In this document: positions 1-41,640 of the stretch, piece after piece
Layout of the letters: each line of letters begins with the position of its first letter
Position numbering within the stretch: the stretch's first letter is position 1
DNA from: Myxococcales bacterium
GTDB taxonomy: Bacteria; Myxococcota_A; Polyangia; Fen-1088
Direction: 5' to 3'
DNA length: 41,640 bases
Assembly: GCA_003158455.1 (NCBI GenBank)
Contig: PMJO01000125.1
Span: forward strand, 1-41,640
The notes under the pieces: generated by a model
What the model was told of the DNA's origin: nothing
The model's database searches: none
The model's input: only the letters and a program-made list of their open reading frames with translations
Translations under genes and position numbers: made by a program

Positions 1-59
1 GGACATTCCGGCTCACATGCGCCGCAGTTGATGCATTCGTCGGTAATATGCGTAGCCAT
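1..59 (-). CDS. ferredoxin, 4Fe-4S type (N-terminal fragment)
   Basis: Only the first 19 complete codons are in the window; the gene continues off the left edge. The start reads MATHITDECINCGACEPEC, and the Cys spacing C-x2-C-x2-C-x3-C-P is the classic [4Fe-4S] ligand motif at the N-terminus of small bacterial ferredoxins, which carry electrons in the cytoplasm. The ATG at 59 is preceded by an excellent ribosome binding site (AAAGGAG, 5 nt upstream), so the start is secure. Whether it is a one-cluster or two-cluster ferredoxin cannot be told from the fragment. The gene lies downstream of smc on the same strand, with about 95 nt between them. Confidence 0.85.
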   Translation of the reverse strand, partial: MATHITDECINCGACEPEC

Positions 60-153
60 TGTGCTCCTTTCGCTCAGGCCCTCTGCTCACGCGGTTTGTC
101 CGCCGCAGAAACCACGGAAGTGTAGTTACGGGAGACCCACCCGTCAACCTGGT

Positions 154-3100
154 TTAGGAAGAAGTTGATTGCGCCACGCCCTCGGTTTCGGGCGGGGCCA
201 TGCCTCCGGGCAGCGGCGGCGCCGACTTGCGCGAGGCCCGCAAATTGACGGTGACCAGTTTCGACACGCCTGGTTCTTCCATAGTGACACCGCACAGGCG
301 ATCGGCGATCTCCATCGTGCGTTGATTATGTGTGACGATAATGAATTGCGAACGATCCGTCATCTCGCGCACGGCTTCGTTGAAGCGGCCCACGTTGGCT
401 TCGTCCAGCGGCGCATCCACCTCGTCGAGGACGCAGAATGGCGATGGCTTGACCAGGAAGATGGCGAACAGCAGGGCGACGGCGGTGAGCGCCTTCTCGC
501 CGCCCGAGAGAAGCTCGATGTTCTGCAGAATCTTCTTGCCTGGCGGGTTGGCGACGATTTCTACCCCGGTTTCGAGCAGGTCGCTCTCGTCGGTGAGCGC
601 GAGGGCAGCCCGCCCACCACGGAACAAGTGGGGAAAGACCTCCTGAAACTTGGTGTTGACGGCATCGAAGACTTCACGGAACCGCTTGCGCGAAGCCCGG
701 TTGATCTTTTCGATGGCCGATTCCAGCCGTGCGATGGCCGATTCCAGGTCGGCCTTCTGGCTGCTGAGGAAATCGTAGCGCTTCTGCAACTCTTCCGATT
801 CTTCGATCGCGGTCAGATTGACGTCGCCCATACGGTCGAGCAAGCCGCGCAGCTCCTTGAGCCGGCCGTCTTCCTTCTCGCCAGCCAGGGGCCGCAGGTG
901 GAAGTCGGCCAAAACCTCAGCCAGCCGTTGCACGTCCGGGTATCGTTCCCTGACTTGCTCCTCCAGCGAAGCAAGGCGCAACGCGACCGCCTGGCAGCGC
1001 AGGTCGAGTGCAGCCAGTTCTTCGGCCAAATGGGTCACCCGCGTGCGGGCTTCCCGCAGGTCAGCCTCTCGGCGAGCTAGCGTGCCATTGCGCTCCTCCA
1101 CCGCACCCTGGCGCTCGCCATGAACGCGGGCACGTTCGCTCGCTTCGGCTTGCAGCAACGCGGCTTCCCCGCGAAGCTGCTCGGAATCAGCGCGCAGCGT
1201 CTGGGCGCGCAGCAAGTCGGCGGACACCTCGGCTTCGAGCTGTGTGCGGCGCTGCTCATGCTCGGCCGTCTCTCGCGCCACGCGGTCAAGATTCTGGCGG
1301 GCCATCTTGCGCCGATCGCAGGCCTGAGCGGCAGCCACCCGGTGCGATGACAGCTCAGTCGCCAACCCATCGGCCCTGGCCTGCAGAGACTCGGCTTCTG
1401 CGCGCAAGTTTGCGGCGCTGGTTTCGTGGGCGAGCGAGGCCTCGCGCACCTCGGCCAGCGCAGCGTTGGTTTCCGAAAGACGCTTCTCGTTCTGTGCCAG
1501 CGCCGCGCGCAGGTCGTCCACACTCGCCCGCAACTGCTCGTGACGGGCATCCAGTTGCTGGCGCTCGCGCAACAGCCGATCGCCGTCCTTGCGCTCGGCC
1601 AGTAACTCCATCTCGTTGTGACGAGCCGCCGTGGCCAGCTCTTCGACGGCGTTGCTGACCTCGGACAGAGCTTGCTTGGTGCGCACATGCCGGTCGAGTA
1701 CGGCTTGATAGTCCGCCTCCAGCCGCGCCACCACCTCTTCCAACTCGCGCATCTCCCGTTTCTGAGACAGCACACCGGCAAGGGCCGATTCACGCGAACC
1801 GCCGGTCACTACGCCATGCGGATCAATCACTTCTCCGTCGAGCGTTACCAATGTTTTGTCGGTGTGGGTTCTGCGCCACAGATCCAAAGCCGCATGCAAA
1901 TTCTCGACGACGACCACGTCACCCAGGAGATAGGCCGCCACCCGGTCATATTGACGGTCGTAGCCGATCAGCTCCAGCATGGGGCCGCGCACGCCTTCTC
2001 CCGACGGCAATGCCACCGGCATGGCCATCGGGACCTGCTGCTCGACCGACAAACCATCCCCAGTGTCAAAGACGATCGTGCCGGCTGGAGCGGCCGCGAT
2101 GGCCGCAGGCGAACGGAGTCCCACGGGGATGAAACTGGAACGGCCTTCGCTCTTGGACTTGAGGTATTCGATGGCTTCCACGCCTATGTCATGGGACTCG
2201 ACGATGATATTGCCCAGCCTTTCGCCCAGCACGGCCTCAAGAGCTGTCTCCAACTCGGGCGGCGGTTGCACAATATCGGCCACCACCCCCCGCACCCCAC
2301 CCATACTCCAGCCCCGATGACTTGCCACACTGGCCACGCTGTCTTGGCCCGATGCGGGCGTCTGTTGTTCGTCGCGAACCCGCTGCATGATGGCACGCAC
2401 GCCCCGCTGGAAGCTCTCATAGCGAGCCTGAATCTCGGACAGAGACTGGAGCCGCGAGCGCCGACGATGGGCCTCCTCGCGCAGGGTCTCTAACTCCAAC
2501 TCGCCCCGAGTGACCTCCTCGCGCAGGCTGGCCGCCCTGGCTTCCGCAGTGGCACGCTTTGCAAGTAGCTCCTCAACTCCGACCTGAAGCTGAGCAAGCC
2601 GACCCTCCACGGCTTCACCCTCGACAATCAAGTTCTCCACCTGCTCGACGGTGGCGCCATCGTCGGCCATCGCCGTCTGCAGGCGCTGGGCGAGATCATC
2701 TGCGCGTCCACAAGCAGACTCGATGTCCGCTTCCAGACGAGCAATCCGCGTCGCAGCAGCGGTTGCCGCTACGGTTGTGTGATCCACACCCTGGCGTGCC
2801 GTCGCCAGCGCAGACCGGACTGCGGCGTACGCCTGCTCGGTCGCCTCTAGCTCTCGGCTGCGCGCCTCGGCCTCTTCATTGAAGCGGCCGACCTCATCCT
2901 GCAACTCAGCTAGCACCCGCGCGTTGTCTGACTCCTTCTCGACAAGCCCTTCAATCTCGCGCCGCGATCGCTCCGCCCTTTGCGCCAAGGTGGCCGCCTC
3001 GTCCGCGTAGTGTTCGGCCTTCTGGGCGGACAGCCTGGCCTGGTTGTCGAGCGCAAAAAGCTCCTCCTTGGCGATGGCCAGTTCGGCCATCTCTTCGCTC

Positions 3101-3957
3101 AACCCCAAACGCTCAGTTTCGATCGCGGTTTCCTCGACGCGCAGGTCGGTTGTCTGCCGAATGTGGCGTTCCGCCAGTTGCGCGCGATTGCCCAGCAAGT
3201 GCTTCTGCTCGGCGACGAATCCGAAATGCCTTTGCGTCGCAGCGCATAGCTCGAGATCCCTCAGTTCCGCCTTGTAGCGCTTGTAGCGCTCGGCCTTTTG
3301 GGCCTGCAGGCGCAAGGAGCGCAGGCGAGTCTCGATCTCAGCGATGATATCCGAAACACGCAGCAGGTGTTGGCGAGAGGATTCGATGCGCCGCTCGGCA
3401 ACCTTCTTCTTCGCCTTGTACTTCGTGATGCCCGCGGCCTCGTCGATGAGGGTGCGCCGTTCCTCCGGTCGTGACGAGACAATGAATCCGATGCGTCCCT
3501 GCTCGATGATCGCGTAGGCCTTGGAGCCGACGCCGGTCCCCAGGAAGAAATCCACGATATCACGCAGACGACACGGCACACCGCCCAGGAGGTACTCGCT
3601 CTCGCCGCCGCGGTACAAGCGTCTGGTCACGACGACTTCCGATGGGCCGGCCGCGCCCCAGGGGACGCCCCCGGCGGCCGTGTCCCCGGGCAGGCCAGCG
3701 GTGTCAAAGGTCAGCGACACCTCTGCCACCCCAGCCGGCCCGCGGGTCTCAGATCCAGCGAAGATCACATCGTCCATGGCACGGCCACGAAGATGCTTGG
3801 CCGATTGCTCGCCCATGACCCAGCGGATCGCGTCCACTATGTTCGATTTGCCGCAGCCATTTGGACCTACCACCCCGGTAACGGGGTCTTCGAAGGTCAA
3901 GATGGTCCGGTCAACGAACGACTTGAAGCCGCAAATCTCGATACGTCTTATCCTCAT
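154..3957 (-). CDS. smc: chromosome segregation ATPase SMC
   Basis: This is the structural maintenance of chromosomes ATPase, the condensin core that dimerises and organises and segregates DNA with ScpA and ScpB. About 1267 residues is somewhat longer than the usual 1150-1200. The N-terminus has the IEICGFKSF strand and Walker A GPNGCGKSN (about residues 33-41). Two long coiled-coil arms rich in Glu, Ala, Arg and Leu flank a hinge near residues 550-680 (GVRGVVADIV, then ALEAVLGERLGNIIVE). The C-terminal head holds the ABC signature LLSGGEKALTAVALL and Walker B PFCVLDEVDAPLDE. A TTG seven codons upstream (3978) is possible, but the ATG at 3957 fits family N-termini better; neither has a strong ribosome binding site. 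scpA and scpB are not in the window. The gene is divergent from ftsY, whereas in several bacteria smc and ftsY are co-directional. The extra length seems to lie in the arms and in a Ser/Thr-rich tail. Confidence 0.97.
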   Translation of the reverse strand: MRIRRIEICGFKSFVDRTILTFEDPVTGVVGPNGCGKSNIVDAIRWVMGEQSAKHLRGRAMDDVIFAGSETRGPAGVAEVSLTFDTAGLPGDTAAGGVPWGAAGPSEVVVTRRLYRGGESEYLLGGVPCRLRDIVDFFLGTGVGSKAYAIIEQGRIGFIVSSRPEERRTLIDEAAGITKYKAKKKVAERRIESSRQHLLRVSDIIAEIETRLRSLRLQAQKAERYKRYKAELRDLELCAATQRHFGFVAEQKHLLGNRAQLAERHIRQTTDLRVEETAIETERLGLSEEMAELAIAKEELFALDNQARLSAQKAEHYADEAATLAQRAERSRREIEGLVEKESDNARVLAELQDEVGRFNEEAEARSRELEATEQAYAAVRSALATARQGVDHTTVAATAAATRIARLEADIESACGRADDLAQRLQTAMADDGATVEQVENLIVEGEAVEGRLAQLQVGVEELLAKRATAEARAASLREEVTRGELELETLREEAHRRRSRLQSLSEIQARYESFQRGVRAIMQRVRDEQQTPASGQDSVASVASHRGWSMGGVRGVVADIVQPPPELETALEAVLGERLGNIIVESHDIGVEAIEYLKSKSEGRSSFIPVGLRSPAAIAAAPAGTIVFDTGDGLSVEQQVPMAMPVALPSGEGVRGPMLELIGYDRQYDRVAAYLLGDVVVVENLHAALDLWRRTHTDKTLVTLDGEVIDPHGVVTGGSRESALAGVLSQKREMRELEEVVARLEADYQAVLDRHVRTKQALSEVSNAVEELATAARHNEMELLAERKDGDRLLRERQQLDARHEQLRASVDDLRAALAQNEKRLSETNAALAEVREASLAHETSAANLRAEAESLQARADGLATELSSHRVAAAQACDRRKMARQNLDRVARETAEHEQRRTQLEAEVSADLLRAQTLRADSEQLRGEAALLQAEASERARVHGERQGAVEERNGTLARREADLREARTRVTHLAEELAALDLRCQAVALRLASLEEQVRERYPDVQRLAEVLADFHLRPLAGEKEDGRLKELRGLLDRMGDVNLTAIEESEELQKRYDFLSSQKADLESAIARLESAIEKINRASRKRFREVFDAVNTKFQEVFPHLFRGGRAALALTDESDLLETGVEIVANPPGKKILQNIELLSGGEKALTAVALLFAIFLVKPSPFCVLDEVDAPLDEANVGRFNEAVREMTDRSQFIIVTHNQRTMEIADRLCGVTMEEPGVSKLVTVNLRASRKSAPPLPGGMAPPETEGVAQSTSS

Positions 3958-3971
3958 CCTGGCACCATGAA

Positions 3972-4006
3972 GTGACAATACGTGACCATATAGGTCACTT
4001 CGTGAC
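3972..4006. promoter_or_regulatory. phased GTGAC repeats between smc and ftsY
   Basis: GTGAC occurs at 3972, 3982 and 4002, that is 10 and 20 bp apart, on the same helical face. An inverted GTCAC at 3994-3998 completes a perfect palindrome, GTGACC-ATATA-GGTCAC (3982-3998). The block sits 15-50 bp upstream of the smc start and about 135 bp upstream of ftsY. This is the arrangement of a binding site for a dimeric DNA-binding protein, possibly cooperative. The binding protein is unknown and the role is inferred. Confidence 0.45.
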
Positions 4007-4140
4007 TATCATTAGGTACCATCCGCGGCGGGTGGTTGTAAAGGGCTTCGAACCCCTGGATTCCACTTTTCCCACCAGTCCAGCGAAACACCAAAAAACT
4101 TACCACGTTGCGGCCGGTTGTTTGTTAAGTTCCGCGGCCG

Positions 4141-5553
4141 ATGGACGGAGGGTCTTACACCGATCTAGTAGCAGCCCTGGTTGCCCTGGGCAGCTTGGTC
4201 GGCTTTTCTGGCCTGGCCATCTATGCCATTCGGCGGGCCAAGGCCGCAAGACGACGGCAGATTGACGAGGCGGCAACTGCCCCGCCAGCAGCGCGAACCA
4301 AGCGGCCTGCCCTCAAGCCTGAAGACGTCGACGGAGGCGCCGCCGAGGAAGAGCCCAGCGCGTCAACGGAGCCCCTCGCGACCGCGCCTTCGGCTGAGCC
4401 ACTCCCGACCGATCAACCAGTCCCGGTATCTGCTTCGCCCGGTGGTGCTCGCGAGCCAGTCTCGCCTGCGGAACCCGGCCCTCGCCAGGTTTTGCCGGGT
4501 GGCGTGTTGCACCTGCCCGCGCCGGGCACCCCGGTCACGCCGCCTTTTCCAAAGGTGCCAAGCGCTCTGGTGGAAAAGCCGCGCGGGCCTGAGCGCCCAA
4601 TGCCCGCGAAGAAGCGGGATGTCGCTGCGCTTGTTCCTGGGCTCGAACGCACTCGTATGGGCTGGGTCAATCGTCTTGGCCAGCTATTCGCGGGCAGCAA
4701 GCAACTGGATCCGGCTCTGCTCGAAGAGATCGAGAAGGTCCTCCTGACCGCGGACATCGGCGTGCGGACCAGCCAGAAGCTGCTGGGCGAGATTCGGGAA
4801 TTCTTGGACAAGAAGGCGATAAGGGATCCGACCGCGGTTTGGGGTTTCCTTCGTCGCCGGAGCGTGGAGATCCTCAGCATGGATGCCTCGGCTGTCGACT
4901 TCGCCGCTGCCCAACCCTTCGTGCTGCTTGTCATAGGTGTCAACGGGAGCGGCAAGACGACCACGATTGGGAAGCTCGCTTCAAAACTGCAGTCCCAAGG
5001 CAAGAGCGTGTTGTTGGCGGCTGGTGATACCTTTCGCGCGGCAGCGACCGAACAGCTCGAGGTCTGGGGCGCCAAGGTGGGGGCGCCCGTCGTGCGCGGA
5101 AAGGAAGGCGGCGACCCTTCGTCGGTTGTGTTTGACAGCGTCAAACGCGCACGATCGGAGCGCATCGATGTGGTCATCGCAGACACGGCCGGTCGTCTGC
5201 ACACCAAGGCCAATTTAATGGAGGAACTGCAAAAGGTACGCCGGGTTGCGGGCAAGGCGCTGGAGGGCGCTCCCCACGAGACCTGGCTGGTCATCGACGC
5301 AACTAGCGGCCAGAATGCCATCGCTCAGGCGCAAGTTTTTGCCCAGGCCATGTCGGTAACTGGAATCGTGCTCACCAAACTCGACGGCACTGCCAAGGGG
5401 GGCGTAATCTTGGGGATCGCCGACCAGCTCCGCATTCCGGTTCGCTACATCGGCGTGGGAGAACGAGTCGAGGATCTGCGCGAGTTCGAGGCGGAGGACT
5501 TCGTGGAGGCCCTTTTCGGTGAGGCTCAGGCTGGCGAAAGAGATGTCTCGTAG
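4141..5553 (+). CDS. ftsY: signal recognition particle receptor FtsY
   Basis: This is the SRP receptor GTPase that docks ribosome-SRP complexes at the inner membrane for co-translational membrane protein insertion. The N-terminus has one membrane segment (about residues 8-30) followed by an Arg/Lys-rich stop, then a Pro/Ala/Glu-rich linker to about residue 165. The NG domain follows, with G1 loop [10 protein letters not shown] (about 267), [11 protein letters not shown] (about 298), DTAGR (348) and [10 protein letters not shown] (412), all intact. At 470 residues it is of normal length for an FtsY with an A-domain and membrane anchor. The ATG at 4141 was chosen because it precedes the membrane segment; no good Shine-Dalgarno sequence is visible. 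The gene is divergent from smc. The stop codon overlaps a small GC-rich hairpin. Confidence 0.97.
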
Positions 5554-5567
5554 TGCCGAACCGGCAC
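5553..5567 (+). terminator. hairpin at the ftsY stop codon
   Basis: GTGCCG-AAC-CGGCAC forms a perfect 6-bp stem with a 3-nt loop starting at the last base of the ftsY stop codon. No T-tract follows directly (the nearest, TTTTT, is about 20 nt downstream), so it is at best a weak or non-canonical terminator. Confidence 0.3.
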
Positions 5568-5593
5568 CTCGGCGAAACAATACGTATTTTTAG

Positions 5594-5622
5594 TTGATCT
5601 GCTGATTTTGCCTGTGTTACAT
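5594..5622 (+). promoter_or_regulatory. possible sigma-70 type promoter before the beta-barrel genes
   Basis: TTGATC (5594-5599) and TTACAT (5617-5622) are separated by 17 bp, in an AT-rich patch unlike its surroundings, about 90 bp upstream of the first beta-barrel gene. The -35 match is fair and the -10 match is poor. Confidence 0.3.
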
Positions 5623-5711
5623 TGCCCGCACCTCGCCCTTCATAGCCAAGCCTTTGAAATCAAAGCGATTTTTGACATGGGGTGAACGGCGGGCCCCAAG
5701 CAAGGAACCGC

Positions 5712-6605
5712 ATGAAACGTCTTGCGTTCGGCCTCTTACTAGTTCTTGCAAATCCAGGGTCGGTTGCAGCAGCAGAGGCATCTGCTCCTGGGGCCGGCGA
5801 AACCGCAGATGAGAAGTCTTCGGAGGCGGAGGCTCCTGCGCCCGAAGCGCCGGAGGCGAAGAAGGATGAACTTCCCGATCTCTCCGAAGAGGTGAAGGAG
5901 GCCGCTGCGGAAAAAGAGGAAGCGACCTCCCAGACCACTACCGCGCGGCTATCGTGGGAGGACATCGTAGTGGTGCCCCGCAAGGGATTTCTAAAGAGGC
6001 ACCGTCTCGAGCTGGCGCCCTTCGCGGCGATCTCGATCAATGACAGCATGATTCGCCACTACTCGTTCGGTGGCGACCTCACTTTCTATCTCACCGACGT
6101 CTTTTCGGTTGGTCTCGAGGGTCAGTACTTCATCAAAGAACGTTCCGAACGCGAATCGCTGGTCGGCTTCCAGTTCAACCGCGCAACCACTCTGAACCGG
6201 TTTCTCTACTCGACATCCCTGGTGTTCGGATACGTGCCAGCCTACGGCAAGTTCGGCCTTTTCAACAAATATATCGTTCACTGGGACGTCTCGGTCAATG
6301 GGGGAATCGGGGTTATCTGGACTGAAATCATCCCGATCGATCCCGCGAACGCAGGCTGGCGCAACCTCGACATCATGCCCCAAGTGGGCATCTCCACTCG
6401 AATGTTCGTTACCGATTGGCTGTCCCTCAGCATCGGCCTGCGCGACTACATCTTCAGCGACAAGTTTGAGTCTTTGAACCGCGGGAACGAGAAGGTGCAG
6501 CAGGCGCAAGCGGCTGAGACCCACGCTATCACCAACAACATCATGGTTTTCGTGTCGGCCGGGCTCTATTTGCCGACTTCCTTCTCGTACAAGACACCCC
6601 GCTAA
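5712..6605 (+). CDS. outer membrane beta-barrel protein (myxobacterial type), first of two
   Basis: The protein has 297 residues. A signal peptide (MKRLAFGLLLVLANPGSVAAA) is followed by an acidic, Ala/Glu/Pro-rich low-complexity stretch (about 22-85). A beta-barrel-like region follows with alternating aromatic and polar strands, for example LTFYLTDVFSVGLEGQYFI and MFVTDWLSLSIGLRDYIF. This layout resembles the myxobacterial outer-membrane beta-barrel family that includes gliding-motility proteins such as GltA, GltB and GltH; the match is made from memory of the family and the specific function is not established. The ATG at 5712 has AAGGAA 5 nt upstream; an in-frame ATG at 5682 would place 10 residues before the signal peptide and is less likely. 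The next gene is a paralogue 12 nt downstream, so the two are probably co-transcribed. Confidence 0.75.
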   Translation: MKRLAFGLLLVLANPGSVAAAEASAPGAGETADEKSSEAEAPAPEAPEAKKDELPDLSEEVKEAAAEKEEATSQTTTARLSWEDIVVVPRKGFLKRHRLELAPFAAISINDSMIRHYSFGGDLTFYLTDVFSVGLEGQYFIKERSERESLVGFQFNRATTLNRFLYSTSLVFGYVPAYGKFGLFNKYIVHWDVSVNGGIGVIWTEIIPIDPANAGWRNLDIMPQVGISTRMFVTDWLSLSIGLRDYIFSDKFESLNRGNEKVQQAQAAETHAITNNIMVFVSAGLYLPTSFSYKTPR

Positions 6606-6617
6606 CGAGTCGATGCC

Positions 6618-7430
6618 ATGACGAAGAAAGCGCATGCTATGAAGAGAGGAATCGCGTTGCTCGTCGGATGTCTGGTTGGCATCCCTGCTGTCACGCAGGC
6701 CGCACAGGAACGCAAGAGTCCGCTGGCTGATGCGCCAGCGATCCGCAGACGCGTCGAACTGCGCGACAAGAGGTTCGAACTGGGAGTCGGGGTGGCCTCG
6801 ACCATCGGACAGGATTTCTACAACGCCTTGATGCTGAACGTGCGGCTCGGGTTTCACATCACGGACTGGATCGGACTCAGCGTCTCGGCCGGGGTTTTCA
6901 ACCTGACCCCGGACTGGCGGAGCTCCTTCAACGACAAGCTGAATGATGCTCTCCCAGCAACAGCCCAGCCTGGCGATACCAAGACGCCCACGCGAAGCAA
7001 TGCCGCCGCCGCCGAAAACCGCATCGGCCAGATTATTTTGCCTCAGATCGATATCGTGCCTTTCACCGGCAAGTTTTCGCTCTTCAGCAGGCTGTTCGCG
7101 AGCTACGATGTCTACATGGTGGCCGGCCCGTCATTTGTGAACCTGGTCAAGCGGGGAACGATCGACCCGAGCACCGAGTGCTGCAAGGCGAGTCCATACG
7201 TTGGGTGGAAGCCCGGGGTTAACGTGGGCTTCGGGATGCACGCTTTCATCAACAACTACTTCGCCATCAACGTTGAGGCGCACAACCTGATGTACAGCAA
7301 CAACGCCGCTGGCCGCGACGTGACCGGCAGTTCCGCTGTAACCTCCGATGATGCGCAGTGGACGTACAACTGGCTGGTGGGGCTGAACTTCATGTTCTTC
7401 CTTCCCGCTCAGGCCAAAGTCAGCCGCTAG
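6618..7430 (+). CDS. outer membrane beta-barrel protein (myxobacterial type), second of two
   Basis: The protein has 270 residues, with signal peptide MKRGIALLVGCLVGIPAVTQAA (cleavage before QERKS) if translated from the ATG at 6639, or 7 residues more from 6618. The mature part is predicted all-beta. It aligns in layout with the preceding protein: RFELGVGVAS and RLGFHITDWIGLSVSAGVF here correspond to RLELAPFAAIS and DLTFYLTDVFSVGLEGQYF there, and both end in a strand rich in Phe/Leu/Met. A CC pair at STECCKASP is unusual for an outer membrane protein. It lacks the acidic N-terminal linker of its partner. The tandem pair probably sits together in the outer membrane; a link to gliding motility is possible by family resemblance but not shown here. 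Confidence 0.75.
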   Translation: MTKKAHAMKRGIALLVGCLVGIPAVTQAAQERKSPLADAPAIRRRVELRDKRFELGVGVASTIGQDFYNALMLNVRLGFHITDWIGLSVSAGVFNLTPDWRSSFNDKLNDALPATAQPGDTKTPTRSNAAAAENRIGQIILPQIDIVPFTGKFSLFSRLFASYDVYMVAGPSFVNLVKRGTIDPSTECCKASPYVGWKPGVNVGFGMHAFINNYFAINVEAHNLMYSNNAAGRDVTGSSAVTSDDAQWTYNWLVGLNFMFFLPAQAKVSR

Positions 7431-7462
7431 CGTTTCCCTGGGCGACCGGTTAGGAGGCTGTT

Positions 7463-7717
7463 GTGTCGCAGAAGAGGAAGGTCACGCTTTACTTCAACGC
7501 CGCGATGTTGGCGGAGACCCAGAAAGAGGCCCTTCGCCAGGATCGCTCGATCTCTTGGATCATCCAGGCCGCTTGGCGGATCGCACGCGACACGGTAAAG
7601 CAGATGCCATCCACTGTGCCGCCCTCCGTGCATGCTGACAATGGCGCGCATCCGGTGCAAACCGGCATGTCCGACCAGTCGGCCAGCCGTGCCGTATCAG
7701 CCCGAACCCAGGCATAG
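7463..7717 (+). CDS. small ribbon-helix-helix-like protein
   Basis: The protein has 84 residues, starting at GTG 7463 with a very good ribosome binding site (TAGGAGG, 5 nt upstream). The first 50 residues, from KRKVTLYFNAAMLAETQKEA through SISWIIQAAWRIAR, give one beta strand followed by two helices, the ribbon-helix-helix pattern of MetJ/Arc-like DNA-binding proteins. The sequence strongly resembles a small family I associate with delta-proteobacteria (TIGR04563-like); the function of that family is unknown. The C-terminal 35 residues are low complexity. It lies 32 nt downstream of the second beta-barrel gene and could be the last gene of that operon. It converges on the next minus-strand gene with a 10-nt gap. 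Confidence 0.7.
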   Translation: MSQKRKVTLYFNAAMLAETQKEALRQDRSISWIIQAAWRIARDTVKQMPSTVPPSVHADNGAHPVQTGMSDQSASRAVSARTQA

Positions 7718-7727
7718 CCAGCCTTTC

Positions 7728-8147
7728 CTATTGGCAGGATGTGTCGGCCACGCCCTCTCGCAGTGGCCTGCACATGGTGTAGTTGTTCAAGGCGCCGAAG
7801 TCGAATACGATTCGGTCTCCCTGCTGGCCCTCCACTAGCGTTGTGTAGGACCCATCCTGTGCCGCGAGAACGATCGTACCGGATCCCCTGTCTATGTTGG
7901 TTAGATACACGTAGACATGGCTCAACTCCGCGCTGGGCGGGCTGGTCACCTTCCAATAGGTGTGAGCCACGCCATCACTGTCGATCGCTTGGGTCGGTGG
8001 GCCGAAGCTTGGATTGGGTGGAGGAATGGGAAAGTACGGCGAGCCAACGTCGGGGCCGTTGCAGGAGCCTCCCACCGTCAGCAAAACTGGAAACACCAAA
8101 GTCGCTATGAAGCGCAGGATTGATCTGCTGCGGAGCGAGTGTCTCAT
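7728..8147 (-). CDS. small secreted or lipoprotein-like protein, function unknown
   Basis: The protein has 139 residues. The N-terminus MRHSLRSRSILRFIATLVFP is a basic then hydrophobic signal sequence ending at VGGSC, a poor lipobox, so it may be a lipoprotein or a signal-peptidase-I substrate. The mature part begins with a Pro/Gly/Asn-rich stretch, then what may be one small beta domain containing YWKVTSPPSAELSHVYVYL and GDRIVFDFGALNNY. I do not recognise the family. The ATG at 8147 has AAGGAG 8 nt upstream, much better than any upstream in-frame start. It is downstream of the giant kinase gene on the same strand, separated by 110 nt that contain a strong inverted repeat. Confidence 0.6.
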   Translation of the reverse strand: MRHSLRSRSILRFIATLVFPVLLTVGGSCNGPDVGSPYFPIPPPNPSFGPPTQAIDSDGVAHTYWKVTSPPSAELSHVYVYLTNIDRGSGTIVLAAQDGSYTTLVEGQQGDRIVFDFGALNNYTMCRPLREGVADTSCQ

Positions 8148-8236
8148 GTCTGAATCTCCTTGCATGCAGACGATGCGCCAACCCCTTTTCCCCGCGATCT
8201 TGCCACATTTCTCCAGAGTTGCGCCAACTACCGTGT

Positions 8237-8264
8237 CACATGGTGACAACTCAGTTGTCATGTG
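8237..8264. promoter_or_regulatory. inverted repeat overlapping the kinase gene stop
   Basis: TGACAACT-C-AGTTGTCA (8244-8260) is a perfect 17-bp palindrome. It extends outward to CACATG/CATGTG with a 3-nt bulge and overlaps a second palindrome, TGTCAC-ATG-GTGACA (8234-8248). The TGA stop of the kinase gene (8258-8260) lies inside it. No T-run follows on either strand, so an operator for the downstream small gene or a 3' mRNA hairpin is as likely as a terminator. Confidence 0.45.
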
Positions 8265-11200
8265 GCTATGTGATACCGACGTAGTTTCTTCTGCAAGCCG
8301 AACCGCGAAAGGCCAAGGGCCTTGGCTGCCTTGGTCTGGTTTCCGCCACAGTTGGTCATGGCTTCGCGAAGCAGCGTCCGTTCTAACCTTTCCACGCGAG
8401 GCCGCAGGCGGATTCCGTCTCGCTCGTCGGCCAGAGCGGCAGCCGGATCGGACCCGGCCCGCACCTGGGGTGACAGGTCAGCCACGGTCACGACTGGGCC
8501 GGAAAAAGCCGCCGCACGCGTGATCTCATTTTCCAGTTCGCGCACGTTTCCGGGCCAGCGATAGCAACAAAGGCTGGCCATTGCCGAGACGTCAACCGAC
8601 TTGACGGCAGTGCCAGACGTCGCAGCCGCCTTCTGCATGAAGTGCTGCACGAGCAAGGGTACGTCCTCACTCCTCTCTCGCAACGGAGGCAGTACCAGGC
8701 GGACGACGGATATTCTGAAGAAAAGGTCCTGCCGGAACTTGCCCTGCGCCAGCAAACGCTCCAAGTCCTTGTTGGTCGCCACCAGAACCCGGACGTTCAC
8801 TTTCTGCGGGCGTTCACCTCCCACACGATGAAATTCCCCATCCTGGAGCACACGCAGAAGCTTGCCCTGCATGGCGGGCGACATCTCCGCGACCTCGTCA
8901 AGAAACAAGGTTCCGCCGTCCGCCACGGCAAACAGGCCGCGCGTCTCTCGATCAGCGCCGGTGAAGGCGCCCTTCACATGGCCAAAGAGGGTAGACTCGA
9001 GCAGAGTTTCGGGAATCGCCGCGCAGTTCTCAGAGACGAAGGGCCGGTCGCGACGAGGGCCGTTGAAGTGGATGGCACGGGCAACCAATTCCTTGCCGGT
9101 TCCGCTCTCACCTTCGATGACCACGGGCAGAGCCGTGTCGGTCACCCGATCGAGCAGGTGAAACAAGTCCAGCATGCGTGGGGTTTGCCCCACGATCTGG
9201 TGATAGTCGTAGCGCAGAGCCGCCACCTGGCGAGTCTCTTTCAGCTCCTCACGAACCCCCTGCAGCGCCTGCTCTTGCACGCGCAGTTCGTGCTCCAAAC
9301 GCCGGTTCAGGGCCTGGACCTGGTTTTCTCGACGGCGAAGCTCCGACACCAACCGCGCATTCTCGATGGCGATGGCGGCCTGCTCGGCAAAGTCCATGAC
9401 CATGGCCAGCGCCTCGTCATCGAAGACACCTTTGCGCAAACGATGGTCCACGTAGATCGTCCCCACCACGGCACCCTTGACTGACAGGGGCACCGCCAGC
9501 ACTGAACGAAGATGCAGATCGCTCACCGAAGCCGCTTCCTGGAAGCGACGATCTCCCGCAGCATCCACGGTGACCACAGGTTGCCCGGTCTCCGCCGCCT
9601 GTTTGGCGATGGAGCGAGACAGGACGAAATCAGGCGCATCCAGGGTGGTCTGCTCGATGTTGCGCGCTACCTTCACCACCAACTCACCTGAGCCATCCTT
9701 GAGCAGGAGAAACCCCCGTTCCGCGTCCGTCATTTCGATGGCGGTGTCGATGACCGCTTCGAGTACCCGCGGAAGGCGCAGATCGCTGTTGAGGCGCTTG
9801 TTGATGCGCTGAAGGCGGCGCAAGCGGACCTCGACCCTGGTTGCCCGTTCGACCAAGAGTGCAGTCGCAGTTCGTGCGTCGCCGGACGCCAGGCTGGCGG
9901 AGGGTGCCTCGGGATCACGGTCGAGGCCGGAGCGATACTGGGTGGGCGTGTTCATCCTGACCTCCTCGAAAATGCGCGCAGCGCGGGTCTGTTCATCCCG
10001 AGCGCTGGAATCGCCAGCCCGAGTGAGAAGCCGCGATGCTAGGTGCGCGGCCTTCCAGGCAGCGGGCCGGCGCCCATGCGCCAGAGCCGCGTCCACCAAA
10101 GCCGACAAACCGTGGCCAAGTTCCCCATCGCTTTCCGCGCTTTGCCCTGGCATGGCCAAGACTATGCGAGCCTGTGCCAGGGCAAGAATCTCGTCGCTCG
10201 CGGACGCGGCGCCGGACGAGGCACCGAGGTTTGCCATGGTTGCGCGGATCCGGCCACATGCCCTGAGGGCCTCCGCGGCCTGTCCCGCCTCAGCCAGGGC
10301 TTCGGCCCGGGCGAGCCCACTGGCAAAGGCCATGGGCTGATTCCCTGCGTGCGCAAAGGCCTCCTCGGCAGCGAGGTAAAGCGGCAAGGCGATACGAGGT
10401 GCGCCCTGGCGGCGTGCGATGTCGGCATCGAGCGATGAGGCGAAGGCAAAGAAGGCTTCCGCCTTAGCTGCGTTCGCTTCGTTGCGCAGGCGACGGGCGG
10501 TGCGGCTGGCGGCCTCCAGGTCTCCTAGCTGAAGGAAGAGTAGGCCCGTGTTGTAGAGCGCCAGGGCAAGATCGGTCACAATGCCCAGGCGGCCAAGATC
10601 ACGGAGCGCCCGTCGGAAAGCGTCGAGCGCTTCGCCGAACTGGCCGGTTTCAGCCAGAACACATCCCAGGTTGAAGACGGCGGCTGTCTGGCCGTGGACA
10701 TCGTGAAGCTCGTCGCAGAGGCGGGCCGCCTCCCGATAGGATTGGGCGGCAGGGGTCGGCTGGCCGGCCAGTTGCCAATACAGCCCGCGCAGAGCCGGCA
10801 CCCGGGCGGCAAGCGGCCGATCGGGGCAGGTCTCGGCCGCCTTTTCCAGTGCCACGATCAGGGAATCTGCCTCGCAAAGCCGCCCCGCATAGGTCAGCGC
10901 CAGGGCAGCAGCTTCCTGTGCGAAAAGCCCGGCATCGGAGGACTCCCCCAGCGCGGGCTCGGCTGCCTGCAGAGCCTCGGAGTAGAGACCGCAAGACACC
11001 AAGAGACGAGCCAACCGTGCACGCAGTCGCAAAACCTGGGAACCCCGCGGCCCTGCCAGCAACCCCACCTCCTGGAGGGCGATTTCGAGCACCTGCCGGG
11101 CGGCGACCGGATCCCCGCGCCGTCCCAGCAGCCAAGCCCGACGCTCTGCCAACTCGGTCTTGATCTCCATCGTCCCGTCCGGCGGTGGCTCGTCCAAGAG

Positions 11201-13318
11201 CGCGAGCGCGTCGTCGTACTGGCCCACTAGCCCCAAGGCTGTGGCCCAGGCGATGTGTTCAGACAGTGTGCCGGCCGTGGAAACGGCAGCCCGGGCGCGC
11301 ATCGCGAACCGGGCTACCTCTCCGAAGCGGCCAGCCTCGCCCGCGGCCCGCGCTGCAGCCCCAAAACAGGTAGCTGCTTGTTGCATCTCTCCCAGCGCCA
11401 GGTGCGCCTCGGCACGCCGAGGATCTGACTCGGACAAAGTCTGAATGGCCCGATGTGCGAGGGGATGCAGCGCCTTGTCACGCTTGACGCCGCGAAAAAC
11501 CGCAGCTGCGTGGGATTCCGTGGGAACCGTCAATTCCGCGCCCCCCAACCACCCTGCGCTCTGGGCCTCGCGCACAGCGATGGCAGTGTCCAAGTCAGCG
11601 ACGGGCTTCGGCGAATGCGCAAGCACCGAGGCCGCAAGCCAACCGCGCGTGTTTTGGCTCAGACCGGCGAACGTCGTATCCAGCAGGTGGCCGAAGTCGG
11701 CATCATCCTGGTCGACCCGGAATGCCTCGGCCCGGCCTTCGCGAACCTGTTGTACCCAGCGACGCACAAGCAACGCGGCCGAGGCCGCGAGTCCCCCGGA
11801 CGCGCGCACGATCTGCTCTACCACTTGGGAGGTGGGCTCGCTCCCTGCCGCCCGACTGGCGAGGGCGCGAATATCCTCGGCCTGCAGCGGCCCGAGTTGA
11901 AGATCGACGACCTCGGCGCTGCGCAAGGCCTGCTCAGCGGGCAACATGACGAACAGCCTGCCCCCGGGTGATCCTTCCGCCACTGCCTGGGCGACCAGTT
12001 CCTCTTGCTTGCCTGGTCCAAGCACCAGACACAGAGGACGCTGCTGCGCGCGCGCCTCAAGCGCATCGACCAGTGCGGCCGTGCGAGCCTGTAACGAACG
12101 GGTGGGCTCGTCCCAAGGGGGAGTTGGCTCGCCAGGGGTGGCGGGCAGGTCGGCTTGCAGCGCCGACAACCCGCGCTCGTCCACAGTGAAGGGCGGCAAG
12201 GTCTGCGAAAGCAGGGCCAGCCGCGCATCGCGAAGAACCCGCCGGATCAACGTACGACGGCCGGATCCAGGTGGACCGGAAACAGTCGCCACGGCGGCCG
12301 GGGCATTCCCTTCCGCGAGTCGTTCCAGCAGCGCCCAGAGTGCTTGCTCCTGCTGGGCGCGGCCAACGAGGAACCCCGCCAGTGGATCACCGGCTGGATG
12401 CGGAACGGACAGGTCCAATTCGACCGGAGTGACGTTGTCGGGAAGAATGCGACGAATCTCCCGCAGCAGGTCGCGCGCGCTGGCAGGCCGTTTTTCGGTC
12501 GCGACAGCCAGCAAGCGGCCTAGCAAAGTGTCCCAGTCTGCCGGCAAACCCGGACAAAGCGAGGATGGCGCTGGCGGCGGGCCTTCCATGAGACGACGAA
12601 CAGCATCCATTCCCGCGCCGAATGGCGGCACGCCCGTCCAAGCCGCGTACAGGGTCGCTCCCAGACTGAATAGATCAGCCGCTGGGCCGCGCTCACCAAC
12701 CAGAGCCTCAGGCGCGATGAAACCCAAGGTGCCTGAGGCACCTGCCGCCACGATCCCCAAGCCTTCGGGGGCTCCGGGCACCGGGAGCAGGCGTTCGGAC
12801 AACCCGAAGTCGATCAGCACGGGGCGACCTTCATGGTCGCAGCGCACATTGGCAGGGCTGATGTCGCCGTGGACAAGGCCACGGCCGTGCAAGTAGGCCA
12901 CGGCATCAGCCAGATCCTCGGCCGCAGCGGCGAAGCGACGAAAGCGATCTTCGCCATGGGCCGCGGCCAGATGCGCCGCCAAGTCGGGCCCGGAGAGCTG
13001 GTCGGTCACCAGAAAGAGTCGGCCCGCCAACTCCCCTTCGGAGATCCGTCCCGTGTCCCGAACCTTGACGATGCCGCGGTGGCCGAGTTCGCTGAGACGG
13101 CCAAACTCATCGAGCAAGCGTGCGATAGTGCCCGGCTCCAACTCGGCGGGAAAGAGCTTCACCGCACAGGGTGCGTGGTCGGCCAAGTCCTCGGCAGCAT
13201 AGACTTCGCTACTGGCTCCCACCCCGAGTCGTGTGCCTAGCCGATAGCGATCCGCGACCAGGGGCCACGGGCCATTGCCCGCCCCACTCGATGTGCCAAC
13301 TTCATTGACTGCTACCAC
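8258..13318 (-). CDS. Ser/Thr kinase - ATPase - TPR - GAF - sigma-54 activator fusion
   Basis: This 1686-residue cytoplasmic signalling protein joins a kinase to a sigma-54 enhancer-binding activator. The protein kinase domain (about 25-290) has glycine loop GVGASSEVY, K54, a catalytic loop HGDISPAN (D152, N157) and DFG at 170-172. The usual Arg of HRD is Gly, making it a non-RD kinase. A STAND/AAA-like domain follows (about 315-560) with a degenerate P-loop GPPGSGRRT (348-356), in which the Walker Lys is Arg. Residues 640-1120 are TPR-like helical pairs. A GAF domain spans about 1175-1325 and a coiled coil 1325-1370. The sigma-54 AAA+ domain (1374-1600) is intact, with GESGTGKE (1403), GAFTGA (1450) and a Walker B at GGTLFLDE. 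A Fis-type helix-turn-helix (NQTKAAKALGLSRFGLQKKL) ends the protein. The predicted role is activation of RNA polymerase-sigma-54 promoters under control of the kinase, TPR and GAF inputs; targets are unknown. The start is GTG 13318, about 2 nt from the predicted transcription start. Confidence 0.93.
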   Translation of the reverse strand: MVAVNEVGTSSGAGNGPWPLVADRYRLGTRLGVGASSEVYAAEDLADHAPCAVKLFPAELEPGTIARLLDEFGRLSELGHRGIVKVRDTGRISEGELAGRLFLVTDQLSGPDLAAHLAAAHGEDRFRRFAAAAEDLADAVAYLHGRGLVHGDISPANVRCDHEGRPVLIDFGLSERLLPVPGAPEGLGIVAAGASGTLGFIAPEALVGERGPAADLFSLGATLYAAWTGVPPFGAGMDAVRRLMEGPPPAPSSLCPGLPADWDTLLGRLLAVATEKRPASARDLLREIRRILPDNVTPVELDLSVPHPAGDPLAGFLVGRAQQEQALWALLERLAEGNAPAAVATVSGPPGSGRRTLIRRVLRDARLALLSQTLPPFTVDERGLSALQADLPATPGEPTPPWDEPTRSLQARTAALVDALEARAQQRPLCLVLGPGKQEELVAQAVAEGSPGGRLFVMLPAEQALRSAEVVDLQLGPLQAEDIRALASRAAGSEPTSQVVEQIVRASGGLAASAALLVRRWVQQVREGRAEAFRVDQDDADFGHLLDTTFAGLSQNTRGWLAASVLAHSPKPVADLDTAIAVREAQSAGWLGGAELTVPTESHAAAVFRGVKRDKALHPLAHRAIQTLSESDPRRAEAHLALGEMQQAATCFGAAARAAGEAGRFGEVARFAMRARAAVSTAGTLSEHIAWATALGLVGQYDDALALLDEPPPDGTMEIKTELAERRAWLLGRRGDPVAARQVLEIALQEVGLLAGPRGSQVLRLRARLARLLVSCGLYSEALQAAEPALGESSDAGLFAQEAAALALTYAGRLCEADSLIVALEKAAETCPDRPLAARVPALRGLYWQLAGQPTPAAQSYREAARLCDELHDVHGQTAAVFNLGCVLAETGQFGEALDAFRRALRDLGRLGIVTDLALALYNTGLLFLQLGDLEAASRTARRLRNEANAAKAEAFFAFASSLDADIARRQGAPRIALPLYLAAEEAFAHAGNQPMAFASGLARAEALAEAGQAAEALRACGRIRATMANLGASSGAASASDEILALAQARIVLAMPGQSAESDGELGHGLSALVDAALAHGRRPAAWKAAHLASRLLTRAGDSSARDEQTRAARIFEEVRMNTPTQYRSGLDRDPEAPSASLASGDARTATALLVERATRVEVRLRRLQRINKRLNSDLRLPRVLEAVIDTAIEMTDAERGFLLLKDGSGELVVKVARNIEQTTLDAPDFVLSRSIAKQAAETGQPVVTVDAAGDRRFQEAASVSDLHLRSVLAVPLSVKGAVVGTIYVDHRLRKGVFDDEALAMVMDFAEQAAIAIENARLVSELRRRENQVQALNRRLEHELRVQEQALQGVREELKETRQVAALRYDYHQIVGQTPRMLDLFHLLDRVTDTALPVVIEGESGTGKELVARAIHFNGPRRDRPFVSENCAAIPETLLESTLFGHVKGAFTGADRETRGLFAVADGGTLFLDEVAEMSPAMQGKLLRVLQDGEFHRVGGERPQKVNVRVLVATNKDLERLLAQGKFRQDLFFRISVVRLVLPPLRERSEDVPLLVQHFMQKAAATSGTAVKSVDVSAMASLCCYRWPGNVRELENEITRAAAFSGPVVTVADLSPQVRAGSDPAAALADERDGIRLRPRVERLERTLLREAMTNCGGNQTKAAKALGLSRFGLQKKLRRYHIAT

Positions 13319-13326
13319 CAGCGCTC

Positions 13327-13354
13327 ATTATACGATTTCCAATGAGTTTTGGAA
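13327..13354 (-). promoter_or_regulatory. kinase gene promoter with overlapping inverted repeat
   Basis: On the minus strand a perfect TATAAT (13332-13327) ends 8 nt before the GTG start, so transcription would begin within about 0-3 nt of the start codon: a leaderless or nearly leaderless mRNA. The inverted repeat TTCCAA-N6-TTGGAA (13337-13354) covers the -35 position, where there is no good TTGACA match. A smaller one, GTCAA-GT-TTGAC, lies at 13371-13382. An activator or autoregulator binding at the repeat is a reasonable inference. Confidence 0.5.
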
Positions 13355-13408
13355 GTCAGCCTATTTCGTTGTCAAGTTTGACGCGATGGTTCTAGCACTG
13401 TGAGCCGT

Positions 13409-14335
13409 CTAGCGAGAAGCCGATCCACCAGGGTTTCGGCTCCGCAGGCGTGCAAGCGCTGCCTGCGCCATGTTCCTGATCTCCTCGTCCTCATGAGCAT
13501 CGGCCACGAAGCTCAGGTAGTCGCTAGCTTCTTGTCCCCCAAGGGATGCGATGGCATCGATGATCTTGCGCACTTCCCGACGGTCTTTCATCGACTTGCT
13601 CTTGGTCAGCGCCGAGACTGCGCGCGGATCGCGTAGTTCGACTAGCGCGCCGAGGGCGGCGTCCCGGATGGTTTCCTCATCGTCGGAGAGCAAAGCGATC
13701 AGGGCGGGAACCTCATCACGCAGCTTGCGCGCCGCCGCCACCCGAATGGCTTCCGGACGCATCTCTCCGGAAGCGGCCAAGGCCGCGTGAATGATCCGGG
13801 GCTCGGCAGACCACAGCTTCTGGCGCGCGGAGTAACCGGCCAGCAAGTCGCCGACCGCGCGCTCTGCCAGCCGCTGCATGACCTGCTTTCTGTCATGCTG
13901 TGCTTCGGGGTCGTATAGCATCTCGACATTCGCCTGTACGTCTTCGCCAAAGTGCGCAGGAGCCACGCCGGCAGGACGAGTGGACACGTTCAGCCGCACA
14001 CTAGCGCGCACGGCGGCCTTGCCATCGGCCTGCACCGTCTCCATTGATAGGATGAGACGGATTCTCGCCACGGCTGCGCCGGGGTTGCTGCTCTCCGTGG
14101 CTTCACCGGCAAAGATCCCGGTTTGCAAGAGCTGCGAGCGTGCCTTGTACGCCAGCGCCTCTCGGTCGACCAGCGAAGACTCGTCACCAGGGCTCGCCGC
14201 AGCAGTGATGTCCAGAGGTCCGAGCCACAGTGCCGCGCCCGGCTTCGCGATCGGCCGCTTGCAGGCAGCGGCTGCCAGGGGAAGCATCACCCAGACGGCG
14301 TATCGGAGCCACGCCCGCCGCCGTGACCAAGTCAT
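13409..14335 (-). CDS. HEAT-repeat lipoprotein
   Basis: The protein has 308 residues. A signal peptide ends in the lipobox-like LAAAAC (Cys about 25), so it is probably anchored to a membrane facing the periplasm. The middle part (about 35-180) is a predicted alpha/beta domain of unknown family. The C-terminal 120 residues are HEAT/PBS-like helical repeats, with spaced units such as EVPALIALLSDDEETIRDAALGAL, DPRAVSALTKSKSMKDR and EASDYLSFVADAHEDEEIR. Such repeats usually bind another protein. The gene follows the ATP-grasp gene by 11 nt on the same strand and is probably co-transcribed with it. Downstream, 90 nt carry the promoter of the giant kinase gene. Confidence 0.8.
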   Translation of the reverse strand: MTWSRRRAWLRYAVWVMLPLAAAACKRPIAKPGAALWLGPLDITAAASPGDESSLVDREALAYKARSQLLQTGIFAGEATESSNPGAAVARIRLILSMETVQADGKAAVRASVRLNVSTRPAGVAPAHFGEDVQANVEMLYDPEAQHDRKQVMQRLAERAVGDLLAGYSARQKLWSAEPRIIHAALAASGEMRPEAIRVAAARKLRDEVPALIALLSDDEETIRDAALGALVELRDPRAVSALTKSKSMKDRREVRKIIDAIASLGGQEASDYLSFVADAHEDEEIRNMAQAALARLRSRNPGGSASR

Positions 14336-14346
14336 GCACGTTGGCC

Positions 14347-15486
14347 TCAGCCGCCCCGACGCGCGCCCGCCGGTGCGAAACCTCTGCCCGCGGGCAGGGA
14401 TTCGCCCTGGGTATCGAGATCAGTTTCACTCGGTGGCTCGGCCAAGGGAATCGGGGTCTCATCCAGACGCCGGGCGAGAGCCAAAGCCAAGAGTCGCAAG
14501 ATCACGTCCTTGTATGAGAGCCCGCCCGTCTTTGCCGCCCGGGAGAACCCTCCCGCCAGGTCAGAAAGATCACAATTGGGGTTCACGTCGATGACGTAGG
14601 GCGTGCCATCGGCGGCCAGACGAATATCCATGCGTCCGTAGTCGCGCAGACCTATGCAACGAAAGGCCTGCAGGGCCGTCTGGGCCACCTTGTCGCGCAG
14701 CTCAGACGACAGGCCTTCGCAGCGGACCGGCCGGGTGCCCTTGTACTCAACCGAATCCTCCACCCACTTGCCTTCGAACGACACGATCTTGGGCCGGTCG
14801 GGTGGCATGGCAGAGAAGTCGATCTCGAAAAACGGGAAGATCTGAAGTCCGCCGTCAACCTGTCCCAGCAGGGACACGTAGATCTCACGTCCTTCGATGT
14901 ACTCCTCGACCAGCGCTGGCTGGTGGTAGCGCTCAAGGATATGCAGGACGCGCGCGTTGAGCGCCTTCTCATCGCTGACCACCGACGCCCGAGTAATCCC
15001 GACCGAGGCGTCCTCGCGCGCCGGTTTGACGATGAGAGGAAACCGCAGGGTCAAACCAGCCAGATCGCCTGTCTCAGACACCAGCGACCCTTTCGGCACC
15101 GGAACGCCGCGGGCTGAGAGGATGTCTTTCACCTTTTCTTTGCGCAGCGCCAGGGACAGGGCAAACGGTCCTGAACCCGTATAGGCGATCCGCTCCAACT
15201 CCATGAGCAGCGGCAAAAGGCTCTCGAAGCGGTTGTCCCCATGGATCGACTCGCAAAGATTGAACACTGCTGCCGGCTTGCACGCGCGCAACTCGCTCAC
15301 CGCGCCCGCCACGTCGCTGGTCACCCCCAACCCGGATGCCTCATAGCTGTTCGTCGCGAGGATGCGGACGATGTGGTCCGCAATCTCCTTCACATCCTCG
15401 CGCGCTTTGTTCTCGGGATCCGATTCGGCTCCCTCGAAGTCACGATTGTAGATGACTACGATCCGCGGCCTGGTCCGTGCCTTCAC
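14347..15486 (-). CDS. ATP-grasp ligase, D-Ala-D-Ala ligase-like
   Basis: The protein has 379 residues with the D-alanine-D-alanine-ligase type ATP-grasp fold. The N-terminal domain (RIVVIYNRDFEGAESDPENK) carries FNLCESIHGDNRFE. The ATP-binding region has FPLIVKPAREDASVGI (nucleotide Lys) and VEEYIEGREIYVSLLG, and the metal site is GRMDIRLAADG...VIDVNPNCDLSD, with a conservative Glu-to-Asp change. The key residues are therefore present and it should be an active carboxylate-amine ligase. The substrate is unknown; it is not necessarily D-Ala, because the sequence departs from true Ddl. The start is GTG 15486, overlapping the lipB stop as GTGA, so translation is coupled to lipB. A Pro/Glu/Arg-rich tail of about 40 residues follows the domain. 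A second, degenerate relative lies at 17.9 kb. Confidence 0.87.
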   Translation of the reverse strand: MKARTRPRIVVIYNRDFEGAESDPENKAREDVKEIADHIVRILATNSYEASGLGVTSDVAGAVSELRACKPAAVFNLCESIHGDNRFESLLPLLMELERIAYTGSGPFALSLALRKEKVKDILSARGVPVPKGSLVSETGDLAGLTLRFPLIVKPAREDASVGITRASVVSDEKALNARVLHILERYHQPALVEEYIEGREIYVSLLGQVDGGLQIFPFFEIDFSAMPPDRPKIVSFEGKWVEDSVEYKGTRPVRCEGLSSELRDKVAQTALQAFRCIGLRDYGRMDIRLAADGTPYVIDVNPNCDLSDLAGGFSRAAKTGGLSYKDVILRLLALALARRLDETPIPLAEPPSETDLDTQGESLPAGRGFAPAGARRGG

Positions 15487-16205
15487 GATGCTTCCATCAT
15501 TCTAGTCAGTGGCGCTGTCCAATTGCAACCGGTAACACGCGCCTCTAGTAGTTGTACACCAAAGTTCTTCTCAAACAAGCCGATGAGAGATCGGGCTACC
15601 ATTTCCGGTGGGTGCACCCTCCCGATCTCCCGGGCCAGCGACGTCACACCTGCGCTTGGCAGGCCACAGGGAATGATGGCCGAAAACCCAGCCAGGTCGA
15701 TGGCAAGGTTGAGAGCGAAACCGTGGGTGGCGATCCCATGTCGCACGTGCACCCCGAAAGCACATATTTTGTCGGATCCGAGCCACACCCCAGGGGTCGA
15801 CGCGCGCCACTCGGCCGCAAGTCCGAAGCCGGCAAGCCACTCGACTATGCTCGTCGCCATGGCCTGCATGTGGGCGCGTACGCCCCGGTGCAGCCGGAAG
15901 ACGGGGTAGCCTACAAGCTGACCCGGTCCGTGGAAGGTCACGTCGCCACCGCGTGACGTCCGGCAAATATCAATGCCCCGAGCGCGCAAGACCGGGATGG
16001 GAAGCAGCACATGGGCCGGGTCGGCGTGGCGGCCCAACGTGATTACGGCCGGGTGCTCGAGCAGAAGCAGGGTATCCCGCCTGCGGCCGGCCAAGATCTC
16101 GTTCCGGATCTGCTCTTGCAGCTCCAGTGCCGGCCGATAGGCAACCCGACCCAACCACGACCATTCGGCCGCGGCCTCCGCTTGGGAACGGCAGCCTGCG
16201 GCCAT
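15483..16205 (-). CDS. lipB: octanoyl-[acyl-carrier-protein]:protein N-octanoyltransferase LipB
   Basis: LipB transfers octanoate from acyl-carrier protein to the lipoyl domains of 2-oxoacid dehydrogenases and GcvH, the first step of lipoate synthesis. The protein has 240 residues, normal for the family. It contains LLLEHPAVITLGRHAD, then TSRGGDVTFHGPGQLVGYPVF, then the catalytic Lys in SDKICAFGVHVRHGIATHGFALN and the catalytic Cys in IIPCGLPSAGVTSL. The ATG at 16205 was chosen because the longer in-frame version runs into the upstream gene and adds non-family sequence; GAGG lies about 10 nt upstream. It starts 5 nt after the stop of the HARE-HTH gene and overlaps the ATP-grasp gene by 4 nt, so it sits inside a tight operon. 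LipA is not in the window. Confidence 0.95.
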   Translation of the reverse strand: MAAGCRSQAEAAAEWSWLGRVAYRPALELQEQIRNEILAGRRRDTLLLLEHPAVITLGRHADPAHVLLPIPVLRARGIDICRTSRGGDVTFHGPGQLVGYPVFRLHRGVRAHMQAMATSIVEWLAGFGLAAEWRASTPGVWLGSDKICAFGVHVRHGIATHGFALNLAIDLAGFSAIIPCGLPSAGVTSLAREIGRVHPPEMVARSLIGLFEKNFGVQLLEARVTGCNWTAPLTRMMEAS

Positions 16206-16210
16206 GGGCA

Positions 16211-17806
16211 CTAGCCCTCGGAGATTTCGACGAAAAAGTCCGCGTCGACAAAATCGACATTGACCACGGCGCCGATGACACCCACCCCGTGGCGGACACA
16301 GGTCTCGGCCAGCGCCGGACCGTCCACCACCTCCACTGGCGCGCCCGACTGCTTCCACTCCGCGATGGCGTCGTCAGCCAGCCGACCGGCAAGGACAAGT
16401 GCCCCTTCGTCCTGGTTGCGGGCGCGAATGCCCGCGCGCAACTCGCCCAGCGCCCGACGGCCGGCTGCCGCGGCGCTTGGTCGCAGGGCGATGAGGCAAC
16501 GCGAAGGCCGGAAACCCCGGCCTCGCAGCGCTTCTAGGTAGATCGTGCCCTCGACCCGCTTGACGAAAGTGGCAGGGCCGAAGCCCTCACGCTGCAGAAG
16601 GACGCGGGCCACGGCCTCAAAAGCCGCCGGGCTCAATTCCCCCAAGCGCTGCTCGAGCGCAGCCAAGGTGCGCTCGCGCAAGGCTTTCCTAGCTTCGCCC
16701 AGCACGAACTCGGCTCGCTCGAGATCACTGTCCGGCGGGCGGCGGGCCAAGGCGTACAGCCCGCTACCCGCTGGTCGCACGCGGGGCCGCTGGCCGGCGC
16801 GCAGTCTCTCCTTGCCCTCGGCCGCAAGCGCGGCTCGCATGACCCGCCACGCCTCGTTGGGCTCGCCGTGGATGAGCCTCCGGCGGACCGCCGCATCCGC
16901 GATCTGACGCACGTGCAACCCGCGGCCAGGGGCCTGGCCTCTCAAGATCTCGATGGCTGCATCGATGGGCGAGCTGATCTTGCGCCCCTGCTGGGTGGGC
17001 GTCCCGGACGCGCCCTCTCCTGCCGGTGAGGACGCCTGCGCTGCCCCTTCACCGGGGCCGGACGGCTGGCCGGCGGCGCTGGGCGGCTCCGTTCCGACGG
17101 TTGCTGCTCCCGAAGTCGGCAGGGCTTCGCCTCTGCCTGCCACGACCACCTCCCGCCGTTCGTCCTCTTCGTTGCTCGCGGTACCATCCTCGTTGCGGGC
17201 CACGCCCGCATCGCTGTCATCGCCGAGAGACCCTGCTTGCGCAGGCTCCTCTGCATCCCTGTCGTCTCCGTCGCCTTCCAGCACCCCGCTCTCAGCCAAC
17301 GCCGCTGCGCGCGCCTCAGGGGACAGCGAGCCGATCTGGGGTTCCTCAGGCGACTCGCTCCCATCCCGTTCCTCCACCCCTTCAACCGGACTTGCTCCCT
17401 CGGTGGCAGTCTCACCCGCAGCGCCATTCGGCGCCCCGTCCTCGCTCGGCGAGTCGCCACGCCCGCGCCGACGTCCCCGACCTCCCCGTCGTCGTCGGCG
17501 CCCGCCGCGCGCTTCGCCGGCAGCCGCCCGGGTTTCTCGCGGTTTTTCCGGTGTGGCTTCCGGTTCCGGTTCGGCAGGGGCCTCCGGATAGCGCAGCAAC
17601 CCGAAGACACCCGGCTTCACCCGCACGAAGGGACTGCCCGGGGCTTTCTTCACAGCGGCAGTAAGCTGGGTTTGCATGGTGACTTCGGGGGTGCGCCCCA
17701 CGAAGGTAAGTAGCTTGCGCTCAGTGGCCTTCTCGGTGAGTTCCTTGAAGTGAAGAGGCCGGCGCTCACGCTTTAGAATCTCGAGGGCTGCTTCCAAGAA
17801 AGTCAT
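16211..17806 (-). CDS. double HARE-HTH protein with degenerate Mrr-like C-terminal domain
   Basis: The protein has 531 residues. An N-terminal HARE-type winged helix (1-75: MTFLEAALEILKRERRPLHF, then a VRVKPGVFGLL end) is followed by an Arg/Gly-rich basic patch (100-117) and an acidic, disordered linker (118-275). A second HARE-like domain spans 278-357 (SSPIDAAIEILRG to GSGLYALARR). The last 150 residues resemble the Mrr-cat restriction endonuclease fold: LSPAAFEAVARVLLQREGFG, a central strand pair, ALVLAGRLADDAIAEW, VEVVDGPALAETCVRHGVGV. The acidic and Gln/Glu-x-Lys catalytic positions of Mrr seem replaced (GTIYLEA and LIALRPS), so it is probably not a nuclease. HARE domains are proposed to read modified DNA or couple to chromatin-like factors. 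This is the first gene of the lipB cluster. The function is inferred and unproven. Confidence 0.8.
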   Translation of the reverse strand: MTFLEAALEILKRERRPLHFKELTEKATERKLLTFVGRTPEVTMQTQLTAAVKKAPGSPFVRVKPGVFGLLRYPEAPAEPEPEATPEKPRETRAAAGEARGGRRRRRGGRGRRRGRGDSPSEDGAPNGAAGETATEGASPVEGVEERDGSESPEEPQIGSLSPEARAAALAESGVLEGDGDDRDAEEPAQAGSLGDDSDAGVARNEDGTASNEEDERREVVVAGRGEALPTSGAATVGTEPPSAAGQPSGPGEGAAQASSPAGEGASGTPTQQGRKISSPIDAAIEILRGQAPGRGLHVRQIADAAVRRRLIHGEPNEAWRVMRAALAAEGKERLRAGQRPRVRPAGSGLYALARRPPDSDLERAEFVLGEARKALRERTLAALEQRLGELSPAAFEAVARVLLQREGFGPATFVKRVEGTIYLEALRGRGFRPSRCLIALRPSAAAAGRRALGELRAGIRARNQDEGALVLAGRLADDAIAEWKQSGAPVEVVDGPALAETCVRHGVGVIGAVVNVDFVDADFFVEISEG

Positions 17807-17914
17807 GACTACCCCGTCTCTACCACAAACTACGCACGCGTGGCGTTGGGGTCTTTCACTTGAGCAAAAAGCAGGTTTTTTGACGATGCCCCGCGCAGGC
17901 GTTACCCGTGAGGC

Positions 17915-18916
17915 ATGAGTTCTGCGCGCAAGATCGGAGTGCTCCTCGGTGGACTTTCGCTAGAACGGGATGCTTCCGTCCGGGCCGGCGAGGCCGTCAT
18001 GGCAGCCCTGCGCAAAGCGGGCCACGAGGTCCAAGCTCTCTTTGTCGATCGTCACGTCGACATGGCCCTGCGCCAGTCGGGAATAGAAGTGGCCTTTCTG
18101 GCCGTGCGTGGCCGCTATGGCGCCGATGGCTGCCTGCAGGGGCTGCTGGAGATGCTCGCGATTCCCTATACCGGCTCGGGCGTGCTGGCCTGTGGCTTGG
18201 CCATGAACCGCGCCAAGACCAAGGACATCCTACGGCTGCACAATCTGCCCACCGCGCCCGCCTACCTGATTCGCTCTGCGCAACAGGACAGCATCAGCGC
18301 GGTTCACGGTGCTTTTGGTTTTCCCGCGGTCGTGCGATCGGTGGGTGCGACGCTTCTCTCTGGCGGGACCCTGGTGCGCGACGAGATGGAGCTAGAAAGT
18401 GCGCTTGAGGGCGCATTTGCTCTGAACGACGAGGCTCTGGTTGAGCGGTTCTTGCCGGGCAGGCCGATCTGCGTGCCGGTTCTTGACGGACAGGCTCTGG
18501 GCGCCGTGGAGGTGTCCCGCACCGGATCCTGGACCGCACCGCAGTCAACCGGCACGGGCCGGCAGGATGCCTGTACGCCCGCTCGCCTGCCGCCCGCCCG
18601 CGAGGCTTCGGTACTGCGCCTAGCGACCCAGGCGTGCGAGGCCCTGGGGTGCGAGGGCCCGACCTGCGTAGAGATGGTGCTGAGCGAGCGGTTCAACGAG
18701 ATCATCGTGGACGTGGATTCCGCGCCGCTGCTCTTGCCCGAAGCTCCCTTGCCCCGGATGGCCCACGCGGCCGGTCTTAGCTTCGACGACTTGGTGGAGG
18801 AGATTCTGGCGGGCGCCCGGCTGCGTGCCCACGGAATCAAGCGCAATCGGCGCACGCTACACAGTACATTCGACGGTCCAGACCGCCGGGCGGATGCCGC
18901 ACCGGCCGCGCATTGA
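17915..18916 (+). CDS. D-Ala-D-Ala ligase-fold protein, probably catalytically inactive
   Basis: The protein has 333 residues. The N-terminal domain matches Ddl well: GVLLGGLSLERDASVRAGEAV, FLAVRGRYGADGCLQGLLEM, IPYTGSGVLACGLAMNRAKTK. From residue 130 on, the key sites are altered. The ATP-binding Lys is Arg (AVVRS, 141), the Gly/Ser loop GSSVG is missing (GATLLSGG), the Arg-x-Asp metal site reads CVEM, and the final E-V-N-T-x-P-G-M motif reads DVDSAPLL. It is therefore a Ddl relative that has lost ATP- and metal-binding residues, or a highly diverged enzyme. The start ATG 17915 has GTGAGG immediately upstream. It is divergent from the HARE-HTH gene (108 nt apart) and precedes the AsmA-GT51 gene by 83 nt. 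A palindromic repeat lies within its coding sequence. Confidence 0.8.
   Translation: MSSARKIGVLLGGLSLERDASVRAGEAVMAALRKAGHEVQALFVDRHVDMALRQSGIEVAFLAVRGRYGADGCLQGLLEMLAIPYTGSGVLACGLAMNRAKTKDILRLHNLPTAPAYLIRSAQQDSISAVHGAFGFPAVVRSVGATLLSGGTLVRDEMELESALEGAFALNDEALVERFLPGRPICVPVLDGQALGAVEVSRTGSWTAPQSTGTGRQDACTPARLPPAREASVLRLATQACEALGCEGPTCVEMVLSERFNEIIVDVDSAPLLLPEAPLPRMAHAAGLSFDDLVEEILAGARLRAHGIKRNRRTLHSTFDGPDRRADAAPAAH
18551..18581. repeat. REP-like palindrome inside the Ddl-like gene
   Basis: GGCACGGGCCGGCAGGATGC continues to CTGTACGCCCG. The arms CGGGC (18555-18559) and GCCCG (18577-18581) enclose GGCA-GGA-TGCC. It encodes the low-complexity insert TGTGRQDACTPARL, at a place where Ddl proteins have their substrate loop. 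The words GGCAGGATGCCTGTAC resemble dispersed palindromes seen in many bacteria, from memory only. Only one copy is visible in the window. Confidence 0.3.
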
Positions 18917-18999
18917 TCCGGAGGCCCGCCGCCGTCCACCCGGTCCCTCAACCAACTACGAGTGTCCGAGAGGCGTTACTAGCGGTACCATAGTGCCGC

Positions 19000-21075
19000 T
19001 TGCGCTCCACATCCCGCCGATACGTTCTTCTGGGGGTCGCGGCCCTGGCTGTTCTGGTCTTGGTGCCCGCGGGCATCGCTCTGTGGAACAGGATGACTGT
19101 GCCGTGGTTTCGCCTGCGCTTGGAACAGGCGATCGGGCGCCAGGTGCGGGTGGAAAGCCTTGGCATAAGCGGGCTGCGCACCCTGGTCGCGCATGGTGTG
19201 GAGGTCTTCGGGGCGCCCCCGTTTGACTCAGAACCGATGCTGCGTGCCGAGCGTATCGTCGTGCGCCTGGGCGGGCCGGACCGTGGATTCTGGGATCCCG
19301 CCGAAGTGACGGCGGATGGTCTTGACGTCGAATATCTGCGGACGGCAACCGCCGACAATTTTTCCGGTCGGCGGCCGGCGACGGCCCCATCCCCAACGGC
19401 GGGCGGTCGCCGACTTCCCCGCGCAACGCCGATTGCGTTTTCCGTCCGCAGGGCACGAGTTCACGGCACGGTGGTTCTGCCGGGCGGATTGCGGGTCGGC
19501 TTTCGCACGCCCGATGCCAGCTTCCAACGCTCACCCCAAGGCAAAGAATCGGCACTGCTGCGAGATCTTGTGCTTGAGATCGGCGATGCCGCGACCCTGC
19601 GCTTGCCTGAGGTCGCGCTGGCGAGCGTGCGCGGCGTGCCGGTGACTGCGACGGGGCGGCGAGTCAGCTTGGCGACGCCCGGCGGTGGCGTCTTCGCCGA
19701 AGACGCTACAGTGGAGGCACGCTTCGCCGGGCAGGGAGTGTCGATCGAGCTGCGCACCGACGACTCAGCCGGCGCATCCCCGGACCTGCGCATCTCTTGC
19801 CGGACCGCGGGGGATGTGGCCGACCTGCAGGTGGAGGCACGCGATTGGCCCCTGCGTGCGCTTGACGTCATCGCGTCGCCGCGCGGGCTGGGACTGGTGC
19901 AAGCGCGTACCGACCTCCACGTGGTGGCGTCCCTCGACATGGAGCGAATGGGGGTTGCTTTTCAGGTGGACGGCGAGCTTCGCGGGCTGCATGTGCACCA
20001 TCCGGCGGTTGACCGGACGCCTTGGCGCGACGTCGGCATAGAGATCCATGCCAGCGGTCATGCGACGACCGCGGCTGGTCGGGTCGAAATCGAGGCCGCA
20101 GAGATACGCGCATTAGGCGCCCAACTGAACCTCAAGGGCTGGGTCGAGTTGCTGGGAACGCCACGCGGCGAGCTCACCGTCAGCACGCCGCCCGCGGCGC
20201 CCTTGCCTTGCGCCACCTTGCTCGCAGCCCAAGCACAGCCTGTCCGGCAGGCACTGGAAGGCCTAGTCTTGGGCGGAAAGCTGGGGGTTTCCGTCGCCCT
20301 TTCTTTCGACGCCGCGGCCTGGGAAACCATGGCTCTCGACGTTCGTGTCAGTCCACGCTGCACCGTCAAGAGTGAACCACAGGTGCTGGCCGGCTTGGCC
20401 CCGACCCTGCTGCGGGGGACACCCAGCGGCCCCTTGGCGCCTCACCTGCCCCTGGGCAGGTACCATCCCGATTTTGCCCCCCTGGCCGAGATGCCCAAAC
20501 ACCTGCCGGCGGCTTTTCTCACCTCGGAAGATAGCCGGTTCTTTGCCCATGACGGCTTCGACCTCGAGACCATCCGCCATGCTTTGGTACAAGATTTCGA
20601 GACCGGCAGTTTTGGCCGCGGGGCCAGCACCATCACCCAGCAACTCGCCAAGAATCTGTTTCTCACTCCCCATCGCACCTTGGCGCGAAAACTGGAGGAA
20701 ACCGTGCTGACCTGGCGTTTGCACAGTCTCCTCAGCAAGGAACGTATCCTTGAACTCTACTTGAATGTGATCGACCTCGGCCCGGGAATTCGCGGTGTGC
20801 GCCAGGCCGCGCGCGCCTACTTCGGGAAGGAGCTTTCCCAACTCCGGCCCATCGAGTCCGCCTACTTGGCGGCGCTGACGCCCAACCCGCACGTGTTGGC
20901 GCGGCGTTTTCGCGATGGCCACGTCGACGACGGCTGGCTGCAGAGACTGCATGACCTGCTGGCGATGATGAAGCGCAGCGGCCGTCTCACGGCGGAAGAG
21001 CTGGTTGCTGCCCGCAAGAGCAGGCCGGCGTTGCGTAGAATTGACAAGGAGATCACGCCTCGGCCAGGCTTGTAG
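19000..21075 (+). CDS. AsmA-like domain fused to GT51 peptidoglycan glycosyltransferase
   Basis: The protein has 691 residues. A membrane anchor (about 7-30, YVLLGVAALAVLVLVPAGIAL) is followed by an AsmA-like, mostly beta periplasmic region (about 35-470), with the family-typical opening VRVESLGISGLRTLVAHGVEVFGAPPF. The C-terminal 200 residues are a glycosyltransferase family 51 domain, which polymerises lipid II into glycan strands. All four motifs are visible: SEDSRFFAHDGFD (E510), GASTITQQLAKNLFL (541), KLEETVLTWRLHSLLSKERI and GIRGVRQAARAYFGK. There is no transpeptidase domain. The only in-frame start before the membrane segment is TTG 19000, since a stop lies at 18991. It lies downstream of the Ddl-like gene on the same strand, possibly co-transcribed. 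AsmA-like regions elsewhere take part in lipid transport or envelope assembly; here that is inference. Confidence 0.88.
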   Translation: MRSTSRRYVLLGVAALAVLVLVPAGIALWNRMTVPWFRLRLEQAIGRQVRVESLGISGLRTLVAHGVEVFGAPPFDSEPMLRAERIVVRLGGPDRGFWDPAEVTADGLDVEYLRTATADNFSGRRPATAPSPTAGGRRLPRATPIAFSVRRARVHGTVVLPGGLRVGFRTPDASFQRSPQGKESALLRDLVLEIGDAATLRLPEVALASVRGVPVTATGRRVSLATPGGGVFAEDATVEARFAGQGVSIELRTDDSAGASPDLRISCRTAGDVADLQVEARDWPLRALDVIASPRGLGLVQARTDLHVVASLDMERMGVAFQVDGELRGLHVHHPAVDRTPWRDVGIEIHASGHATTAAGRVEIEAAEIRALGAQLNLKGWVELLGTPRGELTVSTPPAAPLPCATLLAAQAQPVRQALEGLVLGGKLGVSVALSFDAAAWETMALDVRVSPRCTVKSEPQVLAGLAPTLLRGTPSGPLAPHLPLGRYHPDFAPLAEMPKHLPAAFLTSEDSRFFAHDGFDLETIRHALVQDFETGSFGRGASTITQQLAKNLFLTPHRTLARKLEETVLTWRLHSLLSKERILELYLNVIDLGPGIRGVRQAARAYFGKELSQLRPIESAYLAALTPNPHVLARRFRDGHVDDGWLQRLHDLLAMMKRSGRLTAEELVAARKSRPALRRIDKEITPRPGL

Positions 21076-21091
21076 TGCTACTCTTTTCGTC

Positions 21092-21643
21092 ATGACCATT
21101 CTGCGTAGTGTTGCTCTGGGCCTGCTTGTTTCTTTGATTCCATCCCTGGCAGTGGCCTCACTGGTCCAAGCCATGGATCTCGCTGAGTTGACCGCCCGAG
21201 CAGATCGAATCGTCGTTGCCCAGGTCGTATCGACAAACAGCGAATGGGATTCCTCCGGCCGAAATATCCACACCCGCATCGAAATCACGGTCGAGGAAAC
21301 TTGGAAGGGGTCGCTCGCGGTCGGCCAGCGCACGATCATCGTTCAGCCGGGTGGCAGCGTGGGCGATATCGAAATGCGCGTCCACGGCATGCCCAGCTTT
21401 GCGCCGGGCGAGAAGGCGGTGCTCTTTCTCGCCGGCCAGGGCGCGCCCCGGGTGGTGGGAATGAGCCAGGGCAAGCGCCCGCTGCTTTGGGACGGCGCGG
21501 GCAAGCGCTGGGTGGCCGAAGCCGCCGAGCACTCCGCGGTGGTGCGACGCGATCCCCAGGGGCGCCTGCAGCCAGTACCCCCTGAGCCTGCCTTGGGTTT
21601 GGATGAGCTTCGCCAGCGCGTGCGCGCGCTGGTCGGACGGTAG
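21092..21643 (+). CDS. small secreted protein of unknown function
   Basis: The protein has 183 residues with a signal peptide (MTILRSVALGLLVSLIPSLAVA). The mature part is predicted mainly beta: IVVAQVVSTNSEWDSSGRN, ITVEETWKGSLAVGQRTIIV, EKAVLFLAGQGAPRVVGM. I have seen similar proteins only as hypothetical proteins in myxobacteria, often near secreted matrixin proteases, and cannot assign a function. The ATG at 21092 is chosen because the upstream in-frame sequence is not signal-like. It lies 16 nt after the GT51 fusion gene and 19 nt before the matrixin gene, so an operon with the protease is likely, and a chaperone or inhibitor role for the protease is a possibility. Confidence 0.65.
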   Translation: MTILRSVALGLLVSLIPSLAVASLVQAMDLAELTARADRIVVAQVVSTNSEWDSSGRNIHTRIEITVEETWKGSLAVGQRTIIVQPGGSVGDIEMRVHGMPSFAPGEKAVLFLAGQGAPRVVGMSQGKRPLLWDGAGKRWVAEAAEHSAVVRRDPQGRLQPVPPEPALGLDELRQRVRALVGR

Positions 21644-21662
21644 CAAGCCCGGAACATTTCCT

Positions 21663-22595
21663 ATGCGAAATCGCACAAAGCTTGTCCTGATCGCCTCTGT
21701 GGCAGGCTTCGCGGCCCTGCCCAGACCTGCCGCAGCCTATGTCCGTACCACGACCAGCACGGGCATACCCATTGCCTGGAAGGCCCCCTGTGTGAAGATT
21801 GAGTTCTCCCTGGGTGATCCCCCGCCCGAGCTGAAGGCCGCGGGATATCTTGATGCCGCCACGCAGGCGGGCGCGGCCTGGAGCAATGCCTCGCTCGACG
21901 GAGTCGATCGCTGTACCAACGTGATCTTCACCGTGGAGTCGTTCTCATCCGTCGCCGGCCCGGTGGGCATGGATTACCACAATCGCTTGATCTTCCGACA
22001 AAACAGTTGGTGCCGCGATCCCCCGCCGACCGATCCCAACGAGCCCGATTGCTATGACCCAAGCGCTTTGGCCATCACCACCGTCTTCCAACTCAGAAAC
22101 ACCGGAGAAATCCTGGACACCGACTTGGAGTTCAATGCCACCGACTACACCTGGAGCGACTACGTGGGCCATCCCGACCAGTTTGGCTACCTCACCCAAG
22201 ACTTCCAGGGCGCGCTTACCCACGAGTTCGGCCATGTGATCGGCCTGGATCACACCTGCGTCAGCCCGGGGACATCTTCGGACCGGTGGCCGGTGGACAA
22301 CAATGGCAACCTAGTGCCCGCTTGCAGTTCTGGCAACCTGCCCGCAACCATCACGGGTGCCACGATGTACGTCTCAGTTGCCTCGCCCAGCGCGGAAGTT
22401 GAACTGCGCAGCTTGTCGCCCGATGACGTGCAGGGCGCGTGCGATATCTATCCGTTCACGAGCAACTTCGTCTGCGTCGCTCCGACGAAAGCCCAAGCAA
22501 GCAGCGGCTGCTCCTACGCCGCGCAACCCGGGCGAGGCGCTATCGTCTGGGTGCTGGCATTCCTCGTGCTGGCGACGATCCGCCGTCGGCGCTAG
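21663..22595 (+). CDS. matrixin-type metalloprotease with MYXO-CTERM-like tail
   Basis: This secreted zinc protease has 310 residues. The signal peptide is MRNRTKLVLIASVAGFAALP onwards. The active site HEFGHVIGLDHT (187-198) is the metzincin pattern HExxHxxGxxH, with His187, His191 and His197 as zinc ligands and Glu188 as base; matrixins and astacin-like metzincins share it. The last 32 residues (GCS, then a helix IVWVLAFLVLA, then RRRR) match the MYXO-CTERM or GC_trans_RRR sorting signal of myxobacteria, which anchors or exports surface proteins; only one Cys is present. Five Cys residues earlier may form disulfides. The final 56 bp overlap, antisense, the end of the next gene. Confidence 0.87.
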   Translation: MRNRTKLVLIASVAGFAALPRPAAAYVRTTTSTGIPIAWKAPCVKIEFSLGDPPPELKAAGYLDAATQAGAAWSNASLDGVDRCTNVIFTVESFSSVAGPVGMDYHNRLIFRQNSWCRDPPPTDPNEPDCYDPSALAITTVFQLRNTGEILDTDLEFNATDYTWSDYVGHPDQFGYLTQDFQGALTHEFGHVIGLDHTCVSPGTSSDRWPVDNNGNLVPACSSGNLPATITGATMYVSVASPSAEVELRSLSPDDVQGACDIYPFTSNFVCVAPTKAQASSGCSYAAQPGRGAIVWVLAFLVLATIRRRR

Positions 22596-24126
22596 CTGCC
22601 CGGGATGCCAGCCGGAACTCCACCGGATCTGGGCGCCCAAAAGCGCGCACCGCGGAAATAGCCTGAGGGGCATGGTCCTTGGCCTGGGCAGCCAGAGAAT
22701 ACTCGCCCACCGGCACCCGAATAGCGAACTGGCCTTGCGGGTCGGATGTGACCCGGACTGGGGGGCGAGCCCGCCTCTCGACAGGGTGCGCTTCGACCTG
22801 AGCGCCCGGCAGGACATGGCCGTCCTGGTCCAGGACCTGGCCCGAAAGCAGGACTCCAGTTGGCACGACGAGATCGCCGAGATCTCGGGCATCGCCGGGC
22901 GCAAGCAGCAGTGGCTCGCGTTGCAAGGGCAGCTTGTCCGTCGCCGAGACCTCAAGCCGCGAGCGTCCCGGAGCCAATCCCCTCAGCTCGAAGTGTCCCT
23001 GCGCATCGGAGAGCGCAGTGCGAATGCTCCCCGGGCGCGCCACTGACCCCAAAGGCAGCTCGGCCGCCTCGGACGCCGTGGGCAAGGCACCCGGCAGGAC
23101 GAGCACCTCATCTCGGCCGCTGACCAGTCCGACCACCGAAACCGGCACTGCGCCCATGGCCAAGCCATCCTGGTCGAGCACGCGACCCGAGACGAGTGCC
23201 CCGCGCGCGAGTCTAAGGGCTGCGCGGACAGTACTGCCGGCGCTGAGCAGAAGCTCCGGCGCATCCAGCAAAACGTGGCCTTCCAATCGGGCGATGACCT
23301 GGTAGTGACCGGGCCGCATCGGCCCGACGGTGAACTTGCCGTCCTGGTCCGTCTGGCAGGTCACTGGCAAATCATCGGAGGGCATGGTCAGCACATCCAC
23401 CGTGGCCCCGGGAAGGTTCCGGCCCATGTCGTCGCGCACCTGACCTGCAACAAAGGCGCCCGAACCCAGCAACAACCGCACCGGCGCCAAATGGTGTGTA
23501 CTTTCCTCGATCAGCTGACTGGCTGTCGCTGACACCAGCCGGCCGTGCGCGGCGCGGATGGAGAACTGGCCCAGGCCCAAACCCGCGAAGGAGAAGACGC
23601 CATGCGAGTCTGCCACCGTCTCGCGCGACCAGCGCAGGCTCGGCCCGCCCAGCACCACATTCGCCCCGGGTTCGGGGCGGGTTGGAGTTCTGAGCACAAG
23701 GCCGCCCAGGCTGCGCCCCTCCCCTTCGAGTGCCAGAACGAGCGATTCGGCCTCCGGCACGGCTCGGTCGATTTCCAGCGTGCCGAAACCGGCTGCCTCG
23801 GCAAGCAGGGTCCATGTCCCCGGACGCAGATGCGTCAGCGCGAAACGCCCCTCGGGATTCGAGCGCGCTTGCACCACGGAACCCGCGTGCTTGTCTTTGG
23901 GCCAAGCAATGACCAGGGCATCCGGCAGGGGCACACCTGCGCTGTCCTGCACCACACCGACGAGGTCGACGGGGGGTAGCGTTTTCGCCGCCGGTCTTGC
24001 ATCCGCCGCCGCATCGCGCCTTGGCTGGTGTCTCCGACAGGCGAGCCCGCAACCAGCCACGAGCATGAGCGCCGCCACCGTGAGGAAGGTCGGGCGGGCT
24101 CGTCTATGAGTGCTTGCGGAGCGCAT
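22540..24126 (-). CDS. lipoprotein with carboxypeptidase-regulatory-like repeats
   Basis: The protein has 528 residues. The signal sequence has lipobox LVAGC (Cys about 26). At least five beta-sandwich repeats of the carboxypeptidase regulatory type follow, each with a core such as GVVQDSAGVPLPDALVIA, GQVRDDMGRNLPGATVDVL, GRVLDQDGLAMGAVPVSVV or GQVLDQDGHVLPGAQVEAH, and a GxFxLxxLxPGxWxL turn. Such domains bind other proteins or sugars. No enzyme domain is visible. The ATG at 24126 has no strong ribosome binding site. It is divergent from rpmB (36 nt between starts). Its last 56 bp overlap the protease gene tail to tail, so its C-terminal Ser/Pro/Arg-rich tail is encoded opposite the MYXO-CTERM tail. 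Confidence 0.8.
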   Translation of the reverse strand: MRSASTHRRARPTFLTVAALMLVAGCGLACRRHQPRRDAAADARPAAKTLPPVDLVGVVQDSAGVPLPDALVIAWPKDKHAGSVVQARSNPEGRFALTHLRPGTWTLLAEAAGFGTLEIDRAVPEAESLVLALEGEGRSLGGLVLRTPTRPEPGANVVLGGPSLRWSRETVADSHGVFSFAGLGLGQFSIRAAHGRLVSATASQLIEESTHHLAPVRLLLGSGAFVAGQVRDDMGRNLPGATVDVLTMPSDDLPVTCQTDQDGKFTVGPMRPGHYQVIARLEGHVLLDAPELLLSAGSTVRAALRLARGALVSGRVLDQDGLAMGAVPVSVVGLVSGRDEVLVLPGALPTASEAAELPLGSVARPGSIRTALSDAQGHFELRGLAPGRSRLEVSATDKLPLQREPLLLAPGDARDLGDLVVPTGVLLSGQVLDQDGHVLPGAQVEAHPVERRARPPVRVTSDPQGQFAIRVPVGEYSLAAQAKDHAPQAISAVRAFGRPDPVEFRLASRAASADGGSSPARGMPAPRR

Positions 24127-24162
24127 CAGTCGGTGCTAATGGTACGCCCTTCCGGAGAACCC

Positions 24163-24354
24163 ATGCCTGCGCAGTGTGCAATTTGCGGCAAACAAAGGAG
24201 AGTGGCCAACAATGTTAGCCACTCGAACATTAGGACCAAGAGCCAGCAGCGGCCGAATCTGCAGAACGTGCATATCACGATCGGCGGCTCGCGAAAGCGG
24301 GTGCGCGTCTGCACTCGTTGCATTCGCTCCGGTTTTGTGGCGAAGGCCCCATAG
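24163..24354 (+). CDS. rpmB: 50S ribosomal protein bL28
   Basis: The protein has 63 residues and is a component of the large ribosomal subunit. The start MPAQCAICGK, the centre VSHSNIRTKSQQRPNLQNVH and the end VRVCTRCIRSGFVAK are canonical for bL28. The two CxxC pairs identify the zinc-binding (C+) form rather than the Zn-free form that some bacteria express under zinc limitation. GGAG lies 6 nt before the ATG. It stands alone between two minus-strand genes, without the common rpmG partner. Confidence 0.97.
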   Translation: MPAQCAICGKQRRVANNVSHSNIRTKSQQRPNLQNVHITIGGSRKRVRVCTRCIRSGFVAKAP

Positions 24355-24358
24355 CCTC

Positions 24359-24389
24359 GATTCGACGTCGCATTCGGCGCTCTCGAATC
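24359..24389. terminator. inverted repeat between rpmB and ridA
   Basis: GATTCGA (24359-24365) and TCGAATC (24383-24389) form a perfect 7-bp stem around a partly self-complementary 17-nt loop. It lies between the two convergent stop codons and touches the ridA stop. There is no T-tract, so termination is only inferred from position. Confidence 0.35.
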
Positions 24390-24780
24390 AAGCTGCCACG
24401 GCCACGGCATCGATTTCCACCTGCGCGCCCCTCGGTAGCGCCGCGACCTGCACGGTAGCTCGCGCGGGCGGCATGCTTCCGAAATACGTGGCGTAGGCCC
24501 TGTTCACAGCAGCGAGGTTCTTCAGGTCGGTCAGATAGATGGTCGTCTTGACCACGGCGTCCATTGACACGCCGGCAGCCTCTAGCACCGCGGCCAGATT
24601 CTGCATCACGCGGTGGGTTTCTTTCTCCACGTCGCCGGCGCCCACCAGCTCGCCGGTTACTGGGTCGAGCGGGATCTGGCCGGAACAATAGATGCAGCGC
24701 GCGCCTTGCGCGATCACCGCCTGGGAATAGGGGCCAATTGCGCGCGGGGCGGACGAGGTAGAGACGGCGTCTCGGATCAT
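24388..24780 (-). CDS. ridA: RidA family enamine/imine deaminase
   Basis: The protein has 130 residues. RidA hydrolyses reactive 2-aminoacrylate and other enamine/imine intermediates released by PLP enzymes in the cytoplasm, forming homotrimers. The family motifs are present: GPYSQAV, YCSGQIPLDP, QNLAAVLEAAG, VVKTTIYLTDL and the signature PPARATVQVAALPRGAQVEIDAVAVA, which contains the substrate-binding Arg. It is of full length. It faces rpmB in a convergent arrangement and is divergent from the DciA-like gene. Confidence 0.95.
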   Translation of the reverse strand: MIRDAVSTSSAPRAIGPYSQAVIAQGARCIYCSGQIPLDPVTGELVGAGDVEKETHRVMQNLAAVLEAAGVSMDAVVKTTIYLTDLKNLAAVNRAYATYFGSMPPARATVQVAALPRGAQVEIDAVAVAA

Positions 24781-24870
24781 TGGCTTGATGATAGCAAGGG
24801 GCGTCGGCAGGGCACGTTTTCAGCGATGTCGTCGCGATGGGGACCAGCGGATCGTGGTACCTTTGCCCGC

Positions 24871-25206
24871 GTGAAGACTGGAATGCGGCCGCGGCGCCGG
24901 AATGCTGAACCCGAGACCGCGGCGTCACTCATGTCGGCCGTAGTGGCGCGCGTCGGCGGTGAGCACCGGGCACGCGAGCACCGCATTTTCGCCGCGTACG
25001 AGCAAGCGGTGGGCGGTCCCTTGCGTCCGCACACCAGGGCCGAGTATCTGCGTGAAGGCACGCTCGTCGTGCGCGTGTCGAGTTCCGCGCTGGCCCACCA
25101 GATCACCCTGCTCAAGCGTGAGATCCTGACCCGCATGCAGCCGATGCTGGCTCCTGGGAGCGTGACCGACCTGCGCACCCGCGTGGGTCCGCTGGACGCG
25201 CGTTGA
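24871..25206 (+). CDS. DciA/DUF721-like protein
   Basis: The protein has 111 residues in this version. It matches the DUF721 pattern: an amphipathic start, then IFAAYEQAVGGPLRPHTRAE, LVVRVSSSALAHQITLLKRE and a closing MLAPGSVTDLRTRVG. In other bacteria this domain (DciA) loads the replicative helicase DnaB. The assignment is by motif only and the match is moderate. The start is uncertain: GTG 24871 is used, ATG 24883 is equally possible, and neither has a strong ribosome binding site. It ends 65 nt before the recombinase remnant. Confidence 0.7.
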   Translation: MKTGMRPRRRNAEPETAASLMSAVVARVGGEHRAREHRIFAAYEQAVGGPLRPHTRAEYLREGTLVVRVSSSALAHQITLLKREILTRMQPMLAPGSVTDLRTRVGPLDAR

Positions 25207-25270
25207 CCACCTGACTTTCTCGACCCGCCCCCGGTTGGAGCTTCGTCTTGCGGCCGTCCCCTTGCTGTTC

Positions 25271-25453
25271 GCATGCTTCCGAGATCCGAAGGACCGCACC
25301 ATAGGCGGTCATCAGGAGAGCCCGATGCTTCAGCGAGCGGACCGCGCTCAGCATCCGCTCCACCTTCTCGCCGCTCAAGATGTCTGGCGACGTCCGTGGC
25401 ACCTTCGGCCACGCGAGCGTAGCGACCACTTCTGGCCGCTGGTCTGCAGGGTC
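25271..25453 (-). pseudogene. tyrosine recombinase/integrase remnant
   Basis: On the minus strand an open stretch reads RPEVVATLAWPKVPRTSPDI, then LSGEKVERMLSAVRSLKHRA, then LLMTAYGAVLRISEAC. This is the segment that precedes and includes the first catalytic Arg (in GAVLRISEAC) of phage-type and integron-type integrases. Both the N-terminal core-binding part and the downstream catalytic His-x-x-Arg and Tyr motifs are absent: the similarity stops at about 25271, and the upstream side runs into the stop of the next gene at 25455. It is therefore a truncated fossil of about 60 codons from a mobile element. Confidence 0.65.
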
Positions 25454-25454
25454 A

Positions 25455-26336
25455 CTAGCTGGTCGGGACGTAGCAGACGCGGAAGTGGCAACTCAGGATG
25501 GCGTCGATTCCTTCACATGAATAGCCAAGTGCAACCTTCTCGAACGAGCCTTCGAGAATGCCGCCGCCGCTATCGAAGCGGGTGATGGTAACGGAATTGC
25601 CGCCGCCGCAGTGATCAGTCATTGACGTACTTCCCCCTGAGGGACTCCAGCCGACTCCGTCGAAGTCGAAGTATCCTGAATCTTGCCCCGTCGGGATCAA
25701 GCGCAAGCCGAGGCTGGCACCGCTCGAGTCGGGATTTTCACTGGCACAGATGACCACCTCAGGCGTTCTGTCCATCAACACAGGATAGGCCATAGGAAGG
25801 GTGCTACCGCATGGATAGAGAAGGCTCTTCGAGGCTGAAGGGTTACGTTGGTCGGTCACATCAACGAACAAATCCTCTCCGACACAACCACTCGGCACGG
25901 ATGCTTCGCTTCCTGTGCTGCTGTCCCCCGCTGTACCGAGGTCGAGCGGTGTCAGACCAACGTCCCTGCTGTCGGTGGCCGCATCGGGGCTTGCCCCGAC
26001 GTCCGCGCGGTCGATGGCCGCGTCGGGGGTTCGCCCGACCCCCATGGTGTCGATGGCCGCATCTGGGCTTGTCCTGATGTCCGAAGGCAACGCGTCTGCG
26101 TCCATTGCGCCGGTTTCGCTCGCGGCTTGCCAAGGATCAGACGCCGAATCCGAAAGGGATGGGGCATCCACCTCGATGCGACCAGATTCGATCGCCGTCG
26201 GCGCCGAGTCGGGCACCGCTCCGTCGCGCGAAGGAGTGCCGGATTCACCACAAGCGCCAACCAGCACGAGCAGAACCGCAGTAGCTGGGACATCACCTCT
26301 GAATCTCGACATCGCGAACCAGCTGGGAGCGCGCAT
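25455..26336 (-). CDS. lipoprotein with tandem 13-residue repeats
   Basis: The protein has 293 residues. A signal peptide ends in lipobox LVGAC, followed by an acidic, Ser/Asp/Ala-rich linker. The linker contains three near-identical 13-residue units of the form DAA-I/T-D-xx-x-VG-xxP, in the region encoded by 25971-26087. The C-terminal 150 residues are a compact domain with several Cys (VPSGCVGEDLFVDVTDQ, VVICASENPDSSGASLGL, MTDHCGGGNSVTI, LSCHFRVCYVP) of no family I recognise. A surface anchor with a spacer and a Cys-bridged binding domain is a fair description. The ATG at 26336 has GAGGGTGAGAA nearby; ATG 26312 is the alternative. It follows trpA on the same strand, with 50 nt between. Confidence 0.7.
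   Translation of the reverse strand: MRAPSWFAMSRFRGDVPATAVLLVLVGACGESGTPSRDGAVPDSAPTAIESGRIEVDAPSLSDSASDPWQAASETGAMDADALPSDIRTSPDAAIDTMGVGRTPDAAIDRADVGASPDAATDSRDVGLTPLDLGTAGDSSTGSEASVPSGCVGEDLFVDVTDQRNPSASKSLLYPCGSTLPMAYPVLMDRTPEVVICASENPDSSGASLGLRLIPTGQDSGYFDFDGVGWSPSGGSTSMTDHCGGGNSVTITRFDSGGGILEGSFEKVALGYSCEGIDAILSCHFRVCYVPTS
25971..26087. repeat. three 39-bp tandem repeats
   Basis: Units start at 25971, 26010 and 26049, each beginning GTCG(A/G)TGGCCGC. They encode 13 residues, so gain or loss of a copy keeps the frame. A partial diverged copy precedes the first. They lie in the linker of the lipoprotein gene. Confidence 0.75.
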
Positions 26337-26386
26337 AGGACGATTCTCACCCTCACAGGGAATTCGAGTCAATCGAAGCAAGACCT

Positions 26387-27220
26387 CTAGCCCATAGCGG
26401 CGCGCAGGTCGGAAACAAATGCCTCCAGTGCCGGCACCGGATCGCGACCTGCGGCCACGGCTCGCTCGATCACGCGGACGGCGGCGCTGCCCACCACCAC
26501 GCCGTCGGCGAACCCGGCCACCGCCCGCGCATCCGCCGGCGTGGCAATCCCGAATCCCACGGCGACCGGAAGCCGGCCGCCCGACAGTTCGCGCACCTGC
26601 CGCACGCGCGCGGAGGTCTCATCCAGGTTGGGAAGTTGACTGCCCGTGATGCCGGTCAGCGAGACGTAGTAGAGAAAGCCGCCCGCGACCGCGGCTATCG
26701 CCTTCACCCGCTCGGGGGTGGAGGTGGGCGCGATGAGCGGGACCAGGTCCAGAGCATGCTGGGCGAGCGTCTGGGCCAACTCGGGATCTTCATCGGGCGG
26801 CCAGTCGACGCACAACACGCCGTCGGCGCCCGCCTGCTTGGCTTGCGCGGCGAACTTCGCGGTGCCGCGCACGAAGATCGGGTTGGCATAGCCGAAGAGC
26901 ACGACCGGAATCTCCGGGTTGGCCGCGCGCACAGTCCGGCACAGATCCAGGGCCTTGGCCATGCCCCCGCCCGCAGCGAGGGCCCTGCGCATGGCCGCCT
27001 GAATGGCCGGCCCGTCAGCCGATGGATCGCTCCACGGCACGCCCAGTTCCAGCACATCCGCGCCGGCTTGCGCTGCGGCCAGCAGGAGACGGCGACTGGT
27101 GTCGAAATCTGGGTCGCATCCCGTGAGGTAGAGGACCAGTGTCTTGCGGCCTTGTGCGCGAGCCCGCGCAAAGGCACCGGCTATGCGCGACGGGAAAGGC
27201 CGGCCCGGCGTATTCGTCAT
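26387..27220 (-). CDS. trpA: tryptophan synthase alpha subunit
   Basis: The protein has 277 residues. TrpA cleaves indole-3-glycerol phosphate to indole and glyceraldehyde 3-phosphate, passing indole to TrpB. The catalytic Glu is in [16 protein letters not shown], with the catalytic Asp in the same motif, and the phosphate site is [19 protein letters not shown]. The usual ...AGDP segment reads LTGCDPD, a small departure. The ATG at 27220 overlaps the trpB stop as ATGA, so translation is coupled. A much longer in-frame upstream reading runs through trpB and is not real. Confidence 0.96.
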
Positions 27221-28431
27221 GACGACACCTCCGCGCCAAAGTGTTTGGCGATGGTGCCCATGTCCTTGTCGCCTCGGCCCGAGATGTTGATGATCACGCT
27301 CGCCCCGTCGGAAAGTTGCTCGGCCACGCGCGGCAGTCCTGCCACCGCATGCGCGCTCTCCAGGGCCGGGATGATGCCCTCGCAACGGGCCAGCAAGCGA
27401 CACGCGGCCAGCGCCTCCTGGTCGGTGGCAGACAGGTACTGGGCGCGTCCGCTGTCGCGCAGGTAGCTGTGCTCGGGCCCGACCCCTGGGTAGTCGAGGC
27501 CGGCCGAGATGGAATGGGCCTCGTCTATCTGGCCGTCGTCGTCGCACAGCACGTAGGAGCGTGCGCCGTGCAGGACGCCCGGCCGGCCCTTGCCCAGGGT
27601 GGCAGCATGGTGTTTGGTATCGATACCCTCGCCCGCTGCTTCCACGCCATAGAGCCGTACCCCGGGATCGTCGATGAATCCGCGAAATAACCCCATGGCG
27701 TTGGAGCCGCCGCCGACACAAGCCAAACACGCGTCGGGCAACCGACCCGTGGCAGCCTGGATCTGGGCGCGCGCCTCGCGCCCAATCACCGACTGCAATT
27801 CACCCACCATGGTCGGATAGGGATGCGGGCCAGCCACGGTTCCGAGAACGTAGTGGGTGGTCCCCACGTTGGTCACCCAGTCGCGCATGGCCTCGTTCAT
27901 GGCGTCTTTCAGGGTCGCAGTGCCGTCCTTGACCGGGTGGACCTTGGCCCCCAGCAAGTGCATGCGAAACACGTTGAGCGACTGGCGCTCAACATCGACC
28001 GCGCCCATGTAGATTTCGCACGGAAGCCCAAACAGGGCGGCCACCGTGGCAGTGGCCACGCCGTGCTGGCCAGCCCCGGTTTCGGCGATGATGCGCTGCT
28101 TGCCCAGGCGCTGGGCCAGCAGAATCTGGCCCACGCAGTTGTTCAACTTATGCGAGCCAGTGTGGCACAGATCCTCGCGCTTGAGAAACACGCGCAGGCG
28201 GCGGCCCTGAGTCTTTGCCACATGCTCAGCCAGGCGCGCCGCCTCGGTCAGCGGCGTGGGCCGGCCGACATACTCGCGCAGCAACCGGTCCAATTCGGCG
28301 CGGAAAGTCGGGTCGAACGAAAAGTGCTCCCAGGCGTCGGCCAGCTCTTCCAGAGCCGGCATCAAGGTTTCGGAGACGTAGCGACCTCCGTAGGGACCAA
28401 ATCGACCGTGAGATTGGGGAACTATGGACAT
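27217..28431 (-). CDS. trpB: tryptophan synthase beta subunit
   Basis: The protein has 404 residues. TrpB is a PLP enzyme that condenses indole with L-serine to tryptophan. The PLP Lys is in [13 protein letters not shown], the phosphate loop is [10 protein letters not shown], and the substrate site [13 protein letters not shown] is intact. The N-terminus [20 protein letters not shown] is canonical for TrpB1. It forms an operon with trpA; the other trp genes are not in the window. A perfect 10-bp palindrome lies immediately upstream of the ATG and there is no clear Shine-Dalgarno sequence. Confidence 0.97.
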
Positions 28432-28435
28432 CTGA

Positions 28436-28445
28436 GTGGCGCCAC
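28436..28445. promoter_or_regulatory. palindrome before trpB
   Basis: GTGGCGCCAC is a perfect 10-bp palindrome 4 nt before the trpB ATG, in the 60-nt divergent gap shared with the four-Cys protein gene. It could be an operator or chance in GC-rich DNA. Confidence 0.2.
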
Positions 28446-28491
28446 TATATGCCTTGGTGTCCTTTCCGGTTCAATCAACCGTTCGCGCATC

Positions 28492-28806
28492 ATGTCGACG
28501 AAACCAGACGACAACACGGCCTTCGACCCAAGCCGACGGCGGCTCTGCCCGGACGGCTCTTGCGTGGGTCTCATAGGCAGTGACGGGAAGTGCTCAGTCT
28601 GCGGCATGCTCGCTTCGGAAGGGACAGGGCAGAGCCCCGCTGCGATCCCGCCTGCCTTGCCCACCCCGGAGCCCGAGATCAACGAAGCACCTACCTCGGA
28701 CGCGGAGCAGCCCTTCGACCCCAGCCGCCGGCTCTGCCCTGACGATGCATGCATCGGCGTGATCGGCAGCGACAACAATTGTAGCGTCTGCGGCCGTCGG
28801 GGTTAG
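28492..28806 (+). CDS. small protein with duplicated four-Cys (zinc-ribbon-like) motif
   Basis: The protein has 104 residues. Two copies of the same unit occur: FDPSRRRLCPDGSCVGLIGS followed by DGKCSVCG, and FDPSRRLCPDDACIGVIGSD followed by NNCSVCG. Each has Cys spacing C-x4-C ... C-x2-C, a likely zinc knuckle or ribbon. The copies are joined by a Pro/Glu-rich linker of about 40 residues. The family is not one I can name, though similar CPDG-C...C-x-x-CG ends occur in myxobacterial proteins. ATG 28492 has no obvious Shine-Dalgarno sequence. It diverges from trpB and converges with qor across a perfect inverted repeat. Confidence 0.7.
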   Translation: MSTKPDDNTAFDPSRRRLCPDGSCVGLIGSDGKCSVCGMLASEGTGQSPAAIPPALPTPEPEINEAPTSDAEQPFDPSRRLCPDDACIGVIGSDNNCSVCGRRG

Positions 28807-28835
28807 TTTCCTGAATTTGCGCTGTGTTATGCCAA

Positions 28836-28860
28836 ATTATTCAAGTAACACTTGAATAAT
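28836..28860. terminator. bidirectional inverted repeat between the four-Cys gene and qor
   Basis: ATTATTCAAGT-AAC-ACTTGAATAAT is a perfect 11-bp inverted repeat with a 3-nt loop, strikingly AT-rich for this genome. It lies 30 nt after one stop and abuts the qor stop. On the minus strand it is followed by TTT only, so it is probably a weak bidirectional terminator; a protein binding site is the alternative. Confidence 0.55.
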
Positions 28861-29835
28861 CTACACGACCAGCACGACCGACCCGGTCGTCCTGCGTTCT
28901 TCGATGGCGCTGTGAGCGGCGCCCGCTTCGCGCAGGGAGAACTGCAGCGGCGGCTGGATGCGCACAGCACCCGAGCGCACTACCCCGAAGAGATCGCCGG
29001 CCATGCAGCGCAGAGCCTCTGCCGTGGCGGCGTAGGTGCCCAGGGTTGGGCGGGTCAGATACAGCGATCCCTTGACCCCTAGGGCGGTGATGTCGAAGGG
29101 CGGAACCATGCCCGAGGATTGGCCGAACGAGACCAACAGACCGCGCGGCTGCAGACAGTCCAGCGACGCGCGAAAGGTATCTTTGCCCACGCCGTCGTAC
29201 ACCACGCGCACCCCGCGTCCCCCGGTGATTTGGCGCACGCCCTCGACGATGTCTTCCCGCGTGTACACGATGACGTGGTCGCAGCCGTTGGCACGGGCCA
29301 GCGCCGCCTTCTCGTCGCTCCCCACCGTACCCACCACCGTGGCGCCCAGATGCTTGGCCCACTGGCAGGCGATCTGCCCTACCCCACCAGCCGCAGCGTG
29401 CACCACGATGGTGTCCCCGGCCGTCACCCGCGTTGTCTGCAACAGCAGGTACTGGACCGTGAGCCCCTTCAGCATGATGCACGCGGCGGTGCGATCATCG
29501 ATGTCGTCAGGCAAACGCACCAGGCGCTCTGCGGGAAGTACCCGCGCCTCAGCGTATGCCCCGACTGGCCCGGTGGCGCAAGCAACCCGGTCGCCCACGC
29601 GTAGTTCGCTGACCTCGGGGCCGACCGCCTCCACCACACCCGCGGCCTCGCTGCCCAGCCCGCTGGGAAGCGGCAACTTGTACACGCCCCGGCGGTGATA
29701 GATGTCGATGAAGTTCACGCCTACGTAGTGATGGCGAACCAGGGCCTCGCCCGGACCTGGCGCGGCCAAGGTGACCGCTTCCCACGACATCACTTCCGGA
29801 CCGCCGGTGTTGTGGATGCGTATGGCCTCTGTCAT
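28861..29835 (-). CDS. qor: quinone oxidoreductase (zinc-independent MDR family)
   Basis: The protein has 324 residues. It is an NADPH-dependent quinone reductase of the medium-chain dehydrogenase/reductase family. N-terminal GroES-like part: GVNFIDIYHRRGVYKLPLPS, then GSEAAGVVEAVGPEV. Rossmann part: TIVVHAAAGGVGQIACQWAK (the AAxGGVG motif of QOR), then VVGTVGSDEKAALARANGCD. There are no zinc-ligand cysteines. It is of full length, and the start MTEAIRIHNTGGPEVM is typical. It diverges from hemE. Confidence 0.94.
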   Translation of the reverse strand: MTEAIRIHNTGGPEVMSWEAVTLAAPGPGEALVRHHYVGVNFIDIYHRRGVYKLPLPSGLGSEAAGVVEAVGPEVSELRVGDRVACATGPVGAYAEARVLPAERLVRLPDDIDDRTAACIMLKGLTVQYLLLQTTRVTAGDTIVVHAAAGGVGQIACQWAKHLGATVVGTVGSDEKAALARANGCDHVIVYTREDIVEGVRQITGGRGVRVVYDGVGKDTFRASLDCLQPRGLLVSFGQSSGMVPPFDITALGVKGSLYLTRPTLGTYAATAEALRCMAGDLFGVVRSGAVRIQPPLQFSLREAGAAHSAIEERRTTGSVVLVV

Positions 29836-29888
29836 CCGTAGAACCTAGCATCGGTGTGCTGCCGAGGCACGAGTGGTAGAACTGCGCC

Positions 29889-30911
29889 ATGGGCTCACTG
29901 TTCCTCGACGCTTGCCGCGGCGAACCCACGCCGAAGCCTCCCCTCTGGCTCATGCGCCAGGCCGGCCGCTACCTCCCGGAATACCGGGAGGTGCGCCAGA
30001 GAGTCACCTTCCTAGAATTGTGCCAGACGCCGCACCTGGCGGCCGAGGTGACCATGCAACCCATGCGGCGCTTTGCCTTCGACGCAGCGATTGTATTCTC
30101 CGACCTCCTCATTCCCCTGCAAGCCATGGGGCAGGCGGTTAGCTTTACCGAAGACGGTCCCACCCTCGCGCCCCCGGTGCGAACCGCCGCTGACCTGGCT
30201 CGCCTCGCCCCCTTCGATCCATGGGAACGCACGCCGTTCGTCCTGGAAACCATTCGGCTGCTGTGTCCGCAGCTCGGCGCTACGCCGCTCATCGGATTCG
30301 CAGGCGCGCCGTTCACGACTGCGACCTACGCCATCGAGGGCAAGACTTCGCGGCGGTTTGTCGAGACCAAGCGGCTCTTTTATCGAGATCCGGACACGGC
30401 CCACCAGCTCCTGGAGCTGATCGAAAATTCCACCCGCGCCTATCTCTTGGCTCAGGTGGCGGCCGGCGCCCAGGCCATCCAGATCTTCGACTCGTGGCTC
30501 GGGGTGGTCTCGCCCGAGGAATGGGACGAGTTCGTGGCCGCGCCCACCACGCGTCTGGTGGGCGCGGTCAAGGCGAGCGGCGTGCCGGTCATCTACTTTC
30601 CCAATGGGGCGACGACCATCCTGGACCGGGTGGCGCGCGTGGGCGCCGACGTTTACGGGATCGACTGGCGCCTACCGCTCGACCAGGCCCGGGCGCGCCT
30701 GGCCGCGGGCGGCGCCGAGCACGCGGCCGTGCAAGGTAATCTCGACCCAGCGATTCTCTTGGGCCCGGTCGAGCGAATCGCACGCCAGGCGGCTGAGGTT
30801 ATCCGCCGCGGGGCTGGCCGCGGTCACATCTTCAACCTGGGGCATGGCATCTACCCGGACACCCCAGTCGAAAACGTGCAAGCCCTGGTCCGCGCCGTGC
30901 GGGGCGAGTAG
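29889..30911 (+). CDS. hemE: uroporphyrinogen decarboxylase
   Basis: The protein has 340 residues. HemE removes four carboxyl groups from uroporphyrinogen III to give coproporphyrinogen III in haem synthesis. The signature PPLWLMRQAGRYLPEYREVR, the AIVFSDLLIPLQAMG region with the catalytic Asp, GFAGAPFTTATYAIEG and the closing GHGIYPDTPVENVQALV are all present. The following gene, hemH, starts 17 nt downstream, so the two form a haem operon. Confidence 0.97.
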   Translation: MGSLFLDACRGEPTPKPPLWLMRQAGRYLPEYREVRQRVTFLELCQTPHLAAEVTMQPMRRFAFDAAIVFSDLLIPLQAMGQAVSFTEDGPTLAPPVRTAADLARLAPFDPWERTPFVLETIRLLCPQLGATPLIGFAGAPFTTATYAIEGKTSRRFVETKRLFYRDPDTAHQLLELIENSTRAYLLAQVAAGAQAIQIFDSWLGVVSPEEWDEFVAAPTTRLVGAVKASGVPVIYFPNGATTILDRVARVGADVYGIDWRLPLDQARARLAAGGAEHAAVQGNLDPAILLGPVERIARQAAEVIRRGAGRGHIFNLGHGIYPDTPVENVQALVRAVRGE

Positions 30912-30928
30912 ACGCACAGGATCAAGTC

Positions 30929-31897
30929 GTGCTTGCTGTCGTCGCGCTCAACCTGGGAGGTCCGGATTCGCTGGCGGCGGTGCAGCCGTTCTTGCGCAAC
31001 CTGTTCGCCGATCCCGACATCATCCAGTTGGGCTGGTTGCGGCCTGTGCAGCCGCTCTTGGCGCGTCTGATCGCGCGTCGCCGTGCCGCTTTCTCGCGGG
31101 CTGCGTATTCCCAGATCGGCGGGCGGTCACCCATTCTTGAGGAGTCAACCGCTCAGGTGCAGGCGGTGGTCAGGTCCATGGCCGCATCTGGGGTCGCGGC
31201 CCAGCCGTACCTGGCCATGAGCTACTGGCACCCCTTTCCCGTCGAGACCGCAGCCGCCATGCGTGCCGACGGCATTACCCGGGCGCTGCTCTTGCCGCTT
31301 TTTCCCCATCAATCGAGGACGACCAGCGCATCAGCCTTTCGCACCATCGAGTCCGCGCTGGTGGGCATCGCCAGCACGCGCATCGAGGGCTACGCCACTG
31401 CCCCAGGGTACATCGATGCTCTGTGCCAGCGCATCGCCGAAGCCTCGCAGCAACTGCCCGAGCCGGAGCGTGCGACTGCCCCGGTGCTGTTCTCCGCGCA
31501 TGGTCTTCCCGAAAGCTACATCCGCCACGGCGATCCCTATCTCGACGACATTCGATCGACCGTGGCCGCGGTCACCCAGCGGCTTGGTCTGGATGGGCGG
31601 TCGCAGCTGGCCTTTCAGAGCCGCGTGGGCCGGCAACCTTGGCTTGCGCCAACCACGGAAGCGGCCCTTGACAGCTTGGCCGCCGCCGGCCACCGAGCCG
31701 TGGTGGTAGTTCCGGTTTCCTTCACCGGCGAGCATCTAGAGACGCTGCAGGAGATCGACATCCTGTACCGCGAGCGGGCCGCGGCGCGCGGGATCGCCAG
31801 CTTCGCCCGGGCGCGGGCCGTGGGCTGCCATCCCGCCTTCATCGCAGAGCTGGCGGCCCTACTCATCTCCGCCGCGCGCGATCGCGGCTGGGCATAG
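30929..31897 (+). CDS. hemH: ferrochelatase
   Basis: The protein has 322 residues. HemH inserts Fe2+ into protoporphyrin IX, the last step of protohaem synthesis. LNLGGPDSLAAVQPFLRNLF is the typical N-terminus; the catalytic His is in VLFSAHGLPESYI and the conserved Glu in FTGEHLETLQEIDI. The start is GTG 30929, with AGGA about 8 nt upstream. It meets the next minus-strand gene tail to tail, with 2 nt between the stops. Confidence 0.96.
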   Translation: MLAVVALNLGGPDSLAAVQPFLRNLFADPDIIQLGWLRPVQPLLARLIARRRAAFSRAAYSQIGGRSPILEESTAQVQAVVRSMAASGVAAQPYLAMSYWHPFPVETAAAMRADGITRALLLPLFPHQSRTTSASAFRTIESALVGIASTRIEGYATAPGYIDALCQRIAEASQQLPEPERATAPVLFSAHGLPESYIRHGDPYLDDIRSTVAAVTQRLGLDGRSQLAFQSRVGRQPWLAPTTEAALDSLAAAGHRAVVVVPVSFTGEHLETLQEIDILYRERAAARGIASFARARAVGCHPAFIAELAALLISAARDRGWA

Positions 31898-31899
31898 TC

Positions 31900-33333
31900 C
31901 TACTTCTGGGCGAAGCAGCGTGGGTCTGGCGCGATGGCCTTGGTTGGAACAGCGGTGCCCGCGAAGCTGAAGAAGGTGAAGATGCCGGCATCGGCGCCCA
32001 CCACCAAAAGGTGGGCGTCCCTGCCTTTCGCACAAATGGGGCTGCTGTTGTTGAACTCCAGCTCAGCCAGGCCGATGCCAAAAAACTCCGTCTTGGAAAT
32101 TGGGTTGCTATCGTTGACAACCGCGATCGCATTGCTGTTGACGACGACCGGATTGCCGGCGGCGTCGAGCGTGTAGTCGAGCTTGTACATAGATACCTGG
32201 CCGGCCGCTTTCGTGCTGCCGACGTCGGCCTGCAAGGCGGTGACGGCAAGCTCTTTGTTCCCGTCACCGTCGACGTCGACCAGAGCCACCCTTTGTCCGA
32301 ACTGGGAAGCAGCGTCGCCGGAGAACACCAACATCTTGGGTGGCGTGAGGTTGAAGGGGCTGAGAAAAAGATAGGCTCGATCCGGCGGGGCGCCCACCAC
32401 TAGCTCGGCTTTGCCATCCCCGTTCAGGTCCGGCACTGCCGCCAGCGCCGTGCCGAATCCAGGCGAGGCGCCGCCCGGAACGGACAGCTCGATCGGGCAT
32501 GACAGCGCGGCGGCACCCGAGGCGTACTGCAGAATGACCACTCGTCCGGGTCCGGTCGCATCCTGGTTTGGCAGTCCGACTGCGATTTCCTGTTTGCCGC
32601 CGCCGTCGCCGTCGGGCAGAAAATCCGCGACCGCGAGCGACCGGTGGGAATCCGAGGGCGTCGGCAAGGCGACCGTGCAACTCGAGGCCGAGATCACTTC
32701 GCCGCTGGGGAAGCCCAGCACGTGAACCCCTCGGTCGGAGAGCGCAATCACCTCATCGGCCGCCGCCTGGGTCACGCGTCCGGGCGCAACCGCCAAGCCA
32801 AAGTGGGTTTCAGCGGACAATCCGAAACGCGGCGATTGGCCGGCAGTCTCGAAATCTGGGTTGCCACCGGCATCCACTCCCAGCTTGAGGAATGCAACCG
32901 CCCCTTGCCCAGGCGAAGTAGCAACGTTCGGCATGCCGAGGACGACGGTGCCTGCCGGGGTCGGAGCGCTCAGCCAAGCCGCACTGGAAATGCCCTCCTG
33001 GCTGGAGTCCTGGATGGAACCAAGGCCCAGCTTTTCCAGATCCTCGCTCGCGGCGGCCTTGACCTGGGCTTTGCCGTTGCCGTCGAAATCCGCCACTGCC
33101 AGGCCTGGCGCGTGAGTCGCCGCGAACAACAGACGCGCCGCCATTTTGGGCCTGTCCACGGGTGGAAGCATGGGCAGAAGGGTTCGGCCAACGTCCGCGC
33201 CAAGGCTCGACTCGAACCCGCTGGGAGCGCCAACGACCTGCACCGGCGCCCGGTCGAGCGCACTACCGAATTCGCCAGGATCGCAACCGCCCGCGAGCGC
33301 CAGGGCAGAGAATGCAAATAGTGTCCGTCGCAT
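31900..33333 (-). CDS. FG-GAP repeat lipoprotein
   Basis: The protein has 477 residues. A signal peptide with lipobox LAGGC is followed by a beta-propeller of FG-GAP/VCBS repeats with calcium-type loops: LAVADFDGNGKAQVK, AVPDLNGDGKAELVVGAPPD, ALVDVDGDGNKELAVTALQAD. Such integrin-like propellers bind ligands or partner proteins at the cell surface. ATG 33333 follows the stop of the PEGA gene with a single base between (TAGGATG), so translation is coupled, and GGGGAGG lies upstream. It is probably a surface partner of the PEGA protein. Confidence 0.85.
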   Translation of the reverse strand: MRRTLFAFSALALAGGCDPGEFGSALDRAPVQVVGAPSGFESSLGADVGRTLLPMLPPVDRPKMAARLLFAATHAPGLAVADFDGNGKAQVKAAASEDLEKLGLGSIQDSSQEGISSAAWLSAPTPAGTVVLGMPNVATSPGQGAVAFLKLGVDAGGNPDFETAGQSPRFGLSAETHFGLAVAPGRVTQAAADEVIALSDRGVHVLGFPSGEVISASSCTVALPTPSDSHRSLAVADFLPDGDGGGKQEIAVGLPNQDATGPGRVVILQYASGAAALSCPIELSVPGGASPGFGTALAAVPDLNGDGKAELVVGAPPDRAYLFLSPFNLTPPKMLVFSGDAASQFGQRVALVDVDGDGNKELAVTALQADVGSTKAAGQVSMYKLDYTLDAAGNPVVVNSNAIAVVNDSNPISKTEFFGIGLAELEFNNSSPICAKGRDAHLLVVGADAGIFTFFSFAGTAVPTKAIAPDPRCFAQK

Positions 33334-33334
33334 C

Positions 33335-34804
33335 CTAGAACCTCCCCGTGGCGGCAAGTCCCGCGCCGCCTGGCAATCCGATGGGCACCAGGCCTACTTG
33401 CTTCGGCTCGGGTCCGGCCAGGTTGATCTTTCTTAGGTTTGCCGTGCTGGGCGGCCCAGATTCGAAGAAGTTCCATACCGACAGAAGCCCGGTCAGCGCC
33501 CCCACCCCGAACAGCACATCAGCGCCGACGTAGTAGCGCATGCCGGTCACTTTGCGCGGATCGTTGCTGTTGGTGAGCTTGGCAGGGTTGGCCATGTCGC
33601 TATTGATCTGGTCCTTGATCTCCATGCCCTTCACGCCCAGGTAGATGCCGCCGCCAAACGACAGGGCCGAGAGAACCGCATAGGTCCATGCCTTCCGCCT
33701 AGGGGGCTTGGGCGAGAACTGCAGGTCCATAGTCGTTTCCTCCGCGCGATCGGCCACTAGCTTGCCTTTGTAGGCTTCCATTCCGTCCTTCTCGACCACG
33801 ATTTGATGTTCGCCCGGTTTGATCTGCTGCTCGCAGGGCATGGCGCAAGCGAGAGTTCCGTCGACCACGAGACGCGCACCCTGACTATCCGAACCACCGG
33901 CCTTGAGCACGGCGAACTCGACCGTCGCAAGCGTGATTGTGTGCGTGGTTGCGGTGCCCGGCTCGACGGTGATTTCCTTCTGACCGGGCTGGTAGCCGGA
34001 CCTGGCTACCCACAAGGTGTGCTTGCCCGGCTTCAGGTGTCCGGTGTACGGCGTCTTGCCGATGGCGCCGATGTCCTGTCGATCAATGAACACGTCGGCG
34101 CCGGGCACGTTGGAGATGACCTCGATCCAGCCGAGGAAGTGCTGTTCGGACAGCGCGATGTAGATCTCCACCACCTTGTCGGTGCGAGGCGTGATCTCGC
34201 GCTCTTCCGGTTTGAACCCCTGGGCTTCGAAGAGCAGCTTCACCGGTTTCGGCTCCAGTGAGCCCTGCCACGGGGTGGTGGCGAACGTCCCTTTGGACTT
34301 ATCATTGAGGTAGATGGTGGCGCCCGCCGGCTTGGAATCGATGATCACCAAACCCTTGGTCGCGAGAGTCGGCAGCACCGCCACAGGCGCGGGCGCCTTC
34401 TCTGTGGTTCCGGTTGTCGGGGGCGGTGGCGCCAGCAGCGCCTTCAGGCTCTCAAGTCTGGTCTTGACCTCGGCGGCATCGCGGGCTTGCGGATCCTTGT
34501 CGAGGTAGCGCTGGAACATGTCGATAGCACGGTCCAGCTTCTTCGCCTTCTCGAACGCGACCGCTGCGTTGAAGAGGAATGAGCTGAACGGCTTCTTGTC
34601 GTAGGCTTCAAGGAACTTCGCCGCTGCATCGTCCCACAGCTCGCGCAAGTAGAGGACTTGGGCCTCCTCAAATTGAGCCTTGGCTGCCTGTAGCTCGGGG
34701 TCTGCAGTGCTCTGCTCCTGCGCCCGCGCCCCGCGCTCCGGAGCGCCTGCCATAGCACCCAGGCAGAAGGCCACAAATAGGGCTAGCTTCAGCAAGCGTT
34801 TCAT
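33335..34804 (-). CDS. TPR and PEGA-repeat membrane protein
   Basis: The protein has 489 residues. A signal peptide (1-28) is followed by a TPR-like helical part (about 35-120: AQFEEAQVLYLRELWDDAAA, AFEKAKKLDRAIDMFQRYLD). Three PEGA-type beta domains span about 150-215, 225-292 and 308-350 (GLVIIDSKPAGATIYLND, GWIEVISNVPGADVFIDRQD, ARLVVDGTLACAMPC). Two membrane segments (about 371-393 and 424-446) and an Ala/Gly-rich tail end the protein. PEGA domains occur in cell-surface and S-layer-associated proteins. It has no enzymatic motif. ATG 34804 was chosen over longer starts because it precedes the signal peptide. It is the first of a two-gene unit with the FG-GAP lipoprotein and diverges from the glycosyltransferase gene by 49 nt. 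Confidence 0.85.
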   Translation of the reverse strand: MKRLLKLALFVAFCLGAMAGAPERGARAQEQSTADPELQAAKAQFEEAQVLYLRELWDDAAAKFLEAYDKKPFSSFLFNAAVAFEKAKKLDRAIDMFQRYLDKDPQARDAAEVKTRLESLKALLAPPPPTTGTTEKAPAPVAVLPTLATKGLVIIDSKPAGATIYLNDKSKGTFATTPWQGSLEPKPVKLLFEAQGFKPEEREITPRTDKVVEIYIALSEQHFLGWIEVISNVPGADVFIDRQDIGAIGKTPYTGHLKPGKHTLWVARSGYQPGQKEITVEPGTATTHTITLATVEFAVLKAGGSDSQGARLVVDGTLACAMPCEQQIKPGEHQIVVEKDGMEAYKGKLVADRAEETTMDLQFSPKPPRRKAWTYAVLSALSFGGGIYLGVKGMEIKDQINSDMANPAKLTNSNDPRKVTGMRYYVGADVLFGVGALTGLLSVWNFFESGPPSTANLRKINLAGPEPKQVGLVPIGLPGGAGLAATGRF

Positions 34805-34853
34805 GGTTATCCATGATTGCGCCATTAGCCAGAGACGATCAAGATCGGACGCG

Positions 34854-35897
34854 ATGCGAGTCGTTTTTTTCCTGCAAGGCCAGCGCGTCCCAGCGGCACG
34901 ATTTCGTGGGATAGCGGTGGCGCAGGCGCTGGGCGCGGCGGGCCTGGATTGCCGCCTGCGCATTCCGGTGCCCAGCGTTTACGGCGACTGGCTGCCTGGC
35001 TTTCCCGTCGGCCGGTGGCGCCAACTGCTGGTGCCCTTTGTCATTCCGGTCCGGCTGGCGCAGCTTCGCAACTTGCGGCCCGCCGATGTCGTGTTCTTCC
35101 AGCGTCCCATGGTCGAGCTGCCTACGCTGTTTCTGGAAAGACTGGCGGCGCGCGGGCGCAAGTCAGTGTTCGATTTCGACGACGCCATCTTCCTCAACCG
35201 AGGCGGGCGCGAGAAGTTGCGCCGCACAATCGCGCTGGTGGACCAAGTGGTGGCGGGCAACCGCTTCCTCGCCGAAACCGCGGAGGCACCGGAGAAGACC
35301 ACCATCATCCCCACTGCGGTGGACACGGATCGCTGGTCCGTGCAGCCAACCCGGGAAGCGCGTGGCCGCGAGGTCGTCGTGGGCTGGACCGGGCTGTCGT
35401 GCAACTACCGGCACCTGGCCTTGGCCTGCAAGCCCATCGCACGCGCCCTGCGCCGCACCGGCGCCCGCTTCGTGGTCATCTCCGACCGGCGGCCACCCTC
35501 GGAACTGGCCGACTTGCGGCCCAGGTTCGTACCATGGCGGGCCGAAAGCGAAATCGAGGATCTGGCTCGCCTGGACGTGGGCGTGATGCCGCTGCCCGAC
35601 GGGCCCTACGAGCGGGGCAAGTGCGCCTTCAAGCTCATTCAGTACATGGCGTTGGGTCGGCCTGCTCTGGCCTCGCCGGTAGGCACCAACTGCGAGGTGG
35701 TCACCGATGCCAGCGATGGCTTCCTGCCCTGCGACCAGAATGCCTGGGAGGAAGAGCTCGTGAGCCTCATCGAGGATCCCGAGTTGCGCGCCCAGGTTGG
35801 CGGCCGCGCGCGCCAGCGGGTGCAGGCGGCGTACTCCATCGCGGCGGTGGTGCCGCGCTATCTGCAAGTCCTCCGCGGCCTCACGCCTGAGCGATGA
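34854..35897 (+). CDS. GT4-type glycosyltransferase
   Basis: The protein has 347 residues and is a cytoplasmic GT-B fold glycosyltransferase. The N-terminal part reads MRVVFFLQGQRVPAARFRGI and VFDFDDAIFLNRGGREKLRR. The C-terminal nucleotide-sugar part includes VVGWTGLSCNYRHLALACK, and KCAFKLIQYMALGRPALASP followed by VGTNCEVV, a pattern seen in GT4 enzymes of polysaccharide and glycolipid synthesis. Donor and acceptor are unknown. The ATG at 34854 is favoured over an upstream in-frame start that would overlap the neighbouring gene. It ends exactly where the PMT gene ends on the other strand. Confidence 0.85.
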   Translation: MRVVFFLQGQRVPAARFRGIAVAQALGAAGLDCRLRIPVPSVYGDWLPGFPVGRWRQLLVPFVIPVRLAQLRNLRPADVVFFQRPMVELPTLFLERLAARGRKSVFDFDDAIFLNRGGREKLRRTIALVDQVVAGNRFLAETAEAPEKTTIIPTAVDTDRWSVQPTREARGREVVVGWTGLSCNYRHLALACKPIARALRRTGARFVVISDRRPPSELADLRPRFVPWRAESEIEDLARLDVGVMPLPDGPYERGKCAFKLIQYMALGRPALASPVGTNCEVVTDASDGFLPCDQNAWEEELVSLIEDPELRAQVGGRARQRVQAAYSIAAVVPRYLQVLRGLTPER

Positions 35898-37235
35898 CTA
35901 CGGTCGCCAGGTGGGCGGGAGTAGGAGGCGATTCACCGTGTGCTCTCGTAGCGAAAACTCGCCCCAAACCGGCGCGAGGTAGATGGCCACCAGCAGCGCC
36001 AAGCCGACAAATACCAACACCGTCCTCGGCCACTTGCGCTCGGCGTAGGCCACCAACCCACCCAGCATGAGCAGGGCAAACCCATATGACGGCAAGTAGT
36101 AGTGGGTGAACGAGAACTTGTTTCGGATGATGGTCCAGGGCGCAAGCAGCGCGGCCCATCCCAACAGCAGCAGCAGGGCCGGCTTGCCCACCGGTTTGCC
36201 CACGAGAAAATCTCTCAGCCTTGCCAGGCGTGCGCGAATGCCTCCGCCCCCGGCCGTGGCGCGCGCGACAAGCTGGATGAACGACCACACCAGAAACAGG
36301 TCAACCGCAATCCAGAAGACGGGGTTGCCGACGGTGGAAGCGTAGAAACGAAATACCCCGTGCGTGGTGTTCTTGATAATGACCGGTCGGTAGAAAATGG
36401 GCCAGGTGTACCAGGACGAGTTGAGTGGATTGGTCGCGCGGTTCATCTCGACGTGACGGAGCACCAGATCCTTGACCAGATGCCATAGCGAGGCCAAGTC
36501 GGTGGGCTCGTGGGAGAGCCGGAGCGCCAGCAGCCAGACCGCAGTCTGCACCACGGGAACCACCGCGAAGATTAACAGCGACCAAAACCGCACCCGCCCA
36601 AGCAAGAGCATGGTCACGACGGCCGGAATCACGATGAAGACGCCGCTCCACTTGACCGAGGCGGCAGTCCCCGCCAAGAAAGCGGTCACCAGCACCCCGC
36701 GCCAGGTGCGCGCAGTAACAGCGGCGAGCATGCACCAGAGCAGCAGGCTGGTGAGGATTCCGTCCATCAGGCCCACGCGCGAATACGAAATGAAGAACCC
36801 GTCGGCCGCGACAAAGGCCGCTGCCATCAACCCGGCCCGCGCAGTCCGGAAGTAGGCCCGCCCGAGCCAGTAGGCCAACAGCACGGACAGGATGCCGAAG
36901 CACAAAGCAGGAAAACGCCATCCGGCGGAGTTGTATCCAAAAAGCAGGATACCCACCGACATGAACATCTTGAACAGAGGCGGATGATCGTTGCTGTCCT
37001 TGATGCCAAGCAAGTAGTTGTGGGCATTGGGGACGAAGAAAGGCTCATCAAAGGTAAAGTCAGGGGGATACCAGATGGCGCGGATGCGTAGCACGATCCC
37101 ACCCACGATCATCATGCCCAGAATGACCGTGGTTGCCCGTTCGGCCTGTGACGCCGACGCCCAGGCGGCCGTCACGCGCTGCCAGGCCGACCGCGCCGAC
37201 CGCGCGAGCTTCGCCGTGACAGCGAGCGACGTCAT
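35898..37235 (-). CDS. PMT-type (GT39) phospholipid-linked mannosyltransferase
   Basis: The protein has 445 residues and about ten membrane segments. The hallmarks of protein O-mannosyltransferases and related polyprenyl-phosphate sugar transferases are present: the catalytic acidic pair in the first periplasmic loop (PPDFTFDEPFFVPNAHNYL), SNDHPPLFKMFM (HPPL), then SYSRVGLMDGILTSLL and AASVKWSGVFIVI (the KWSG motif). It would transfer sugar from a lipid carrier in the inner membrane to a protein or glycan. ATG 37235 overlaps the stop of the preceding Pro/Ala-rich gene as ATGA, indicating translational coupling; that protein may be a partner or a substrate. Confidence 0.87.
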   Translation of the reverse strand: MTSLAVTAKLARSARSAWQRVTAAWASASQAERATTVILGMMIVGGIVLRIRAIWYPPDFTFDEPFFVPNAHNYLLGIKDSNDHPPLFKMFMSVGILLFGYNSAGWRFPALCFGILSVLLAYWLGRAYFRTARAGLMAAAFVAADGFFISYSRVGLMDGILTSLLLWCMLAAVTARTWRGVLVTAFLAGTAASVKWSGVFIVIPAVVTMLLLGRVRFWSLLIFAVVPVVQTAVWLLALRLSHEPTDLASLWHLVKDLVLRHVEMNRATNPLNSSWYTWPIFYRPVIIKNTTHGVFRFYASTVGNPVFWIAVDLFLVWSFIQLVARATAGGGGIRARLARLRDFLVGKPVGKPALLLLLGWAALLAPWTIIRNKFSFTHYYLPSYGFALLMLGGLVAYAERKWPRTVLVFVGLALLVAIYLAPVWGEFSLREHTVNRLLLPPTWRP

Positions 37236-38389
37236 TGCGGAATCACGCAATCGGTGAGGGTTCCGACCGGCATGCTTTGCTTTGCCGGATCGAACTTGCC
37301 GTTCGGCTCCCAGCGCAGAGAAACCGACTTGATCACGCCGACGACGTCGTAGTTGCATACGACGGTGAAGCGCTCGGTGGGCAGCGCCCCGCGCATGCCA
37401 GGGGAATCCCACAGACCGGCGCCCAGCAACGACTCGTTCTTCACGTTGCAGTATGGTCGCAGAATGTGGGCTTCGTCCGGTGTGGGCACGCGTGGCCGCG
37501 AATCGCCCTGGTACCCGCAGTTCAAGCCTTCCACCGTGAGATTCGACGCGCACGCCAACCGGTCGTGGTCCTCGCGAACCAAGGTCAACTCAACTAGTTG
37601 CCGGGTTCCTTTGTGCCAGCCCTGCTCGGTCTGTGCGGCCTTCTGGTCGTACTTCGCCCAAGAGAAGATCACCCACACGCCGAACCCGATTACGAACAGA
37701 GCAAGCAGCGCGCGAAGCGGAACGTCAACCTCGTTGGGCAGGTAGCGCACCACCTCCACTGGCGGAGCGGGTGGTGGGACAGGCTCAAAAGCCGGGACAG
37801 GCTCTGCGGCCGGTGCCGGTTCCGGGGCCGGCGCCGGGGCCGGTTCCGAAGCCGGGGCCGGGGGCGAAGCCGGAACCGGAACCGAGATCGGAACCGGAGC
37901 CGGAGCCGAGACCGGGGCAGACGCAGGAGCCGAAGCGGGTGCCCGAAGCCAGGCTGGAGTCGGGACCGGCGCTCGGCTGGAGCCTGGCACCGACGGAGGC
38001 GTAGGGGCTGGGACCGGCGCCGAACCAGCTGCCGGGAGAGGCGCCCGGATCGCTCCAGAAACCGAGGCCGGGGCCGGGACCGGGGCTGCGCCTGGCGGCC
38101 GGACCGAAACCGGCACCGATGCCGAGGAAGGCGCAGGGAGTGGAAGAGGCACCCGCACCGGGGCCCTAGCTGGGGCAGGCGCCGGCGGGACCGGGACAGG
38201 CGCCGCGGTCGGGGCCGGGGCCGAGACGGGCGCCGGAATCGGGGCAGGCGGCGCGACGGGTGTTGCACCCGAGGCCGGGAGCCAAGTCGGGGCTGGAGGC
38301 GAGGCGGGAACCGGGGCTGCAGCCGGAACCGGAATCGAGGCCGGCTGGCTATCGCGAGGTGGTCCCCCGTCGTTTTCCGAAGAACTCAT
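37232..38389 (-). CDS. Pro/Ala-rich single-pass membrane protein
   Basis: The protein has 385 residues. Residues about 12-205 are an almost unbroken Pro/Ala/Val/Ser low-complexity tract. One membrane segment follows (about 226-244, LLALFVIGFGVWVIFSW), then a 140-residue C-terminal domain with five Cys (RLACASNLTVEGLNCGYQ, RPYCNVKN, FTVVCNYDVV, DCVIPQ). The membrane topology is probably N-in with the Cys domain outside, where disulfides could form. It has no family I know. The gene is coupled by ATGA overlap to the PMT gene, so the two very likely act together. ATG 38389 was chosen over the longer start; the upstream residues are Arg/His-rich and unlike a protein start. The reverse strand carries a long open Arg-rich frame that is a shadow of the Pro/Ala codons. 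Confidence 0.65.
   Translation of the reverse strand: MSSSENDGGPPRDSQPASIPVPAAAPVPASPPAPTWLPASGATPVAPPAPIPAPVSAPAPTAAPVPVPPAPAPARAPVRVPLPLPAPSSASVPVSVRPPGAAPVPAPASVSGAIRAPLPAAGSAPVPAPTPPSVPGSSRAPVPTPAWLRAPASAPASAPVSAPAPVPISVPVPASPPAPASEPAPAPAPEPAPAAEPVPAFEPVPPPAPPVEVVRYLPNEVDVPLRALLALFVIGFGVWVIFSWAKYDQKAAQTEQGWHKGTRQLVELTLVREDHDRLACASNLTVEGLNCGYQGDSRPRVPTPDEAHILRPYCNVKNESLLGAGLWDSPGMRGALPTERFTVVCNYDVVGVIKSVSLRWEPNGKFDPAKQSMPVGTLTDCVIPQ
37790..38345. repeat. GC-rich low-complexity tract encoding Pro/Ala repeats
   Basis: Short, irregular GCCGG(A/G)(A/C)CCGG-type units of 6 to 18 bp repeat for about 550 bp. They encode Pro/Ala-rich peptide on the minus strand and an Arg-rich open frame on the plus strand. 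Length variation between relatives is expected. Confidence 0.7.
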
Positions 38390-38497
38390 GCGGTCAGGTT
38401 GTTCGATCTGGACCCGTCCGTCAACCGGATCCCGGTGACGGGAGTGACGGTGCACACACAGCGGCGTCGCAGGCCCTGCTCGCGGTGTCCTGCGCTT

Positions 38498-39532
38498 TCA
38501 CCAACGCGCCCGCTTGGCCAGCCCAAGCGCGTACTCGGGCCACCAGGCGCCAGCGCGGGGGCCGCGGTTGCATGTGCCGTCCGATTCGCCCGGCGGCTTG
38601 ACCCAGAAAAATGCATCCACCAGCGCATCGCCGGTGTTGTTTGTGGGCGGCGTGCCGAGCGCGCGGCCGTCGGGGTTGCACCACGCGGCCTCACCTGCAG
38701 CGCCTTGGGGTGGCCCGTTGCCATTCCGGGCTGTGTCGATGATGAAGTGCTTGCCCCCGATGCGGCTCGAAATCTCGTGGCCGTAGCGAATCAGATCCGC
38801 GGTGGCACGATAGTTCGAGGTGTTGAGGGCAAACCCGGTGGCCTCCGCGATGCATGCACGCTTCAGTCGATCGGCCATGTCCGCGGCCGGCAGCCACGCA
38901 TCGTGGCCCGCGTCGATGTACACCGCGGCGCCGGGCGTGGATTCCAGCGCATGGACGGCGTAGCAAATCATGTCCAGGCGCGCGCGCTGGTCGGCGGGCG
39001 CCAGGCACCTGTCCATCAGACCAAGCGCGTCCGGTTCCAATACCACCACGGCGCGCGTCGAACCGATGCCCTTCTTGGCGCGGTCGATCCAAGTCTTGTA
39101 GTGCTCAGGACCGGTGGCGCCGCCGCGGGAGTACTGACCACAGTCACGGTTGGGAACGTTGTACAGCACGAACACCGGCAAGGCGTCTGAGCGGGCGTGG
39201 CGGCGCACGTAGATTTCCAGGTCGTAGTCGACGCGGCCGTTCCAATCGCCGAACCATGCCGCCGACGGCTGCGAAGCGATCTTGTCCATGGCCGCGGCAT
39301 CCTCTGGCCGCGAACTGCGCCACGCCTCAGCCTGGCGCCGAGCATTGGACAGGGGTTCAACCATGAAGCAAGCGCCCGCAAAGGGATTCTCGCCTTTCTT
39401 CCGGGCGGAAGTCACCGATTGGCAAGACGAGCCTGCCACGCCAGAGGCGGGAATGGTCTTCGCTTTGGGGGGCAGGATGCAGGTGGCGCCCGCCAGGGCA
39501 AGTAGCGCCACGTTCATCGTCGATAGTCTCAT
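38498..39532 (-). CDS. glycoside hydrolase family 6 cellulase
   Basis: The protein has 344 residues and is a secreted beta-1,4-glucanase. GH6 landmarks: VLYNVPNRDCGQYSRGG (conserved Asp), VVVLEPDALGLMD (catalytic acid Asp), YIDAGHDAWLPAADMADRLK, GFALNTSNYRAT, HFIIDTARNGNGPPQG and DAFFWVKPPGESDGTCN. An N-terminal segment, MRLSTMNVALLALAGATC, is a signal sequence with a near-lipobox, so it may be a lipoprotein. No carbohydrate-binding module is visible. It is consistent with a cellulose-degrading or biofilm-modifying myxobacterium. It is 108 nt upstream of the Pro/Ala-rich gene on the same strand. Its own upstream region holds the inverted-repeat element. Confidence 0.92.
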   Translation of the reverse strand: MRLSTMNVALLALAGATCILPPKAKTIPASGVAGSSCQSVTSARKKGENPFAGACFMVEPLSNARRQAEAWRSSRPEDAAAMDKIASQPSAAWFGDWNGRVDYDLEIYVRRHARSDALPVFVLYNVPNRDCGQYSRGGATGPEHYKTWIDRAKKGIGSTRAVVVLEPDALGLMDRCLAPADQRARLDMICYAVHALESTPGAAVYIDAGHDAWLPAADMADRLKRACIAEATGFALNTSNYRATADLIRYGHEISSRIGGKHFIIDTARNGNGPPQGAAGEAAWCNPDGRALGTPPTNNTGDALVDAFFWVKPPGESDGTCNRGPRAGAWWPEYALGLAKRARW

Positions 39533-39624
39533 GACGACGAACCTAGCAAATGTGGGCCAGCGCGCACAGCCTTGCCCTGCCTTGCCACGCGGAGCACGGT
39601 CCAATCCGTTGCTGGTTACCTATT

Positions 39625-39738
39625 CCACGCAGAGGGCACGGGGAACACTGAGATCGGATGAGAAGAGAGAATCCGGAACGCGCTGGATCTGGTCGTTCCG
39701 TTTCTCGTCAGGCTCCCTGGTCTCTGTGCCTCTGTGAG
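39625..39738. mobile_element. MITE/REP-like long imperfect inverted repeat
   Basis: About 115 nt can fold into one long imperfect hairpin. Outer arms: CACGCAGAGGGCACGGGGAA (from 39626) against CTCTGTGCCTCTGTGAG (to 39737), pairing with three single-base bulges. Middle: GATGAGAA (39657-39664) against TTCTCGTC (39702-39709). Inner: a perfect CGGAACG/CGTTCCG (39674-39680, 39694-39700) with a 13-nt loop. It lies between the cellulase start and the amt stop. The arms resemble a dispersed repeat I recall from other bacterial genomes. One copy only is visible here. Confidence 0.5.
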
Positions 39739-39753
39739 AAACAGCTAGCTCGG

Positions 39754-41064
39754 CTACGCAATCGGCGCCGGCTGCTTGACGAGTTTCGCCTCGGCCCCCG
39801 CCTCCGCCTCGGCGAACAATTCGGCGCGGCCTTGGCTCGAGACGCCCACGCCCATATTGTAGCCTTCCTCGCCATGCAGGTGGATGTCGAGGCCTTCGTG
39901 TTCCTTCTCGGCATCCACGCGCAGGCCGACCAGGGCGTTGACCAGCTTGAGCAACACGAATGTGCCCACGACTGCATAGCCGATGCCCGCCGCCACAGCC
40001 AGCAGTTGCTTGCCCAAGAAGGATGCGTTCCCGGCCAAGAGGCCGTCGGCGCCGGCCGGATTCCAAACCCGCAGGGCGAACACACCCAGCAGGATGGAAC
40101 CAACTGCGCCGCCAATTCCGTGAACCCCGAATGCGTCTAGGGTGTCGTCATACCCGAGCCTACCCTTGAGCATGACGGCGCCGTAACAAGCCAAGCCCGC
40201 GGCAGCACCGATGGCCAGCGCACCCATGGGTCCGACGAAGCCCGAAGCCGGCGTCACCGTGGCCAGTCCAGCAATGAAACCCGATGCAAATCCCAAGGCC
40301 GACGCCTTGCCATAACGGGCGAGGTCCACCACCAGCCACACCATGCCGCCCATAGCCGCGGCCAGTTGCGAATTCACGAGCGCCAGCACAGCTACACCCG
40401 AGGCGGCCAGGGCGCTTCCTCCGTTGAAACCGAACCAGCCGAACCAAAGCAAACCGGCGCCCAGCAAAACCATGGTCAGGTTGTGGGGCAGAATGCGCTC
40501 GCGCGGGTAACCCAGGCGTTTGCCGAGCACCAGAGCAAACACCAGCGCAGAGAAGCCCGAGCTGACATGCACCACGATGCCGCCGGCAAAATCGAGCGCG
40601 CCCAACTTCTGCAGCCAGCCGCCGTCAGCCCACAGCCAGTGGGCCAGCGGATCATAGATGAAGGTGGCCCACAGCAGAGTGAAGAGAACATAGGCCGAGA
40701 ACTTTAGCCGCTCGGCGAATGCGCCGGAGATCAAGGCCGGCGTGATGATGGCGAACATCATCTGATAGGCCATGAAAAGCAGGTGAGGCACCGTCATGCC
40801 CGGCCGCGGCTCCAGTCCCACCCCACGCAAGAACGCGAACGACAACCCGCCGATGACCCCGCCCTGGTCAGGCCCGAACGCCAGCGAGTAACCGAACGCC
40901 ACCCACTGCAGGGTAATCAACCCCATGGCGAGAAAGCTGTGCATGTAGGTCGACAGCACATTCTTGGGCCGTACCAACCCGCCATAGAAGAGGGCCAGGC
41001 CAGGCACCATGAGGAGGACGAGAGCGGTTGAAATTAGTAGCCATGCGGTATCGCCGGTGTTCAT
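39754..41064 (-). CDS. amt: ammonium transporter Amt
   Basis: The protein has 436 residues and 11 expected membrane segments. Amt channels ammonium across the inner membrane and normally trimerises. MNTGDTAWLLISTALVLLMV is the family N-terminus and FYGGLVR follows. The conserved twin pore His lie in GGIVVHVSSG and DAFGVHGIGG. A C-terminal tail of about 35 residues after the Gly-rich end is rich in Glu/Ala. The ATG at 41064 is favoured over a start 54 codons upstream, which adds non-membrane sequence. No P-II gene (glnK) and no clear sigma-54 promoter are visible in the 222 nt upstream, which contain only a small CGGCA-CGA-TGCCG hairpin (about 41228-41240). Confidence 0.95.
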   Translation of the reverse strand: MNTGDTAWLLISTALVLLMVPGLALFYGGLVRPKNVLSTYMHSFLAMGLITLQWVAFGYSLAFGPDQGGVIGGLSFAFLRGVGLEPRPGMTVPHLLFMAYQMMFAIITPALISGAFAERLKFSAYVLFTLLWATFIYDPLAHWLWADGGWLQKLGALDFAGGIVVHVSSGFSALVFALVLGKRLGYPRERILPHNLTMVLLGAGLLWFGWFGFNGGSALAASGVAVLALVNSQLAAAMGGMVWLVVDLARYGKASALGFASGFIAGLATVTPASGFVGPMGALAIGAAAGLACYGAVMLKGRLGYDDTLDAFGVHGIGGAVGSILLGVFALRVWNPAGADGLLAGNASFLGKQLLAVAAGIGYAVVGTFVLLKLVNALVGLRVDAEKEHEGLDIHLHGEEGYNMGVGVSSQGRAELFAEAEAGAEAKLVKQPAPIA

Positions 41065-41286
41065 GTCCGCCAGGTTGCCAATCCCTGAATTCCAAGAAAA
41101 GTCCGGGTTGCGTCGGCAAGAGAGAATTTGCGCCGCCGAGACACCGAAGAAACCCAAACGTGCCCGGGAATATACGTGGCCGAAACACAGGGCGCGGCAA
41201 CTCGCCCCGCGCCGCGCTGCCGACACGGCATCGTGCCGCGCGGGTGGCTCCCGGCCCCGACCCCAATCCTGTTGCGATCGCCAAGC

Positions 41287-41640
41287 TCACGGCGAGCCGA
41301 CCATCGTCACTCCCCCGCAGGTGGATTGTTTCCACTGATTGTCGCCCCAGCAGGCGACGCTGCCGTCGGTCACCACCGCGCAGGTGTGGTTGTAGCCTGC
41401 GCTGACGAAGGTGAACGTGCCCGAAGGTGGCGTGGCCTTGCTGTAGCCGTTGCTGCCCCAGCACGCTATCGCACCATCAATCTTCAGCCCGCAAGTGTGG
41501 GAGTCGCCCGCACTGACCGACGCGAACTTCCCCGAAGGTGGCGTGGCCTGGCCAAATGAATTGTCGCCCCAGCAGGCTGCAGTCCCATCGCTCTTCACCC
41601 CGCAGGTGTGAGTTCCGCCCGCACTGACCGACGCGAAGGT
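41287..41640 (-). CDS. RCC1-like repeat protein (C-terminal fragment)
   Basis: The gene runs off the right edge; the last 117 codons are in the window, counted from the stop at 41287. It consists of 37-residue (111-bp) repeats of the pattern F-x-S-V-S-A-G-x-x-H-T-C-G, then D-G-x-x-A-C-W-G-D/S-N, then A-T-P-P-S-G. This matches the RCC1 beta-propeller blade motif with a Cys pair in each blade. Such secreted propellers bind proteins. The visible copies are about 70 percent alike and the last is diverged. Its start, and any signal peptide, are beyond the window. Confidence 0.8.
   Translation of the reverse strand, partial: TFASVSAGGTHTCGVKSDGTAACWGDNSFGQATPPSGKFASVSAGDSHTCGLKIDGAIACWGSNGYSKATPPSGTFTFVSAGYNHTCAVVTDGSVACWGDNQWKQSTCGGVTMVGSP

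Follow-up and report, generated by a model that had tools for sequence, protein, structure and literature searches.

A stretch of 41,640 nucleotides from a Myxococcales bacterium (hereafter, the window) contains a gene whose product joins a predicted AsmA-like N-terminal region (the N-region) to a C-terminal GT51 glycosyltransferase domain (Table 1). The N-region occupies about 460 residues between an N-terminal hydrophobic segment and the GT51 domain. Many ddl models match the gene immediately upstream, although their scores stay under the NCBIfam cut-offs. The 18 bases that precede the TTG start (18982-18999) are similar across seven same-genus loci, and an ATG or GTG within them is out of frame with the fusion gene; this short stretch is possibly a promoter or leader element.

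Table 1. Features of the fusion gene and its upstream neighbor, in window coordinates.
Feature	Position	Strand	Basis and remarks
D-alanine--D-alanine ligase-like gene (ddl)	17915..18916	+	Pfam above cut-offs; ends 83 nt before the fusion gene
AsmA/DUF748-like + GT51 fusion protein	19000..21075	+	691 aa, TTG start, ORF call
Single N-terminal membrane-helix-like segment, residues about 4-22 from TTG	19009..19065	+	Hydropathy
DUF748-type AsmA-like N-terminal domain (predicted), residues about 8-142	19021..19425	+	Five-relative profile, 21.9 bits
Second half of the N-region, residues 265-492	19792..20475	+	Source of profile A3
Cysteines C404 and C454, putative disulfide ahead of the GT domain	20209..20361	+	Unchanged in 29/29 aligned proteins
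GT51 glycosyltransferase domain	20470..20904	+	Pfam match, residues 491-635; candidate catalytic glutamates E510 and E567

The only Pfam match of the window protein at E ≤ 1 is Transgly (PF00912), with an E value of 1.1e-49 and 168.7 bits against a curated cut-off of 27, and the top PDB matches are the GT51 proteins PBP1A, PBP2, PBP1B, and MGT. The protein carries the GT51 motifs EDxxFxxHxG (residues 510-519), GASTITQQLAKN (541-552), RKLEE (563-567), and KxxILExYLN (580-589). Within these motifs, E510, D511, F514, H517, Q548, K551, N552, R563, K564, E567, K580, Y587, and N589 are unchanged in 29 of 29 aligned proteins; E510 and E567 we take to be the counterparts of the catalytic glutamates in Escherichia coli PBP1b and MGT. 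Judged from the intact residues and their conservation, the fusion protein is most likely an active GT51 polymerase. No transpeptidase domain, as membership in the class A PBPs would require, gave a Pfam match at E ≤ 1 in the window protein; because only 21 residues remain C-terminal of the GT alignment, the transpeptidase is absent. Against the MtgA equivalog model (TIGR02070), the protein scores 149.9 bits, under the cut-off of 182.65.

Assigning the N-region required a route through related proteins. AsmA, YhdP, and DUF748 (PF05359) gave no Pfam match at E ≤ 1 on the window protein or on L005, the paralogue in the same genome. Across that genome, Pfam AsmA produced one sub-threshold match, located elsewhere, and DUF748 none above cut-off. 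Among the 29 proteins of alignment A1, scanned at E ≤ 1, Transgly was matched in 29, DUF748 in 7 (best E 9.1e-17), YhdP in 2, and AsmA, weakly, in 1. When ten relatives were scanned singly, DUF748 was found in five (L018 at E 0.034, L023, L026, L032, and L033), of which L023 (50.5 bits), L026 (50.8), and L033 (60.8) exceeded the curated cut-off of 50 bits; L005, L013, L020, L030, and L035 had no match. A search of 57 genomes of the phylum added L107, L112, L113, L114, and L116, each with an N-terminal DUF748 match above cut-off and, downstream on the same contig in a frame of equal length, a match to profile A3, which was built from 26 rows corresponding to window residues 265-492. The one of these five that was rechecked, L112, has GT51 in its DUF748-bearing frame (that of L081). 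In four genomes (G036, G044, G227, and G235), a second, weaker DUF748 stretch (positions 447-622, E 4.6e-7 to 4.9e-4) overlaps the A3 match.

To bridge from these relatives to the window, we used a profile of the DUF748-matching stretches of L018, L023, L026, L032, and L033, none of which comes from the window's family. This profile scored 21.9 bits on window residues 8-142, where 2,000 shuffles of that region reached at most 7.7, and the orthologues L036, L007/L037, L038, L040, and L039 scored from 20.7 down to 9.7. The paralogue L005 (30.2) and L030 (27.6) scored higher than the window; L014 (4.5) fell inside the shuffle range, and L013, L015, and L041 were not in the best 40 rows. DUF748 and DUF3971 have themselves been related to AsmA and TamB by profile comparison (Heinz et al. 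2015, PMC4494059). When a 54-row profile of the N-region was compared by hhalign with single E. coli sequences, AsmA (E 0.014) and YhdP (0.016) ranked ahead at a probability of about 3%, YdbH and TamB gave 0.13-0.16, scarcely better than the 0.19 of reversed YhdP, and eight unrelated E. coli sequences gave 0.35-0.92. Hydrophobicity autocorrelation over residues 32-485 (z of -5.3, +2.7, and -2.7 at lags 1, 2, and 3) indicates strand-type alternation, with signs that match those of E. coli AsmA, YdbH, YhdP, and TamB and differ from those of the protein's own GT domain and two controls. Such alternation is not specific to AsmA-like folds; beta barrels would probably show it too. Profile A3 retrieved three PDB matches (E 0.028-1.7), all unrelated proteins, and the first half of the N-region is poorly conserved in sequence across the 29 aligned proteins.

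The earlier note had described this locus as an AsmA-like region in front of a GT51 domain with its motifs and no transpeptidase. The GT51 part of that description and its position were correct. The AsmA-like label holds by way of the relatives, several of which exceed the DUF748 cut-off and whose profile reaches the window, and not by any Pfam match on the window protein itself. Because the relatives match DUF748 and the five-relative profile extends to the window, with hhalign and the alternation concurring weakly, the sequence comparisons support a DUF748-type AsmA-like region, probably beta-rich, fused to a monofunctional GT51 domain.

Hydropathy points to one membrane anchor at the N terminus. 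The segment, which spans residues 6-24 in stop-to-stop frame numbering, reaches 1.75 in the window protein versus a threshold of 1.7, a marginal value, and 1.84-2.56 in six same-genus orthologues. A crude hydropathy test covered 49 fused frames in which 400 residues or more lie ahead of GT51; a TM-like segment preceded the GT domain in 40 of them, and 9 had none. No frame (0/49) had such a segment ending in the 60 residues ahead of the GT domain. The distance from segment to GT domain had a median of 484 aa and ran roughly from 400 to 720 residues in frames having a segment, L015 aside; in that truncated frame, the sole TM-like hit lies within the N-region and is probably false. In L032, a hydrophobic stretch (592-610) lies at the very start of the GT match. 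The conserved cysteines C404 and C454 probably form a periplasmic disulfide.

AlphaFold 2 models were built from seven sequences (the window protein and L036-L041), for the whole protein and for residues 26-272. Their pLDDT values of 33 and 39, respectively, are very low and allow nothing to be interpreted beyond secondary structure, which in the whole-protein model comprises a helix (residues 4-30), many strands up to residue 453 together with a few helices, and then the GT51 helices. In models of this confidence (pLDDT 33-39), the secondary structure is compatible with a chorein-type helix followed by long strands. A hydrophobic groove, which the earlier note had proposed to look for, was not modeled in either of these very low-confidence structures. 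Foldseek with the second, poor model returned no match at E ≤ 0.001; the top matches, LptD and LptA, had E values no better than 0.04, and an N-terminal fragment of Vps13 came at rank 32 and TamAB at rank 45. None of these is significant, and none is counted as evidence here.

Each module of the fusion has known counterparts, from which the whole differs in distinct ways. Like MtgA/MGT (GT51; TIGR02070), the fusion has GT51 without a transpeptidase; in E. coli MtgA, however, 63 residues precede the GT alignment, versus 491 in the window's stop-to-stop frame, where the AsmA-like module lies between. In E. coli MtgA, MrcA, and PbpC, the GT alignment begins after just 63-67 residues, which places the helix of these proteins near the GT domain. 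E. coli PBP1b carries the UB2H regulatory domain between its membrane anchor and GT51. With 212 residues before the GT alignment, PBP1b (MrcB) thus resembles the fusion in having an extra periplasmic domain at this place, whereas the fusion lacks a transpeptidase, has a larger and different insert, and has a GT51 domain from across a well-supported branch of the tree (see below). UB2H itself gave no match at E ≤ 1 in the window protein or in the 29 aligned proteins. With AsmA, YhdP, TamB, YdbH, and DUF748 proteins, the fusion shares an N-terminal hydrophobic segment, a DUF748-type domain, and strand-type alternation. Its N-region is nevertheless shorter than E. coli AsmA (617 residues), TamB (1,259), YhdP (1,266), and also YdbH, and unlike these proteins, the fusion ends in a GT51 enzyme.

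Phylogenetic analysis placed the fused GT51 domains with MtgA. Of 67 domains collected, three partial ones were left out, and the resulting tree of 64 included 52 from fusions. These 52 lie on one side of a branch whose support (90/34) is not firm. A branch with support of 100/96 (starred) splits them and E. coli MtgA from the sampled class A PBPs; MtgA itself is a long branch (1.66), and its exact position is unsure. Within the fused set, 30 rows form clade B (94/87, not starred), which includes the second fusion of the window's genome; the other 22, the window among them, form a remainder without resolved grouping. Origin by loss of the transpeptidase from a class A PBP was considered and rejected, as the fused GT51 domains lie on the MtgA side of the starred branch, away from the class A PBPs sampled. 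The genome has five GT51 places. Two are the fusions, and the other three are frames of 816-860 aa in which 487 residues or more follow the GT domain, making them class A PBP-like by length. It also contains two SEDS polymerase genes. Given these three frames and two SEDS genes, the fusion protein is most likely an accessory polymerase.

The architecture recurs widely. Full-length orthologues with 75-85% identity were present in six of six same-genus genomes searched, and full-length or nearly full-length orthologues in G010, G015, and G017, from another genus of the family. Nine loci came from scanning named genome contigs, three of them GT51-only in Bacillota and six full-length, all from "Myxococcales bacterium isolate fen_..." MAGs; because the scores are identical, these are evidently the six same-genus genomes. 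Profile A3 matched 181 of 192 genomes of the class and 115 of 188 in a phylum sample that includes class members, counts that refer to the N-region, with GT51 confirmed for chosen loci and not for every match. GT51 was present in the same frame as the A3 match in 17 of 17 hand-picked loci outside the class. The A3 match was absent from some fairly complete genomes (e.g., G134, G183, and G188). Among plasmid records, 534 gave a match, but in none did a single place cover 80% of the query. This wide A3 distribution therefore makes the fusion a general feature of these bacteria, in which it is probably old.

A recent local fusion or an assembly artifact was also considered and rejected, given the orthologues in all six same-genus genomes and GT51 in the 17 out-of-class loci. 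In one orthologue (G008:C6:289734-290906; L016/L049), the AsmA-like half and the GT51 half lie in different frames, with one in-frame stop reported; this may be a pseudogene, a sequencing error, or a natural split.

A recurrent neighbor is ddl. Outside clade B, 17 loci, the window included, have 1 kb or more of upstream sequence, and in 15 of these ddl lies upstream on the same strand; the two without it are L053, within the class, and L091, from outside the class. Apart from L049, the split orthologue, ddl either overlaps the fusion frame or is separated from it by no more than 182 nt. No ddl is present in any clade-B locus viewed. Of six loci of the class that belong to clade B, three have a class A PBP-like frame downstream on the same strand, at 47 nt for the paralogue in the window's own genome, 11 nt in L030, and 2,143 nt in L062; no such frame occurs in the available flank of the clade-B loci L056, L059, and L061. 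No lipid-transport or outer-membrane assembly gene is found among the neighbors mapped.

Other genes surround this pair. Beside the fusion gene lies a cluster made up of ddl and genes for a HARE-HTH and Mrr-type nuclease domain protein (16211-17806, minus strand), a lipoyl ligase-like protein (15483-16358, minus strand), and another ATP-grasp protein, which matches Dala_Dala_lig_C (14347-15486, minus strand). Genes similar to this cluster (14347-18916) recur together in L049, from another genus of the family, and in L060 and L063 (family f12), so that a nuclease-type protein sits within a conserved housekeeping context. Two genes follow the fusion gene (21005-22595): the first encodes a small protein without a Pfam match, and the second contains HEFGHVIGLDH and has weak, sub-cut-off matrixin-like matches. 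As this pair also trails the fusion gene in L013, L036-L041, L047, L048, and L049, the family keeps a longer gene block.

We favor a reading, with a probability of roughly 60%, in which the fusion is an accessory GT51 polymerase carried on an AsmA-like stalk that serves mainly for positioning and docking. One N-terminal helix would anchor the protein in the inner membrane, and a mostly beta DUF748/AsmA-like module of ~460 residues, probably braced by the C404-C454 disulfide, would separate this anchor from the catalytic domain. The C-terminal GT51 domain would polymerize lipid II, and a separate transpeptidase would have to cross-link the glycan product. From its position and conservation, the stalk may fix the site at which the polymerase works, or its height, or may bind a partner or activator; by positional analogy, it would sit where PBP1b has UB2H. 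A fold of a lipid-binding type may also help the GT domain stay in contact with membrane lipid.

Several alternatives were weighed. The N-region could be a fast-diverging, beta-rich spacer that is specific for neither lipids nor partners and resembles DUF748 through shared composition. The poor conservation of the first half, the lack of a Pfam match in the window protein, and the weak hhalign values would suit a spacer, yet several relatives exceed the curated DUF748 cut-off, the second half occurs in much of the phylum, and the two cysteines are invariant in the alignment. The window's profile score lies far above that of the best shuffle, which also speaks against shared composition, and we regard a mere spacer as unlikely. 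Alternatively, one chain could couple two tasks, phospholipid transport by the AsmA-like part and glycan polymerization, pacing the outer membrane with wall growth, in line with the link between lipid-envelope assembly and glycan strand synthesis raised in the earlier note. This is what the domain composition, by itself, would suggest; however, the N-region is much shorter than YhdP or TamB and shorter than AsmA, and the recurrent gene links are with ddl and, at certain loci, with a class A PBP-like frame, with none to outer-membrane assembly among the neighbors mapped. Such coupling therefore seems very unlikely.

Another idea is that the AsmA-like region is a working groove that picks up its cargo, lipid II or the growing strand by its undecaprenyl end, at the inner membrane and delivers it to GT51 out in the periplasm, so that polymerization would occur away from the bilayer. 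The separation of the GT domain from the TM-like segment, by hundreds of residues and with no segment close to the domain in any of the 49 frames, fits this proposal, as does the alternation, which is what a groove lined with hydrophobic residues should show. However, the membrane is where the GT51 jaw is normally seated, and a stalk that folds back would suffice to place it there; furthermore, no groove could be modeled with AlphaFold 2 (pLDDT 33 and 39), and the recurrent neighbors encode ddl and class A PBP-like proteins, with no lipid-transport gene among those looked at. The published kinship of DUF748 with AsmA and TamB (PMC4494059) counts in favor of a groove, which we nonetheless consider improbable. 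Bolder still is a Myxococcota class of polymerases in which the groove hands over lipid II to a GT51 domain held off the membrane, or shields the undecaprenyl end. Were this quite improbable proposal true, an AsmA-family fold would conduct the lipid carrier for wall synthesis rather than phospholipids, and where myxobacteria lack class A PBPs, the enzyme could be a moenomycin target that has been overlooked.

With the fusion, the usual list of SEDS proteins, class A PBPs, and MtgA may gain a GT51 enzyme type that had gone unrecognized. The fusion recurs through much of the phylum, often beside peptidoglycan genes, and would physically link an AsmA-like module to lipid II chemistry. Both modules are known, and their fusion is apparently undescribed: in a search of the open-access literature, with subscription papers and database annotations outside its scope, no title or abstract opening among the matches listed named an AsmA-GT51 fusion, and the words glycosyl, peptidoglycan, fused, and fusion do not occur in the text of Levine (2019, PMC6791001). 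The earlier note had set the fusion apart from model bacteria while allowing that it might prove common in all myxobacteria and already described as a class. Common it is, by the A3 counts, and no description surfaced in the literature searched; by the same counts, the fusion is not peculiar to this genome, which itself holds two.

The fusion may also bear on an observation in Myxococcus xanthus. According to Zhang et al. (2023, PMC10475089), this species has three class A PBPs, and 15.3% (n = 1217) of cells lacking all three lose rod shape under moenomycin, a residual effect for which the authors suggested minor, nonspecific toxicity. The terms "MXAN" and "monofunctional" are absent from the text of that paper. 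If M. xanthus carries a GT51 polymerase outside the class A list, such an enzyme would be a specific candidate for the residual effect.

Two further genes of the window were noted. A 1,686-residue protein (8258-13318, minus strand) combines Ser/Thr kinase, AAA, and TPR matches with GAF, a sigma-54 activator domain, and a Fis-type HTH. In a 447-residue frame at 26387-27730 (minus strand), the tryptophan synthase alpha chain match starts at residue 187, and the long extension in front of it could come from a start-site effect or from a fusion.
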